A stretch of DNA of 64,000 nucleotides, taken from contig NZ_MRYI01000001.1 in NCBI RefSeq assembly GCF_002260525.1, forward strand, positions 558,001 through 622,000. Reading direction: 5' to 3'. The position numbers were made by a program, and so were the translations under genes. The stretch's first letter is position 1. Each line of letters begins with the position of its first letter. The notes below the pieces were generated by a model. It had not been told where the DNA came from. It was given only the letters and a program-made list of their open reading frames with translations, and made no database searches. This stretch comes from Hahella sp. CCB-MM4 (GTDB taxonomy: Bacteria; Pseudomonadota; Gammaproteobacteria; Pseudomonadales; Oleiphilaceae). Positions 1 to 64,000 of this stretch are shown piece by piece.

Positions 1-2028
1 GCGGAGTTCGGCAGTCATGTGGATCAACTGCATAAAGGCAACCAGTACATCTTTGACTATTTCGATGAACTGCTCCGGCACACAGTCAGCGAGGAACAAC
101 GCAAGTTCCTGCTTCGCACCAGTGTCCTGGACCGCTTCAATGCATTTATGGTGATGCGAATAGCGGAGGAATCAGAAGGCCAGGCATTGCTGGTGAACCT
201 GTTGAATATCGGCCTGTTTATAGTTCCGCTGGATCAAAGCGGTCTGTGGTTCCGGTTCCATCCTCTGTTTTCAGCCTACCTGCGTCATATGCAAAGCTGC
301 ATCCTGCCCCAGGAAACCCGGTGCTTGCACCAAAGAGCCTGTGATGCCTGGCAGGAACAGCAGATGTATGAAGAGGCCGCCCACCACGCAGTGTTATCCC
401 AGGATCAGGAACGTATTACCAATATTCTTCTGAGGCAGGGCCGTGAATTCTTCAAAGAGGGTCAGTTCAGCCTCCTGCAGCGCTGTTTCGACGGCCTGGA
501 CCGCTCGGTCATTGCCGACAAACCAGTGTTAACACTGTTACGGGCATGGGTTGCCCAGGGGCAATATCAGTTCAAAGAAGTGGAAAGCTGGCTGAAAGCA
601 GCGGAGACCCGTCTGCAGGGGCACTGTAGCGATGAAGAATGGAACGCTATCGTCGGTGAATTTAATGCTGTAAGAGCCCAGGTGGCCATGAACCTGGATA
701 ATCCCAGCCAGGCAATGGAATATGCCAAATCTTCCATGTCCCATGAACCGGTTTACCTACCAACTTCCAGAATTGCCGCTTCCTCTGTGTATGCAGAATC
801 CCTGTTCGTCCAAGGCCATTTAAAGGAAGCCCTGTCCCGGATGCAGGAAACCGAGCAGCTGGCATTGGCGGAACATGCTCACCCGAACGTGATCTGGGCA
901 CTGTGCCAACAATCTGAAATCAGTGTCGCCCAGGGATATCTTCAGAAGGCCTATAACATCCAGGAAAAAGCTCTGCAGTATGCAGAAGAGCATCACCTTC
1001 ACCATCTTCCAATCCTGGAATTCCTGCATCGGATTCGTGGGCAGATCATGTGGGAGTGGCACCATCTTGAAAGTGCTGAAAAATGTGCTTTGAAAGGCAT
1101 AGAAATACTGGAAGACCAGGGCGAGCGCTGGTTTATTCAGAACTACATTCTGCTGGCCAAGGTCGCCCAGACCCGCGGCAGACAATCTCTGTGCGCCGAT
1201 TACGTGCAAAAAGTTCACAAGATGCTGGCATCCGGTGACTATCACATCGATTGGACCGCCAACGCCCATGCCACCATGCTGACCTATTGGGATGCCGTCC
1301 GAGACCAGGATTCGATCCAGCGCTGGCTGACTGTCGCACCCGAGTGTGACCTGGAAGCCACTACCAACCATTTTACCCAGTGTAATGCGCGCAATTGGGC
1401 AAGAGCCTATATCAGTCTGGGGAATTATGAGAAAGCACTGCCGATACTCAGTGCAATCCAGAACGTCGCCGAGCAATATAGCCTGAAAACGGATTCCAAC
1501 CGAAACCTGATCCATATAGCTCAATTGCACTGGCAAAATGAGAACCGTGAACAGGCCATGCAACACATGTCCGACGCGCTTAAACTTGCCAGTACCACTG
1601 GAGCGGTAGGCAGCTTCCTTCGCATCGGCAAGGTATTAATCAACATCCTCAAAGCGCTGATTAATGACAATCAGTTGGAAGAGATGGAGTTACAGCGGGC
1701 AGAACGCCTTATTCAGCTGTCGCAGCAACAACGTGATTTCAGCCGGGCCATACGCATCACTCTCGATGAAGCCATCATCCAGGACATTATCGATCGCCCG
1801 GACGTTCCCGAGTTGATCCGCACATCTCCACTGACCCGACGCGAATGGCAGGTGCTGAGCTTGATTCATGCCGGTCTTTCCAATGATCAGATTGCAGAAC
1901 ATATGAAAGTCGCTCCAACCACGGTGAAAACGCATATCCGCAGTCTTTACCAGAAACAGAATATCACTCACCGTTCTGAAGCGATTGAACTGGCCAGGAA
2001 TCTGCTCAGTAAGATTCAGGGAGAGTAG
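1..2028 (+). CDS. malT: MalT-like LuxR-family transcriptional activator (5' end outside window)
   Basis: This is the C-terminal 675 residues of a MalT-type activator of maltose regulon genes. The frame is open from base 1 with no start codon needed; the GTG at 19 is internal. The first visible residues belong to the end of the STAND ATPase region, followed by a long helical TPR-like sensor region that in MalT binds maltotriose. A LuxR-type helix-turn-helix sits near residues 605-665, with LTRREWQVL and TVKTHIRSLYQK. MalT is usually about 900 residues, so about a quarter is missing upstream. The position ahead of a GH13 glucosidase and malK supports the role. MalT-box-like sequences lie in the next intergenic region. 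A generic LuxR/STAND regulator of another sugar system is the main alternative. Confidence 0.9.
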   Translation, partial: AEFGSHVDQLHKGNQYIFDYFDELLRHTVSEEQRKFLLRTSVLDRFNAFMVMRIAEESEGQALLVNLLNIGLFIVPLDQSGLWFRFHPLFSAYLRHMQSCILPQETRCLHQRACDAWQEQQMYEEAAHHAVLSQDQERITNILLRQGREFFKEGQFSLLQRCFDGLDRSVIADKPVLTLLRAWVAQGQYQFKEVESWLKAAETRLQGHCSDEEWNAIVGEFNAVRAQVAMNLDNPSQAMEYAKSSMSHEPVYLPTSRIAASSVYAESLFVQGHLKEALSRMQETEQLALAEHAHPNVIWALCQQSEISVAQGYLQKAYNIQEKALQYAEEHHLHHLPILEFLHRIRGQIMWEWHHLESAEKCALKGIEILEDQGERWFIQNYILLAKVAQTRGRQSLCADYVQKVHKMLASGDYHIDWTANAHATMLTYWDAVRDQDSIQRWLTVAPECDLEATTNHFTQCNARNWARAYISLGNYEKALPILSAIQNVAEQYSLKTDSNRNLIHIAQLHWQNENREQAMQHMSDALKLASTTGAVGSFLRIGKVLINILKALINDNQLEEMELQRAERLIQLSQQQRDFSRAIRITLDEAIIQDIIDRPDVPELIRTSPLTRREWQVLSLIHAGLSNDQIAEHMKVAPTTVKTHIRSLYQKQNITHRSEAIELARNLLSKIQGE

Positions 2029-2044
2029 CACGGATTGATTCCAG

Positions 2045-2068
2045 GGGGCGGACGCAAAGGTCCGCCCC
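2045..2068. repeat. GC-rich inverted repeat after malT (REP-like or weak terminator)
   Basis: A perfect 9-bp stem (GGGGCGGAC with GTCCGCCCC) encloses a 6-base loop 17 bases after the malT stop codon. No T-run follows, so it is a poor intrinsic terminator by itself. It resembles the dispersed GC-rich palindromes found after genes in many proteobacteria. It may stabilise the malT mRNA 3' end. Confidence 0.55.
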
Positions 2069-2108
2069 TACGCCTCTCATCACAGGGCTGTGATAGCTCC
2101 GCCCCACC

Positions 2109-2164
2109 CCTCCTCCCTTCCTCATCCCTACTACTACGCCAGGAAAAAATAGTCAGGGAGGATG
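2109..2164. promoter_or_regulatory. Candidate MalT boxes upstream of the glucosidase-malK operon
   Basis: Two minus-strand matches to the MalT box core GGGAKGAGG are present: GGGAGGAGG at 2109-2117 and GGGATGAGG at 2120-2128, spaced 11 bp start to start, about one helical turn. A third, weaker plus-strand match (GGGAGGATG) lies at 2156-2164. MalT binds tandem GGA(T/G)GA-core sites in E. coli. The distance to the 2422 start codon is about 300 bp, so an intervening leader or a second activator is likely. No other gene is evident between 2029 and 2421. Confidence 0.55.
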
Positions 2165-2245
2165 CTGCCGTCTGTACTCACAGGCACCATTTGTAACCAA
2201 GAAAAACTAATGTAGTGATTGCAGCCTACAATACTGAAAGAAGAT

Positions 2246-2313
2246 ATCAGGACTGAGAGATAAAACCGGAACTGAATGGTGACATCAGGACTTATAGGTG
2301 CAATCAGGTGACT
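2246..2313 (+). repeat. Three spaced copies of an ATCAGG(TG)ACT motif
   Basis: ATCAGGACT occurs at 2246-2254 and 2284-2292, and ATCAGGTGACT at 2303-2313. The copies lie 38 and 19 bp apart in the same orientation, 110-175 bp before the glucosidase start codon. They could be operator or activator sites. The motif is not one I recognise. Confidence 0.35.
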
Positions 2314-2421
2314 TGGTGCAGAAAGAGACACGGCGACCATGGTCGAATACGTGACACCTTATTAAGGCCTGTATCTTGCTGAACTTAAGTGACCACTTCC
2401 CTGAATATTGAGTGAGGCAAC

Positions 2422-4041
2422 ATGCAAGTTGATCGTGATTGGTGGCGTGGTGCTGTCATATACCAGGTTTACCCCCGTAGCTTTTTTGACTCAAATGGCG
2501 ACGGCATCGGAGACCTGCCCGGAGTGACGGCCAAAATGGACTATATAGCCAGTTTGAACGTGGATGCAGTATGGTTGTCGCCCTTTTTTACCTCGCCCAT
2601 GAAAGATTTCGGATACGATGTTTCCGACTATCGTAACGTTGATCCCATTTTCGGCACTCTGGAAGACTTCGATCAATTGATTGCCGAAGCACACAAACGG
2701 GGCATCAAAATCATTATTGATCAGGTTTTGAGCCATACATCTGATCAACACGCCTGGTTTGTGGAAAGCCGCAGCAGTCGCAACAATCCAAAAGCGGACT
2801 GGTATGTCTGGGCAGAGCCCAAACCCGATGGTACGCCTCCCAATAATTGGCTGTCGGTATTCGGCGGTTCAGCCTGGGCATGGGACAGCCGACGCCGGCA
2901 ATACTATCTGCATAATTTCCTGACCAGTCAGCCGGACCTTAATTTCCATCATCCTGAGGTCGTGAATCAGACTCTGAGCGATGTGGAGTTCTGGCTGAAG
3001 CGCGGTGTTGATGGTTTCCGCCTCGATGCCATTAACTTCTGCTATCACGATAAGAAACTGCGAAACAATCCTCCCAATGAGGAAATCGCAGAAGGTTCCA
3101 TCGGGGTACGCAAGGAGAATCCCTACGCCTACCAAAGCCACCGGCATGATAAGACCCAGCCTGAAAATCTGGCATTTCTCCAAAAGATCAGGGCGTTGTT
3201 GGATAAATATCCGGGAACAACCACCGTGGGAGAAATTGGCGATGACAATTCTCTGGACACCATGGCCGCTTATACCGCTAACGGTGACAAGCTGCACATG
3301 GCTTACTCTTTCGATTTTCTGACAGAGCAATGCAACGCGAATTTCCTGCGTACCACCATCGAGACGATTGAAACCAAACTGAATGACGGCTGGCCTTGCT
3401 GGGCTATTGGAAATCACGACGTCAGTCGCGTGGCCACTCGTTGGAGCGATGGCAGCTATTCCCGGGAAAGAAATCTGGTGTACATGGTCATGTTACTGAC
3501 CCTGCGCGGAAGCGTGTGCATATATCAGGGAGAAGAACTGGGCCTGGAAGAAGCGGAACTCGCTTATGAGGATCTGGTTGACCCTTATGGCATCGCTTTC
3601 TGGCCAGAATACAAAGGCAGGGACGGATGCCGTACCCCTATGCCCTGGAACATGGAAGACAATAACGCGGGATTCAGCGAAAGCACACCGTGGCTGCCTG
3701 TTTTTAAAGGACATCTTGCTGCTGCCGTCAGTGCACAGGAGCAAGATCCCGAATCCATGCTGAACGCTTATCGCAGCTTTTTGGCCTGGCGTCGTCAGCA
3801 GGAAGTGTTGCTCAAGGGTGAAATTGAGTTCCACAAATCCAATAAAAGCACCCTGCTATTTGAACGCAGTTACGGCAACAAACGCATGCTTATTGCCCTG
3901 AACATTTCAGACAAAACAGTCTCCATGAAAGTACCGGCCATCAGCGAAGCGGCCGGCGAAGAACTGTCCATTGTCAATGCGGATTGGAGCGGCAGCAAAG
4001 TGGAATTGCCCCCGTACGGAATAGGTTTGGCCTGGCTGTAG
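2422..4041 (+). CDS. GH13 alpha-glucosidase
   Basis: A 539-residue cytoplasmic glycoside hydrolase family 13 enzyme that should release glucose from the non-reducing end of maltose and maltodextrins. The GH13 motifs appear in order: the GWP-like N-terminus with WWRGAVIYQVYPRSF, the nucleophile D202 in GFRLDAIN, the acid/base E271 in TVGEIGDD, and the transition-state Asp D333 in AIGNHDVSR. Spacing and numbering match proteobacterial GH13_23 glucosidases such as the Halomonas enzyme. No signal peptide is present, consistent with use after MalEFGK import. It starts 393 bp after malT and lies 48 bp before malK, so the two are probably co-transcribed. Oligo-1,6-glucosidase activity is the main alternative. 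Confidence 0.93.
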   Translation: MQVDRDWWRGAVIYQVYPRSFFDSNGDGIGDLPGVTAKMDYIASLNVDAVWLSPFFTSPMKDFGYDVSDYRNVDPIFGTLEDFDQLIAEAHKRGIKIIIDQVLSHTSDQHAWFVESRSSRNNPKADWYVWAEPKPDGTPPNNWLSVFGGSAWAWDSRRRQYYLHNFLTSQPDLNFHHPEVVNQTLSDVEFWLKRGVDGFRLDAINFCYHDKKLRNNPPNEEIAEGSIGVRKENPYAYQSHRHDKTQPENLAFLQKIRALLDKYPGTTTVGEIGDDNSLDTMAAYTANGDKLHMAYSFDFLTEQCNANFLRTTIETIETKLNDGWPCWAIGNHDVSRVATRWSDGSYSRERNLVYMVMLLTLRGSVCIYQGEELGLEEAELAYEDLVDPYGIAFWPEYKGRDGCRTPMPWNMEDNNAGFSESTPWLPVFKGHLAAAVSAQEQDPESMLNAYRSFLAWRRQQEVLLKGEIEFHKSNKSTLLFERSYGNKRMLIALNISDKTVSMKVPAISEAAGEELSIVNADWSGSKVELPPYGIGLAWL

Positions 4042-4089
4042 AGCCGGGCGGCTGGGTCCTACCAGTTAAACAGAAAAGGTTATGTCGAT

Positions 4090-5205
4090 ATGGCTAGTGT
4101 AACGTTACGCAATGTCTGTAAGAGTTATGACAGCATTGAAATTTCCAAGAATATCAATCTGGATATTGAGGACGGCGAATTCGTTGTCTTTGTCGGACCG
4201 TCTGGCTGTGGTAAATCCACTCTCTTAAGGATGATCGCAGGCCTTGAGGAAATCACTTCCGGAGACCTCTATATCGGAGAAGAGCGCGTTAACGACAAGC
4301 CTCCTATGGAACGGGAAGTCGGCATGGTGTTTCAGTCATATGCTCTTTATCCCCATATGGATGTGGCTGAAAACATGGCCTTTGGCCTGAAACTGGCGAA
4401 AACCCCTAAATCCGAAGTTGATAACAGGGTTCAGCAGGCTGCCAGAATCCTGCAGTTGGAAAAACTGCTGGAACGAAAACCCAAAGATTTGTCCGGTGGA
4501 CAGCGCCAGCGTGTGGCTATCGGGCGCACCATGGTGCGTGAGCCAAAGGTATTTCTGTTCGACGAGCCGTTATCAAATCTTGACGCAGCCTTGCGTGTGC
4601 AGATGCGAATCGAAATTTCCAAACTCCATAAGCGCCTGCAGAGCACCATGATTTATGTTACCCATGATCAGGTTGAAGCCATGACCATGGCGGACAAAAT
4701 CGTCGCGCTGGATCATGGGGTGGTCGCCCAGGTAGGACGTCCACTGGAGCTATACCACTACCCGGCGAACAAATTCGTTGCAGGATTCATTGGCTCTCCC
4801 AAGATGAATTTTGTTTCCGTCCAGGTTCGCTCGGCCAGCAGCCAGAACGTCACTGTATCATTGCCCGGAGCAGTTGACCTCACCATCCCCGTTAACGGAG
4901 AAGGACTGCAGCAGGGGGATACTGCCACCCTGGGTGTACGGCCCGAACATTTCGTTGAGCATGAAGAAGCGGATGTGGTACTGAACGGCGTCGTCAGTGT
5001 GGTGGAACGATTAGGATACCAGACGCTGCTACATACAGAAGTGGAAGGGTTTGAATCAACCCTCACCGTTAGAACCCATGGTTCAAATCCGGTCAGGGAA
5101 AGCGAAAGCATTGCTCTGGGCATTCAAGCCCAGCACTGTCACCTGTTCAAAGCCGACAGCAGCGCCTGCCCCCGCCTATTCCGGGAACCTTCAGTAGATT
5201 TTTGA
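4090..5205 (+). CDS. malK: Maltose/maltodextrin ABC transporter ATP-binding protein MalK
   Basis: A 371-residue ATPase subunit that powers MalFGK2 import at the inner membrane. Visible motifs are Walker [10 protein letters not shown] (36-44), Q-loop Q82, the ABC signature LSGGQ (134-138), Walker B with D158/E159, and the switch His H192. The C-terminal region from about 240 has the regulatory TOBE fold typical of MalK/UgpC, which in E. coli also binds and restrains MalT. The gene follows the glucosidase closely and ends at strong hairpins. Its partner genes malEFG lie about 21 kb downstream on the other strand, an unusual separation. A UgpC/MsmK-like ATPase for another sugar is possible, but context favours MalK. 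Confidence 0.9.
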
Positions 5206-5215
5206 CCTGAAAAAC

Positions 5216-5245
5216 AGTGGGGAGATGGACAGCCATCTCCCCACT
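5216..5245 (+). terminator. 13-bp hairpin after malK
   Basis: A perfect 13-bp stem with a 4-base loop starts 10 bases after the malK stop. No U-tract follows directly. It probably protects the mRNA 3' end and works together with the intrinsic terminator at 5280-5305. Confidence 0.6.
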
Positions 5246-5269
5246 ATCGTCTCGACCCTGAGTATCTAC

Positions 5270-5443
5270 TCAGCGCTTTACCCGGCTTTTTGCCGGGTTT
5301 TTTTTGGTTTCTAGCGACTCTGACAATAACTCTTTGGCTTTAGAAAAGTCAAAGGATGTCTCTTCACTCAATTGATCGGGATCGAAACGAATACCACAAC
5401 CGGCCTTAACCGTTTTAGCCGGTTTTATCTGACCTTTGTTCAT
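5270..5443 (-). CDS. Small hypothetical protein (57 aa)
   Basis: A 57-residue basic protein starting MNKGQIKPAKTVKAGCGI. The ATG at 5443 is preceded by a strong Shine-Dalgarno GGAGGA with an 8-base spacer, which makes translation likely and decides this start over a 20-codon upstream extension. It has no membrane segment, no signal peptide and a single Cys. The last residues (TKKNPAKSRVKR) are encoded within the malK terminator hairpin and T-run on the other strand. I do not recognise the family. It could be a small nucleic-acid-binding or regulatory protein, but nothing shows this. Confidence 0.55.
   Translation of the reverse strand: MNKGQIKPAKTVKAGCGIRFDPDQLSEETSFDFSKAKELLSESLETKKNPAKSRVKR
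5280..5305 (+). terminator. Intrinsic terminator of the glucosidase-malK operon
   Basis: ACCCGGC, a short T loop and GCCGGGT are followed by an uninterrupted T-run (5298-5305), a classical rho-independent terminator. It lies inside the 3' end of the opposing small gene (5270-5443), whose last codons are read from the complementary strand. Confidence 0.85.
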
Positions 5444-5615
5444 CAAATTTATCCTCCAACCACCTACAGTCACTAGAACAACCGGGCTCGGAATTCCTGG
5501 CATATTAGGCTAAAGTTGTAGAATATACGCGCGGACCAGGTACCAGCAACTAGCTCCATCAGAATACTGTCAGTGTTGATGGCAATAAAAACTTAAATCG
5601 CTATCGGGAAGTCTC

Positions 5616-6905
5616 ATGCACGCGCTAGTAGTCGAATCCAGTCGTCTCTACCACAAAGTGCTTTCTAACATGCTCGTTGCCTATGATTTCGAGGTATACA
5701 TTCACGAGTCAGGGAAGTCCGCGATCGATAATGTGGAGAAGCAGTCGTACGACGTGATTTGTGTCTCCATGCACCTTCCTGATATGACCGGCATAGATTT
5801 TACGGAAACCGTTCGAGGCGGGCAGCGCAACGCCGACACTCCCATATTGATCGTCACCTCGGAGAGCAACTCTGACATGCTGTCCCGGGCATTAAGCGCC
5901 GGGGCTACGGACATCATCCCCAAAGACGCCCTGACCCGCCTGGAAGAACGACTGCATAGCCTGATCCCGTTAGGTCCTTTCCGATACAACGTCAGCGGCA
6001 GGGCTTTGTATCTCGAAGACAGCCTGACCATCGCCAAAGCCATGGATACCAAGCTTAACCGGCTGGGTCTGGACATGGACCATGCATTTTCCATTGCCGA
6101 TGCCCTGGAATTACTGGAACGCCAGTCATACGATCTGATCATGACAGATATTGTTCTGGAGCATAATGAAACCGGCATCGACTTCATTAAGAAAATCCGC
6201 AGCTCTCCACAATCCCCCTACCAGCAATTACCCATACTGGCCGTCACCGGCGTGGATAATGTAAACCGCAAAATACGGGCGCTCCGTGCCGGAGCCAATG
6301 ACTACATCACCAAGCCGGTACTGGATGACGAACTCTACGCCCGCATCAGCAATCTGGTGGCTTCCAAACGGTTGATTGAACAATTGACCCAGGAACGCCA
6401 GAGATTGTTGGACCTGGCAACCAAAGACCATCTGACCGGTCTGTATAACCGGCACTTCCTGGTAGAGGTCGCCAAGCGGAAATTCTCAGAGGCTTACCGC
6501 TACCAATCCGATTTGTCCGTGCTGGTTATGGATATTGATCACTTCAAGCGTATTAACGACACCTACGGGCATAACATCGGCGATCTTGTGTTGAAATGCA
6601 TTGGAGAAGCACTGCAGGACTTCTTTCGGGACGGCGATTTCGTTGCACGCTTCGGTGGAGAAGAGTTTGTCATTCTGCTGACCCGGTGTAATCTGGAACA
6701 GGCCAACTACCGCGCAGAGGAATTGCGGGAATTGATTGAGGATCTGCATCCCAACAGTATCGATGTCACTGTCAGTATCGGCACGTCGTCAATCACCCAT
6801 GAACGTAAAGAATATTTTGACGAAGTCTTTACCCGCGCCGACCAGGCACTCTACAGTGCCAAGGAAAATGGACGTAATCAGATCATGTCCCTGAAACCTG
6901 TTTGA
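5616..6905 (+). CDS. Diguanylate cyclase with two receiver domains (PleD-like)
   Basis: A 429-residue protein with the order REC1 (1-115), REC2 (125-250), coiled linker and GGDEF domain (270-429). The GGDEF domain has an active-type GGEEF (347-351) and an RxxD product-inhibition site (R338-D341), so it should make cyclic-di-GMP. REC2 keeps the acidic pair E135/D136, phospho-acceptor D178 and K233. REC1 is degenerate: the acceptor position is Ser51 in ICVSMHLPD and the acidic pair is changed to E7/S8. This matches the PleD layout with one adaptor receiver. It is monocistronic, with a weak GGGAAG ribosome-binding site. The cognate kinase is not adjacent; the nearby chemosensory CheA is a possible but unproven phosphodonor. 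Confidence 0.88.
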   Translation: MHALVVESSRLYHKVLSNMLVAYDFEVYIHESGKSAIDNVEKQSYDVICVSMHLPDMTGIDFTETVRGGQRNADTPILIVTSESNSDMLSRALSAGATDIIPKDALTRLEERLHSLIPLGPFRYNVSGRALYLEDSLTIAKAMDTKLNRLGLDMDHAFSIADALELLERQSYDLIMTDIVLEHNETGIDFIKKIRSSPQSPYQQLPILAVTGVDNVNRKIRALRAGANDYITKPVLDDELYARISNLVASKRLIEQLTQERQRLLDLATKDHLTGLYNRHFLVEVAKRKFSEAYRYQSDLSVLVMDIDHFKRINDTYGHNIGDLVLKCIGEALQDFFRDGDFVARFGGEEFVILLTRCNLEQANYRAEELRELIEDLHPNSIDVTVSIGTSSITHERKEYFDEVFTRADQALYSAKENGRNQIMSLKPV

Positions 6906-6980
6906 TTCAGAATCCTGTCAGTCGTGTCGATCCAGGTCAATGAACCAGCACGACCGAAACACAATGCCATAGCAAGTAGA

Positions 6981-7496
6981 CTAACTGTACCGAAAAACAT
7001 TCACGCTCTGCTGCATCAGATCAATCTGGTCATCCAGCTTGCCTCCCAACCTTTCAGCTACGCGCACAGAGCGATGATTCTTGGGATGAATCAGGCTGAT
7101 CAGCCCCAGCTCCGGCATCCATCTCCCAGCCAGAGCTTTCACTGCACGGGCAGCTTCCGTTGCGTATCCATTTCCCCAGGCACTTCTTTGTAACAGCCAT
7201 CCAATTTCAAGCCCCGGCCAACCTTCCGGGAAATACAATCCGGCCCGGCCGATGATCAATCCGGGGTGGTTACGCAACTCCAAGGCCCACAAACCATACC
7301 CACGTAGCTGCCAGTGCCCGATCACCAGGGCGAGATTCTGCCAGGCGGATGCTGCCGAGAGGGGTTTCCCGGCGCCCACATAACGCATGACTTCAGGATC
7401 AGACACAATTTTTCGATACGACTCAAAGTCCTGCTCCTGAAACTGCCTCAGAATTAAGCGATCGGTTTCGAGTCTCAGCGGAATCCCCGTCATCAT
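6981..7496 (-). CDS. GNAT-family N-acetyltransferase (RimJ/RimL-like)
   Basis: A 171-residue acetyltransferase of the RimJ/RimL branch, with the N-terminal signature LETDRLILRQF. The acetyl-CoA binding segment is near WLLQRSAWGNGYATEAARA and the conserved NHRSVRVAERLG lies near the C-terminus. These proteins acetylate protein N-termini or small amines; the substrate cannot be read from the sequence. It stands alone on the minus strand between two c-di-GMP-related genes. Start codons ATG at 7496 and 7493 are equally possible. Confidence 0.85.
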   Translation of the reverse strand: MMTGIPLRLETDRLILRQFQEQDFESYRKIVSDPEVMRYVGAGKPLSAASAWQNLALVIGHWQLRGYGLWALELRNHPGLIIGRAGLYFPEGWPGLEIGWLLQRSAWGNGYATEAARAVKALAGRWMPELGLISLIHPKNHRSVRVAERLGGKLDDQIDLMQQSVNVFRYS

Positions 7497-7603
7497 TCTT
7501 TAATTTCCATTGCCTCAAATTTATCGTCACTGGCCATATAGACTAGACTAATGAATATCCACCATGCGAGATACCTATAATAATCATCCTAAGCAGGTAG
7601 AGT

Positions 7604-8497
7604 ATGCCATCGACAGAGCAAGATCTTGGATTCATGCAGGAGTTTGGGTTTCAGGAAATAGTGGACTCTGCCTCGGACGGGGTCATTGTCACTCGGGCGG
7701 ATGACATCGATTCACCGGGCCCCAAAATTGTCTACGCCAATAGCGCCATGACCAGAATTTCAGGTTATTCCCCTCAAGAACTTATCGGCCAGAGCCCCCG
7801 TATTCTGCAGGGTGACAGAACTTCCCTGACCACCAAAATCCTTATTCGTCAGCATTTGGAGAAGAAGCAGCCCCTGCGTTGTCGAATCCTCAACTATCGC
7901 AAAGATGGCAGCACCTACTGGGTTGAGCTCAGTATCATGCCACTGAAAGGCGCTTCCGGCAGCGTTACCCATTTTGCGTCTATCCAGCGCGATATAACAG
8001 CCTACAAGAAAGTAGAGGATCTCCTGCTGGAACTGCCCAATCTTGATTCTGAAACCCGCCTACTTACCACCGCAGCTTTCGTAGAGGCTGTCGATAAGGA
8101 ATGGCGTCGGGCATTTCGACATCACTCGGTCTTTACCATACTGATGTTCCAGTTGAGCAAGAATCATAAACTCATTGAGCGATTGGAACCCGCACAGGTC
8201 GAGCTCACTGGCGCCCTATGCCATGACTTGTTCAGGAAGGAAGATACCGTGGGACGTACCGGAAATAATGAGTTTTGCGTTTTGATGCCGGAAACGGACG
8301 AGTCTCATGCCCAGCTTGTCAAAAGCCGATTGACCCAGTTATTCCTGACCCGCAAAAAACAACACCGAGAGCTTCAGGATACCGACCTTGAAATGGAAAG
8401 CACGGCAACCGAAGTAAAACTGTTGGATGAAAATTCACAGACGATTATCAACCGGGCCCGTCAACAGCTTAAGAATATGATGGCAACAGGGGGATAA
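7604..8497 (+). CDS. PAS domain protein with a degenerate GGDEF domain
   Basis: A 297-residue soluble protein. Residues 15-140 form a PAS domain with the sequence GQSPRILQGD, similar to LOV/PAS sensors but without the photoactive Cys. The second half (about 145-290) has GGDEF-like architecture, but the signature is GNNEF and several metal- and GTP-binding positions are lost, so it is probably a c-di-GMP effector or pseudo-enzyme and not a cyclase. An AGGTAG ribosome-binding site precedes the ATG. It sits between the acetyltransferase and a chemoreceptor, both transcribed independently. The ligand or cofactor of the PAS domain is unknown. Confidence 0.78.
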   Translation: MPSTEQDLGFMQEFGFQEIVDSASDGVIVTRADDIDSPGPKIVYANSAMTRISGYSPQELIGQSPRILQGDRTSLTTKILIRQHLEKKQPLRCRILNYRKDGSTYWVELSIMPLKGASGSVTHFASIQRDITAYKKVEDLLLELPNLDSETRLLTTAAFVEAVDKEWRRAFRHHSVFTILMFQLSKNHKLIERLEPAQVELTGALCHDLFRKEDTVGRTGNNEFCVLMPETDESHAQLVKSRLTQLFLTRKKQHRELQDTDLEMESTATEVKLLDENSQTIINRARQQLKNMMATGG

Positions 8498-8590
8498 CCC
8501 TGGGTCGGAGACCAATAAATAATCGCAACAAATCCTTACTCGATTACTAAGGCGGAATCATCATTCTTGAGTACAATTATTAGTCTAAAT

Positions 8591-8664
8591 ATTATCCTCA
8601 ACAAAAGTGTTAACCTGGACGAAAGTATTTACCCGAACAACAGTATCAACCCAAAATAAAAAGT
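8591..8664 (+). repeat. Degenerate 18-bp tandem repeat in an intergenic region
   Basis: Units start at 8591, 8609, 8627 and 8645, each ending in the pattern A(A/C)AGT; the last is slightly longer. The period of 18 is a codon multiple. One frame reads a short peptide from a TTG at 8567 to a TAA at 8657-8659 (about 30 residues), but no convincing ribosome-binding site supports it. The rest of 8498-8785 shows no gene. Confidence 0.5.
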
Positions 8665-8785
8665 GATGGCGCCAGGGCGACAATGCCCCTTCACATAAAA
8701 ATCATAACCGGCAGCCATCTCATTAATAGCACCAGAGAACCTGGTCGAGATCTCTGGCTTAACGACACGTTATCCGGAGAGTGCT

Positions 8786-10813
8786 ATGTCATTCGCTCAA
8801 TTTGTGAGACTTCCCGGCATGGGGTTTCTAACCCGTGTCTATACCCTGAGTACAGCCATGATTCTCCTGCTGGTATCTGTTACCTGGACCAGCCTGAATT
8901 CCATTAGCCTGCTTCAGAAAAGTACCTTGCAGATATCACAGCAGGCCCTACCCAGACTCAAAACCAGCCAGAGTTTCTTCAGTTCCCTTCAAACCATGAC
9001 CCTTTCCGTATCCGGGGCGCTATCTGAAGATCGTGGAGATCGGGTTGACGCTTATGAAACCCGGTTTGCCGAAGCCCATAAACAGGCGTCCGGACAACTG
9101 GAAAATCTGAAAACGACGGACGCAGGTGACTCCGTGGACGCTTTGCGGGGGCTATTGGATGAACTGGCCAAGCTCAGTCGGCAGACCATGGCAGGACATC
9201 GTGAGGTGATCGAGCAGGCAGATAAAATGGCTGTCGCCATCAGGGATCTGCAGCTTCAGTTTTCCCGCTATAAACAGGATCTGTTAAGGACCCAGTTTGC
9301 CACCAAAGATGACTTCGTCGCCTATTCGGTCAAAGACTTCATTATTCCTTTCGAGCAAATGGAGGCCGTACTCTTTGATGCCATTGGTACAGGCTCTTCA
9401 GCTAAGCTGCTACAGGCAAGAGAAAAGGTTGAGGGCATGCTGCCAGAGGTGCGCAAAAAACTGGAGTTCGTGATTGCGGATCTCAAACCACACGAAGACA
9501 ATCGGACCGATTATGAACACACCTACCGGCCAGAATTTGAAAGCGTTGTCAACAATATATCCCTCACTGGTGAAGGTACGCTGGCGCGCTATCTCTCTTG
9601 GCTGCAATCCCGGGAAAGTAACCTCGCGGACAGGGAAGCACTGATTGCCAAACAGGAGGAAGCCGGGCGTCTGGTGGCCCCTCTGATTGAACAAGCGGAA
9701 AGCCTAACACAACACCTTTCCTCTCAGGCGCAGGACATCTCGACCGGCAGCTTTAACAATATTCTGTTGATGGCCGTTATTTCCACTCTGATCGCCCTGC
9801 TCATGAGCCTATGGCTCAGCCGAACTATGCGCAGAGGATTGAAAGCCGTCTCTGTCTCTCTCAGACAGCTTGCCACAGGGGATATGCAGGTCCGCTGTCA
9901 TTACACTCACCAGGATGAATTCGGGCAGATCAGTGAAGATGTCAATCAGGTTGCGGGAAATATGCAGGAGTCTCTGCGCCAGCTGAGAGAATCCGCGCAG
10001 CAGCAGGATGCTATCGCTCACGCCAATTCCGATGATTGCAGTGAGGCCAACCGTGGTCTTGAGCAACAACGCGAAAGTATCAGTCAACTGGCTACTGCAA
10101 TGACGGAAATGGAATCATCCTTTGCTGAAGTGGCACGCCATGCCATGGATACTTCCGCGCTGGTTAACCAGGTGGAAGGTGCCGTAGTTGAAGGTAGCAA
10201 TATCATGACTGACGCCATCAGAAACACTAATGAGCTGTCAGATCAACTGCAGGGGTCCGTGGAAAGGATCGCCAATGTCGAGACCCAGAGCGAACAGATC
10301 GGGCAAATTCTTGATGTAATCAGTGGCATTGCTGAGCAGACCAATCTGCTGGCACTGAATGCGGCGATCGAAGCTGCAAGGGCAGGAGAACAAGGACGTG
10401 GTTTTGCAGTGGTGGCCGACGAAGTGCGCAACCTGGCACGCCGTACCGGTGAGTCCACTGCTGAGATCCAGCAGCGAATTGACGCATTACAAAAGGGAAT
10501 TTTTGAGGCGGTGGAATCAGTCAGGGAAAGTAAAGACCGCATGATGACGAACGTCACTCAGGTGGATTCCGCAGACGGTACCATGCAGCAAATTCGTGAG
10601 CGGGTTGAAGAAATAGCCACGATGTCACGCCAGATCAGCGAAGCCACTCAACAGCAGCAGCTGGCGGCAGAAGAAATATCTCTGAATATGAATCTGATTC
10701 ATCAGGCTGCGGATACTAACATGACCATTGTGCATCGTATTACCAAGACCAGTTCCCGACAGGCCAATATGGCAGATGAGCAGCAACAGCTATGCTTGCG
10801 ATATAAAATATAG
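8786..10813 (+). CDS. Methyl-accepting chemotaxis protein (transmembrane)
   Basis: A 675-residue chemoreceptor. The first membrane segment is at about 14-38, followed by a helical periplasmic sensor region of about 280 residues, a second membrane segment at 324-345, HAMP, and a cytoplasmic signalling domain with the hairpin tip [20 protein letters not shown] near 519. The ATG is preceded by GGAGAG. The periplasmic part has no family I can name with confidence. The C-terminus lacks a WxxF-type CheR/CheB tether. It is encoded opposite the adjoining chemosensory operon and probably feeds it or the flagellar array. Confidence 0.9.
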
Positions 10814-10867
10814 CCCCCCGGCAGTGGCGATCAAGCCAGTGTGAAAGGCACTAGAGCGCCAGCTTCG

Positions 10868-10898
10868 AAAAGCCCGACCTGCATGGATGCAAAGGGCT
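10868..10898 (-). terminator. Possible terminator of the chemosensory operon
   Basis: AGCCC and GGGCT pair around a nested TGCAT/ATGCA stem, and on the minus strand the hairpin is followed by a run of four T. It lies 10 bases past the cheB stop codon. The outer stem is short. Confidence 0.45.
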
Positions 10899-10907
10899 GA
10901 ATTCGAT

Positions 10908-11996
10908 TTACCTTGCCCAGCGAATAATCTCGTCAGAGATGCCGTTCAACGGTAACACCTGCCCCACCGCCCCCAGTTTGACAGCAGCTCCCGGCATCCC
11001 CCACACAACGCAGGATGCTTCGTCCTGGGCAATGGTCGAAGCACCCGTTTCCTTTAGCCTCAACATGGCTTCCGCACCGTCTTTCCCCATGCCGGTTAAC
11101 ATAACTCCCAAAGCATTTTTTCCAGCAGCTTTTGCAACAGAATCAAACAAAACGCCGACACTTGGTTTGTGGCGATTGACGAGGGGGCCGTCATTTAACT
11201 GGCAGACATATTTGGCTCCGGATCGGACCACCTCCAGATGCCGGTCACCTCGCGCGATATACACACGCCCGGTGGTAATTGGAGCGCCTTCATAGGCTTC
11301 TTCAACCTTTAGCGGTAACATTCTGTCCAGACGCTCGGCAAAGCTACGGGAGAACGCTCCGGGGATATGCTGGGCAACCACCACACCCGGCACGGAAGTC
11401 GGCAAGCCAATCAGCACATCACGAATGGCATCCAGCCCGCCTGTTGACGCTCCTATTGCTATCAGTTTGTCTGTGGTGGCAAAGGTCGGCTGTGCAAAGG
11501 TATCCTGCCGTTTTTCACGCTGCTGCAACTTCTGCAACTGCTGTTGTTTTCTTAACAGCTTGTCTTTGGAGACCGTCGCAGCCATGCGAATCTTCTCAAT
11601 AATGACGGCGGCTTTTTCCTCAATGCCTTCCTTGAGATCCAGTCTTGGCTTGGTAATAAAATCAATCGCACCGGTTTCAAGGGCATCAAGCGTCACCTGC
11701 GCCCCCTGATCAGTAAGGCTGGAAATCATCACCACAGGCATAGGGCGCAGGCGCATAAGATTGCGCAGGAATGTAATACCGTCCATTCTTGGCATTTCCA
11801 CATCCAGAGTCAGCACATCCGGATTACACTGCTTGATCTTTTCCCTTGCCTGATACGGATCCACCGCCGTGTCCACGACTTCCAGGTCCGGTGCCTGGTT
11901 AATAATCTCTGTCAATATTCTGCGCATCAGGGCGGAATCATCCACCACCAGTACTTTATATCGGTGATCAGGTGTTTTATCTCTGAAATCGGGCAT
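10908..11996 (-). CDS. cheB: Chemotaxis protein-glutamate methylesterase/deamidase CheB
   Basis: A 362-residue CheB that removes methyl groups from, and deamidates, chemoreceptor glutamates, giving adaptation. The receiver domain (13-130) has acidic pair D19/D20, acceptor D65 and K116. A Gln/Lys-rich linker (145-165) leads to the methylesterase domain with catalytic Ser in GASTGG, His in AQHIPG and Asp in GMGKDG. It is the last gene of the operon, 40 bp after cheD, and a hairpin follows. Confidence 0.96.
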   Translation of the reverse strand: MPDFRDKTPDHRYKVLVVDDSALMRRILTEIINQAPDLEVVDTAVDPYQAREKIKQCNPDVLTLDVEMPRMDGITFLRNLMRLRPMPVVMISSLTDQGAQVTLDALETGAIDFITKPRLDLKEGIEEKAAVIIEKIRMAATVSKDKLLRKQQQLQKLQQREKRQDTFAQPTFATTDKLIAIGASTGGLDAIRDVLIGLPTSVPGVVVAQHIPGAFSRSFAERLDRMLPLKVEEAYEGAPITTGRVYIARGDRHLEVVRSGAKYVCQLNDGPLVNRHKPSVGVLFDSVAKAAGKNALGVMLTGMGKDGAEAMLRLKETGASTIAQDEASCVVWGMPGAAVKLGAVGQVLPLNGISDEIIRWAR

Positions 11997-12036
11997 CGTG
12001 GCTTATGTCCTTTCTTGTATTGTTCCCAACGCCGGC

Positions 12037-12663
12037 CTAAAACAGATCCACATCTCCCACCTCGACAGGATGTTCTTTCAACGTATCCATATACTGTGTC
12101 TCACGTTTAAGCAGCGTGTCATTGTGCAGAGACTCAATACGCTTGAGCAGCACCTTTCCCGTTTTTGGGTCATACAAAATTTTGCGTGGATGGTCTCCCC
12201 CCAAGTCTTCAGCGGATATTCTGAAACCCTCAACCTCCAGGTAGTTACGGACAAACTGAATGTTCTTGTCGCCCACACTTCCCATTCCCCGAATGACATT
12301 ACCTCCCCCAAACACCTTAAATTCCAGCCTGTCCCGGTTGCCGCACAACTTCATGACATCGTTGATCAGGTGTTCCATGGCAAAGTTGCCATAGCGATAG
12401 GCATCACTGATAACATTGACATTGCCCTGGGAATTCTGTGGCAGCATAAAATGATTCATCCCTCCAATCCCGGTTTTGGGATCACGAACACAAGCAGCGA
12501 CACATGAGCCAAGTACCGTGCCGATCATTTCATTTTCCAGGGTCACGTAGTACTCGCCGGGCATGATTTTGGCTACATATAGCTTACGGTGAGGATCCCA
12601 GAAACGATTAACATCCTTGAACCAGGGTAAACAGGTCGGAGGTAAATGCTGTTTAGAGGACAC
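12037..12663 (-). CDS. cheD: Chemoreceptor glutamine deamidase CheD
   Basis: A 208-residue CheD, which deamidates receptor glutamines. The catalytic Cys is in VLGSCVAAC and the active-site His in GGMNHFMLP. It lies 10 bp after cheR and 40 bp before cheB, the usual order in accessory chemosensory operons such as cluster II of Pseudomonas aeruginosa. The N-terminal 30 residues are specific to this long form. Confidence 0.94.
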   Translation of the reverse strand: MSSKQHLPPTCLPWFKDVNRFWDPHRKLYVAKIMPGEYYVTLENEMIGTVLGSCVAACVRDPKTGIGGMNHFMLPQNSQGNVNVISDAYRYGNFAMEHLINDVMKLCGNRDRLEFKVFGGGNVIRGMGSVGDKNIQFVRNYLEVEGFRISAEDLGGDHPRKILYDPKTGKVLLKRIESLHNDTLLKRETQYMDTLKEHPVEVGDVDLF

Positions 12664-12673
12664 GACAAAAACC

Positions 12674-13507
12674 TCAGACTCTCGCGTATATCGTATTGCC
12701 TATCGAGCGAAACTGCTCTGAAATGCCGTGCAACGATTCGGAGTGCCCCAGAATCAGATAGCCGTCATTGGATAGACAACCCGCAAATTTTCGCACAAGA
12801 TCCGTTTTTGTGTTCCGGTCAAAATAAATCACGACGTTGCGACAGAAAATCACATCGAAAGTTTTTTTAAATCCAAAATCACGTATCAGATTTAACTGCT
12901 CAAATCGGATATTCTTCTTAAGCTCCGACGAGACCTTGGCATAACCTTCATTGCTACCTTTGCCCTTCAGAAACCACCTCTTTTTTATATTCATCGGTAT
13001 GTTTTTGACCCGTTCCAGTTGGTATACCCCCTGACGTGCCTGTCCCAGAACCTCCGTATCGATATCCGTGGCCAGAATCTCCCAGGTAAAATTATACTCT
13101 TGGGCGGCCTCAGCCAATGTCATGGCTATGGAGTAGGTCTCCTCCCCGATAGAGCATCCGGCGGACCAGATGGAGATCCTGCGCTGGTTTCTTTCCATCA
13201 ATGCAGGAATCACCTGGTTACTGAGAAACTGAAAGTGGTGATTTTCACGGAAAAAGGAGGTCAGGTTGGTCGTTAGCGCATTTATAAAATGGGTGAACTC
13301 CGTTTCCTTGTTCTTTTTTAGATAATCCACATAGTCGTCAAAGCTGGTGAGGCGTAATTGACGTAATCGTTTTGTCAGACGGGAATAGAACATTTCATAC
13401 TTATTGTCTGCGACCACAATCCCAGAGTAGTCCTGGCTGAGCCGACGAAAATACTCGAAGTGCTCCCGGGTAAAGTGAAAGTCCCGATCCTGCATTGCCG
13501 TACTCAT
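12674..13507 (-). CDS. cheR: Chemotaxis protein methyltransferase CheR
   Basis: A 277-residue S-adenosylmethionine-dependent methyltransferase that methylates receptor glutamates. It has an N-terminal helical domain (1-85) and a Rossmann domain with SIWSAGCSIGEETYSIA as the SAM loop, plus FCRNVVIYFD near the C-terminus. AGGGA precedes the ATG. It follows a STAS gene by 14 bp and precedes cheD by 10 bp. Confidence 0.96.
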   Translation of the reverse strand: MSTAMQDRDFHFTREHFEYFRRLSQDYSGIVVADNKYEMFYSRLTKRLRQLRLTSFDDYVDYLKKNKETEFTHFINALTTNLTSFFRENHHFQFLSNQVIPALMERNQRRISIWSAGCSIGEETYSIAMTLAEAAQEYNFTWEILATDIDTEVLGQARQGVYQLERVKNIPMNIKKRWFLKGKGSNEGYAKVSSELKKNIRFEQLNLIRDFGFKKTFDVIFCRNVVIYFDRNTKTDLVRKFAGCLSNDGYLILGHSESLHGISEQFRSIGNTIYARV

Positions 13508-13521
13508 CTATCGTCCCTGTA

Positions 13522-13800
13522 TCAGATCACGATGGTATCTTCCAGCCCCACCACTTTGATGGCCTGTTTCAATACCTCACTTCCAGCTTTCCAGTCCAGC
13601 AGACCTCCACCGGCTTCCAGTCGACGCTGGGCCGCCAGGAGCAATTGCACTCCAGCCGTGTCGACCACCTCCACATTGCTGGCATCCAAAACGAGTTTCT
13701 TCTCAAACTCCTTCGCCTTCAGTTGCTCATGCAAAGCTTCAATGTTGGCAATTGTGAGATTCGCGGGGAGTTTCAGTGGTGTGTTTTTGCTCCGGCTCAT
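13522..13800 (-). CDS. STAS-domain protein (anti-sigma-antagonist-like)
   Basis: A 92-residue single-domain STAS protein of the SpoIIAA/MlaB-like type. The phosphorylation-site region reads VVDTAGVQLLL, with Thr where SpoIIAA-like antagonists often have Ser. It overlaps the end of the upstream cheW by an ATGA junction, so translation is coupled. STAS genes at this place recur in accessory chemosensory operons, but the role is not established. It could be a target of the kinase domain encoded at 20277-21944 or an array scaffold component. Confidence 0.85.
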   Translation of the reverse strand: MSRSKNTPLKLPANLTIANIEALHEQLKAKEFEKKLVLDASNVEVVDTAGVQLLLAAQRRLEAGGGLLDWKAGSEVLKQAIKVVGLEDTIVI

Positions 13801-14342
13801 TGATCCGTTGCCTCTATCACTTTGGAAAACGTTTCTGGATCCAGCAGTGAATCCACATCAATTAACAGCACCATACCCTCTTCGGTCTTGACCAGTCCTC
13901 GCAGATATCGGGTATCAAGCTTGGAACCTAACTCCGGTTTTGCCTTAATTTCCTCGGGCTTGATATCAAGAACATCCGCAACCCGGTCTACAACCATCCC
14001 AACCACATGTTCCTGTTGATGATCATTTCCAGTTTGTTGATCACCTTCTTTAGACCGGGCAGTGGCGGCCTGCATGATGGATACAAGAATCACGACGGTC
14101 TCCCTACTGTAGTTGACGCCCCCCAGAGAGAACTTCATACGCAGGTCCACAATTGGTACGATGCCGCCCCGAAACTCGATAACCCCTTTTATGTATTTGG
14201 GAACGTTGAGAATTTCCCTGGGTTTGCTCCAGCCACGAATTTCACGCACTCTGAGAATGTCCAATGCATAGGCATCCTCGCCCATCCAGAATGTGAGAAA
14301 CTGGGATGAGCGCTCGTCTTTGACTCCCCGATCCGGCCTCAT
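13797..14342 (-). CDS. cheW: Chemotaxis coupling protein CheW (second copy)
   Basis: A 181-residue CheW that links receptors to CheA. The core contains LTFWMGEDAYALDILRVREI and the conserved GVIEFRGGIVPIVDLR, and a central insertion of about 20 polar residues lengthens it beyond the usual 150-165. The ATG at 14342 overlaps the mcp stop codon (TGATG) and has GGGAGG seven bases upstream, so it is preferred over a TTG 15 bases earlier. Confidence 0.94.
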   Translation of the reverse strand: MRPDRGVKDERSSQFLTFWMGEDAYALDILRVREIRGWSKPREILNVPKYIKGVIEFRGGIVPIVDLRMKFSLGGVNYSRETVVILVSIMQAATARSKEGDQQTGNDHQQEHVVGMVVDRVADVLDIKPEEIKAKPELGSKLDTRYLRGLVKTEEGMVLLIDVDSLLDPETFSKVIEATDQ

Positions 14343-17059
14343 CAGAATACCTCCCAATCGTCTTCGCCAGATTCCGGCGAGGCAGACTTGGCCGCTGCGC
14401 TGGTCATTTTATCCTTGCTGTTGCCCTTCGGTTTTGGTGCACTCGTCGCTGCAGTACTCCGGGGCAGATTGGCGCGGGAGGGAACCGAAATACTCATATC
14501 TCCGCTGGCCTGAAAGAACGACATGACCTGGACCATCTGGCCGACGCTGTCCAGGGAGGATTCCGCAGAGGAAGCGGTCTCTTCCGCCAAAGCAGCGTTT
14601 TGCTGGGTGATTTCATCCAGCTCTGAAATGGCTCTGTTAATCTGGTCTATGCCGGAGCTCTGCTCTTCTGTAGCTGCGGCAATATCGGAAATCAGGTCAG
14701 ACACCTTCTTCACGTTGGCAATGATATCGTCCAATGTGGTACCAGATTCATTCACCAGATCAGAGCCTGCCTGGACTTTCTTCACACTGTCTTCAATCAA
14801 TTCCTTGATTTCCTTGGCAGAGGTCGCACTGCGCTGGGCCAGATTACGAACTTCCGTGGCCACCACCGCAAAGCCGCGTCCCTGTTCACCCGCCCTGGCG
14901 GCTTCCACAGAAGCATTCAAGGCGAGCAGATTGGTTTGAAAAGCAATGTCGTCGATAACACTGATAATCTCAGCAATCTTGCGACTGGATTCATTGATCT
15001 CCGCCATGGAAGATACGGTACGCTTAATAACCTCCCCTCCTTTGCTGGCAGAATCCCTGGACAGATTAGACAGCTGGTCCGCCTGGCGGGAATTATCAGC
15101 CGTGTTGCGCACGTTGCTGGCGAGCTCTTCCATACTGGATGCGGTTTCTTCCAGGCTGGAACTCTGTTTTTCGGTTCTCTCCGATAGCTGATTGTTGCCC
15201 GTCGAAATTTCCTGATTTGCGGCACGTACGCTTTCCGTGGAAGTCAGCAATTGATTGACAATGCCATTAAGCCGCTCGACGCTTCCGTTAACTGAGTTGG
15301 CGATATTGGCGTATTGACCGTCATAGTCAGTGTCCATACGTCCGCTAAGATCTCCTTTAGACATTTTGCTGACCACATCACCAATATCTTCCAACACATC
15401 ATCCACCACCTGGACGAATTCGTTCAGTCCTTCCGCAAGCTTAAGGAAAAATCCTTCCTTGCCTTCCATGGGCAGGCGTTCCTTGAGGTCGCCCTGACGG
15501 GCCGCCAGCACCAGCTTTTCCACCTCACTTTCAGCTTTCACTTGGTCGGTGACATCACGCCACTCCACCACGAAGCCGAGGATGTTGTCCTTACTGTCCC
15601 TGATCGCGCCGGCGGTCAGATCAAAATGGCTTCCGCCCAATACCAGACTGGCGTCATGGGGCGCTTTCAATTGGGTCAGCAATTGGCGTTGATGAGCAGG
15701 ATTCTTATGGAAGAAATCGATATTCTGTCCCATCAGCTCATCAGCATTGAACTGGGGAAGACGCTTGCGAATCTCATTCTCAGCAGCTTTCAGCACTCTG
15801 GTAACCGAGGGGTTCATGTACACAATGTTAAAATTCTCATCTGCCACCATCAGTGCTGTGGAGGTCGTTTCTATGGCTTGCTGCAAGCGGGTCATTTCAA
15901 CCTCAGCACGGCGCTCCTGAGTCACATTTCTCCATTCCACTACGTATCCAAGGATACTGTTGTTCTGATCACGGATAGCACCGGCGGTCAGGTCAAATAA
16001 GGTATCACCAAGTGACAGACTCGCATCATAAGGGGTGGTGAGGCTCTGGAGTAACTGCCGCTGATGGGCCGGGTTCTTATGGAAGAAATCAATGTTCTGA
16101 CCCAGCAGCTTGTCAGCATCAAATTGAGGGACTCTCTTGCGAATTTCACTCTGCGCATCTTTCAATGTTCTGGTGACCGCAGGATTCATATACACAATAT
16201 TGAATTCTTCATCAGCCACCATGATGGCTGAGGCAGTGGTTTCGATGGCTTGCTTCAGGCGGGTCATTTCGATCATTTGAACCCGATCTCGCTCATCCTG
16301 CGCTTTTAGCTGATCCCGCAATTCCCTGATGGAACCGAACACACCCTGTCCTTCGCCAAGCTCCTGGTTGTAGTTCCCCGCGGTCAGTTCACCGGCAATA
16401 CGCGACAACATTGCCGGCTCAGCTCCCAAGGTACTCATCAGCTTCCGTCCAAACGCAAACAGAATGCCGACTCCCAGAAGTATGCCGATGATCGTCACTG
16501 TCACAACCGTGACCAATTCTGAGTTCACATCGGCCTTCACGTCGCTGGAAATTCCTCTGTAGGTCTCCAGTACGGTATCCCCCAGGACTGCCAGAGAAAC
16601 TTCCAGATCTTCAAAACTCTGGTTAAAAGCTTCAAGTCTGTTTAGGGCTTCCCCGTAGGTCCGACTATTCATTACAGCTTCTGAAGACCGCATGAACATC
16701 TTGAGATCAGGTTCAGTCTTTTGAACAAGTCCGGTTAATTTCTCTGAAATCACCGATTCAGAAACCAGGCGATAATCCTCCGTTATTTTTTCTTTGTGCT
16801 CACTAAAGACATCTTTAGCGTCCGCCTGCATCTGCTGATCATTTGTCTGTAAAGCCAGCAGATATTGGTACACACTGCCCCTAACGCCATCGTGGCGCAT
16901 ATCCATGTCGCCGGTGTACCTCAACTGTTTCACGGATCGTTCCATGCGTATTTCATTTTCATGGACAACACTGGTCTGACTGTACAGACTGACCAGAATT
17001 ATCAGAAAAATCACAACAAATAGAGTCCCTACCAGTAACAATGAGCGTTTGACTGTCAT
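14342..17059 (-). CDS. Chemoreceptor with tandem duplicated PAS domains
   Basis: A 905-residue methyl-accepting protein. Membrane segments are at about 5-25 and 180-203, with a periplasmic four-helix-like region between. Two near-identical PAS units of 124 residues follow (about 265-388 and 389-512), each with [17 protein letters not shown], then a HAMP-like region and the signalling domain with [20 protein letters not shown]. The C-terminus is a Pro/Ser/Lys-rich linker ending in DDWEVF, a WxxF-type tether expected to bind CheR. The gene lies between two cheW genes and is the main receptor of the operon. The PAS ligand (heme, FAD or other) is not visible from sequence. Confidence 0.94.
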
Positions 17060-17080
17060 ATCCAGTCTCCTGACTTTTGT

Positions 17081-17120
17081 CTTGTATCTAATATATCGAT
17101 CTTGTTTCTAATATATCGGT
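17081..17120. repeat. Direct tandem repeat, 20-bp unit, between cheW and mcp
   Basis: CTTGTATCTAATATATCGAT is followed directly by CTTGTTTCTAATATATCGGT, two copies differing at two positions. They lie in the leader upstream of the 17059 receptor start. It may be a slippage duplication or affect local expression. Confidence 0.7.
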
Positions 17121-17139
17121 CTGTTTCATTAACCGATGC

Positions 17140-17643
17140 TTATTCCGCTTCTTCCCTTATGCCCAGGGCCTTGACCAGGTCCAGCATGATGATCATGCGT
17201 CCTGAATATTCCACCACCCCTTGGGCAAACTGGGTGGATTTCCGTTTCTTTAACTGTGGAGCAGGTTGGATTGAAGAGATTGGAAATCGAACGACATCCG
17301 TCAGTTCGTCTACCACCACTCCCTGTATTTTTTCCCGTCCAAGTTCGCGAACGTTGAACATGATGACAACGGTATGCTTGTCATAGTCATGCGTCTTTAA
17401 ACCTATCCTTTTGCGCAGGTCGATAATTGGAACGATGGCCCCCCGAACATTCACTAACCCACATTCCCAGGATTGGGCATGAGGCACTCGGGTGACCGGT
17501 TCCCATGCCCGGATTTCCTTTACTCTCATGATCGGAACGGCATATTCCTCACGCTCGAGACTGAAAGTCAGATACTCACTATCCTGTTCAGCCATGTCTC
17601 CAGACGTTTGTCCGGCACTGGCTGTATCATCCAACTTGGGCAT
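17140..17643 (-). CDS. cheW: Chemotaxis coupling protein CheW (first copy)
   Basis: A 167-residue CheW with core YLTFSLEREEYAVPIMRVKE and LVNVRGAIVPIIDLRKRIG. The ATG at 17643 has GAGG six bases upstream and lies inside the last 17 bases of cheA, so translation is coupled; a longer N-terminus reading further into cheA is less likely. With the second copy at 13797-14342 the operon has two distinct couplers, one possibly specific for the PAS receptor. Confidence 0.94.
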   Translation of the reverse strand: MPKLDDTASAGQTSGDMAEQDSEYLTFSLEREEYAVPIMRVKEIRAWEPVTRVPHAQSWECGLVNVRGAIVPIIDLRKRIGLKTHDYDKHTVVIMFNVRELGREKIQGVVVDELTDVVRFPISSIQPAPQLKKRKSTQFAQGVVEYSGRMIIMLDLVKALGIREEAE

Positions 17644-19723
17644 AGGTTTCCTCTGTCTCTTTTTGAAGCATTGCCAGGCCCCCGACATCAAGAATCAATG
17701 CCACCCGTCCATCCCCCAGGATGGTCGCCCCGGATACGCCCTGCACTGAGTGATAGTTGTCTTCGAGTGACTTGATCACAATCTGCTGCTGGCTGGAGAG
17801 ATCATCGACAAACAAACCGAAACGCCGGTTGTCATGTTCGACAATGACGACAATTCCGTTTTCCAGTGCAGAGACATCATGACCCGCCGGGGCATCCAGC
17901 GCTTCGGTGAGCCGCAAGACCGGCAGGTACTGCCCTCTGAGTTTGATCGCTTCTCCGGTACCGGTGACCTTGTGCACCATTTCCGGATAAGGCTGAAGAG
18001 ATTCGATAATGGAGACGAGTGGAATGACATAGATCTCCTCTCCGATATTGACCAGCTGGCCGTCCATGATGGCGAGTGTCAGGGGGAGTCGAATCACAAA
18101 CCGGGTGCCTTTGCCCAGGGTGGAATCCACGTGAATGCTGCCTCCCAGGCTCTGAACATTACGTTTGACCACATCCATGCCGACGCCTCTTCCAGACAGA
18201 TCACTGGCCTGCTCCTTGGTAGAAAACCCTGGTAGGAAGATCAGCTCGAATGCCTGCTGATCATTGAAAATGGTTTCTTCCGATATCAAACCTTTTTTCT
18301 TGGCTTTATCGAGTAGTTTTGCAGGATCCAGTCCTTTTCCATCGTCCTCCACTTCGATCACGATATTGCCTACTTGGTGATAGGCTCGGAGCCAGACGGT
18401 ACCGTGCTCCGGCTTCCCGTTACCTACCCGTTCCTCCACCGTCTCGATACCGTGATCGACGCTGTTGCGGACTAAATGAACCAAGGGATCTGTAATTTTT
18501 TCGATAACGGTTTTATCGACCTCGGTGGATTCACCGCTCATGACCAGCTCGATGTCCTTGGATAACTGCCGGCTCAAGTCTCTTACCATTCTCGGAAATC
18601 GGCTGAAACAGAAAGAGATAGGCAACATGCGGATCTGCATGACACCTTCTTGCAGCGCCCGTGTTTGTCGATGAAGTTGCATCAAGCCCTGCTGCAAACG
18701 CTCCATTCCCTGAAGCGCTTCATCTTCACTGAGAAGATTCAGCATGGATTGTGTGATCACCAGCTCCCCGACCATGTTGATCAAAGCATCCACTTTGCCC
18801 AGGTCGACTCTGATGGACTGACTCTCCGTCGATGACGTCGCTGTTGATTTCGCCGTTGGCGCTTTCTTCGGGGAAATGTCCTGGACTGGTTCCGGGGTGC
18901 TGATGGCAGGTTCTAACACTTCCTGCGACGGGGACGGCGAATCTTTTTTCTCTTCGGCTACCTTTGAGTTTGTTTCGAGTATCGGCGCGCTTGTTTCAAG
19001 TATCGGCACCAATGCCAGATCGCATTCATCTTCGACCCAGGCAAATATATCGTCAATGACCGCCCGCTCCACCGGGGCTTTCAGATTCAAAGTCCAGCCC
19101 AGATAACTGTTGAGGGGCTCATATAATTCCCACTCGGGCATCTGCGCCGTATCGCAGATTACTTCTAGCGGACCATGTTCTCCCAGCTCCCGAATCAAGC
19201 GTAACGGGTCGTTACCGCGAAGCATCATCTCCTTATGCGGTGTAAATACGATTCGCCAGCCAATCAGCACGTCCTCATCCGTCTGTGTGGCAGACGAAGC
19301 ATCAGCGGGAGCTTCGGGTGAAGGAGCGGCGCTTCCTCCTGACATGATCAGTTCCAGGGGGTGCAGGTAATCTTGCAATACCTGCACATCCATCTGTTCA
19401 CCCTTCTTTGCAAAGGTCAACAGATGTCTCAATGCGTCGACGGATCCCAATAATACATCGACAATGTCCTGGCTGATCGATCGCTTTCCAGCCCGAATGT
19501 CATCCAGGAGATTTTCCATGACATGCGTGTAGGCCGCGACCTGTTGAAAGCCGAACGTCGCACTACCTCCTTTGATGGAGTGCGCTGCGCGGAATATTGT
19601 ATTGATCGCCTCAGAATCAACAGCAGTAACGTCCAGATTCAGCAGACCTGATTCAATTTCAGTGACAGCTTCATCACTCTCTTCAAAGAAGACACTGTGA
19701 AAACGGGTAACATCAACACTCAT
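17627..19723 (-). CDS. cheA: Chemotaxis histidine kinase CheA
   Basis: A 698-residue CheA. The N-terminal HPt domain carries the phosphorylated His48 in RAAHSIKGG. The following domain is P2-like but unusual. A long Pro/Ser/Glu-rich linker (about 240-305) contains a near-repeat of ILETSAP. Dimerisation, HATPase (HLVRNSVDHGIE, GKGLDPAKL, GRGVGMDVV) and CheW-like regulatory domains follow. It probably passes phosphate to the adjacent CheY and CheB, and perhaps to the REC domain encoded at 20277-21944. GGAG precedes the ATG. Confidence 0.96.
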   Translation of the reverse strand: MSVDVTRFHSVFFEESDEAVTEIESGLLNLDVTAVDSEAINTIFRAAHSIKGGSATFGFQQVAAYTHVMENLLDDIRAGKRSISQDIVDVLLGSVDALRHLLTFAKKGEQMDVQVLQDYLHPLELIMSGGSAAPSPEAPADASSATQTDEDVLIGWRIVFTPHKEMMLRGNDPLRLIRELGEHGPLEVICDTAQMPEWELYEPLNSYLGWTLNLKAPVERAVIDDIFAWVEDECDLALVPILETSAPILETNSKVAEEKKDSPSPSQEVLEPAISTPEPVQDISPKKAPTAKSTATSSTESQSIRVDLGKVDALINMVGELVITQSMLNLLSEDEALQGMERLQQGLMQLHRQTRALQEGVMQIRMLPISFCFSRFPRMVRDLSRQLSKDIELVMSGESTEVDKTVIEKITDPLVHLVRNSVDHGIETVEERVGNGKPEHGTVWLRAYHQVGNIVIEVEDDGKGLDPAKLLDKAKKKGLISEETIFNDQQAFELIFLPGFSTKEQASDLSGRGVGMDVVKRNVQSLGGSIHVDSTLGKGTRFVIRLPLTLAIMDGQLVNIGEEIYVIPLVSIIESLQPYPEMVHKVTGTGEAIKLRGQYLPVLRLTEALDAPAGHDVSALENGIVVIVEHDNRRFGLFVDDLSSQQQIVIKSLEDNYHSVQGVSGATILGDGRVALILDVGGLAMLQKETEETYAQVG

Positions 19724-19772
19724 AAGCTACTCCGTGCTTTCCTGACCCTCAAATGGTCAGGCAAATGTTTGT

Positions 19773-20135
19773 TCAGCCCAAAACTTTTTTGATAGTGGAG
19801 ACCAACTGGTCCGGATTAAAAGGTTTCACAATCCAGCCGGTAGCCCCGGCGGCTTTACCCTCACTTTTTTTGTCTGCTCCGGATTCGGTGGTCAGCATCA
19901 ATAACGGAGTAAACTTATAACTGGCTTCGGCACGCAGATTTTTAATCAACGTAATCCCATCCATGACCGGCATGTTAACGTCAGTAATCACCAGGTCGTA
20001 TTTGTTGGATTTGGCCTTTCCCAAAGCCTCCTGACCATTGGATGCCTCATCCACCTGATACCCTGCACCTTTCAGGGTAAACGCGACCATCTGACGCATG
20101 GAGGCGGAATCATCCACTGCAAGAATCTTAGCCAT
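19773..20135 (-). CDS. cheY: Chemotaxis response regulator CheY
   Basis: A 120-residue single-domain receiver with acidic pair D8/D9, phospho-acceptor D52 in VITDVNMP, the conserved Thr in MLTTESG and Lys in WIVKPF. AAGGGGAG lies just upstream of the ATG. It precedes cheA by 49 bp. As an operon CheY it may act as a phosphate sink or bind a non-flagellar target. Confidence 0.94.
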   Translation of the reverse strand: MAKILAVDDSASMRQMVAFTLKGAGYQVDEASNGQEALGKAKSNKYDLVITDVNMPVMDGITLIKNLRAEASYKFTPLLMLTTESGADKKSEGKAAGATGWIVKPFNPDQLVSTIKKVLG

Positions 20136-20276
20136 ATTCTCCCCTTATTCTCCGAACAAAATTTGACCTCGTTGTATCAGGATAGCAGCAACCACTCATA
20201 TCACACGGACCGGGAGCGCTGAATATTCATGACTCAGAACAGGAAACCTCCACCCCAATCTCAATATACTGATGCT

Positions 20277-21944
20277 TCAGCTATTCAGATCAATGACGGC
20301 TCTGACATGATGATCACCTGTATTAAATTTCAGTTCTCTGCAGATAGCCTTCACCATGGGTAACCCTCTCCCGAAAGCATCATCACTGTCTTCCAGATCA
20401 AGATTCAGCGGAGATATGCCTTGGCCACTATCAGATACCTCGACGCATAGAGACATAGGTAACTGGCTGCTGATCGTCAGCTCCATACGCACCCAGCCAT
20501 CCTTCAAGTCCTGTAAAAGTCTCTGCCGATTTTTGTAATATTTTTCGAATCCGCCTTCCTCACTCTTCACGTCTGAAAACAAATTCAGAACACCATGATC
20601 AACCGCATTGTTGAACAGCTCAGCAATCACCATAAATACAACTTCTTTTTCTGGACGTATCGCCATATGCTGACTTAACCACTGCCTGACAATCATGAGA
20701 GGATCACTGGTGCGCAATTGGGTAGGCCACCACGAAAACTCTAGCGAAACTGAAGGTAAACCGATGTCCACCAGTGGATTGATATTATCCACTTCTTCTC
20801 CATCATCTGCGGCGATTCCCTTTTCCATGCAGGTGATTTCGATCAGAGACAGGTCATCCTGAAGATCGGAATTGAACTCGTATACGGCTTGCAGCATGGC
20901 ATCCAATATCCGGCCCTGGCTGTGCTGAACGACAGAAATCACCCCTTCCTCGCCAAACATTTCGCCGTCCGCATTGCTGCACTCAGTGACCCCATCGGTA
21001 TAGAACAGCAATCGATTATCGCCATTAAGTGACAGAATTTCAGTATCAGCTTCAAACTCGTCGTCCCCCATAATGCCGAGTGGCATATGGGTCGACTTGA
21101 TAGATCGACGTACCTCGTTGCCTTCGATCAGGAACGCATCAGGCAACCCTCCACACCAGATTTCAATGCGGTTTCTGGCCTGATTGATTTCTCCCACAGT
21201 GGCACAAAAAAACATCGAGCCGGGCAAAAAACGCTTCAGGATCTGATTTAACTCCCTAACAATTTCGCCCACCGACAAATTTCGCCGACTCATGGTTCGA
21301 AATGCCTGGGTAACCGGAATGGAGCCGATAGAGGCGGTCAACCCATGACCGGTAAAGTCACCGATGAGAAAATAGGCTCCGCCATCCCATTTGTCCTGTA
21401 GCAACACCAGATCACCGCTAAAGAAAGAGGCGGCGGTACAATGCATATCAATCCCGGGAACATCCGTCGCATTGGCCTTTTGCGCAGCCTCCATCAGGTG
21501 ACGGGTCATGTCATATTCGCTGTGGACACGCGAACGAAAGTATTCCAGTTCCTTGTTCTGCATCAGCACCTGACGGTTCAGGTTGAGAGTTCGTTCATGG
21601 GCCTGAATTTTTGCTCGAAGAATATTGAAATTGATCGGTTTGACCAGGAAATCATCGCCGACTTCCAGACTTTGAACCAACTCCTCCTCATCAGAAAGAG
21701 CCGTTAAAAAAATAATAGGGACATGTTCTCCAGGCTGCTCCTCCTTGATTGCCCGAGCGGCCGTGTAGCCATCCATGACCGGCATCAGCATATCCATTAG
21801 AATCAGGTCTGGCTTGGTATCGCGCCAGATTTCCAGGGCCTGGGCTCCGTTCTCTGCGACATGGCAGACATGCCCGAAGTCTTCCAACTCCATTACCAGC
21901 AGTTGGCGGCAGAATTCCTCATCCTCTGCAATCAGTATTTCCAT
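20277..21944 (-). CDS. Response regulator with PP2C phosphatase and anti-sigma-type kinase domains (HsbR-like)
   Basis: A 555-residue regulator. The receiver (1-120) has acceptor D51 in LMDMLMP. A SpoIIE-type PP2C phosphatase domain (about 160-380) has SGDLVLLQD, FLIGDFTGHG and FYTDGVTECS. A C-terminal GHKL kinase domain (about 420-555) has ELFNNAVDHG, VSDSGQGIS and GRGLPMV. This is the architecture of HsbR, which phosphorylates or dephosphorylates the STAS protein HsbA in Pseudomonas, and an adjacent STAS gene (22027-22329) fits. The ATG at 21944, with GGGAAA-type purines upstream, is chosen because the region before it is intergenic-like. The phosphodonor is probably CheA or a distant HptB-like protein. 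Confidence 0.88.
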   Translation of the reverse strand: MEILIAEDEEFCRQLLVMELEDFGHVCHVAENGAQALEIWRDTKPDLILMDMLMPVMDGYTAARAIKEEQPGEHVPIIFLTALSDEEELVQSLEVGDDFLVKPINFNILRAKIQAHERTLNLNRQVLMQNKELEYFRSRVHSEYDMTRHLMEAAQKANATDVPGIDMHCTAASFFSGDLVLLQDKWDGGAYFLIGDFTGHGLTASIGSIPVTQAFRTMSRRNLSVGEIVRELNQILKRFLPGSMFFCATVGEINQARNRIEIWCGGLPDAFLIEGNEVRRSIKSTHMPLGIMGDDEFEADTEILSLNGDNRLLFYTDGVTECSNADGEMFGEEGVISVVQHSQGRILDAMLQAVYEFNSDLQDDLSLIEITCMEKGIAADDGEEVDNINPLVDIGLPSVSLEFSWWPTQLRTSDPLMIVRQWLSQHMAIRPEKEVVFMVIAELFNNAVDHGVLNLFSDVKSEEGGFEKYYKNRQRLLQDLKDGWVRMELTISSQLPMSLCVEVSDSGQGISPLNLDLEDSDDAFGRGLPMVKAICRELKFNTGDHHVRAVIDLNS

Positions 21945-22026
21945 GCCCCGTTTCCCTTTTTTTTCAGGAGACTGAAAACTAGTTATCAGGCGATTGAAAC
22001 CCGTGTCGGGTGATTGAAAATAAATG

Positions 22027-22329
22027 TCAGGAAATTGAGAATTTCTTATCGAATCTCGAAATCTCAAAGATCTTCTTGATACCAGGTGAACAATTCACAA
22101 TGCTTATCTGCGCCGTATCGCCACCAAGAAATGTTCGCATATTGAGCAGCATTCCCAGCGCAGAGCTGTCTATGTGCTCGGTCTGCCGCAAATCAACAAC
22201 AAACTCCGCATCCTTGTTCTTTGATTCATAGGAGCTACGGAATTGAGATATCTGGCTGAAATCAAATCTTCCACGAATATCGATGGTGACTTTCCTGCCG
22301 TCCGATGAAGCCCGGGACTCAATCGTCAT
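22027..22329 (-). CDS. STAS-domain anti-sigma factor antagonist (HsbA-like)
   Basis: A 100-residue STAS protein with the phosphorylation loop HIDSSALGMLLNM, containing the Ser expected to be modified by the partner GHKL kinase. It lies 82 bp upstream of the PP2C/kinase regulator gene, matching HsbA/HsbR gene pairing. Dephosphorylated HsbA-type proteins bind FlgM, and other states bind a diguanylate cyclase in Pseudomonas; the target here is unknown. Confidence 0.86.
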   Translation of the reverse strand: MTIESRASSDGRKVTIDIRGRFDFSQISQFRSSYESKNKDAEFVVDLRQTEHIDSSALGMLLNMRTFLGGDTAQISIVNCSPGIKKIFEISRFDKKFSIS

Positions 22330-22385
22330 AATGAACCTCCCTGATGAATTTGCTGATTAATTAAAATGAGGAAACTGCAAACTCC

Positions 22386-23591
22386 CTAAAACAATTCGAT
22401 ATCATCGCCGCTTGCTTTTGCACGGTCCGATCCATGTATGCCCATATCAACATTCATCATCGTCTGCATTTGCTGTTGTAAGCGTTCATAATCCTGGATG
22501 GTCAGGCTCTTGCCTTTGGATAACTCTTGTAAAATGTTATGCACACTGTGGATTAGTTCCATCCTTCTCGTCAGCCTGCTGCATGCCTGCGTTGCGATAT
22601 CGCCAAACTGAAAACCCTGGACACTGGTATCCACCAAACGCTTAATCTGCGTGGAAAGCTCAACCATGTGCGCGACCGCTTCATTGATTTCCACATTGAT
22701 TTCGGAGCGCTCCTGAATCATCTGCTCTACATACCCCCTTCCGTTGAGGGCTTCTTTCATATCCAGAGAGGCCACGTCTCCAACGATTTCCCGGACTTTA
22801 CTGATCGCGTTTTTGGTTTCACTGGCCTTGCCTTTAATCTGGGTATTCAGTTCACTGGAGCCACGGGACAGCCGACGCACCTCATCAGCGACAACGGCAA
22901 ACCCTCTGCCCGCCTCACCCGCCCTGGCCGCTTCGATTGCAGCATTGAGCGCCAGAAGGTCCGTCTGATCCGCAATTTCCTGGATATTACCTAGCAAAGC
23001 GAACATTTGATCGAGCTGTCCCACCATGTCCTCAATTCGATGCACGGCGTTAACGCTCTTCTCCGAGACATTCACAAGAAGATCAACATAGGTACCGATA
23101 ATTCGGTCTAAAGATTCAGCAAACTCTTCCATCGAAAGCCTCTGTTGAGGCGTATCCTTTCCAGCTTTAGCCTTGTCCTTGTTGTCCCCTTTTACTCTCG
23201 CGAGAACTTCAAACGCCAACTCGCTCTGCTGCTTGGAACTGTCACTGAGTTCAACAAAAGAGTGGCTAAGCGTTTCTATATTGCTGGAAATAATATTGTT
23301 CAACTCTTCGGATGAACTTCGCACTTCATCTATGGAACTTTCGCAATAGTCTGAAATGTTGTGGGTTAACTTCTTACGTTCGTGATCAAGAGATAATTCC
23401 TGTGAAGTCGCTTCCTCACTTTGATCTGAAGGGCGAAAAAACCAGGTGGAAGCTATGGCAAGTGCCGTCGAAACGGAAAAAGTCCAGGTAGCAATAGATG
23501 AGGGAAGAAACCACGATATGAGCACGACAAGTACGGAAAGTGCAATCAGGATTCCCCCTCCCCTTCCTTTGTTGGACGTACCTTCATTCAT
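22386..23591 (-). CDS. Short membrane-anchored methyl-accepting chemotaxis protein
   Basis: A chemoreceptor of about 401 residues with two adjacent membrane helices near the N-terminus (about 14-55) and almost no periplasmic domain. A signalling domain with [20 protein letters not shown] follows. The C-terminus ends GDDIELF, similar in charge to the DDWEVF tail of the large receptor but without Trp. The ATG at 23591 has AAGG eight bases upstream; an ATG at 23609 lacks one. It is the first gene of the chemosensory operon. It probably senses an internal or membrane state. Confidence 0.88.
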
Positions 23592-23792
23592 ATCTTCAAC
23601 CTTAAGCATAATGCTATCGAAAAATGACTGGGGGCTGATTCATCCTGCACTAAAAAACTATAGCTCAAAATTCCCGACTGCAAAGCTAGGCTATTTCTTT
23701 TACCCGAAAAAATGGCAAAAGGGACTGTCTTGGTAATTCACCCAGGTTGATCTACGCTAAGTTCAAGGCATAAAGGAACCAGGAGCAGCCTA

Positions 23793-24968
23793 ATGGGAAC
23801 ACCATACGAAATTGGATTGTGTGGAGAACTCTCCGGGAAAACACAACACGCATGCAGTGCCACACTACATTTTACGGTATGCGACGGGGAACAGATTGCT
23901 GCCAGAGTCGGAGCATCCCCTCCACTGGATGCCCTATTGCTGTGCCAACCGCTCACTCATCAGGAACAACTAGCCATTCTGCAACAGATCACAGAACTGG
24001 AGCTGGATGAGACACCGCCTTGTCTGGTATGTCTGGAAGCGCCTGACGCCAACACCATGATGAGCTTCCTGGACGCCGGTGCCGATGATGTTCTGGATAC
24101 AGACAGTTCCAGCAAAAAATTAGTCACTCGCATTCATAAGGCTGTTCTTAACCGGATTGCCAACCGGCAATTAAAATCGCAGCTCAGGTTGGCGAACGAA
24201 GTTGCCATGAGTGCGATGACCGATACCAGCGACCTGGGTAACAACATCCAGTTTCTGCTGGAGGTCAATCATTGCGATAACTTTGATCAGCTTGGACAGT
24301 TGCTGTTTCAGGCACTTGATTATTATGGTCTGAATTGCAGCCTGCAGATTCGCGGCCGCTTTGAAACAAAAAATATGGAGCGCAGCGGTATCGCAAGGGA
24401 GCTGGAAACCCAGCTGTTAACTCACTTTTCCACCGGCTCAAGATTCCATCAGTCAGGGAAAAGGCTATTCTGCAACTACGGCCATATTTCCCTGCTGATC
24501 AAGAACATGCCGATAGAAGATGAAATACGTTGCGGCAAGATCAGAGACAATATATTTGCCCTGTTGCAGGGCTCCGATGCCAGAATAAGAGCACTTGATG
24601 ACGCACTGGAAGTGGAACTCAGAATGCAGGTACTACAAGATCTTTCCAGACGCATGCTAACGGCTCTGACCGATCTGGAAGAGAGCTACATGGTGATCAC
24701 CAATGAGATCGTGACCGTTACCGAGTACACCAATGAACAAATCACCGATGCATTACATTACCTCGGACTGACGGAAAACCAGGAGCAGGCGATCTGCGAT
24801 ATCATGCACGACCTGATTACCAACACTAACAGGGTCTTTAATCAGGGATTAGCCATCAACCAGCAACACCGGGAATATTTCGAGCAAATTGAAGGCGCTA
24901 TTGCACCTTCCGCCCCGGGACAGACCGATTCTTTCGCACAATTACAAGCCTTGCTCGCAGCCACCTGA
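23793..24968 (+). CDS. Orphan receiver-like protein of unknown function
   Basis: A 391-residue soluble protein. The first 130 residues look like a degenerate receiver (FLDAGADDVLDTD resembles the REC beta4-beta5 region) without a clear phospho-acceptor. Residues 145-265 form an alpha/beta domain beginning MTDTSDLGNNIQFLLEVNH, and the C-terminal 100 residues are helical. This layout is seen in uncharacterised gammaproteobacterial response regulators. AGGAG precedes the ATG. It diverges from the chemosensory operon, which suggests a link to that pathway. No enzymatic motif is visible. Confidence 0.7.
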   Translation: MGTPYEIGLCGELSGKTQHACSATLHFTVCDGEQIAARVGASPPLDALLLCQPLTHQEQLAILQQITELELDETPPCLVCLEAPDANTMMSFLDAGADDVLDTDSSSKKLVTRIHKAVLNRIANRQLKSQLRLANEVAMSAMTDTSDLGNNIQFLLEVNHCDNFDQLGQLLFQALDYYGLNCSLQIRGRFETKNMERSGIARELETQLLTHFSTGSRFHQSGKRLFCNYGHISLLIKNMPIEDEIRCGKIRDNIFALLQGSDARIRALDDALEVELRMQVLQDLSRRMLTALTDLEESYMVITNEIVTVTEYTNEQITDALHYLGLTENQEQAICDIMHDLITNTNRVFNQGLAINQQHREYFEQIEGAIAPSAPGQTDSFAQLQALLAAT

Positions 24969-25027
24969 GCGAATCAGGCGGCCGTAGCACACCTGATATC
25001 TGCCGACAGTAACCGTAAGGCTGGAAT

Positions 25028-25306
25028 CTAATGTCTGGGCCGGAAATTTCGTCTGGGCTTTTCTTCTCTCGGACGGGCTTCATTGACTTTCATGTTACGT
25101 CCGTGAATGTTGCTGTCATTCAATTGCTGAATAGCAGCTTCAGCTTGTCCCCCATCAGGCATTTCCACAAATCCGAATCCTTTGGATTTGCCAGTTTCCC
25201 GGTCGCGGATTACATTGCAACGGCTGATTTCACCAAAAGCACCAAATGCTTCACGCAGATCATCTTCCGTTACCTGATAGGGCAGGTTTCCCACATATAT
25301 GTTCAT
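25028..25306 (-). CDS. RRM-type RNA-binding protein
   Basis: A 92-residue protein with one RNA recognition motif: RNP2 IYVGNL at 3-8 and RNP1 KGFGFVEM near 43-50, followed by a basic tail ending RRNFRPRH. Such small bacterial RRM proteins are often cold- or stress-regulated. The ATG at 25306 begins the RRM directly and is preferred over an 18-codon longer reading. No operon partner. The stretch 25307-25582 shows no gene. Confidence 0.92.
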   Translation of the reverse strand: MNIYVGNLPYQVTEDDLREAFGAFGEISRCNVIRDRETGKSKGFGFVEMPDGGQAEAAIQQLNDSNIHGRNMKVNEARPREEKPRRNFRPRH

Positions 25307-25582
25307 CACACTTTCTCGTTCGATCCCAGCGCTTGTATCGAGCATACTATTGGTAACCAAACGCCGACATTACCCAATAGCGACCAGCCAACCTCTGGCT
25401 AATTCATTTCTCCACACCGGGCTGCGTTCAAAATAGTTTGAGTCCTTGAACTGCCCATAAAGTAGACAATGAAATTAAATCTGGTTCATAAAGCATTAAA
25501 CGTCAAATAGGATTGAACAAAAAAGTGCCACAGGCAGATGACAGTTTGGTGTATTCACGACTTCACAGCTCAACGTCTTCAC

Positions 25583-26026
25583 TCACAAGGTGTCCAGCAG
25601 CTCGACTTTCAGGACACACTTCCTCACCTCGTATGAATGGGTGACAGAGGGAAAATATGGCTCGTCAATAGGGATTGAGATCGGACCGGCATCGGAGCCA
25701 AATGTCGCAGTTCGTTGAACGGGTGCAATCTCGGCACTTTCTTCAGTTATATAATCGTTAAAGCAGGCTTTTTCCAAGACGTCGAACCCTGTCGCCTTGT
25801 GATCAACACTTAATTCCGCGGCCCGCTTCAGAGCATAGTTCTCAGCATCGGCAAAACTGATCTTTTCATAGGTTTCATAAGTCACCTGATATTGTCGCTC
25901 CGACAGCTGAATCTCGCTGTATCCATGAGGACGCTTTCCCTCCTTGGCCATGTAAAGCGGCCTGGATTCAAAGGCAGAACATCCGGCCAGCCATAACAGG
26001 AGTCCGGCTGTGAGCAGTTTTCGCAT
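25583..26026 (-). CDS. Small outer-membrane-type lipoprotein (CC0125-like)
   Basis: A 147-residue lipoprotein with signal peptide and lipobox LAGC (Cys16). The mature part has GYSEIQLSERQYQVTYE and two further Cys residues, resembling the uncharacterised CC0125/CC1285-type lipoproteins. Asp is absent directly after the lipobox Cys (Ser follows), consistent with outer-membrane sorting. The gene is isolated, and function is unknown. Confidence 0.8.
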   Translation of the reverse strand: MRKLLTAGLLLWLAGCSAFESRPLYMAKEGKRPHGYSEIQLSERQYQVTYETYEKISFADAENYALKRAAELSVDHKATGFDVLEKACFNDYITEESAEIAPVQRTATFGSDAGPISIPIDEPYFPSVTHSYEVRKCVLKVELLDTL

Positions 26027-26116
26027 AGTGAGTAGTTCCCTGATAAACGATCAATTTGCCAATACCAAAATGCAAATCTATCACAGTTTTTAACAGGGAT
26101 ACCGGATGTCCTTAAC

Positions 26117-26155
26117 AAAAAAGACCCGGTCCGGGAGTTCATCTCCCGACCGGGT
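26117..26155 (-). terminator. Intrinsic terminator of malEFG
   Basis: ACCCGG/CCGGGT and GGGAG/CTCCC pair with one bulged base; on the minus strand the hairpin is followed by six T. It lies 40 bases past the malG stop codon. Confidence 0.85.
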
Positions 26156-26194
26156 ACGCGCAACAAAAGGAAGACGAAAAAAAGTTTTGCGCGA

Positions 26195-27085
26195 TTACCC
26201 TTTCACTCCTCCGGCCGTCAGCCCGCCGACGATCCATTTCTGGCAATAGAGGAAAATTAATGTGATGGGTAAACCGGATAACACCGCTGCAGCGGCAAAG
26301 TCGCCCCAGAGGTAATTCTGTTCATACAGGTATTGTTGAGCACCCACAGCCAACGTGAGGTTGTCGACATTCAACAGAAGAATAGAGGCAATGGGGTATT
26401 CCATGATGTTCATGATAAACGCCAGGATGAACACCACTGCCAGGATGGGCACCGACAAAGGCAGAAGGATATAGCGGAAAGCCTGCCAGGTGGTGGCTCC
26501 ATCAACAATGGCGGCTTCTTCCAATGAACGGTCAATGGATTCGAAGTAACCTTTGATGGTCCATATGTGCAACGCCATACCGCCAAGTGATGCCAGAATC
26601 ACCGCTCCATGCGTATCGATCCCCAGCCAGCTCACATGGTTACCGATTTCATCAAACAACGCATACAACGCCACCAATGACAACACCGGCGGGAACATCT
26701 GGAAGATCAGCATGGACTTCAGGATGACCCCTTTGAACTTGAAGCGCATACGGGCAAAAGCATAAGCACTGGTGGTGGAAAGCAGCAAAATCAGACCACT
26801 TGATATGGTGGCAATCTTGATGGAGTTCCAAAGCCACAACAGTACAGGAAATGGTGGTTGCAATACGGTCCCGTCAGCCTGGGTATAGGGAATTCCCAAG
26901 GCCAGCGACCAATGCTCCAGCGATGGATTTTCAGGAAGCAGACTACCGGTAGCAAAATTTCCCGTGCGGAAAGAGATGGATACGACCATCAGCAACGGAA
27001 AGACAATAATCATGATAAAACACAGCAGCCCAAGATGGGTCGCCCAGACACGATATTTGACGGATTTGGGTTGAACCATGGCCAT
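26195..27085 (-). CDS. malG: Maltose/maltodextrin ABC transporter permease MalG
   Basis: A 296-residue inner-membrane permease with six predicted helices, length as in E. coli. The EAA loop that contacts MalK reads [16 protein letters not shown] near 190-205. The C-terminal GLTAGGVKG, which inserts into the substrate-binding protein cleft in E. coli MalG, is conserved. GGAG lies eight bases before the ATG. It follows malF by 16 bp. Confidence 0.95.
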
Positions 27086-27101
27086 AACGATAAACTCCTA
27101 A

Positions 27102-28649
27102 CTAAACCTTCACCTTGGACAGCTTGAGATTAAGCAGCGACAGGGACCCCACCAACAGGAAGATGACGGTCGCGATGGCTGCTGCCAGACCAAAATTCTG
27201 GCCGGAGTCCTGGAACGCAATGCGATAGGTATAGCTGACTAACAGATCAGTAGTACCGGCCGGTGTCGTGGCTCCAATAATGTCGGGAGCTCCGCCGGTG
27301 AGCAGGGCAATCAGAACAAAATTATTGAAATTGAAGGCGAAGCTGGCAATCAGAAGCGGCACCAGTGGACGGATAATTTGCGGCAATGTGATTTTGAACA
27401 GGTTGTCCAAAGGCGTTGCCCCATCCATCGCTGATGCTTCGTATAAATCCCGTGGAATTGCCTGTAACAATCCCATGCAAAGTAACATCATGTAGGGATA
27501 GCCCAACCAGGTATTCACAATCACGATCATGGAGCGGGCCAGCCCCGCATCACTGAACCAATCCGGACGGATACCGAACAACCCTTCCAGTACCAGATTG
27601 ATCTCACCAAAGTTCTGGTTAAACAGACCTTTAAATACCAGTATCGATATGAATGCCGGTACAGCATAAGGCAGGATCAACATCATCCGGTAAAAACCCT
27701 TACCTCCGATCTGATCCCACTGCAGGATATTTGCCAGCAATAAGCCAAGCGCGAGAGTAAACACTACCGTGAGCAATGCGAAAGCGATCGTCCAGACAAA
27801 GATCTGCAGGAATGGCTCGCGGATACTCTCATCCGTGATCACCCTCAAATAGTTATCCCAGCCAATGGTCACCGTCCAGCCAGGGGAAAGGGTTGCACCA
27901 TCAGCATTTTGATAAAATCCAATTTCGTCATTAGGGTAATAAGCCACTTTATTGCGCTGGTCATACAGACTACCGTCCGCTTCCAGAGTAAAAGCCGCAC
28001 TCATCGCCGCAAAATTTCTGAGGCCTGCCAGGCGCAGACTCTTTCCGTCGGCAGTGACCAGTTCCAACTGACGCAGATCATTCTTTAGCTTCACGATGTC
28101 CTTAAGCCCCAGCGGAGCAACATCAGGAGCTGATTCAGCCGGCTGCAGTGTCAGATCAATCTCTTCATCAGCCGTCACGCTAAAGGATGGGGTCTCAACC
28201 AATTCTCCGGAGGGAGATTCCAGTTGTAAAACATACTGGTCGCCCTGTGGATAAACCTTAAAGTTATAACGTTCATCACCTGTCTGGTATTGCTGAGACA
28301 GCAAGTGTTCCTGCACCCGTTCAAAGCTGAGCAGGTTACTGGCACTGTAGTTGGTGAAGCCGATACCGATGGTATAAATCAGTGGAAATATGACAAACAC
28401 CACCATACCCGCGATAGAGGGATAGATGTATCGGTGAGCGTATGCCTTGTTAGAGCTGAAAATGTACAACGCAGACCCGATGACAACCAGAAACAGCACG
28501 GCAAAGGCGAATTGATCCTGTGCGTACAACACCACAGTCAGATAGAGTGCCAGGAGGAATGTCGCGCCAAGTGCGGCCCACTTAAAGATACTGGTATTCA
28601 TAATTCGCTTGCGTTCAGCAACTGATGTCGAAAGGGCGTGGCTGTGCAT
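27102..28649 (-). CDS. malF: Maltose/maltodextrin ABC transporter permease MalF
   Basis: A 515-residue inner-membrane permease, nearly the same length as E. coli MalF (514). Three N-terminal helices precede a large periplasmic P2-type loop (about 100-270), then five more helices. The EAA loop reads YEASAMDGATPLDNLF near 400-415. The start at 28649 gives an N-terminus comparable to E. coli MalF. It lies downstream of a hairpin in the malE-malF gap. Confidence 0.95.
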   Translation of the reverse strand: MHSHALSTSVAERKRIMNTSIFKWAALGATFLLALYLTVVLYAQDQFAFAVLFLVVIGSALYIFSSNKAYAHRYIYPSIAGMVVFVIFPLIYTIGIGFTNYSASNLLSFERVQEHLLSQQYQTGDERYNFKVYPQGDQYVLQLESPSGELVETPSFSVTADEEIDLTLQPAESAPDVAPLGLKDIVKLKNDLRQLELVTADGKSLRLAGLRNFAAMSAAFTLEADGSLYDQRNKVAYYPNDEIGFYQNADGATLSPGWTVTIGWDNYLRVITDESIREPFLQIFVWTIAFALLTVVFTLALGLLLANILQWDQIGGKGFYRMMLILPYAVPAFISILVFKGLFNQNFGEINLVLEGLFGIRPDWFSDAGLARSMIVIVNTWLGYPYMMLLCMGLLQAIPRDLYEASAMDGATPLDNLFKITLPQIIRPLVPLLIASFAFNFNNFVLIALLTGGAPDIIGATTPAGTTDLLVSYTYRIAFQDSGQNFGLAAAIATVIFLLVGSLSLLNLKLSKVKV

Positions 28650-28695
28650 GGAAAAGCCCCGTGTAATGAATTAATGATAGTTTAAACAGGCAGTC

Positions 28696-28719
28696 GACAG
28701 GGAGCCGTAGCTCCCTGTC
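28696..28719 (-). ncRNA. mRNA stem-loop between malE and malF
   Basis: A perfect 10-bp stem (GACAGGGAGC with its complement) with a 4-base loop begins 12 bases after the malE stop codon. No U-tract follows, so it is more likely an mRNA-stabilising or processing element than a terminator. E. coli has REP elements in the same gap that keep malE mRNA more abundant than malF. Confidence 0.7.
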
Positions 28720-28731
28720 ATAACGTATGGA

Positions 28732-29925
28732 TTAACGTGTAATACGTTTTGCTGCCATATCCAGTGCAGCATCCACAGATTGACGGCCGGAGGTGATGTT
28801 TTGCAGTGCCGGCCCCATCGAAGACCAGAATGCACCCATTTCAGGGATATTCGGCATGGGTTCACCCAGCTCTGCGTTTTTGAAGGTGGCAGCGATGTTG
28901 GGATCAGAAGACAGCTCAGACATGAACTGCTTATTGGCAACGGCACCAAGTGGCACGTCATCATTGATCATTTTCAGACCTTTAAGGGAGGTCATGTAGT
29001 TTTCAATAAACTCAATGGCAAGTTCCTTGTTAGGGCTGGCCGAGTTAATTGTGGCAGCGGTTACACCGATAAAAGGCTTGCCTGGCGCACCCTTGATGCT
29101 CGGGATAGTGGCCACGCCAAAGTTGATGCCGCTCTTTTTCAAGTTACCCCAGGCCCAAGGCCCGTTGATGACCATAGCCACTTCGCCTTTGTTGAACTTG
29201 GAGTCCATTACGCCGTAATCAGCACCTTTGGGCATTACCCCTTTGTCGATCAGGTCTTTGATCATGTTGGCAGCAGCTTTGGCACCATCGTTATTAACAC
29301 CAGTATCCTTGATGTCATACCCTGCATCAGTTTTCTTGAAAGGGTATCCGCCATTTGAGGCAAATAACGGCCAGGAGAAGTAAGTGTTGTTGTAATCCCA
29401 CAAAATGGCTTTCTTGCCGTCAGCACTCAGCTTCTTGTCCAGTGCTTCCATTTCTTCAAAGGTCTTGGGGGGTTCTGGCACCAGATCTTTGTTGTAGATC
29501 AGTCCCACGGCTTCAATTGCCAGGGGATAACCGTACACTTGGCCGTTCCAGGTAACCGCATCCCAGGTAAAATCAACGATTTCGTCTTTGGATTTTTTGG
29601 AGGGATTGATTGGCGTGATTAAACCGGATTTGGCCCATTCACCAAAACGGTCATGTGCCCAGATAAAAATATCCGGTCCATTACCGGTAGCTGCAGCCTG
29701 CTGAAATTTGTCAGTCACGCTGTCAGGATGAGCGACGGTCACTGCAATTCCCGTCTCCTTTTCAAACCAGTTGCCCACTTCCTGTAGACCATTGTAGCCT
29801 TTGTCACCGTTGATCCAGACAACCAGCTTTCCTTCCTCAATATCTGCGTGAGCAGCTGAGATCATCCCCGCAGAGACGACCATTGAGGCGGCAACAGTGC
29901 CGACCAGCTTTTTCCAAGCTTTCAT
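28732..29925 (-). CDS. malE: Maltose/maltodextrin-binding protein MalE
   Basis: A 397-residue periplasmic binding protein that delivers maltodextrins to MalFGK2. A signal peptide ends at AHA near 26; the mature protein begins with [18 protein letters not shown], the classic MalE start. The ATG at 29925 has GAGG eight bases upstream and gives a normal signal peptide, so a 13-codon upstream reading is rejected. Aromatic binding residues appear spread through the two lobes. First gene of malEFG. Confidence 0.95.
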
Positions 29926-30083
29926 GCTTCTTACCTCGCTATGAGTTATTTTTGTTGTCCACAAGCTGGCGTTCTACCACTGCCATCTACGATATCAATG
30001 CATTGGGGCATTCAGCACAGATGGTATCGAACACCAGGGGCTATACTGTGTATGCCGATACTCCTAGATTAAGGCACCACCTG

Positions 30084-30137
30084 CATCATCCCTGTTTTTA
30101 ATCCCCAAGGCGTATTGGGGGGGAGTAGTACTCCCCC
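30084..30137. promoter_or_regulatory. malE control region: MalT-box-like site and 19-bp palindrome
   Basis: GGGATGATG on the minus strand (30084-30092) matches the MalT core at 8 of 9 positions, about 160 bp upstream of the malE ATG. GGGGGAGTA and TACTCCCCC (30119-30137) form a perfect inverted repeat around one base, and each arm contains GGGGAGTA, one change from the box. A further GGATGGG reads on the minus strand just beyond. I see no gene in 29926-30281. Confidence 0.45.
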
Positions 30138-30281
30138 AGACAGTTCCCATCCGGGGCTTAGCTGATGGGTACTATCGCATAAGCGGCGCAGCTAATATGA
30201 CAAAGTGTTCATCCCTCTCACAAAAAATTGAACTAGAATAGTTTTTGCCCCGAGAAATGATGCAGGTACAGGAGTTTCCTC

Positions 30282-30671
30282 ATGCTACTTACAGATAAAA
30301 CCCCTGCCAGACTGGCGCAGGTATCACTGTTCTTCTCCATAGCCAACTTTGTTTTCGATGGAATTAATGGGCATTCGCTGCTGCTGTTTGCCGTTTTTAC
30401 CCTCTCGGTATATACCACCACGCGAATTTTCATTCTGTTCAATCAGATTCAGCAGACTGCCGCCGTCGACTTTGGCGAGCTGAAAAATTATTTGCTGGTC
30501 GCCGCAGTTCTGTTTATCGGTATTGCCACCTTTGCCTATTCTTACCTGTTTGGCGTGTTTTATCTCTTTATAACCGGAGTTTACTTTATCTCCCCCTATG
30601 ATCGGGACTGGCTCGCCGGCCGTTCCAAAATCGTGGTTTTTGAAAATAAAGTTGAATACCGGGAAGTCTGA
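30282..30671 (+). CDS. Small integral membrane protein of unknown function
   Basis: A 129-residue protein with three or four hydrophobic helices (about 10-30, 32-54, 68-105) and a charged C-terminal tail. AGGAG lies upstream of the ATG, and the hydrophobic pattern and codon use support a real gene. I do not recognise the family. It stands alone between malE and a racemase gene. Confidence 0.65.
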   Translation: MLLTDKTPARLAQVSLFFSIANFVFDGINGHSLLLFAVFTLSVYTTTRIFILFNQIQQTAAVDFGELKNYLLVAAVLFIGIATFAYSYLFGVFYLFITGVYFISPYDRDWLAGRSKIVVFENKVEYREV

Positions 30672-30688
30672 AGAAACGACAATCATTC

Positions 30689-30715
30689 GGGCGGTTATTC
30701 ACCGCCCTCTTTACT
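30689..30715 (+). terminator. Hairpin after the small membrane protein gene
   Basis: GGGCGGT and ACCGCCC form a 7-bp stem with a 5-base loop, followed by a pyrimidine-rich stretch TCTTTACTTCC. It starts 17 bases after the stop codon. The U-tract is interrupted. Confidence 0.5.
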
Positions 30716-30872
30716 TCCACTCCCCCTACACCAACCATCGTAAAACCGGGATTTTCAAGCTATACCGATTATCCCCTATGTACCCGCGAGCAAACCCTGA
30801 GGCAACCTGAAAGCAGCTGCCAAATCCCCTATAGCAAACAATGACTAAAACAAATAATAAAAGGAGTATTTA

Positions 30873-31577
30873 ATGAAAACGCTGGGCGTTATTGGAGGCA
30901 TGAGCTGGGAATCAACAGTTTCCTATTATCAAAAACTCAATCAGGGCGTCAGAAATCAGATGGGGGGCCTACACTCAGCCTCACTTTTGCTTAGCAGTTA
31001 TGATTTTGCTGACATCGAACAACTTCAGGTCGCACAGAACTGGAAGGCATTGGGCGAAAGGTTGGCAGATACAGCACGGACACTTGAACAGGCCGGCGCC
31101 GAAGGTGTGTTAATCGCCACCAATACCATGCACAAGGTCGCAGATGAAGTGGAATCAGCCATCAAAATCCCCCTGCTTCATATCGCCGATGCCACCGCGC
31201 GCCGTCTTCAGAATCAGGGCATTAAGAGAGTTGCCTTGCTGGGCACGATTTTCACCATGCAGATGGATTTTTATAAAGAGAGGTTGCGGCAGAAGGCAGA
31301 GGTGGATGTACTGGTTCCCTCTCAGGATCAACAACTTGAGGTCAATCGGATCATTTACGAGGAACTGTGCCAGGGAAAAACGCTTGCGGAATCACAGAGC
31401 TTTTACAGAAAGGTGATTGAGGAATTAGGCGAACAGGGCGCGGAAGGTGTCATTCTGGGTTGCACGGAAATTGGCCTATTGATTCAACCCGAGCACACCC
31501 ATCTGCCGCTTTTTGATACGACAGAAATCCATTGTAAGGATGCCGTCACCTGGATGCTGGCCACATCCTGTATATAG
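30873..31577 (+). CDS. Aspartate/glutamate racemase family protein (YgeA-like)
   Basis: A 234-residue enzyme interconverting L and D forms of aspartate and/or glutamate. The N-terminus reads MKTLGVIGGMSWEST. The first catalytic position is Thr83 in IATNTMHK and the second is Cys197 in ILGCTEIG, the Thr/Cys pair described for E. coli YgeA in place of the usual two Cys. AAGGAG precedes the ATG. It is monocistronic, with a hairpin after it. D-amino acid production for wall remodelling or catabolism is possible. Confidence 0.9.
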   Translation: MKTLGVIGGMSWESTVSYYQKLNQGVRNQMGGLHSASLLLSSYDFADIEQLQVAQNWKALGERLADTARTLEQAGAEGVLIATNTMHKVADEVESAIKIPLLHIADATARRLQNQGIKRVALLGTIFTMQMDFYKERLRQKAEVDVLVPSQDQQLEVNRIIYEELCQGKTLAESQSFYRKVIEELGEQGAEGVILGCTEIGLLIQPEHTHLPLFDTTEIHCKDAVTWMLATSCI

Positions 31578-31611
31578 ACGGTGCAAACTCTCAGCTTGCA
31601 CCGTCCGTTTC
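31577..31611 (+). terminator. Terminator after the racemase gene
   Basis: A 10-bp stem (GACGGTGCAA with its complement) and 9-base loop begin at the stop codon, followed by CGTTT. It lies between convergent genes and may serve both. Confidence 0.6.
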
Positions 31612-31629
31612 TATCTACACTTCTGATAA

Positions 31630-32610
31630 CTAAACTTCAGAGTTGGCCAGAGCTTCTGCCGCCCCCAACAGGCCGGTGTAGGCTTCCATCACAACAAAGA
31701 CCGGAATGGATTCCAGATATCCCCGCATCCGCCCCTTATTCTCGAAAGCTTCCCGGAAGCCACTGCTTTTAAAGAAATCGGTAAACCGAGGGATAATTCC
31801 CCCACAGACATAAACTCCACCCAAGGCACCAATCGTTAAAGCAGCATCCCCTGCCACCTGACCAAATATTTTGCAGAACATGGCAAGTGTCTGTTCAGCC
31901 AACTCATCTTCGCCTTTGAGCGCAGCGTCAGTAATCTCCGAGGGCTTATGGTATTTCGATTCCCGGGAGGTGACCTGAGCCAGACTTTGATATAAGTTCA
32001 CCAACCCATCACCACAGAGAATTCTCTCCACGGATACACGATCAAAACGCTCCATCAACACTTTGAGTACCGAAATTTCCAAATCGGTGGTTGGCGCAAA
32101 GCTGACATGCCCGCCTTCTGTAGACAAAGGCACCCAGTTCGCCCGGGTTTTAACCAGCCCTGAGACTCCCAGGCCCGTCCCCGGGCCAATGACTAATCGG
32201 GCCCGCGCAGACATCACCCTGTCATCTTCGGCTTCTAGCCCGCCGACCTGAATAAGCTGGTCTGCGGCGATATGCGGAACCCCAAGTGCCATGGCAGTAA
32301 AATCATTAATACACTTAAAAGAGGTCAACCCAAGCTTGCTTTGCACTTCCTTTTTAGAGAAGACCCAGTGATTGTTCGTCATCTTGACGATATCGTTGTG
32401 CACCGGACAGGCAAAGGCGATGCTGGCTTCCGATACGTCCGTAACCTGACAACGCTCCAGATAATCCAGCACGGCTCCATCGAGATTGTCATAGTCCGCA
32501 CAGGGCAATACTTCAATATGTTGCAGGTTGGTTGATCCAGGTTCTACCAAGGCAAAGCGGGCATTCGTCCCGCCGATATCACCAACCAAGGCAAATTCTT
32601 GCTTACTCAT
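31630..32610 (-). CDS. glk: Glucokinase
   Basis: A 326-residue ROK-independent bacterial glucokinase that phosphorylates intracellular glucose, here mostly from maltodextrin hydrolysis. Motifs are [13 protein letters not shown] near the N-terminus (ATP binding), [22 protein letters not shown] (sugar binding) and GGVYVCGGI. The ATG at 32610 lies inside the last 8 bases of edd (ATGAGTAA), so translation is coupled; a longer N-terminal reading runs antisense to nothing useful and within edd. It forms an operon with edd, as in Pseudomonas. Confidence 0.94.
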
Positions 32611-34426
32611 CGACACCGCTCCAGAATACAGATGCTCCCTGCTCGGGATTGCCTGCATTTTGCCGCATGGCACCGAATAACTCACGCCCGAAATTGACAT
32701 TGCGACTGGAAAGATCCACTTGCGCCAGAGGCCTCTGAGAAAGCTCGGCTTCCTCAACCAGTAGCTCAAGGGTTCCAGCCTTGGCATCCAAACGCACAAG
32801 GTCACCGTTCTGGATCTTCGCCAGAGCACCACCATTAGCGGCCTCAGGATATACATGGATGGCAGCAGGTACTTTGCCGGAAGCTCCGGACATACGCCCA
32901 TCTGTCACCAGCGCCACTTTAAAACCGCGGTCCTGCAGAACGCCAAGATAAGGGGTCAACTTATGCAATTCGGGCATGCCATTGGCCTTGGGCCCCTGAA
33001 ATCTGACGACAGCAATAAAGTCACGTTCCAGCTCGCCACGCTTGAAAGCGTCAGCCATTTCGTCCTGATCTTCAAATACCACTGCTGGCGCTTCCACGAC
33101 CCAATGTTCTTGGGCCACAGCCGACACCTTGATCACACCACGTCCAAGATTTCCTTGCAGTGCCTTCAATCCACCGTCTGGAGCAAAAGGTTCCGAAGCA
33201 GGACGTAAAACGGTGTCATCCTGGGACGATTCCACAGCAGGGCTCCAGACTACCTGATCATTCTCCAATGCCGGCACTTGGGCATACCGGTCAAGACCTT
33301 CACCCATCACCGTTTTCACATCGTTGTGCAGCAGGCCGGCTCCCAACAGCTCTCTAATAAGGAAGGGAGTACCACCCGCTTCATGGAATGCATTTACATC
33401 CGCTTGCCCGTTGGGGTAAATCCGAGTTAACGAAGGAACAACTGATGACAACTCATCAAAGTCATTCCAATCAATGATAATTCCGGCCGCCCGGGCAATT
33501 GCCACCCAATGCATAGTGTGGTTAGTGGAACCACCGGTACATAGAAGTGCCACAAGAGCGTTAACGATCGTTTTTTCATCAACGATCTGCCCTAAGCCCA
33601 GCTTTCCGCCATTCGGCGCTGAAAGACGAACGATTTGCTGGGCAGCCTCTGCTGTCAGAGCGTCGCGCAAAGGAGTATTGGGATGAACGAAGGCAGCACC
33701 GGGTAGATGCAGGCCCATCACTTCAACCAGCAACTGATTACTGTTAGCGGTCCCGTAAAAAGTACAGGTTCCCGGACTGTGGTAAGACTTGCTTTCCGAC
33801 TCCAGCAGCTCATCCTTACCAACTTTGCCCTCAGCATACAGTTGGCGGATACGTTGCTTCTCTTTATTAGGAATACCGGTAGGCATTGGACCAGCCGGAA
33901 CCAGAATTCCAGGAAGGTGACCAAAACTCAACGCTCCGATCAACATGCCTGGGACAATCTTGTCGCAGATACCCAATAACAGCATCGCATCAAACATGTT
34001 ATGACTCAGGGCAATGGCAGTTCCCATGGCGATGTTGTCGCGGGAAAACAAACTCAACTCCATACCCGGCTGCCCTTGGGTAACGCCATCGCACATAGCT
34101 GGCACACCGCCGGCAAATTGGGCTACAGAACCCATCTCACTCACCGCGCGACGGATAATATCCGGATAGGTGTCATAAGGCTGATGGGCGGAAAGCATAT
34201 CGTTGTAGGCAGATACAATAGCCACATTAGCCTTGTTCATCAGGCGCAAAACATCTTTTTCTGATTGACTGCAGGCTGCAAAACCATGTGCCAGATTACC
34301 GCAGGATAAAACTCCACGCTGGGGAGACTGACTTTTCAAGCTTTCAAGCCTGGCCAGATACGCTTCCCGGGTTGGCCGACTTCTTTCAATAATCCGTTGG
34401 GTAACACTCTGGACTGTTGCATGCAT
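32603..34426 (-). CDS. edd: 6-phosphogluconate dehydratase
   Basis: A 607-residue IlvD/Edd-family iron-sulfur dehydratase that converts 6-phosphogluconate to KDPG, the first committed Entner-Doudoroff step. Iron-sulfur ligating Cys residues lie in [10 protein letters not shown] and [11 protein letters not shown], and near [10 protein letters not shown]. The ATG at 34426 gives the normal [12 protein letters not shown] start; a TTG two codons earlier is unlikely. A HexR-like site lies 34 bp upstream. It diverges from gap. Confidence 0.95.
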
Positions 34427-34460
34427 GATCAATTCACTCGCTGATATTTTTGTTCATCGA

Positions 34461-34479
34461 TTCGTAAGTTTCTTACAAA
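34461..34479. promoter_or_regulatory. Candidate HexR operator upstream of edd-glk
   Basis: TTCGTAAGTTTCTTACAAA is a near-perfect palindrome (GTAAG-TTT-CTTAC with flanking TT/AA), close to the TGTAAT-type HexR box described in gammaproteobacteria. It lies just upstream of the edd start codon. Confidence 0.6.
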
Positions 34480-34662
34480 TACTTGTTAATGCTATCGATA
34501 AATCTGGCTGTCACTACTTTTGAGGCCGAAATAATGACTGCGATGCCTGATTTCGGCATTGAATTCTTGATTTCTGTCAGTTTCAGAAACCTATTTGTAG
34601 GTAATATTACAAGATATAAACAACATTTTCATGCTGAAGACCTATCAAATCAAAAATTATTT

Positions 34663-34678
34663 TGTTATATTTACTACA
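34663..34678. promoter_or_regulatory. Candidate HexR-like site upstream of gap
   Basis: TGTTATATTTACTACA is imperfectly palindromic and shares ACTACATCT followed by ACAATA with the sequence in front of hexR. It lies 45 bp before the gap ATG. Confidence 0.4.
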
Positions 34679-34722
34679 TCTCACAATAACAACAGCTCAA
34701 CTTTACCTCCAGGAGGTTCGTG

Positions 34723-35727
34723 ATGACGATTAAAGTAGCTATTAATGGTTTCGGTCGTATTGGTCGCAACGTACTTCGTGCCCTTTACGAAAACAACTAC
34801 CGCCAAGACATCCAGGTAGTTGCCATCAATGATCTCGGCGATTCAGCCATCAATGCACATCTTTTAAAGTATGACACAGTCCACGGCCGCTTCTCCGGCG
34901 AAGTTAGCCATGATGCCGAGTCAATGACTGTCAATGGTGATCGCATAGCTATCCTCGCTCAGCGCGACCCTAAACAACTTCCCTGGACAGCACTCAATGT
35001 TGATGTTGTTTACGAGTGCACCGGATTCTTCACCAGCAAAGAAACTGCTGGAGCCCATATAGAAGCCGGCGCCAAGAAAGTCATTATCTCAGCCCCAGGC
35101 AAAGATGTAGACGCTACCGTTGTTTTCGGTGTTAACGACAACATCCTGACTGCTGAACACCAAATCATCTCCAACGCTTCATGCACCACCAACTGCCTGG
35201 CTCCTGTCGCTCAGGCCGTGCAGAACTCCGTGGGTATTGAAAGCGGTCTGATGACCACCATTCACTCATACACCAACGACCAGAAACTGACTGACGTTTA
35301 TCATGAGGATCTGTATCGTGCGCGCTCTGCCACACAATCCATGATCCCGACCAAAACCGGTGCTGCTGCAGCAATCGGACTGGTTCTACCTGAATTGGAT
35401 GGCAAACTGGACGGCATGGCTGTTCGTGTACCTACGATCAATGTTTCCCTGGTGGACTTCAGCTTTGTAGCCAACAGAGACACCAGCAAAGAAGAAATTA
35501 ATCAAATTCTTCGTGAAGCTTCCCAGAATTCATCTATCCTCGGATATAACGATGAAAAACTGGTCTCTACTGACTTCAATCATTCAGCCTTTTCCAGCAT
35601 CTTCGATGCCAACCAGACCAAGGTAAAAGGTCGTCATGTCAAGGTAATGGCTTGGTATGACAACGAATGGGGATTCTCCAACCGGATGCTGGACAATACG
35701 CTGGCATTGATGAAGGTAGCCAAGTAA
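34723..35727 (+). CDS. gap: Type I glyceraldehyde-3-phosphate dehydrogenase
   Basis: A 334-residue phosphorylating GAPDH. The NAD-binding N-terminus is [11 protein letters not shown], the catalytic Cys154 lies in [12 protein letters not shown], and His181 follows. AGGAGG is six bases before the ATG; a GTG one codon upstream is less likely. It processes the glyceraldehyde-3-phosphate made by Eda. The edd-glk / gap divergence resembles Pseudomonas. GapB/Epd-like roles are less likely given the pyk neighbour. Confidence 0.95.
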
Positions 35728-35810
35728 CTCAGACAACGCTGTCCGTTGAATTCTGAGAGTTTACCTGCGTTTTATACCGGTGAGAGACCCATTAGTAGAG
35801 GAAATATAAG

Positions 35811-37259
35811 ATGTTACGCCGCACCAAGATCGTCGCGACCCTAGGTCCTGCGACCAGCACCCCAGAATCCCTCGACGCCATCATTAAGGCTGGCGTTGAT
35901 GTGGTACGCTTGAACTTTTCTCACGGGGAGGCAGAAGATCATATCGCTCGCGCCGAGCTGGTGCGGGAACTTGCAAGAAAAAACAATCGGTTTGTAGCCA
36001 TTCTGGCAGACCTGCAAGGCCCCAAGCTTCGTATTTCCCGGTTTGTTGACGGTAAAATCAATCTGGCCAAAGGACAACGATTTGTCCTGGACGCCAAACT
36101 GGATAAAGACGCTGGAGATATTGACCGCGTCGGTATCGATTACGAACAACTGGTCAGCGACGTTAAACCTGGTGATATCCTATTGCTGGACGACGGCAGA
36201 CTGGAACTGGCGGTTGAAGACGTTATCGGTTATGAAATCGGCTGCCGGGTTTTGATCGGCGGCAAACTGTCGAATAACAAAGGCCTGAACCGTAAAGGCG
36301 GCGGTCTTTCGGCCAATGCTCTGACAGACAAGGACAAAAGAGACATTGTCACTGCTGCGAAACTGCGCGCAGATTATGTCGCTGTATCTTTCGCACGCTG
36401 CGCTGAGGATATGCACGAAGCCCGGCAACTACTGGCAGAAGCAGGCTCAAAAGCAGGCGTTATCGCTAAAATCGAACGTGCAGAGTTGGTGGATAATGAC
36501 GAAGCTCTCGATTCAGTCATATTGGCCTCTGATGCCGTGATGGTCGCTCGTGGTGACCTGGCAGTTGAGATTGGAGACGCTGAATTGGTGGGCGTGCAGA
36601 AGCACATCATCTCCCGTGCCCGTACTCTGAATCGCGTGGTGATTACAGCCACCCAGATGATGGAGTCAATGATTAACAGCCCCATGCCAACCCGCGCAGA
36701 GGTTTCCGACGTCGCCAATGCCGTGATGGATTATACCGATGCCGTCATGTTGTCGGCGGAATCCGCAGTTGGTGAATACCCCACTGAAGCTGTGGCAGCG
36801 ATGGCACGCATTTGTGTCGGCGCAGAAAAACACCCATCGACTCATGTGTCCAAACACCGAATCAATCAGGCGATGGCAAAAGTGGATGAGGCGATCGCCC
36901 TTTCCGCTATGTATGCCGCGAATCATTTGCAAGGCATTAAAGCCATCATCTGCATGACCGAAACCGGTGCAACACCGCTCCTGATGTCGAGAATAAAGTC
37001 ACCTCTGCCCATCTACGCCTTCTCTCGTCATCACGAGACCCAGCATAGGGTGACCTTATTCCGCGGCGTCCAAACTGTTGCCTTTAACTCTGATGAGCAT
37101 CCACATGCGGAAATCAATCAGTTGACGGTCAATGAGTTGGTAAAAATGGGAGTTGTCAGAGATGGCGACCTGGTCATTATGACCAAGGGTGACTACGTCA
37201 ACGCCCAGGGCGGCACCAATACGATGAAAATTGTACGGGTAGGCGACAAGATTCAATAA
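35811..37259 (+). CDS. pyk: Pyruvate kinase
   Basis: A 482-residue pyruvate kinase of the PykA type. Conserved segments are [13 protein letters not shown] at the N-terminus, the active-site region IAKIERAE with the catalytic Lys, and [12 protein letters not shown]. The C-terminal allosteric domain is complete. It starts 83 bp after gap, probably in the same operon, and converts phosphoenolpyruvate to pyruvate with ATP gain. Confidence 0.95.
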
Positions 37260-37281
37260 CCAGCTCGCAAGAATATTGATA

Positions 37282-37315
37282 CCTGCAGCCGGACAGGTTA
37301 CTCCGGCAGGCTTTT
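37282..37315 (+). terminator. Probable terminator after pyk
   Basis: GCCGGA/TCCGGC with an outer CCT/AGG extension forms a hairpin followed by CTTTTC. It starts about 23 bases past the stop. The U-tract is short. Confidence 0.45.
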
Positions 37316-37430
37316 CAAGTTCACACTCTCGCACTCGCAATCAGAGTGACTTCAGCAGGGTTCCGGAGTCCCATCCTACCCTGCTCTTTTTTTGCCTGCA
37401 GATTCTTGCAGGATAGCTTTCCAAAGGCAT

Positions 37431-37483
37431 AAAAAAAGGCCCAGATTGCAACGGGAGTACTTTGATCAACGCAACCTGAGCCT
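37431..37483 (-). terminator. Intrinsic terminator of the DUF4382 lipoprotein gene
   Basis: A 13-bp stem with 2 mismatches (37437-37449 with 37471-37483) is followed on the minus strand by seven T. It lies about 43 bases past the stop codon. The long loop is unusual. Confidence 0.65.
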
Positions 37484-37525
37484 AAATACGGCAATATTTT
37501 TGACAACGAAATGAAACGGACGGCT

Positions 37526-39097
37526 CTATTCAGCCTTTATAAACACCACCTCAGCAATAAAATTGCCTGATAATTCATCTTCTTCGCCAAAAGCCTCAAT
37601 AGCAGTACCTACAGGAGCTTCTGACAATGAGATTTCCTCACTTGAGAATGCTGATTCCGAATCAGTGATCAGGAAGACTCTGGCCTCACCGGCATCAACA
37701 ATGACCGTCTCCAATGATTCAGTCTGGACTTCAATCATCCCGGACAACTCGTCCAAGGTGACAACAGTCCCTTCCAGCATATCCTGATCTTCAGCATCGC
37801 CAGCCAACAGGACAAAAGGCGAACGCAGCACATCAGGCTCTGTATCTGATATTGAGAAAACCGCGTCGATACGTGCCGATCGACCAGCAGTAACATCCTC
37901 TATCCCCATCTCCATACCGTCATCGGAGAAGATCCGCGTCTTCTCGAACAATTGAACGGGCAATGATGAGGTAGCATCGATCCCCTGACCGTCATCAACA
38001 TCAAACTCAAATTGTGAAGAAATCTCGTCCACCGGAGTCATCACTAAACCGGAGTATCGAGAAAAGGCAGTTAATGGGCCTTCCTCAATGGTGTATGCAT
38101 GAACCGAAAAGAGAAATGCGGTCTTGAGACCTTCATGACCGATGACAACAGCATTCTCGGGAACCGCATCAATATCATCACAATCGACCGGAGCAAGCTG
38201 CTGACCCGGCTCCAAATCCAAATACCAGATACGGCACATGCCGGGTGGCGGCAATTGTCCGTTAGGTATATCAGGTAGAGAACTCAACATGGCTGACAGT
38301 CGACCGATGACAGTAATCGAGTCTCCCTCTTGCAGATCTTCTTCCAACGGAAGACCAGAGCTTCCAAAAATACCCGTAGCCTCGTCAGTAACTATGTTGA
38401 AGCAATGTTCTTCGGAACCAGAAAGTGGATTAACAGAGTCTGTAATGAGCTGGGTCTGACACAAATCGAATGTCAGCCCCTCAATATTCTCAACAACACC
38501 ATGTAAGCGGATGAACTTATCTCTCGGAGGCTGTGAGTAGATATTCGCAAACACAACCGGCCGCAGGATAATCTTGCCATTACCCGTCTCGGTCAGCTTA
38601 AGCGCTTTATTCATGTCGAAGTCGATTTCGAGGAAAAGAACATCACCAGGAGCAACGCTAAAGCCACTTTTGGACAACACCTTGATAACCCCGGAGGGCA
38701 GCTTTGCCTCCTTCACGACATCGTTCCCTGAGTCGTCCTCCGTCGTCAAAGTCACTTTGGTTGCAGTAATCCAGACAGACTGATAATCCCCCGGCGGCAC
38801 TTCAGCCGTATCCACAAACTCATAAAAGTCAGGAAGTTTCAGCAGGTCCAGGGTTTGCTCCCCTGAGAACAAAGTGACCCGCCCATCATCGCCGACTAAC
38901 TCGGCCTTGGTAAAAGTAACCTCTGCACTCTTGTATTCCTGAGAGGTTGCATCAGTAAATACCAAGCCCACTTTGGCATAGGTATCGGAAGAAGCTGAGC
39001 TACTCACACTACCGGAGTCGTCAGTTCCCCCACTACCGCCCCCGCCGCCACATGCGGCGAAGAACGCACAGAATAAGACAACAATCCACTTATACAT
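37526..39097 (-). CDS. DUF4382 domain lipoprotein
   Basis: A 523-residue secreted lipoprotein with signal peptide and lipobox AAC followed by a Gly/Ser-rich linker. The N-terminal third (about 38-190) is a DUF4382 beta-sandwich (VGLVFTDATSQEYKSAEVTF, a DAP-like start). Later parts contain repeated beta-rich segments similar to DUF5666-type modules (IRLHGVVENIEG, MLEGTVVTLDELSG). GGAGGT lies eight bases before the ATG. The protein is acidic, fitting a surface or periplasmic location. Function is unknown; a second DUF4382 protein is encoded at 49203-50141. Confidence 0.8.
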   Translation of the reverse strand: MYKWIVVLFCAFFAACGGGGGSGGTDDSGSVSSSASSDTYAKVGLVFTDATSQEYKSAEVTFTKAELVGDDGRVTLFSGEQTLDLLKLPDFYEFVDTAEVPPGDYQSVWITATKVTLTTEDDSGNDVVKEAKLPSGVIKVLSKSGFSVAPGDVLFLEIDFDMNKALKLTETGNGKIILRPVVFANIYSQPPRDKFIRLHGVVENIEGLTFDLCQTQLITDSVNPLSGSEEHCFNIVTDEATGIFGSSGLPLEEDLQEGDSITVIGRLSAMLSSLPDIPNGQLPPPGMCRIWYLDLEPGQQLAPVDCDDIDAVPENAVVIGHEGLKTAFLFSVHAYTIEEGPLTAFSRYSGLVMTPVDEISSQFEFDVDDGQGIDATSSLPVQLFEKTRIFSDDGMEMGIEDVTAGRSARIDAVFSISDTEPDVLRSPFVLLAGDAEDQDMLEGTVVTLDELSGMIEVQTESLETVIVDAGEARVFLITDSESAFSSEEISLSEAPVGTAIEAFGEEDELSGNFIAEVVFIKAE

Positions 39098-39301
39098 CTA
39101 AACCTCCATTATTTATTCACGCCCAAAATGCGAAACATTACCGACTTTGTCAGTATTGATACTTCCAGGGCCCGTTAATGCGTTTACAATAAGTGGATAC
39201 AAAGTAGTTTTGCTGCTGGCGCCAACTTCTTATAAAGTCTCGCCATATCAAAGTATCTCTTTGTAACCCATATTTATCATTATGTGTATTTTGGTTATTT
39301 T

Positions 39302-39380
39302 TTGGGAGTTTTTTCCCAATTAATTTAAATTTTGTATAAAATCGGACCTAATGTCCATGGTGTTGGTGGAATTTTCCCAA
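39302..39380 (+). promoter_or_regulatory. Promoter and TTTTCCCAA repeats upstream of the DUF6502 gene
   Basis: TTGGGA (39302-39307) and TCCCAA (39314-39319) form an inverted repeat. An extended -10 element TGTATAAAAT begins at 39334, so the inverted repeat overlaps the -35 position. TTTTCCCAA recurs at 39372-39380, immediately before the start codon. No Shine-Dalgarno is seen. The layout suggests repression, perhaps autoregulation. The remainder of 39098-39384 shows nothing else. Confidence 0.45.
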
Positions 39381-39384
39381 ATTT

Positions 39385-40254
39385 ATGAATGAACGACTGA
39401 AACAGGCGATTTATTCAGCTGTATATCGAATGCTTCGGCCGCTGGTTTTGACACTCTTAAAGCAGGGAGTGTCTTATGCTGAATTCAGCGATCTGGCTCG
39501 CCGGGCATATATAGATGCAGCGGCAGAGGATCTTGCTTTGCCGGATCGCAAGCAAAGCATTTCTCGTGTGTCAGTACTAACCGGAATCAACCGGAAGGAA
39601 ATCGCACGCCTACAGAAAGAACCAAATCCCGCAGAAACCGGTCAGGCAGCCGACGTCAACCGCGCATACAGAGTGGTAAACGGCTGGCTTCAGGATGACC
39701 GATACCAGCAAGACGGACAGCCAGCCACCCTGCAAATTGAAGGGGATTCCCCCAGCTTCAGCGATCTTGTCAGACGCTATAGTGGCGATGTTCCCTGGCG
39801 TGCGGTTTTAGACGAACTGTTACGATTAGGACAAGTTGAAAGACAGGATAATGAGGTACAATTGGTGACACAGGGATATATCCCCCAAGAGGACCTGGAG
39901 GAGAAATTCCAAATTATGGGGCGTGCAGCATCTGACATCATGGCAACCTTTGGCCACAACTTGTCTCACACCCCACCAGATACACGAGTACAACGTACTG
40001 TTGCCTATACCAATCTTCCCGAGGACGTTATGGATATCATTCGCCAGAGAAGCAAGGAAGAAGCTGAAGAGTTTTTACAAAAAACCAACAAGTGGCTGTC
40101 CCGGGTCGATGCCCAAAACACTTCCGATCAGGAGCCTACAACTTCACGCAATTACCGGGCGGGAATTGGACTTTACTATTTTGAAGAAGCCCTACCCTGC
40201 GCCGAGGAAAAACCTGTTAAACCAAAGCGGAAATCAACCGGAGACAAGACATGA
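39385..40254 (+). CDS. DUF6502 family protein
   Basis: A 289-residue soluble protein of the uncharacterised DUF6502 family. The N-terminal 75 residues look like a helix-turn-helix unit (VSYAEFSDLARRAYIDAA, then VSVLTGINRKEIARLQ), suggesting DNA binding. The C-terminal tail is basic. No ribosome-binding site precedes the ATG. It overlaps the DUF5666 lipoprotein gene by 4 bp (ATGA). A regulator of the next gene is possible. Confidence 0.82.
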   Translation: MNERLKQAIYSAVYRMLRPLVLTLLKQGVSYAEFSDLARRAYIDAAAEDLALPDRKQSISRVSVLTGINRKEIARLQKEPNPAETGQAADVNRAYRVVNGWLQDDRYQQDGQPATLQIEGDSPSFSDLVRRYSGDVPWRAVLDELLRLGQVERQDNEVQLVTQGYIPQEDLEEKFQIMGRAASDIMATFGHNLSHTPPDTRVQRTVAYTNLPEDVMDIIRQRSKEEAEEFLQKTNKWLSRVDAQNTSDQEPTTSRNYRAGIGLYYFEEALPCAEEKPVKPKRKSTGDKT

Positions 40255-41654
40255 TGATCTTTAGACAGCTCATCTTATTCGCCTGCGTTCTGGGCATTGT
40301 CCTGTCTTCAGGTTGCGGCGGTGGTTCAGGCGGTGGATCAGTCGCCAGCAATGGAGGCATCGAAGGCACCGGAGCCCCTGTGGCCTCAATGGGCAGTGTT
40401 ACCGCCTTTGGCAGCGTATTTGTCAATGGCGTGGAATATGACACCAACAGCGCAAATATAACGATCGACAACACCTCATCACAACCAGAAGACTCTTTAA
40501 GTCTTGGCATGGTCGTGCTGGTAAAAGGTACCGTTAATCGCAACGGGAAAACCGGTGACGCGAACAGTGTCGTATTTGACCAAAATCTCGAAGGTCCAAT
40601 TAGCAGCACCAATACTGTTGATGGCCTGCTCGTACTGACTGCCTTAGGCATTGAAGTAACAGTGACTGACGACACCGTTCTTGAAAATGTCGACTATGAC
40701 GGACTGACGGCTGGCATTGTCATCAGTGTCAGCGGCTTTACTGCCGGAGATTCTATTATTGCGACACGCATCGAAAAGCTGGCAGACAGCCACACCAATG
40801 GTGACAAACTTGAGGTTGAAGGTATCGTCGGCAATATTGATACGCTGCTCAAAGAATTCACCATTGGTACACAAAACGTTGATTATGATGGCGCGGTTGT
40901 AGTGCCAGCCTCTGCCACATTGGAAAATGGCAGTCTGGTTGAGGTCAAGGGCACGGAATTTAATGGCGCAACTTTGGTTGCAACCCAGGTACGGATTAAG
41001 TCTAAAGATGCCGGCTTTGAAAATGGTGATAACGTAGAAATAGAAGGCGTCATCACAGACTTCAACTCCAGCGCCGACTTTACTGTCAGCGGAGTGATTG
41101 TGAATGCCAGTGATGCCGACTTTAGCAATGGAAGCGAATCCGATCTCGCAAACGGTATCCGTCTGGAAATAGAGGGGGAAATTGACACTGATGGCGTACT
41201 GCAAGCCTCCAAGGTCACGATTAAATCTAACCCCAAAAACAAGCTGAGGGCGGAAGCCAGCAACATCAATACAACTGCTCACACTCTCACCCTGCTCGGT
41301 GTCACAGTGGAGACGAATAGCACGACCATTTTCCAGGACACAGGCACTGGTCGACTAAGATTCTTCACTTTCGAAGATATCGAAGAAGGGGATTGGATTG
41401 ACGTGCAGGGCAACTTCCAGGGAGGCACTGTAAGTGTTAGCAGATTGACTCGCCGTCAATCCAGCAGTGGAGTCCTAGTGAAGGGAACCGTCACAGCCAA
41501 GACAGCCGACACATTGACAGTCATGGGCATCACCATCGACACGACCGACGTAGACGCCAGTAGCATTGTTGTAGGAGACCTGATTGTCGCTGAAGGTCTG
41601 ACAGTGATCGGTGCAGACACTCTAAGAGCAGACTCCATATCGGTGGAAGACTAG
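40251..41654 (+). CDS. DUF5666 domain lipoprotein
   Basis: A 467-residue lipoprotein with signal peptide, lipobox SSGC (Cys22) and a Gly/Ser linker. The mature part has repeated 65-70-residue beta-rich DUF5666 modules, each with a core such as VEGIVGNID, VKGTVTAKT or IEGVITDF followed by a TV(T/S)-type strand. The ATG overlaps the stop of the DUF6502 gene, so translation is coupled. The role is unknown; the beta-barrel-like repeats suggest surface or periplasmic binding. Confidence 0.82.
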   Translation: MMIFRQLILFACVLGIVLSSGCGGGSGGGSVASNGGIEGTGAPVASMGSVTAFGSVFVNGVEYDTNSANITIDNTSSQPEDSLSLGMVVLVKGTVNRNGKTGDANSVVFDQNLEGPISSTNTVDGLLVLTALGIEVTVTDDTVLENVDYDGLTAGIVISVSGFTAGDSIIATRIEKLADSHTNGDKLEVEGIVGNIDTLLKEFTIGTQNVDYDGAVVVPASATLENGSLVEVKGTEFNGATLVATQVRIKSKDAGFENGDNVEIEGVITDFNSSADFTVSGVIVNASDADFSNGSESDLANGIRLEIEGEIDTDGVLQASKVTIKSNPKNKLRAEASNINTTAHTLTLLGVTVETNSTTIFQDTGTGRLRFFTFEDIEEGDWIDVQGNFQGGTVSVSRLTRRQSSSGVLVKGTVTAKTADTLTVMGITIDTTDVDASSIVVGDLIVAEGLTVIGADTLRADSISVED

Positions 41655-41679
41655 ACCGATATGGACCCCTCCGTGGAGA

Positions 41680-41710
41680 GTGCCGTACATTTCACGAATG
41701 ATTACGGCAC
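41680..41710 (+). terminator. Hairpin after the DUF5666 gene
   Basis: GTGCCGTA and TACGGCAC form an 8-bp stem with a 15-base loop, 26 bases past the stop. No U-tract follows. It may stabilise the mRNA end rather than terminate. Confidence 0.35.
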
Positions 41711-41790
41711 ACCCGCCCGGATATTGATGCTCTTCCGGAGTTCTTCACTCTGACTTTCGTCGGAGCTGACATCCCGCTAAAGAGAAGCAA

Positions 41791-41813
41791 AAAAAACCCG
41801 CCATTGGCGGGTT
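41791..41813 (-). terminator. Intrinsic terminator of zwf-pgl-eda
   Basis: AACCCGCC, loop ATT and GGCGGGTT; on the minus strand the hairpin is followed by six T. It lies about 55 bases past the eda stop codon. The T-run direction marks it as serving the minus-strand operon. Confidence 0.85.
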
Positions 41814-41867
41814 AAAAATATTGCTTGCGCAATGAGGGAGGGTCGTACTATCCCCAAAAAGAACCTT

Positions 41868-42524
41868 TCACTTCACAGCTGCCAGGCTCTTCTCGGCAAT
41901 AGATCGGAGTTGCGCCCAATCGCCTGCTGCGATGGCGTCCTTGGGTGTTAACCAGGAACCACCAACCGCATTGACGTTTGACAACGCAAGATAATCTTTA
42001 GCCTTCTCCAGAGTGATTCCACCCGTCGGGCAGAAACTTATATCCGGAAACGGACCGCTATAAGCTTTCAATGCAGAAACACCTCCAGCAACTTCTGCTG
42101 GAAAAAACTTAAATGTCCGATATCCCAATCGGTAACCTTCCATCACTTCTGACAGAGAGGATACTCCCGGCAAAAGAGGGATTTTTGCCGTCATTCCATA
42201 TTCCAACAGCTCAGAAGTTGAACCGGGAGTGATAACAAATTGCGCGCCTGCCGCTTCCGCCGCTTCAAATTGAGCTTTAGTCGCCACCGTGCCCACTCCG
42301 ACCCACACATCCGGGAGTGCAGCTCGCAGGTCGCTAATGGCTTGCAACCCATAAGGGGTACGCAGTGTGATTTCCAGAATCCGTAAACCACCTTCAACCA
42401 GCGCCTTACCCAAAGGCAACGCATCTTCCGGACGATCTATAGTGATCACCGGCACCAGCGGACAACTGGAAACAATTTTATCCAGCTGCTCTTGCAGATG
42501 TTGTGGGTATGCTTGGTTTGTCAT
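41868..42524 (-). CDS. eda: KDPG aldolase (Entner-Doudoroff)
   Basis: A 218-residue aldolase that cleaves 2-keto-3-deoxy-6-phosphogluconate to pyruvate and glyceraldehyde-3-phosphate. The Schiff-base Lys is in RTFKFFPAE, and GVGTVATKAQFEAA and ITPGSTSELL are the other conserved segments. The ATG at 42524 gives the normal length; an 11-codon upstream reading is less likely. It is third in the zwf-pgl-eda operon and 135 bp after pgl. Confidence 0.95.
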   Translation of the reverse strand: MTNQAYPQHLQEQLDKIVSSCPLVPVITIDRPEDALPLGKALVEGGLRILEITLRTPYGLQAISDLRAALPDVWVGVGTVATKAQFEAAEAAGAQFVITPGSTSELLEYGMTAKIPLLPGVSSLSEVMEGYRLGYRTFKFFPAEVAGGVSALKAYSGPFPDISFCPTGGITLEKAKDYLALSNVNAVGGSWLTPKDAIAAGDWAQLRSIAEKSLAAVK

Positions 42525-42659
42525 AATTTTGCTCTCTTTCGTAGCGACCAGTTCCAAAGATCCAGCCTTGAATTATTTCAACTTGCCCTGGCGAAGCCCT
42601 TAAGGGCTTCCATTTTCATTATTTAGTTATAATCCCGTGATTCTCATCCCGGGTCTTGG

Positions 42660-43367
42660 TCAGAGACTCCAGTAAATTTCCAATCCTGACCCAATAAATC
42701 CACGTACCGGCATTTTTTCCACCGCGTTCAAATCTGCCAGCACTTTTGTCATGGTGGCAGATTTGTCCTCACCAGTGATATGCAGCACTGTGTGCCTTGC
42801 AGCAGACAGGACCGGATAAGCCAGCGTCATACGGTCATGAGGAGCATCCAAAGGCGTTACCACTGCGCACTTTCTATCAGTGGTCATGGCATTAGCCAAT
42901 CCACTGGTTCCGGGAAACAGAGAAGCAGTGTGACCATCATTCCCCATACCCAGAATCAACACATCAATTGGCCAGCTCAAATTCCGAAGCTCAGAATCGA
43001 GAGCCTCAATCGCCGATTCTGGTGCCTGCTCTGGCGTTTTCAATGGGATAAAATTTGCATCGGACGCAAAGTTGGATACGAGATGCTTTCTAACCAACGC
43101 AGCATTACTGGCCGGATCGTCTTCATTCACCCAGCGCTCATCGGCCAACGTGATATCAACGCGACTCCACGGCAATTGCTCTTTTGAGAGCGCCTCGAAA
43201 AAAGCCACCGGAGTCCTGCCACCGGAAACAACCAAAAGAGCCCGATCCTTGCTGGCAAGCGCTTCCCGAAGCCACTCAGCGACCTGACCGGCCAGCTGTT
43301 CTGCAAGCTGTTGGCGATCCTCTGCAGTGTTTAATCCAACCCCTTGCGGGAAATTTAAATCACGCAT
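42660..43367 (-). CDS. pgl: 6-phosphogluconolactonase
   Basis: A 235-residue DevB-type lactonase that hydrolyses 6-phosphogluconolactone. Conserved segments are [25 protein letters not shown] and [14 protein letters not shown]. The ATG at 43367 lies in the last 8 bases of zwf (ATGCGTGA), so translation is coupled. Order zwf-pgl-eda is the standard gammaproteobacterial hexose operon. Confidence 0.95.
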
Positions 43368-44832
43368 CTTCGTACCAACTCCTGCCATCACGAGCAATCA
43401 TGGCAATGGAGGATACCGGCCCCCAGCTACCCGCGGCATATTTCTTGGGCGCTAATCCCAGCTCTTCCCATCCAGAGATTATTTGATCGATCCACCGCCA
43501 AGCCCACTCAACTTCGTCCCGGCGCACAAACAGATACTGATTTCCTTTGATGAACTCCCACAACAACCTTTCATAGGCATCTGGCACCCGGCCAGTCTTG
43601 AAAGCCTCAGAGAAACTAAGTTGAAGTGGTCCCTGACGCAGACGCATTCCCTTATCCAACCCTTGATCCTTGGTCAGCACCTGTAGAGATATTCCCTCAT
43701 CAGGCTGCAGACGAATGATCAGTTTGTTGTTGGCAATATGCTTCTGATCCGGATCGAAGATGTAGTGTGGTGCCGGCTTGAAATGAATAATGATTTCCGA
43801 CAGCTTTTCCGGCATGCGTTTGCCCGTGCGCATATAAAATGGCACACCCGCCCAACGCCAGTTACAGATTTCAGCTTTGATCGCTACGAAGGTCTCGGTA
43901 GAACTACCTTGATTGGCGTCTTCTTCTTCCAGATAGCCTGGAACAGACTTACCGTCGATGTTCCCAGCCGTGTACTGGCCACGAACCATATGACTTTCCA
44001 TCATGTCAGGAGTCACTGGTTTCAGAGCTTTAAGCACTTTAACTTTTTCGTCCCGGATACTATCAGCGGAAAGATCAGAAGGTGGATCCATCGCGATCAG
44101 GCACAACAACTGCAGCAGGTGGTTCTGCACCATATCCCGCAATTGTCCGGCTTTGTCGAAGTAACCCCAGCGCCCCTCAATACCGACTTTTTCAGCCACC
44201 GTGATCTCAACATGGGAGATGTATTTCTGGTTCCACTGGGTTTCAAACAGATTGTTGGCAAATCTCAGTGCAATCAGATTTTGCACTGTTTCTTTACCTA
44301 GATAGTGATCAATACGATAGAGCTGGGTTTCATCAAAGTATTCTGCCAGCTGACTATTGATCTCGTGCGAAGATTCCAGACTATGTCCGATGGGCTTCTC
44401 AACCACAACACGGGTGGACCGTTCGATACAGCCGCTGGATTTAAGATTGGCTCCGATTCCACCATAGATAGAAGGTGGTGTTGCCATATATAGAAGCAGA
44501 GGCGCATCTGTTTCAGACTTCCAGGCCTTCAGCTGCTCATAGCCTTCAGGGGCCAGAAAATCCAGACGCATATACTCAACTTTGCTGAAGAACCGCTTGA
44601 TGGAGTCCGCATCCCGCTGATTTTCCGGTATACGCTCCTTCAGCTTCTCCAGAGTTTCAGCCTTGAACGCCGCCTCGTCAACTTCCTGTCGGGCCAAGGC
44701 CAGAATACGCATGTCCTCATGCAGTAATTGAGACCGCTCCAGCTGATAAAGAGCAGGAAACAGTTTGCGCTGAGCCAAATCACCCAACGCCCCAAAAAGT
44801 ACGAAATCACACTGTGTTGTTGATATATTCAT
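43360..44832 (-). CDS. zwf: Glucose-6-phosphate 1-dehydrogenase
   Basis: A 490-residue NADP-linked dehydrogenase, the entry to the Entner-Doudoroff and oxidative pentose phosphate routes. The signature [13 protein letters not shown] carries the catalytic His, and [19 protein letters not shown] forms the NADP-binding loop. The Shine-Dalgarno is weak. It diverges from hexR across 434 bp that contain HexR-like sites. Confidence 0.95.
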
Positions 44833-45266
44833 CTTATATTCGTTTCGTAGTAATTATCCGCAATTTTCAGCCATGAAATGGAATTTATCAAGGCTATTTT
44901 TGAAATAATTTTATATTTATTACTACATAAAAGTTATTTCACGCTTATATAAAACCAGCTTGTCACTTAAAAATTATGGCTCCTTTTTAACCCTCCGCCA
45001 TGAAAATATCCTTTTTTAGGGTTCCTGAATCCACCGTCCGAACTCTGACCATCTGCTCGTCGCCCGCAAATCCGTTCATTGCCGTGCAATGACTTCTTTC
45101 TGAATCATCGATTGCAATTCACACACCATAATCCTGGTAAGTGATCCAATACATTGCCTAAAAAAATGTGGTAAATTCACTACATCTTTAACAATAGCCA
45201 TAATAAACACTTAACCAGTGTCAATCTGGTTACCGGAGCAATACCGGGCAACTATCTGGATGCAAC
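44833..45266. promoter_or_regulatory. zwf-hexR divergent control region
   Basis: This 434-bp region has no gene that I can see. AT-rich segments near zwf contain GTAGTAATTA (from 44848) and ATTACTACA (from 44919), both HexR half-site-like and shared in part with the gap and hexR upstream regions. The best single site is listed separately at 45167-45184. Confidence 0.45.
45167..45184. promoter_or_regulatory. Candidate HexR operator upstream of hexR
   Basis: TGTGGTAAATTCACTACA is an 18-bp imperfect palindrome (7 of 9 positions per half), close to the gammaproteobacterial HexR box. It lies 82 bp before the hexR start codon, so autoregulation is plausible. Confidence 0.5.
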
Positions 45267-46133
45267 ATGAATGAAATGAACCCTGGCAATTTGTTGGAAA
45301 CCATCCAGCAACGCCTTGAAGACCTGAACAAGTCCGAACGCAAAGTAGCAGAGGTCATACTGCGCGATCCTAAGGCTGCCACACGCTACAGCATCGCGGC
45401 ACTCGCCCGGGCATCTCATGTCAGTGAACCGACCGTCAATCGATTCTGTCGCAACTTTGCCGCCAGCGGATTCCCAGACTTCAAGATTCGTCTGGCCCAG
45501 AGCCTTGCCAGCGGCACGCCTTATGTCAGTCAAAATGTAGAAGCGGACGATACCGTCCAGGAATTCACCGACAAGATATTCCTGACCACCATTGCCGCAC
45601 TGGATAAAGCCCGCCAATCTATTGATACCCGTGCAATATCACAGGCCATAGACTATCTGATCCAGGCGAAGCAGATTTCTTTCCTGGGTATGGGAGGCTC
45701 CGCCCCGGTGGCTATTGATGCCCAACACAAGTTCTTTCGCTTCAATATACCGGTTACCGCCTACGATGATTTTCTTATGCAACGCATGGTGGCGGCAGCT
45801 GCCAATACCGGCGATGCGATAGTGGCCATATCCTACACCGGGCGTACCCGTGAAATGGTCGAAGTGGCACGAATCGCAAGGGAACGAGGAGCTTCAGTCA
45901 TCGGCATCACCGCTCCAGACTCACCACTATCCAAAGAATGTACCGTCGCAATTGAAGTCACCGCACCTGAAGACACTGACGTCTATATGCCCATGACCTC
46001 CCGCATCATCCATCTGGCGGTCATAGATATCCTGGCTACCGGTGTGACTCTTAAGAGAGGCACAGACTTCCATGATCATCTCAAACGCATCAAAGACAGC
46101 CTGAAACCTACCAGATTCCCCAGCGAAATCTGA
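45267..46133 (+). CDS. hexR: RpiR-family transcriptional regulator HexR
   Basis: A 288-residue regulator with an N-terminal RpiR helix-turn-helix ([36 protein letters not shown]) and a C-terminal SIS sugar-phosphate domain ([37 protein letters not shown]). HexR-type proteins repress Entner-Doudoroff and central carbon genes and release DNA when KDPG accumulates. It diverges from zwf, its usual place. The Shine-Dalgarno is weak. Confidence 0.93.
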
Positions 46134-46144
46134 TTCTGGCCGAT

Positions 46145-46185
46145 ATCCGCTCTCAGACTAGGGAGCGGATTCTTAAGCTGTTTTA
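46145..46185 (+). terminator. Possible terminator after hexR
   Basis: ATCCGCTC and GAGCGGAT form a perfect 8-bp stem with a 10-base loop, 12 bases past the stop codon. T-rich sequence (TTCTTAAGCTGTTTT) follows, though interrupted. Confidence 0.5.
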
Positions 46186-46210
46186 TCTACTACACCCACT
46201 ACGCCCCCAC

Positions 46211-46254
46211 TCCCCCCATTTCCTCCCCCCTAAAAAGTTACCCCTCGGAGGATG
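46211..46254. promoter_or_regulatory. MalT-box-like sites upstream of lamB
   Basis: On the minus strand GGGGAGGAAA (46219-46228) matches the MalT box GGGGAKGAGG at 8 of 10 positions, and GGGGAGTGGG lies just beyond. On the plus strand GGAGGATG (46247-46254) holds the GGA(T/G)GA core. They lie 170-215 bp before the lamB start. Spacing is loose, so assignment is tentative. Confidence 0.4.
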
Positions 46255-46372
46255 TAACAAATCTTTTCATTGTCGAGTATGAGGCTATCCAATTTGCGAT
46301 TTTGTCCTTCTGGCAAAACGTACAAATCGGGCACTGCGTTACTGCAAGAGAACTCAAGTTCTTAACTCATAA

Positions 46373-47650
<1,278 letters not shown>

Positions 47651-47672
47651 GCTAGCAGGCTAATGTATGAAC

Positions 47673-47700
47673 AGCCCCCGTTCTTCGGGGGCTTGTTGTT
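47673..47700 (+). terminator. Attenuator-like terminator between lamB and malM
   Basis: AGCCCCCG and CGGGGGCT form a perfect 8-bp stem with a 5-base loop followed by TGTTGTTT. It lies 22 bases past lamB and 33 before malM. Partial termination would give more LamB than MalM. Confidence 0.6.
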
Positions 47701-47732
47701 TCCAGCATAATAAAAAGGTCGAGAAGATAAGC

Positions 47733-48587
47733 ATGAAACACAGTTTCGTTTTGGCACTGATATGCCTGCTGGGAGTGACCGGATGTCAATCCGGGTGGAA
47801 AAAGTCTCCTATTATGATGGCAAATGCATCCCTACCAATTGGTGCCGCTAACAAGGCATTGGATGATGCTCCAATATGTTGCGATCAATATTCTGATATA
47901 GCCTACCAAGCATTACCCATTGAAGAGACGAAAGTTGTTGAATTTAATTCGGCTTCACAGTCCTATCAGTTTGACTCAGGAAAGAGCTTTGTTACTGCTT
48001 TTATCATCCCCGAGAGTAACCGCCCTATTGACATCGAAATCAGCAGTATTGCTGCTGAGGACAGGGTATTTTCGCCCACGGTAACCTTGCTGGATAGCAA
48101 CTTCCAGGAAGTCCGGAAAGCAGATAAAGAATTCGTTTATAAAAGCGCCGATCTGGTCAACGGTGAAAGACTGGAAGCAACCATCTCTTCAGTCGGTGGA
48201 TTTAAGGATGAAAAGTACCTCCTGATTTATACAACCGATCAACAGCGTATGAATACCACCACCATGATTCACCCGGCCAAACAGTTTGCCCTGGCCACTA
48301 ACCGTGTCCCGCCTGAAATTGATGACCCCGTGGCACAACACTCGGCGATGGGATTGATATCCATCTATGCCAAATATGTTGGTAAAGCGACTCCTTCGGC
48401 GAACACCACAGTCAAAGTCCCGGAATCTGCCAACATATCGGTAGAAGAGCAGACCAACGAGCTGATCAAGCAGGCAGTTACTGACGGCAATATTGAAGAA
48501 GCCATGCGTCTTGTGGATGATGCAGAGGCCAATGGTTCAAAAACAGCCAGAACTGTCTTTATAGACGCCGTTAAGAACCAGAAATAA
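47733..48587 (+). CDS. malM: MalM-family periplasmic/lipoprotein of the maltose operon
   Basis: A 284-residue protein with signal peptide and lipobox-like GVTGC (Cys18). Conserved MalM features include the early CC pair (APICCDQYSDIAYQALP) and the beta-rich middle. Location directly after lamB matches the E. coli malK-lamB-malM order, minus malK. The biochemical role of MalM is not established; carbohydrate binding has been suggested. The ATG at 47733 is used because the upstream reading lies in the terminator region. The C-terminal 60 residues are helical. Confidence 0.85.
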   Translation: MKHSFVLALICLLGVTGCQSGWKKSPIMMANASLPIGAANKALDDAPICCDQYSDIAYQALPIEETKVVEFNSASQSYQFDSGKSFVTAFIIPESNRPIDIEISSIAAEDRVFSPTVTLLDSNFQEVRKADKEFVYKSADLVNGERLEATISSVGGFKDEKYLLIYTTDQQRMNTTTMIHPAKQFALATNRVPPEIDDPVAQHSAMGLISIYAKYVGKATPSANTTVKVPESANISVEEQTNELIKQAVTDGNIEEAMRLVDDAEANGSKTARTVFIDAVKNQK

Positions 48588-48615
48588 AAAAAGCGGCCCT
48601 TGAGGCCGCTTTTTT
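48586..48615. terminator. Bidirectional terminator after malM
   Basis: AAGCGGCC and GGCCGCTT with a 5-base loop, flanked by A-run on one side and T-run on the other, serve the convergent malM and the minus-strand lipoprotein gene. Confidence 0.88.
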
Positions 48616-48644
48616 GAAAGTAGGAAGACTTTTAAAACAAGACT

Positions 48645-49070
48645 TTAGTTAGATGATTCCACATATACCAAGGGAACTTCACCACTTACATCCAGATAGA
48701 AGTTATAGGTGCCGGTCTCAGGCGGCGTAAACTTGAAGTTCTCAAATACTGATGAACAATTCGCTTTGGACTTCTTACCAAACTCCAACACCTGATCTTC
48801 TGCCTGGCTCAAATACCCACAGTTGGTACCAGAGGTCCAGCCAGCATCACCAAACTTCATTTCATAAGGTTGACCATCGGCGGTCAATTCAGCGCTGGCC
48901 ATATAGACATCACTGCTGACCCGCTTGACCTTGTACTCATCCAAGGCATCCCACCAGGCAAACTGGCCACGCAGATAAACACTTTGGCTCAAATCACGCT
49001 TGCCGGTTGTGGCACATCCGGTGAATATCAAAGTGGCAGCCAATGCCGACACCATCAAATGCTTCTTCAT
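48645..49070 (-). CDS. Small lipoprotein of unknown function next to malM
   Basis: A 141-residue lipoprotein with signal peptide and lipobox FTGC (Cys19). The mature part has SVYLRGQFAWWDALDEYKV and a beta-rich C-terminus (TGTYNFYLDVSGEVPLVYV), which reminds me of N-terminal carbohydrate-binding domains of pullulanase-like enzymes. Position by lamB-malM is consistent with glucan binding. This is inference. GGAG precedes the ATG. Confidence 0.72.
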   Translation of the reverse strand: MKKHLMVSALAATLIFTGCATTGKRDLSQSVYLRGQFAWWDALDEYKVKRVSSDVYMASAELTADGQPYEMKFGDAGWTSGTNCGYLSQAEDQVLEFGKKSKANCSSVFENFKFTPPETGTYNFYLDVSGEVPLVYVESSN

Positions 49071-49202
49071 TGTTATTCTCCTGTTAAAGACACTTGCTTA
49101 TGTCTCAATAGTTCCCCAGGAAGTAAAAGAATACATCCTCTCCCATCTATCATTCAGGGGCGTAGAAGGAGGGTGGAATTTGCCTGGCGAACTTCAGTTT
49201 CA

Positions 49203-50141
49203 TCATGGCTCAAGCTTAACGATCACATTGAGATCAGAAGGCACAAACAGGTCATCTTCAAGATTAAGTGTCTGACCGGCGAACACCATGCCAGGATCAT
49301 CCGCTTCTGGGTCATCATCACGATAACAAGTATAGGCTACGGTATATTCCGTTTTAGGAATTGACCAAAATCTCGCAAAGTATGCATCATAAGGAGTTTT
49401 CAGGTCAGGGTCTTTACTTTGTGAGTAGTGTACCGGCGCCGTCATAATCGGGGCAGTGTCTGCAGAGGAATCCACATCATCAGGGATAACATCCTTTCCT
49501 GAAAACAGGTAAACCGTACCAGCATATTCTGAAGGATCTAGCTCACACTGATCAGCAATAATTTCAGGCGCTACTTCCACCGACAGAAGATTTGCCTCTT
49601 TAATAGCCGCGGCACGAAGAACAGGTCTCAGGTAATAGTTCCCACTGGCCTCAACCACTGATTTACGCAAGTCAAAATCAACAATAAATCCAGCAGCATT
49701 ATCCTGCACCACATTAAAGGTCTCATTCACTATCAGCCCTGATTCGCTGCCACTGGGAATAGTTAACGGATGTGTTTCGCCACTACTAAGCTTGATATAG
49801 GAACTATCGTTAACCTTAAATCGAAACCAAGAGTACTCACCCTCCGGAATACGCTCGAACAAGAGTCGTTCTGGAACGCCCTCTTGAGTGATTTTGATCA
49901 GATCAACGCTTTTTGGTTCATCGAAATCGAAGTTGATCGAGCGGCCCGAGGCAGGTTTCAATTCCACACCGGTATACTGGATCACAACTTCTGCAGCATA
50001 GTCGACAGGGGCATCCGTCACTTCCAGCAAAAAGCGACCTTTGCCGTCAGTATTTTTTGTTGCCTTTTCCGCCTCACCACTACCGCAACCCGTGAGCATA
50101 AATGCTGCTGCCAGAGGTAGGAGAAAGTGAATAATCTTCAT
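49203..50141 (-). CDS. DUF4382 domain lipoprotein (second copy)
   Basis: A 312-residue lipoprotein with signal peptide and lipobox LTGC (Cys18). The DUF4382 domain begins GRFLLEVTDAPVDYAAEVVI near 35. The C-terminal half has four Cys in positions suggesting disulfides. The ATG at 50141 starts a typical signal peptide; a 29-codon upstream reading is not supported. Function unknown. It is 40 percent shorter than the DUF4382 protein at 37526. Confidence 0.8.
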   Translation of the reverse strand: MKIIHFLLPLAAAFMLTGCGSGEAEKATKNTDGKGRFLLEVTDAPVDYAAEVVIQYTGVELKPASGRSINFDFDEPKSVDLIKITQEGVPERLLFERIPEGEYSWFRFKVNDSSYIKLSSGETHPLTIPSGSESGLIVNETFNVVQDNAAGFIVDFDLRKSVVEASGNYYLRPVLRAAAIKEANLLSVEVAPEIIADQCELDPSEYAGTVYLFSGKDVIPDDVDSSADTAPIMTAPVHYSQSKDPDLKTPYDAYFARFWSIPKTEYTVAYTCYRDDDPEADDPGMVFAGQTLNLEDDLFVPSDLNVIVKLEP

Positions 50142-50328
50142 GATATCAGCCTGTACTTGTCCAAATACCTGAAATAAACGAGGCAATGTACCATGAGAAT
50201 AAAAAAGAATCAGTGAGATACAGCCCAAATCATCAGCGCCTGCGTATCAACCGGAGGCTGCAGCAGCGATAATACAGACCTTCAGCTAATTAGTGTGGAA
50301 CAGGCCTCAAGGCTTTTTAGGATTTTAC

Positions 50329-51066
50329 ATGGAAAATACAACCGCCACGGTTCTATTGGTCGAAGACCACAGGCCATTGGCAGAAACGGTCATTTTGTAC
50401 CTGGAGAACGCCGGTTACACGGTAGATTATGCCGCTGATGGGCTGACTGCGCTGCACCTGGGTTCGGTAAACCGTTACGATGCCTTGATCCTGGATATCA
50501 TGTTACCGGGAATCGATGGATTTGAAATATGCCACAGGCTACGGGAGGATGCCGGCATCGCCACACCGATACTGATGCTGACTGCCCGAGATCAATTGGA
50601 TGACAAACTACGAGGCTTTCGGGAAGGTGCCGATGACTATCTGGTCAAGCCTTTCGACCTGCCGGAGTTGGAAGCCAGATTGAAGGCGCTGATCCGGCGT
50701 CAACGCGGGGAACTCGACGAACGAATTCTGCAGGTTGGACCGCTACAGCTCAACACCCGAACCATGACAGCGGTTAGAGAAGGCCAAAACATTCGCCTGA
50801 CACCGACAGGTTACAAGATTCTCAAAATTCTAATGCGGGAAAGCCCTAATCTGGTTCCCAGGGAGGCGCTGGAACATGAACTTTGGGGCGATATGATTCC
50901 GGATAGCGACACACTGCGCAGCCACCTGTATCAACTTCGCAAGTCCGTGGACAAGCCGTTTTCCAGCCCGCTGATTCATACCTTGCAAGGGCTTGGGGTT
51001 AAATTGGTAGCCCAGAGCACAGAGAGCACAGAGAGCACAGAGAGCACAGATAAAAACGCAGACTAA
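50329..51066 (+). CDS. OmpR-family response regulator
   Basis: A 245-residue two-component regulator. The receiver (7-120) has E13/D14, acceptor D56 in ALILDIMLPG and K105 in DYLVKPF. The winged helix (about 135-232) reads RLTPTGYKILKILM and ends HTLQGLGVKL. The tail is four copies of Ser-Thr-Glu/Asp, coded by a 9-bp repeat. The ATG at 50329 is preferred over a GTG 12 codons earlier. It converges with the histidine kinase, 9 bp apart. Confidence 0.92.
   Translation: MENTTATVLLVEDHRPLAETVILYLENAGYTVDYAADGLTALHLGSVNRYDALILDIMLPGIDGFEICHRLREDAGIATPILMLTARDQLDDKLRGFREGADDYLVKPFDLPELEARLKALIRRQRGELDERILQVGPLQLNTRTMTAVREGQNIRLTPTGYKILKILMRESPNLVPREALEHELWGDMIPDSDTLRSHLYQLRKSVDKPFSSPLIHTLQGLGVKLVAQSTESTESTESTDKNAD
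51016..51051 (+). repeat. 9-bp tandem repeat coding the response regulator tail
   Basis: Four direct copies of AGCACAGAG (the last ends GAT) code Ser-Thr-Glu repeats. The unit is a codon multiple, so copy changes keep the frame. Confidence 0.85.
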
Positions 51067-51075
51067 TTCGATATC

Positions 51076-52398
51076 CTACTGGCGCCCGACAATCCTGGCG
51101 TCAGGAAATCGAATACTGATTGAAGTCCCCTGTCCCACGATGCTGTGAGCATCAAGCTGCCATCCAAAACGATGACACAAGCGTTGAACGATGGTTAAAC
51201 CCAATCCATGACCCTGGTTATTTGCAGCTCCACGGAAGAACGGCTGGAAGGCCTTGCGCATGAGCTCCTCATCCATGCCTGGCCCATTGTCTGTCACCGT
51301 CACGGAATTCTCACTGATCTTAATCCTGACACTTTCCCTGGGGGATTCCGAGGTAGTGCCATGGACAATGGCATTGCGTATAAGGTTGGTCATTAGAATT
51401 GTCAGCACCTTGCTGGAAGCCGCAATCTCCAAAAGGCTGCTCTGTTCAAAGGCAATCAGATCCTCAGCCGTTCCCATGGCCCTTTGGGTTTGAGAGATAA
51501 TCGTGGGCAGAAGATCGTTCAATAGAATAGGCGACACCTCCAACAAGGTATCCTCCTCCCGAGCCAATAATAGAAGCGTCTCAATCAGCTCTTCCATGTC
51601 CTGGACAGTCTTCCGCATACGCTGCATGACACTTCTGCCCTGGTCGGAAAATGTTTCTGCCTGATCCAGGACATCCATGGACCCTTTCAGAACAGCCAGA
51701 GGAGTCCTCAGTTCATGAGAGGCATCACGGGTAAAGGTACGCTCCCGCTCAATAAATGAGTGAAGCCTCGCGGCAAAGTGTTCGATCGATGTCGCCAGAG
51801 CATCAATATCGGTATCAATACTGTGAAATGGCTTCAGATCGGCGGCAAGTGTTTCACTGTCCGGAATCCGGGTCCCCTCGACGACTTTCGCCAACTGAAC
51901 CACTGGCGATATCACCCTTTGCGACTGACGGAATGTGAACCAGGAAGCGAGGTAGATCAGGATCAATACAACCGTCAGCGGCGCGACACCAAAATATAGC
52001 GCTAGCCGGGAAACCTGCTCTTCTTTAAAGATAAGATAGAGTCGCTCACTGTCACGCTCCGACACCAGTACCAAAGGTGTGTTTCCTTTAAATGGATGCC
52101 TGCCGAATCCGGGCTCAAGGGAACTCAGCTCTTCAGGCAAAGCATCCAGCCGGGATATTTTCGCCCGGTAACCCCTCATGTTTTTGGTGTTGGGAAGTGG
52201 ATAATCCCCATTTTTCTCCACTAGTTGCCAGTAGTGCTCCGCTTCACCGGTCAGCGCCTCCTTCACCAGAATATCCTCGGCAATTTTGTAGGCGGCAAAT
52301 ACTCCCAGTGCCGTTGCCAGGCTGACCAGAGTGGCCTGCACCGCAAAAACTCTGATCAACCGGGATTGAATACCCCTGCGCGGGGATTGATTCGCCAT
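51076..52398 (-). CDS. Sensor histidine kinase (partner of the adjacent regulator)
   Basis: A 440-residue inner-membrane kinase. Membrane segments at about 15-40 and 130-155 flank a short periplasmic domain of about 90 residues. The HisKA box RDASHELRTPLAVLKG carries the phosphorylated His, followed by N, G1 (VTDNGPGMDEE) and G2 (GHGLGLTIV) boxes. The ATG at 52398 is preferred over a TTG two codons earlier. It converges with the OmpR-type gene, so the pair is probably cognate though separately transcribed. The signal is unknown. Confidence 0.92.
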   Translation of the reverse strand: MANQSPRRGIQSRLIRVFAVQATLVSLATALGVFAAYKIAEDILVKEALTGEAEHYWQLVEKNGDYPLPNTKNMRGYRAKISRLDALPEELSSLEPGFGRHPFKGNTPLVLVSERDSERLYLIFKEEQVSRLALYFGVAPLTVVLILIYLASWFTFRQSQRVISPVVQLAKVVEGTRIPDSETLAADLKPFHSIDTDIDALATSIEHFAARLHSFIERERTFTRDASHELRTPLAVLKGSMDVLDQAETFSDQGRSVMQRMRKTVQDMEELIETLLLLAREEDTLLEVSPILLNDLLPTIISQTQRAMGTAEDLIAFEQSSLLEIAASSKVLTILMTNLIRNAIVHGTTSESPRESVRIKISENSVTVTDNGPGMDEELMRKAFQPFFRGAANNQGHGLGLTIVQRLCHRFGWQLDAHSIVGQGTSISIRFPDARIVGRQ

Positions 52399-52434
52399 AT
52401 ACAAAATCCGTTATTCGCCGCTAAGTTCTGTCAG

Positions 52435-53496
52435 TTAGGCTGACTCATTTGTCGGTTGGACAGAGGCATTCTGCCGATTGAACAGATAATGGCATACCAT
52501 CCATTCCCTGCCCTCTTTGTAGCCAAACAGCTCCGCACATGCCATAAAGAACATCCGCCAACGCTGCACCCACATTTCCGCCTGTTCGCTGCCATAAGTA
52601 TCAGTAAAAACCTTTAAAACCTCTAACCGGTTGTTATCCATATTTTCCAGCCAGGCTTCTGCTGTTTTCTGGTAGTGGGTACCAGGCAGATACCATTGTT
52701 TTTCCAGATGCACATGCTCTTGAAAATGACGAAAAGTATCTGCTGAAGGCATTTGTCCTCCGGTAAAGAAATACCGCCCCATCCAATTTTTTTCTCCTTC
52801 CGTCTCAAAAGGATAGAGTAATTGGCGATGGCAGAAGATATGAACAAACAGTTTGCCGTCATCCTTCAGCCAACCCGAAATATGCTCGAAGAGCTCACGG
52901 TAGTTACGTACATGCTCAAACATTTCAACCGATACAACTCGGTCAAAACGCTGGTCAAGAGTCAGTTGATTAACATCACAGGTAATCACCCGGAGATTAT
53001 CAATCTGACGCTGCCTGGCCTGCTCTTCAATAAACTGACGTTGACTATGTGAATTGGAGACAGCCGTAATACTGGCTCCGGGATATTGCTCAGCCATCCA
53101 GAGGCTCAGGGAACCCCAGCCGCAACCTAGCTCCAATATGGATTGTCCATCTTCAAGTTCAGCACGCTCGCAATATAACCTGAGCATCGCCCGCTCGGCA
53201 TCAGTCAGGCAGGTAACGTCTTCACTCCAGTAACAGCTGCTGTACTTCAGATAGTCGCCGAGCACCAACTGATAGAAAGCGGCAGGAACCTCATAGTGCT
53301 GTTGATTGGCGGCCTGAGTTTCTATGGCAATGGGGCTGGCACGCAGATTGTCCAAGCGTTTCTGAAAGGAGACACCGCCGCTATTTCTGACAGCTTTGGA
53401 TTCATCACGTAAACGTTCCTGGCATAGCCTCCTGATCCCGAACCGAATCAGCGAATCCGGCACCCAGCCCCTTTCTGCCCATTGAATCATATTCAT
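52435..53496 (-). CDS. CFA-synthase-like SAM-dependent methyltransferase
   Basis: A 353-residue class I methyltransferase related to cyclopropane-fatty-acid synthase and coclaurine N-methyltransferase-like proteins. The SAM loop is ILELGCGWGSLSLWMAE, preceded by QHYEVPAAFYQLVLGDYLKYSS and followed by SVEMFEHVRNY. The ATG at 53496 has GAGGAG seven bases upstream; a GTG five codons earlier lacks this. It is last in the lipid operon, downstream of DUF1295 and a 9-bp tandem repeat. The lipid acceptor is unknown. Confidence 0.88.
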   Translation of the reverse strand: MNMIQWAERGWVPDSLIRFGIRRLCQERLRDESKAVRNSGGVSFQKRLDNLRASPIAIETQAANQQHYEVPAAFYQLVLGDYLKYSSCYWSEDVTCLTDAERAMLRLYCERAELEDGQSILELGCGWGSLSLWMAEQYPGASITAVSNSHSQRQFIEEQARQRQIDNLRVITCDVNQLTLDQRFDRVVSVEMFEHVRNYRELFEHISGWLKDDGKLFVHIFCHRQLLYPFETEGEKNWMGRYFFTGGQMPSADTFRHFQEHVHLEKQWYLPGTHYQKTAEAWLENMDNNRLEVLKVFTDTYGSEQAEMWVQRWRMFFMACAELFGYKEGREWMVCHYLFNRQNASVQPTNESA

Positions 53497-53532
53497 CTCG
53501 GTTCTCCTCACTTATGACGAAGTTAACTTATA

Positions 53533-53567
53533 CGGCTATACCGGCTATACCGGCTATACCGGCTATA
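53533..53567. repeat. 9-bp tandem repeat between the DUF1295 and methyltransferase genes
   Basis: Four consecutive copies of CGGCTATAC (the last truncated) lie in the 109-bp gap, 38 bp upstream of the methyltransferase start codon. Copy number changes would alter spacing in the mRNA leader. Confidence 0.85.
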
Positions 53568-53605
53568 AAAGACGGATAGCCTGTTGATGTCGATTCCACC
53601 CTCAA

Positions 53606-54382
53606 TCAAGTCTTCGGTTTCCAGGGAATAAACATGGAGGTGGTTTGCTGATAATGGCGATAGGCTTCTCCCCGGCGGCTCAATGCCTGCTGCTCAGAAA
53701 ACGGAATTCCCGTGACAAAATAGAGAAAAATAAACATCACCAAAGGTGCCGCCCATAGCCAGCCACCGCCATAGGACGCAATACCAAGTAGCGGATAACA
53801 AAACCAGTGGCACCATTCGAAAAAGTAATTGGGGTGACGGCTGTAACGCCACAATCCCTGCCGACACACCTGCTGCTGATTGGATGGGTTGCGCTTGAAG
53901 TCAAGAAGCTGCGCATCCGCAACAGATTCTCCCCACCAGGAAACCACCACCACAAGCAAGGCGGCTGAGACACACCAGAGCGGGGGCCATCGGCCGGCGG
54001 CTAACAGCCATGCCGGCAGAGTAAATATCCAAACCCAACTTGCTTGCATCAGGTAAAAGCCAAGAAAGACAACTGACGATTTCTTTCCGGCCCACTGTCG
54101 CATCCGTGCATAGCGCCCATCCTCTTCTTCGCTCTCCAACAGTCTGATCGTCAAATGTAGGCCAAGACGTCCAAACCAAAGCAGATATATGGCTCCAGTG
54201 AGTAATCTCAGGCTCAAATCACCCTTACCGACGGTCACATAGAAAACAGCCACTGCCGCAACACAAAAAGCCCAGAGGACATCCACCCATCCGGCATCCT
54301 GCTGCCGTTCCTGTATCCACCACCCAGCCACGAACAGAGGCAGAATCAGAAAAAGACTTAGAATCAGGGAGGACGTATCCAT
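53606..54382 (-). CDS. DUF1295 family membrane protein (steroid 5-alpha-reductase-like)
   Basis: A 258-residue integral membrane protein with about six hydrophobic helices. The C-terminal signature GLWRYSRHPNYFFEWCHW is typical of DUF1295 and isoprenylcysteine methyltransferase/steroid reductase folds. It probably reduces or modifies a membrane lipid. GGAG precedes the ATG. It follows the CFA synthase gene by 40 bp in a conserved gene order. Confidence 0.88.
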   Translation of the reverse strand: MDTSSLILSLFLILPLFVAGWWIQERQQDAGWVDVLWAFCVAAVAVFYVTVGKGDLSLRLLTGAIYLLWFGRLGLHLTIRLLESEEEDGRYARMRQWAGKKSSVVFLGFYLMQASWVWIFTLPAWLLAAGRWPPLWCVSAALLVVVVSWWGESVADAQLLDFKRNPSNQQQVCRQGLWRYSRHPNYFFEWCHWFCYPLLGIASYGGGWLWAAPLVMFIFLYFVTGIPFSEQQALSRRGEAYRHYQQTTSMFIPWKPKT

Positions 54383-54422
54383 ATTCGCTATGCTCCGAGT
54401 CTCGCCAGAAAAACCGGCCAGA

Positions 54423-55667
54423 TCAGTCGTTCAACCATTGTTCGCGACGGTTATCCGGTTTCACCAGCGTCATCTGAACATTGCTGATCGCTCGCTCCCG
54501 AAAGCCCCCTTCGCAGTAACTCAGATAAAACCGCCACATCCGGATAAAGCGCTCATCAAAGCCCTGAGCACGCACCTCATTCAGACGAGCATTAAATCGA
54601 CTGTGCCATTCCTGCAGGGTCCTGGCATAACTGGGGCCGATATCCTCCAGATTAAAAAGTCGCAGACCACAAGCCGCCGCACTGGAAGTCAGTACGCTGA
54701 CACAGGGAATAAAACTGCCGGGAAATATATATCGTTTGATAAAATCCACGGTCCGCAGTGCCTGCTGATAGCGGCGGTCTTCAATCGTAATCGCCTGAAT
54801 CAGAGCCATGCCTTCCGGCTTGAGCAATTGATTGATCTTGTTGAAATAACCATTGAGATAGTGGTGTCCCACCGCTTCCACCATTTCGATGGAGACTACC
54901 TTGTCGTAGCCGCCAGTAAGATCCCGATAATCTTCTTTTAGCACAGTGACCCTGTCCCCTACCCCCCCTGCCTGTACGCGCTCCTGGGCCGCTTTATATT
55001 GTTCCGCAGATATGGTGGTTGTGGTCACCCGACACCCGTAATGTCGGGCAGCATAGATAGCCATTCCCCCCCAGCCGGTACCAATCTCCAATAGATGATC
55101 CTCAGGCTTGAGATCGAGCTTGCGACAGATACGATCCAACTTGGACATGGAAGCTTCCTCTAATGTCTCCTTTCCCGTCACATACATCGCAGAGGAATAC
55201 ATGAGATTGCTGTCCAGAAACAGTTGGAAAAACTCATTTCCAAGATCGTAGTGGGCCGCAATATTCTTTCGCGACCCGGACTTTGTATTGCGATTAAACT
55301 CATGCCAGATTTTCGCCAAGGCCCCCGCCAGTTTTGCGAGGCCTCCTTCCATGGCATCCAACTGCGACCGGTTCCGAAGTAACAACTGCACCAACCTTGT
55401 CAGATTATCGGCCTCCCAATCACCATCCATAAAAGCTTCCGCCGCGCCAATACTGCCGCCCGTTAGCAACCGGCGATACGCTCCTGGATGATGAATCAGG
55501 ATTTCTGCCTTTAAGCCATCCCGGGATGGCTGACCGAGGTAGAAAGTCTCCGAACCTTCCCTGATGACCAATTCACCACCAGCCAATGTGGTGCAAAGGC
55601 GCAGAAATAGTTTCCTGCCCCAGGTCTCAATCGTCTCAGTACCTTTGATTGATGTCTCAAGCAACAT
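54423..55667 (-). CDS. cfa: Cyclopropane-fatty-acyl-phospholipid synthase
   Basis: A 414-residue enzyme that adds a methylene from SAM across lipid double bonds. An N-terminal lipid-binding domain (about 20-115) precedes the methyltransferase with LLEIGTGWGGMAIYAA and SIEMVEAVGHHYL, and conserved AAHYDLGNEFFQLFLD. GGAGGT precedes the ATG, which overlaps the DUF1365 stop (TAATG). Because a desaturase is in the same operon, the substrate may be made in situ. A C-methylating variant is possible. Confidence 0.93.
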   Translation of the reverse strand: MLLETSIKGTETIETWGRKLFLRLCTTLAGGELVIREGSETFYLGQPSRDGLKAEILIHHPGAYRRLLTGGSIGAAEAFMDGDWEADNLTRLVQLLLRNRSQLDAMEGGLAKLAGALAKIWHEFNRNTKSGSRKNIAAHYDLGNEFFQLFLDSNLMYSSAMYVTGKETLEEASMSKLDRICRKLDLKPEDHLLEIGTGWGGMAIYAARHYGCRVTTTTISAEQYKAAQERVQAGGVGDRVTVLKEDYRDLTGGYDKVVSIEMVEAVGHHYLNGYFNKINQLLKPEGMALIQAITIEDRRYQQALRTVDFIKRYIFPGSFIPCVSVLTSSAAACGLRLFNLEDIGPSYARTLQEWHSRFNARLNEVRAQGFDERFIRMWRFYLSYCEGGFRERAISNVQMTLVKPDNRREQWLND

Positions 55668-56593
55668 TACACACCTCCGTTCATTGTTCTATTCTGGTGA
55701 CGCCCGCCATTTGTTGATGAGCAGCCTGGGGAAACATCGTTAGGGGAGCTTGTCCCCTGTTTGGCGGGATGGGTATGAAAAGGAACTTTTTTACGCCATA
55801 ACCTGAATGCCTGCCAGTAAATCCCCCCCAATACCCGGAGACACATCAACGGGTAACCAAAGCTGGCCCTCAGCGCTTGCGAAGCATCCAGTCGCTGCTT
55901 ATCAAGGCCAAGACTGGCATCGAATATCACTTCCTGCTGTCGACTCAACTTCATATGCACGTAGACTTTTTCCCTGTGCAGCCGGAAGCGCCAGTGATAA
56001 CGCATGTCCATGGGCATAAAGGGTGAGACATGAAAGGATTTATCAAAATCAAAGCGGCAGTATTGCCAGTCGTCCGCACCCGGCTCCAGACTGACAATTC
56101 GTGGATCTTCTGCCGAGTCAGGCTGAACAACAGAAAGAACGGGAAGAACATAGGCGTGTCGCTCATTCCACGGAGTGTTGTTTATCTCCGCAACAATGGC
56201 ATATAAACGCTCGTCGTCATCAAAGCAAAAATAGAAAACCACAGGGTTAAAGCAGAATCCCCATTGACGGAGATGACCCAGCATAACGACCCGTCCCGGC
56301 TGCGGTCTCACATTTACCTTCTCCAAACGTTGATATACCGCTTGCTTCAGATCCGGAACCTGAGGATCCAGATAGTCGGACCGCCTGAACCATGTCAGGT
56401 TTCTTCTGCCACCTGACCAGAATGGCAGGCTATCGATCTTCTTCACTTCGTCGAGATCCAGCCATACCATGCTCAGGCGATACTGAAAAACATGTTCGCG
56501 CGGACTATGCCGACGATGCCGCACAATACCCTGACACAGTGCGCTATGTTTGAATGAGGCGCTATTTCGGAACATCTGACTAAGCCGCCACAT
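55667..56593 (-). CDS. DUF1365 domain protein
   Basis: A 308-residue soluble protein of the DUF1365 (COG3496) family, conserved beside CFA synthase and FAD oxidoreductase genes. Conserved segments are FQYRLSMVWLDLDEV, RRSDYLDP, FNPVVFYFCFD and DKSFHVSPFMPMDMRYHWRF. The gene overlaps the upstream FAD gene by 14 bp and the cfa start by 1 bp. Its biochemical function is unknown. Confidence 0.9.
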   Translation of the reverse strand: MWRLSQMFRNSASFKHSALCQGIVRHRRHSPREHVFQYRLSMVWLDLDEVKKIDSLPFWSGGRRNLTWFRRSDYLDPQVPDLKQAVYQRLEKVNVRPQPGRVVMLGHLRQWGFCFNPVVFYFCFDDDERLYAIVAEINNTPWNERHAYVLPVLSVVQPDSAEDPRIVSLEPGADDWQYCRFDFDKSFHVSPFMPMDMRYHWRFRLHREKVYVHMKLSRQQEVIFDASLGLDKQRLDASQALRASFGYPLMCLRVLGGIYWQAFRLWRKKVPFHTHPAKQGTSSPNDVSPGCSSTNGGRHQNRTMNGGV

Positions 56594-57908
56594 TAGCCTG
56601 CCCCTGCCCGATCATGGTCACAACATCAAGGGCACTGCGTACTCCATCCTCATGGAAGCCCCATCCCCAGTACGCACCACAATAAAAGGTGTGATTAGCC
56701 CCATTGATCTCTGCCCTTCGTTCTTGGGCACGTAGCGAGGCGTGGGTGTATACCGGGTGATGATAGGTTCGTTCCGCCCAGATCTTTGAAGGATCAATTT
56801 TCCCTTCGCCGTCCAACTCCCCGTTTAATGTGACGATTAAAGGCTTATCGACGGGTAGCTGCTGCAGCAGATTCATCCAGTAACTGACATTGCACCGATG
56901 CTTGGATGAGGCGGGAATTCGTGCGTTCCAACTGGCCCAGGCTCCTCTGTTGGAGGGCATCTGCCGAATATCAGAATGTAGGACCACCTGATTTTCCTGA
57001 TAAGGAATTGCCCCCAGAATCGACTTCTCTGCAATGGAGGGATCATCCAAAATTGCTAACGCCTGATCGCTATGGCAGGCAAATACCACGGCATCAAAAT
57101 GCTCCACGCCATATCGCTCTGTTCTGAGCGTCACCCCGGCGGCGGTCCGATTCACAGACTGAACCGGGCAATAGGTCCGTACTTGACCAGGGAAATGTTG
57201 AAGAAGGGCAGATACGTATCGGGCCGATCCGCCTTTGACTGTCTTCCACTGAGGGCGGCCGCTCAATTGCAACATTCGATGGTTGTGCATGAACGACACA
57301 AAATAATGCAGTGGAAAGTCCTCGATCATTTCAGCAGAGGCCGACCAAAGTGCACAGGCCATAGGAAATATGTGGTTCTCGATAAATACCCGGCTGTATT
57401 TCTGCTGCCGCAGGTACCTCCCGAGAGTCACATCCCTGTCCCCCTCTTCAAGCATCACCGGGGCTTCCCGATAAAACCGTAGTAAATCCCATAGCATTCG
57501 ATAAAAGCTGGGATTCACCAGATTACGGCGTTGGGCAAACAGGCGTTCCAATCCTTCTGCACCATATTCCATTCCGGTCCTTTCATTGACAGCACTGAAG
57601 CTCATATTGCTGTCCTGCCATGACACATCCAGGGACCGGAGCATCTCAGTGAAATGAGGATAGTTCTGCTCGTTAAACACGATAAAGCCAGAGTCCACCG
57701 ACACAGTCTGTTCATCAATCTGAAGCGTATGCGTATCGGTGTGCCCTCCGATATACCCGTTTGCTTCAAATAGTGTCACGTCATGCGCAGAGGAAGGTTT
57801 TCCTGTCCCTCCGTTAAACCCCGCTGCTCTATCAAGCCCAGCATCTCTAGAGAGATAATAAGCAGCGGTGAGGCCAGAGATGCCACCTCCGATAATCGCG
57901 ACTTTCAT
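56580..57908 (-). CDS. FAD-dependent oxidoreductase (amine-oxidase-like, COG2907)
   Basis: A 442-residue flavoprotein with the N-terminal dinucleotide-binding motif KVAIIGGGISGLTAAYYLS and a C-terminal FAD contact in YCGAYWGWGFHEDG. The family is found with DUF1365 and CFA synthase genes and is expected to desaturate or oxidise a lipid. The ATG overlaps the desaturase stop codon (ATGA) and has GGGAGG eight bases upstream. The substrate is unknown. Confidence 0.9.
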   Translation of the reverse strand: MKVAIIGGGISGLTAAYYLSRDAGLDRAAGFNGGTGKPSSAHDVTLFEANGYIGGHTDTHTLQIDEQTVSVDSGFIVFNEQNYPHFTEMLRSLDVSWQDSNMSFSAVNERTGMEYGAEGLERLFAQRRNLVNPSFYRMLWDLLRFYREAPVMLEEGDRDVTLGRYLRQQKYSRVFIENHIFPMACALWSASAEMIEDFPLHYFVSFMHNHRMLQLSGRPQWKTVKGGSARYVSALLQHFPGQVRTYCPVQSVNRTAAGVTLRTERYGVEHFDAVVFACHSDQALAILDDPSIAEKSILGAIPYQENQVVLHSDIRQMPSNRGAWASWNARIPASSKHRCNVSYWMNLLQQLPVDKPLIVTLNGELDGEGKIDPSKIWAERTYHHPVYTHASLRAQERRAEINGANHTFYCGAYWGWGFHEDGVRSALDVVTMIGQGQANVAA

Positions 57909-59005
57909 GACAGCACCTCCCCTGGCACTAATCTTCCGGATACCAGTTTTCCAGATGCCAGCTTTCCAGATACCAGCTTTCCAGATACCGGCTCTTCAGA
58001 CATTAGCTCTCCAGAAACCAGCTCCCCAGACGCTATCCCCGCAGATTCCCTCTGTTGGTGGGACCACTTTTTACGCTCCGGCACAGGACGCAAGTCCCAG
58101 ATCAATCCACACCACTGCATCACTTTCAGCAGATAGAAACTGATATCGATTTCCCACCAGAAAAAACCCTGTCGTACAGACCCTGAATAGTGATGATGAT
58201 TGTTATGCCAGCCCTCACCCAGTGTGATCAGCGCCAGCCAAAAATTGTTGCGGGAATCATCGGAAGTCTTGTACCGGCGGGAGCCATAACGATGGGCGAA
58301 AGAATTAATGGAGAGGGTGGCATGGATTAATACCACCGTGGAAATACAGTATCCCCACACGAACATTTGCAGACCGCTGGTTTCCAAATCGGGATAGGCA
58401 TGGCCCAGATATTCACCAGCCAACCAGAGTGAGGTACCGAGCACAACAGGAACGACAAGATCGAATCTATCCAGCCATCTAAGCTCCGGAAATTGGGCGA
58501 AATCCTTAATGAGATTTTCTTGGGTTCTAAAATATTGACGCCCTAGAAACCAACCACAATGACTCCTCCAAAATCCATGGCGTGGAGTATGTGGATCCTC
58601 CAAGGTATCGGAAGTCCGATGGTGATAGCGGTGATGTGCGGCCCACCACAATGGCCCTCGCTGGGTTGCCGAAGCCCCGAGTACAGCAAATATAAACTGC
58701 AGGCTGCGACTGGTTTTGAAGGATTTGTGGGAAAAATAGCGGTGGTAGAAAGCGGTGATAGCAAACATCCGAACCACATAAAGAGCTATCGCCGTACCAA
58801 TAGCAACAGCACTCCAGCCAATCCAAAACACTGCAAGACAGGCAATGTGGAGCGAGATAAACGGCCATACTCGCAACCAGTCTATAGAGTGCTGCCGACG
58901 GTCGACTTTGCTGGACATACCAACCTTTACTGAGACTTCATTGCCGTCAGATCTGTTTTCCTGCACTACCAGGGCTTCGTTTGACCGCTGAACTCTTTGC
59001 TTCAT
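57905..59005 (-). CDS. Acyl-lipid/acyl-CoA desaturase with repetitive C-terminal tail
   Basis: A 366-residue integral membrane di-iron desaturase that introduces a double bond in fatty acyl chains. The three histidine boxes are present: HRYFSH (88-93), HHRYHH (124-129) and HNNHHH (267-272), with four predicted helices. The core ends near 325; residues 326-366 are eight 5-residue repeats of the (L/P)xSG(K/E) type coded by 15-bp tandem DNA units. First gene of the lipid operon, diverging from a SnoaL-like gene. Confidence 0.93.
   Translation of the reverse strand: MKQRVQRSNEALVVQENRSDGNEVSVKVGMSSKVDRRQHSIDWLRVWPFISLHIACLAVFWIGWSAVAIGTAIALYVVRMFAITAFYHRYFSHKSFKTSRSLQFIFAVLGASATQRGPLWWAAHHRYHHRTSDTLEDPHTPRHGFWRSHCGWFLGRQYFRTQENLIKDFAQFPELRWLDRFDLVVPVVLGTSLWLAGEYLGHAYPDLETSGLQMFVWGYCISTVVLIHATLSINSFAHRYGSRRYKTSDDSRNNFWLALITLGEGWHNNHHHYSGSVRQGFFWWEIDISFYLLKVMQWCGLIWDLRPVPERKKWSHQQRESAGIASGELVSGELMSEEPVSGKLVSGKLASGKLVSGRLVPGEVLS
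57921..58040. repeat. 15-bp minisatellite, eight units, in the desaturase 3' end
   Basis: Eight consecutive 15-bp units start at 57921, 57936, 57951, 57966, 57981, 57996, 58011 and 58026, with the consensus CCAGATACCAGCTTT on the plus strand. The units are codon-phased. The central copies are most alike, and the outer ones more diverged. Confidence 0.9.
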
Positions 59006-59071
59006 TAGTTTCCGTCACTTGATACCAAAGAACATTTCACTGAATGCTAAAAAGCCGAACGTGAAAAATAC

Positions 59072-59098
59072 GTGAAGAAATTGATTTATTTTCTTCAC
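59072..59098. promoter_or_regulatory. 27-bp palindrome in the divergent lipid-locus promoter region
   Basis: GTGAAGAAA (59072-59080) and TTTCTTCAC (59090-59098) are perfect inverted arms around a 9-base spacer. Additional GTGAA/TTCAC copies occur at 59036-59040, 59061-59065 and 59105-59109. The layout between divergent genes suggests an operator controlling both directions. I do not recognise the regulator. Confidence 0.55.
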
Positions 59099-59159
59099 AC
59101 AGCTTTCACTCCACCATCCCTATGCTGTCGATCAACGGTCTTACAAGGCTCAGACGAAG

Positions 59160-59750
59160 ATGCATAGATATCAGCAGCCAATAAAGTTACTTACCTCCAC
59201 ATTTTTTATAAGCTTGACCCTACTCAGCGGGTGCATCAGTTCTCCCAGTGAGCCAGCTTACGATCAATACCTTGCACTGGCGCCCGCCGGAACCTTTCAG
59301 TCACTCGACTCTGAACCTCGCCTTGCTGGCTTCATGCAGCTATTCGGTTCCATGCAGAGCGATCACATCGCCTTGCGGCTCGACAAAGTGTATGCGCCAA
59401 AGCTCTACTTCAACGACACCTTCCATGTCATAACCGACAGGAACCAGCTACAAAAATATCTTTTGAACCTGGCAGAGAATTCTGACACGTCCGTGACATT
59501 CCTGGATGCCACCTCACATGGAGATGATGTGTGGCTCCGCTGGCAGATGCGTACAAGGTTTAAGGTTCTGTGGAAAAGTCTCGATATTACGTCTATCGGT
59601 TTGACTCACTTACGCTTTGACCAACATGGCCAGATCACCTTGCATCAGGATTACTGGGATAGCACAGAAGGCTTTTACGCCCATTTGCCTGTTATTGGAT
59701 CCCCTATCAGAGCTATTCGTTCTCAATTAGGGCCGGAGAACGAATACTGA
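59160..59750 (+). CDS. SnoaL/NTF2-like lipoprotein
   Basis: A 196-residue lipoprotein with signal peptide and lipobox LLSGC (Cys25). The mature domain is an NTF2/SnoaL-like cone fold (FMQLFGSMQSDHIALRLDKV, DVWLRWQMRTRFKVLWKSLD, FDQHGQITLHQDYWD). Proteins of this type accompany CFA/DUF1365/FAD gene clusters. It could bind or cyclise a lipid, but no catalytic residue is clear. The Shine-Dalgarno is weak. Confidence 0.82.
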   Translation: MHRYQQPIKLLTSTFFISLTLLSGCISSPSEPAYDQYLALAPAGTFQSLDSEPRLAGFMQLFGSMQSDHIALRLDKVYAPKLYFNDTFHVITDRNQLQKYLLNLAENSDTSVTFLDATSHGDDVWLRWQMRTRFKVLWKSLDITSIGLTHLRFDQHGQITLHQDYWDSTEGFYAHLPVIGSPIRAIRSQLGPENEY

Positions 59751-59771
59751 AATAAGGTATGAGGTGGAGGC

Positions 59772-60392
59772 ATGTTCAGAAAGATTCATATGACCTTCTA
59801 CATCGTCATGATTCATCTGCTGTCCTACCCGACTTTCACTGCAGCACAATCGAGTCAGATGGCTGAGACTTTCGACCTGCAAGAGTGTGCCGACTTACAA
59901 GAGCGAACCGACATACAAGAATTTGCCAACGTACAAAAGATAGGCCGAACTGAACTTCAGCGTTGTGGAGTGGCTGACTTGAAGGCCTATGGAATCTTCA
60001 CTGTGGGCGAAAGTGCGTTATATCGGCGTAACTGCGAACAAACCTGGTCATTCCCCCCTGACGAAACCCTTTACATGGAATTTCGGTATTATCGGGAAAT
60101 TCCGGCCAAGGCCTTTCGCGAAAGTGCCAACCGGATATTGCAGCGCAACATAGATTTGAAAGCTTCCGAAAAAGCACTCCTGAAAGAGTTTCACAAGGCA
60201 TACCGATCCGTGAACGACGGCGATGTTTATGTCATCAGTTTCAATCGAAACACAGGGCTGAAGCTCGACCTGAACGGTCAGCCACTTGCCACCCTCGACG
60301 ATATATATCTTGCACGAAACTACTTTTCTATCTGGCTTGGTCGCTCTCCATTTGACGAAAATGTCAAACGTCAGCTGCTCGGTCAAAAATGA
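59772..60392 (+). CDS. Chalcone-isomerase-like exported protein
   Basis: A 206-residue protein with a signal peptide cleaved near AAQ (26). Residues 33-56 are four 6-residue repeats (D-L/I-Q-E-x-x type) coded by an 18-bp tandem repeat. The remainder (YGIFTVGESALYRRNCEQTW, LYMEFRYYREIPAKAFRES, ARNYFSIWLGRSPFDENVK) matches the bacterial chalcone-isomerase-like family found with lipid clusters. GGAGG precedes the ATG, 21 bp after the SnoaL gene. Fatty acid binding is likelier than chalcone chemistry. Confidence 0.82.
   Translation: MFRKIHMTFYIVMIHLLSYPTFTAAQSSQMAETFDLQECADLQERTDIQEFANVQKIGRTELQRCGVADLKAYGIFTVGESALYRRNCEQTWSFPPDETLYMEFRYYREIPAKAFRESANRILQRNIDLKASEKALLKEFHKAYRSVNDGDVYVISFNRNTGLKLDLNGQPLATLDDIYLARNYFSIWLGRSPFDENVKRQLLGQK
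59874..59945 (+). repeat. 18-bp tandem repeat, four units, in the chalcone-isomerase-like gene
   Basis: Units start at 59874, 59892, 59910 and 59928, each beginning GAC/AAC and containing CAAGAG/CAAGAA/CAAAAG. They code six-residue repeats in the linker after the signal peptide. Codon-phased. Confidence 0.88.
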
Positions 60393-60532
60393 ATAGTGTC
60401 CTTCCATCCTGCGAACCGGTTATACGGCCTGCAACATTCAACTGATTGGCTATACTCAAATAAACCAGATACTGAAATACTGTATCAGTTATTTACTCCC
60501 TGGCTACGACCGTCTTGCCTGCCGGAAACCTT

Positions 60533-61585
60533 ATGCTTAACTCATGCACGAATAGAATTATCAGCCTTGGCCGACTGGCGCTTTTGCTTCTGGCAATTTT
60601 CACCCGGCCAGCCTGGTCAGAAGAATTGCTTGTATTGACTTGGGAAGACTATATCGACCCTGAGTTGGTCACACAGTTTGAAGAGCAGACCAACTCAAAT
60701 ATCCGCTTTCTTTATTATGAAGATGACGATGAGAGAGATTTCATACTTGCGAATACAGAGGGCAGCGGGTTTGACCTGATTGTATTTGACGAAACCATGT
60801 CCGGCCCATATTCCGACCACGGCTGGCTACTTCGGTATCCTCGCGATGAACTGCCTAACCTGAAATATGTGAGAATGCCGCTGACAGACTCTCCTTTGGA
60901 GAAGGAAATCACGTCTGTCCCTTACAGCTGGGGAAGCATCGGCATCCTGTACCGGAAAGACAAGATCCCGTCCGCTCCCACCTCCTGGATGGATTTCTTC
61001 CGACCGGAGGAATCACTGCGTAATCGGATCCTGGTGATCAATACAGCCTCAACCACTTTTCGGATGGCGCTAAAGGCTCTTGGATACTCGATTCACAGTG
61101 AAAACCCCGAACATATTGCCCAGGCCCGAAACCTGATGCTGGAGCAGCGCCCATATGTGCGAGCTTATCGCAATATTCTGTTTGGTGAGGATTCAGAGAT
61201 TCTGGCCGGCGAAGCCTGGATGGCCATGGCCTATAACGGAGATGCCATGACGATCATGGAAAACCATCCTGAGCTGAATTTTGTCATCCCTCGGGAGGGC
61301 AGTATTTTGTGGACAGACTCTATCGCCATATTGAACAGTTCATCTCACAAACCCCTGGCGAAACGATTTATCGATTTTATGAACAATCCTGAAAACAACG
61401 CGCAGAATGCGGAATATATTCAATACGCCACCCCTAACACGGCGGCAATGAGTATTTTGCCCAAGGAGTTTATGGACAACCCCATCATCAACCCGCCAAG
61501 GTCGGCCGGGCTCGAAGTGGACAAGATTCCAAGCAGCGACACAATGCGCGATATGATCAAGTACTTCATGGAACTTAATCCTTAA
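60533..61585 (+). CDS. PotD/NspS-like periplasmic polyamine-binding protein
   Basis: A 350-residue exported binding protein with a signal peptide ending at AWS (about 29). The mature start EELLVLTWEDYIDPELV is typical of spermidine/putrescine-binding PotD/PotF and NspS. Acidic and Trp residues in SVPYSWGSIGILYRKDK and GEAWMAMAYNGD resemble polyamine-site segments. No ABC permease or ATPase is next to it. Instead a GGDEF-EAL membrane protein starts 3 bp after its stop, the same pairing as NspS-MbaA in Vibrio cholerae. A TTG six codons upstream is a possible alternative start. Confidence 0.85.
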   Translation: MLNSCTNRIISLGRLALLLLAIFTRPAWSEELLVLTWEDYIDPELVTQFEEQTNSNIRFLYYEDDDERDFILANTEGSGFDLIVFDETMSGPYSDHGWLLRYPRDELPNLKYVRMPLTDSPLEKEITSVPYSWGSIGILYRKDKIPSAPTSWMDFFRPEESLRNRILVINTASTTFRMALKALGYSIHSENPEHIAQARNLMLEQRPYVRAYRNILFGEDSEILAGEAWMAMAYNGDAMTIMENHPELNFVIPREGSILWTDSIAILNSSSHKPLAKRFIDFMNNPENNAQNAEYIQYATPNTAAMSILPKEFMDNPIINPPRSAGLEVDKIPSSDTMRDMIKYFMELNP

Positions 61586-61588
61586 ACG

Positions 61589-64000
61589 ATGTTGCAGCTT
61601 AGAACCAAAGTTACCCTTCTGCTATTGCCCATCGTTGTTGTGCCCATGATTCTCATCGGCATTCACTTCTATGATCGGCAGGCTGACGACCTGTTGCGGG
61701 AGATAGACTTACGTATCCAGGAAGAAATGAAGCTGGCCAGCGAGAGGGTTCACAACCGTATATCCATCGCCCAGGGAAATATCGGCCTGATTACTCACAG
61801 CCATTTGATACGTCAGTACTTCAACCTGGAAAGCTCCAGTCAGCGATTTTACCTCTACTATCGGCCGCTTCTTGAGCTGTTTCGCTCCTATCAACGGGTA
61901 TTCCCGGAATACGTCTCGATTCAGATGTATGACCAGGAGGGCACCGAACAGGTTCGTGTGGATGCCGATAATCCAACAACCAGACTGACTCTTCCCGTCC
62001 CCAGGTTGATCAGTGACTATCTGGAAAACGGAGCCAAGGACCTGACGGTCATCATCCCCCCAAGGGACAATCAGCCAAGCCCCTATCTGGTGGTGCTTAA
62101 AGCCGTCTCGGCACAGACGTTTACAGACTGGAACACAGACATCCGGTTCGAAAGTGCGGGCTATGTGGTTCTGGTTGCCCGCCTTGATGATTTGATTGCG
62201 CAAACAGAGAAAGCGCGTATCGGTCAGTCCGGCAAGCTCTACATGGTATCTGGAGAAGGGGAACGATATGCCACAGGAATTCGTCAGGATGAATCCCTGG
62301 CTCCAATTTTACAGGCAGCCCTGACACTCGGCCCCACAGCCACGGCTATCAATGTGGGCGGGAACAGCTATCTCGCAGGCAATACACAGGTCATGGATAA
62401 TCTGCACATCGCCGCTATCTGGCCCATGGCGGAGCTCAGAGAGAGTGCCATCGATATCGCCCGGCAAATATCCTGGCTGACGCTGGTCATTACATCCGCC
62501 ATTATTGTCCTGCTGATGATCGTGGTGCACAGCCTGCTGATAAAACCCATCGCCTCTCTGACAGATTTCACCCGCTCCATGAGCCGCTCCCGGATGGAAG
62601 TGGGAGAAAAGGAACACCTTCAATACCGACACATGCTGGCCCGCAAAGACGAATTCGGCGAACTTGCACAGGCATTCCGGGAACTTGATGGAAATCTACG
62701 CGCTTCGAACCTGAAGCTCAGTTACATCGCTTACCACGACAACCTTACAGGACTGGCAAACCGCCACACGTTCGGTGTGTTCCTGCAGAAAACCATCTCC
62801 GCAGCCAAACGTCACGATTACAAGGTCGCCTTGCTCTATATCGACATTGATGGTTTTAAACAGGTCAATGACACATTGGGGCATGAAGCGGGAGACAAAA
62901 TATTACGGGAGATTGCCGATCGTCTTAACAGCGTACTGCGTGGAGAAGACATCGTGGCAGACTTTGCGAGCTACTCGCAACATATCACCTCAACCAAAGT
63001 ATCACGCATTGGCGGCGACGAGTTTGCCATTGTGATTAATCACCTACAGCAGTCAAAACATGCCGGAACCATTGCTGAACGCTTGATTACCACCATGCAA
63101 CCTCCTTTTTACCTGGGTAAGGACAACTTTCAGCTCGGAGCTTCCATAGGTATCAGTCTCTATCCTAACAACGGTTCAGATGCCCAGGAGCTTCTCAAGT
63201 GTGCAGACATCGCGATGTATCAGTCCAAGCGCAAAGGGCGCAATCGCTATGAGTTCTATGACAAGAGCATTGATGAGGAGGCATTCCGCAAGCATAAACT
63301 GACCCAGGACCTGAGACTGGGCATCCAGACCCATCGGCTGGAACTTCACTATCAACCGCAGATTCGCATTAAAGACGAACAGACCGTCGGCTACGAAGCT
63401 CTGCTAAGGTGGCATCATCCCGAGGAGGGATTTATCTCCCCTTCCGAATTTATTCCACTGGCGGAAGAATCCGGCCTGATCAGTCAGGTTGGAGAATATG
63501 TCGTCCAGGAAGTCTGTCGCCAATACCGGGAGTGGCTTGACCAGGGAGTAGCGCCTCGACGAATTGCCGTGAACGTTTCTCCATTCCAGTTCTCAGAGAA
63601 TTGTACGATGGCGGAGTTTATCTCCCGAACTTTAAATGAATATGATCTTCCTGGAAATATTCTGGAACTGGAGATCACGGAAACCGCCATCATGCAGTCT
63701 AACCGGATTCAGATGGCCCAGCTGGAAGCCCTGAAAGATCTTGGATTGAGCATATCCATGGACGATTTCGGTACAGGTTACTCCTCCCTTGCTTCCCTCA
63801 GGGATTTACCCATCGATCAACTCAAGATCGATAAATCCTTCGTACAGCGCATAGAAAATGATCCTCAGGGCCAGGGCATTATCAAAGCAATTATCGCCAT
63901 GGCCAGGGAATTGAAAATCGAAGTTGTGGCTGAGGGCGTGGAGACCAAAGAGCAACTATTTTTCCTGAAACAACACGCATGCGGCGTTGTGCAAGGCTAT
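61589..64000 (+). CDS. Membrane GGDEF-EAL c-di-GMP protein, MbaA-like (3' end outside window)
   Basis: The visible 804 residues include a membrane segment at about 7-26, a periplasmic sensor region of about 260 residues, a second segment at 294-316, HAMP, a GGDEF domain (about 380-545, GGDEF intact at 475-479, no RxxD inhibition site, with a short insertion before it) and an EAL domain (from about 575; EALLRW at 603, MDDFGTGYSS, AEGVET). The window ends about 20-60 residues before the expected end. With its partner binding protein it should set cyclic-di-GMP in response to periplasmic polyamines or related ligands. Both output domains look catalytically intact, so direction cannot be judged. 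Confidence 0.92.
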   Translation, partial: MLQLRTKVTLLLLPIVVVPMILIGIHFYDRQADDLLREIDLRIQEEMKLASERVHNRISIAQGNIGLITHSHLIRQYFNLESSSQRFYLYYRPLLELFRSYQRVFPEYVSIQMYDQEGTEQVRVDADNPTTRLTLPVPRLISDYLENGAKDLTVIIPPRDNQPSPYLVVLKAVSAQTFTDWNTDIRFESAGYVVLVARLDDLIAQTEKARIGQSGKLYMVSGEGERYATGIRQDESLAPILQAALTLGPTATAINVGGNSYLAGNTQVMDNLHIAAIWPMAELRESAIDIARQISWLTLVITSAIIVLLMIVVHSLLIKPIASLTDFTRSMSRSRMEVGEKEHLQYRHMLARKDEFGELAQAFRELDGNLRASNLKLSYIAYHDNLTGLANRHTFGVFLQKTISAAKRHDYKVALLYIDIDGFKQVNDTLGHEAGDKILREIADRLNSVLRGEDIVADFASYSQHITSTKVSRIGGDEFAIVINHLQQSKHAGTIAERLITTMQPPFYLGKDNFQLGASIGISLYPNNGSDAQELLKCADIAMYQSKRKGRNRYEFYDKSIDEEAFRKHKLTQDLRLGIQTHRLELHYQPQIRIKDEQTVGYEALLRWHHPEEGFISPSEFIPLAEESGLISQVGEYVVQEVCRQYREWLDQGVAPRRIAVNVSPFQFSENCTMAEFISRTLNEYDLPGNILELEITETAIMQSNRIQMAQLEALKDLGLSISMDDFGTGYSSLASLRDLPIDQLKIDKSFVQRIENDPQGQGIIKAIIAMARELKIEVVAEGVETKEQLFFLKQHACGVVQGY

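Follow-up and report, generated by a model that had tools for sequence, protein, structure and literature searches.

What does a partner switch encoded inside a chemosensory operon respond to, and what does it control? The question is raised by a run of minus-strand genes in the 64,000-nucleotide stretch of Hahella sp. CCB-MM4 DNA analyzed here, referred to below as the window. According to the original prediction, one such run has genes for a REC-PP2C-GHKL regulator and a STAS antagonist, flanked by a short-receptor gene and by cheY-cheA, and gene order and Pfam domains agree with this. The run, from 23609 down to 10908, extends past the genes then named to include cheW, a PAS-PAS MCP receptor, a second cheW, a second STAS gene (STAS2), cheR, cheD, and cheB:

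22386..23609, minus strand: short McpA-like receptor, 407 aa (Pfam MCPsignal; size class, position, and C-terminus)
22027..22329, minus strand: STAS anti-sigma factor antagonist of the CrsA/HsbA type with a DSSALG phosphosite (Pfam STAS)
20277..21944, minus strand: REC-PP2C-GHKL regulator of the CrsR type, 555 aa (Pfam REC, SpoIIE/PP2C, and HATPase_c_2)
19773..20135, minus strand: cheY (Pfam, single REC)
17627..19723, minus strand: cheA (Pfam Hpt (P1), H-kinase_dim, HATPase_c, and CheW)
17140..17643, minus strand: first cheW (Pfam)
14342..17059, minus strand: Aer2-like PAS-PAS MCP receptor, 905 aa (two PAS, HAMP, and MCP domains)
13797..14342, minus strand: second cheW (Pfam)
13522..13800, minus strand: STAS2, the second STAS protein, with DTAG replacing DSS (Pfam STAS)
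12674..13507, minus strand: cheR (Pfam CheR and CheR_N)
12037..12663, minus strand: cheD (Pfam CheD)
10908..11996, minus strand: cheB (Pfam CheB_methylest and REC)

The 141 bases separating the regulator from cheY are free of terminator-like sites on the minus strand, and their folding is no better than that of their own shuffles, falling below most of them; the idea of a terminator or an RNA structure at this point was rejected. The open frame of the regulator (20277–22067) begins at a TTG within the STAS gene, and its likely start is the ATG at 21944, downstream of a purine-rich stretch. The STAS/regulator gap contains, at 21964–22041 on the minus strand, four imperfect copies of TTTTCAATCNCCTGA with a spacing of 20 to 22 bases, the first of which overlaps the 3′ end of the STAS gene; in the closest relative (locus L214), this gap has only 18 bases.

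Pfam matches and residue alignment show a regulator with intact catalytic residues. E7, D8, D51, T81, and K102 of the receiver are all present, D196, D363, and D364 of PP2C and N446, DSGQG, and GRG of GHKL are conserved, and every PP2C and GHKL residue that is invariant in ten aligned relatives is retained. The adjoining STAS antagonist has a phosphorylatable serine in its DSSALG motif, and DSS occurs in 159 of 167 surveyed STAS genes of the partner-switch kind. STAS2 reads DTAG where partner-switch STAS proteins have DSS. Since the phosphosite pattern is unmatched in 14 of the 28 surveyed STAS2 genes, STAS2 may have a function other than that of the partner-switch STAS proteins.

The pair had been described as HsbR/HsbA-like. 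What it shares with Pseudomonas HsbA–HsbR–HptB is the domain layout of regulator and antagonist, but it is not the HsbR/HsbA pair of this genome, which is found with HptB on contig C118. Two genes in the genome match the regulator across PP2C, GHKL, and REC, the other 89 matches covering the receiver and at most also the linker. The second copy, on C118, is 35% identical to the window regulator and stands in the order STAS–HsbR–HptB–FliK within a flagellar cluster; a CheA gene adjoining CheZ lies about 16 kb away. By contrast, the window operon contains neither HptB nor flagellar genes, and its regulator lies in a different clade: in a FastTree phylogeny, the C118 HsbR falls inside a 60-row clade with 59 HptB-linked members (SH-like support of 99), and the window regulator falls outside it. 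The latter groups with kin of the same genus or family and four Vibrio loci (8 rows, SH-like support of 96, long branches being present). In each of the seven searched genomes of the window's genus there are two regulator matches, the first close to the window gene and the second at 33 to 35%. Because the genome has a separate STAS–HsbR–HptB set and the window protein lies outside the HptB-linked clade, we rejected the identification of the window pair as HsbR/HsbA.

Clusters closer to this layout are described in two papers. Stage 1 and stage 2 F7 clusters contain an McpA-like receptor, an anti-sigma antagonist, and a serine phosphatase, and their function is there called unclear (PMC7184735). 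Stage 1 has the order anti-sigma antagonist, cheY, cheA, two cheW, aer2, cheR, cheD, cheB, mcpA, a second antagonist, and serine phosphatase; in stage 2, to which Shewanella oneidensis belongs, the last three genes have moved up to lead the cluster, which has lost its first antagonist and one of its cheW genes (PMC7184735). The S. oneidensis che1 cluster, SO_2117 (McpA) to SO_2126, with cheA1 at SO_2121, cheW1 at SO_2122, and aer2 at SO_2123, is reported as a single transcription unit containing CrsR/CrsA, and Che1 is proposed to act on RpoS (PMC9855816). SO_2118 to SO_2120 are left over between these genes, and from this and the gene order of stage 2 we infer that they encode CrsA, CrsR, and CheY1. 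The predicted integration of a partner switch into a chemosensory operon is thus present, as judged by gene order and domains, but had already been published, both for CrsR/CrsA in che1 and for F7 stages 1 and 2 (PMC9855816, PMC7184735). The window has a further member of this layout. The best explanation, to which we assign a probability of roughly 60%, is an F7-type chemosensory operon with a CrsR/CrsA-type partner switch as its output.

With che1, the window shares the REC-PP2C-GHKL regulator, the STAS antagonist, the McpA-like receptor, cheY, cheA, cheW, the Aer2-like receptor, cheR, cheD, and cheB; in both, the receptor–STAS–regulator triad stands at the front, and a second chemotaxis CheA and RpoS are encoded elsewhere in the genome. 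The likeness to CrsR is one of gene content, order, and domains, drawn from the published description. The window differs in having a second cheW and a second STAS gene between the receptor and cheR and in its Aer2-like receptor, which has a pair of hydrophobic segments and, by prediction, a periplasmic part. With stage 1, as published for Vibrio cholerae, it shares two STAS genes, two cheW, the McpA-like receptor, and the serine phosphatase, but the triad is at the 3′ end there and at the front here, with the second STAS gene adjoining cheR. The window's CheA–CheB–CheR set did not group with Vibrio, although the regulator does so at 96% SH-like support.

The F7 class of the window operon is an assignment from gene content and the Aer2-like receptor. 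The front triad of stage 2 is present, and the extra STAS gene and the cheW that stage 2 has lost are both kept (13522–13800 and 13797–14342). The cluster is therefore mainly stage 2 with two stage 1 features, and it may be intermediate between the two stages. The latter reading rests on gene order, since the CheA–CheB–CheR tree put the window among operons of like gene content without resolving its place there; use of that tree for setting the window between the stages was dropped. The same gene order is found in the nearest relative, L214, the sequence of which ends after STAS2, and two other loci (L209 and L210) have STAS2 ahead of cheR and the triad at the back.

The 407-residue receptor has a single hydrophobic stretch (residues 14–44) followed by an MCP signaling domain and ends in DDIELF, without the aromatic CheR-tether residue. 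McpA-like receptors are described as lacking this residue (PMC7184735); the label is used here on the basis of size, position, and C-terminus. A receptor of the same size class lies directly upstream of the STAS–regulator pair at 47 of the 180 regulators surveyed. In one congener (L215, genome G210), the McpA-like receptor is split over two neighboring open frames, through a frameshift or a sequencing error.

We call the 905-residue receptor Aer2-like only, because its match to the Vibrio Aer2 NCBIfam model, over residues 330–905, scores 686 bits against an equivalog cut-off of 1200. Both of its PAS domains align with 3vol and 4hi4, which are heme PAS structures of Aer2, and both domains keep the His of FHKNPAHQR and the Trp that follows; which His in this stretch is the heme ligand is our assumption. 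The conserved His and Trp serve heme coordination and oxygen stabilization (PMC9855816), and the cluster is probably oxygen-sensing. Two hydrophobic segments (residues 1–33 and 177–209) flank a stretch of about 145 residues that is, for this reason, predicted to be periplasmic, and in this the receptor differs from the Aer2-like receptors described in PMC7184735. In a crude scan, exactly two such segments were found in 12 of the 38 large MCPs of che-linked loci, the window included. The C-terminal pentapeptide, DWEVF, conforms to the pattern published for the CheR tether, x-[HFYW]-x(2)-[HFYW] (PMC7184735).

Conservation of the neighborhood across gammaproteobacteria, which had been proposed as a check, was assessed in an even sample of 369 genomes. 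A regulator match at E ≤ 1e-50 was found in 93 of these, and 79 near-full-length genes in 72 genomes were kept; the CheD set consisted of the 150 matches listed, and draft contigs lower the linkage counts further. Among the CheD matches listed, there is one no more than 10 kb away from at least 30 of the 79 regulators, far above the approximately 0.4 expected by chance for 4-Mb genomes. On the same basis, CheD occurs in at least 121 of the 369 genomes, the regulator in 72, and both in at least 58 (Fisher p = 7e-21, kinship ignored); 49 of the 79 regulators have no listed CheD within 10 kb, and 14 of the 72 regulator-bearing genomes have none at all.

To describe the neighborhoods, loci were fetched as best matches with CheD-linked ones first, so that counts over the resulting 180 regulators are not population frequencies. 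Genes were labeled with HMMs built from BLAST matches to the window genome's own genes, counting che genes on the regulator strand only and within the limits set by contig ends; a separate scan for che genes around triads covered both strands. At least three che genes lie nearby on the same strand for 54 of the 180 regulators, 26 with an McpA-like receptor, 15 with HptB, and 13 with neither. A che operon thus adjoins the STAS–regulator pair in two settings, with the receptor and with HptB, and this recurrent linkage of the partner switch points to sigma-factor control. All but one of the 15 HptB cases are in flagellar clusters, and the regulators of most of them belong to a clade other than that of the receptor-linked ones. 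In six loci (L076, L077, L079, L090, L157, and L220), an STAS2-cheY-cheA-cheW-cheR-cheD-cheB operon sits in the flagellar cluster between fliJ and STAS–regulator–HptB. No title reporting this HptB-linked che arrangement was found among the literature on HsbR (best 15 of 200) or on McpA with chemosensory systems. A 27th receptor case is L190, where the triad abuts, back to back, a complete STAS2-cheY-to-cheB operon carried by the opposite strand.

For 20 receptor–STAS–regulator triads, both strands of the fetched stretch are free of CheA, B, D, R, and W genes, and for 16 of these the stretch reaches 7 kb or more to either side (L056–L058, L063, L097, L098, L101, L122, L125, L133, L175, L217, L218, L231, L239, and L241; in L231, a lone CheY-like gene follows), from which it follows that the triad needs no local cheA. 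The triad could accordingly be an independent module, wired to the F6 array (the CheA on C118) or to its receptor by direct binding, with its place beside F7 being a matter of history. We consider this improbable, although the genome does encode a second CheA, beside CheZ, and published accounts have McpA-like receptors clustering with F6 CheA in Shewanella (PMC9855816) and F7 arrays managing without such receptors (PMC7184735). McpA-like receptors are said always to neighbor an F7 cluster (PMC7534058); the 20 triads above show none in the stretch fetched. Against independence, CheD was present in all 20 of the 33 examined genomes that have a receptor match (E ≤ 1e-25; weak in G021 and G062), with CheD found in 10 of the 13 genomes that have none, and 28 of the 54 che-linked regulators have no such receptor directly upstream. 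In G098 (contigs C5 and C7), cheD has the McpA-like receptor next to it and the STAS–regulator pair is on its own, an arrangement that looks like an exchange of partners relative to three congeners and that also speaks against a self-contained module.

If the F7 operon does feed the switch, its CheA is the obvious candidate for the phosphodonor of the regulator's REC domain: the window receiver is intact, and a complete CheA is encoded in the same operon. Direct transfer from CheA, as originally predicted, seems to us somewhat probable. No title or abstract found in the literature dealt with phosphotransfer from CheA1 to CrsR in Shewanella. At helix-1 positions 11, 12, 15, 18, and 19, which we take to be kinase contacts, che-linked receivers have no likeness to either CheY (29 rows) or CheB (52 rows) from operons of this kind, so that sequence lends direct transfer no support; with neither a CheY-like nor a CheB-like signature, these interface residues were abandoned as a test of a shared CheA. 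Phosphorylation of the receiver is not universal, since two of the 26 receptor- and che-linked receivers lack the phospho-Asp (L209 with Asn and L213 with Gly); these two are pseudo-receivers within chemosensory operons.

The other donor to be weighed is an Hpt protein supplied by hybrid kinases, either HptB or a different one, which would phosphorylate both the window REC and HsbR, leaving the che genes as mere neighbors. The search for HptB elsewhere in the genome, suggested with the original prediction, did find an intact copy, the genome having 26 Hpt matches in all; this HptB adjoins its own HsbR, which counts against a role in the window, but it is a possible donor for both regulators. 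The che-linked receivers resemble generic receivers rather than CheY, with Asn at position 12 in about 70 to 75%, two loci (L188 and L189) have a downstream Hpt gene besides receptor and che genes, and REC-HisKA (L233 and L239) and REC-Hpt-EAL (L230) genes lie beside che-less triads. A regulator directly flanked by both HptB and the receptor occurs only once in 180 cases versus 16.4 expected (Fisher p = 2e-9 over all rows), but merging similar regulators weakens the effect, with p = 0.0006 at 60% identity, 0.02 at 50%, and 0.6 at 45%. As tree-independent pairs gave too few informative cases, the mutual exclusion of McpA and HptB was not retained as a rule. At position 12, the window receiver carries Cys, whereas Asp is found there in 95% of the receivers that are HptB-linked and lack che genes. 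Asp12 was nevertheless rejected as an HptB signature, because the HptB-linked L191, L192, L194, and L240 have Asn, and it looks like a clade marker. Taken with both kinds of evidence, an Hpt donor appears unlikely to us.

Kinases beside the che-less triads were also considered as general donors and set aside, since most of the ten scanned neighbors are unrelated (ABC ATPases, an FtsX-type permease, a nucleotidase, threonine synthase, a tRNA synthetase, and a PHP domain protein). A 2709-residue open frame at G000:C1:395335-403404 has eight Hpt matches, a weak H-kinase_dim match, and one receiver, and in this resembles a ChpA-type kinase.

Returning to the F7 operon with a CrsR/CrsA-type output, its mechanism can be sketched by inference from Shewanella and Pseudomonas, where the workings of CrsR/CrsA and HsbR/HsbA are described (PMC6482189). 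The Aer2-like receptor, responding to oxygen or redox state and perhaps to a periplasmic signal too, would set the activity of CheA, which would phosphorylate CheY, CheB, and the regulator REC. The state of REC would choose between phosphorylation of the STAS serine by GHKL and its dephosphorylation by PP2C, and dephosphorylated STAS would bind GHKL, causing it to release RpoS. The McpA-like receptor may be an extra input, possibly through the F6 array; the S. oneidensis counterpart is reported to signal to the F6 CheA, not Che1 (PMC9855816).

A partner switch of this kind frees the stress sigma factor RpoS in Shewanella (PMC9855816, PMC6482189), and the window genome has an RpoS gene with a match over the cut-off. 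We regard RpoS as a reasonably likely target of the switch. Pseudomonas offers a different precedent: HsbA binds FlgM and HsbD in P. aeruginosa (PMC6482189), and the switch might likewise act on FlgM/FliA or a diguanylate cyclase, given that the genome encodes FlgM and has a sigma-70 gene at the usual place of FliA in the flagellar cluster. That cluster, however, already has a dedicated STAS–HsbR–HptB set for those targets, and CrsA/CrsR, in the papers cited here the one pair from a chemosensory operon for which a function is described, acts on RpoS, so we give this alternative little credence.

The E. coli chemotaxis system descends from stage 1/2 F7 arrays, the function of which is stated to be unclear (PMC7184735), and the cluster described here helps to make the question of what such clusters control testable. 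A broader proposal, which we offer tentatively and do not expect to hold, is that the ancestral output of F7 arrays was sigma-factor partner switching in general, the array feeding the STAS–regulator pair through interchangeable couplers, an McpA-like receptor or HptB. If so, the window genome would run both kinds of module, receptor-coupled and HptB-coupled, side by side. With one CheA-linked and one HptB-linked copy, the genome in any case lends itself to asking which receiver is supplied by which phosphodonor. Next to the operon, at 23793–24968, lies a divergent gene for a 391-residue protein with a weakly receiver-like N-terminus and no Pfam match, which among the surveyed loci occurs only in the same-genus L214 (78%) and L215 (44%).
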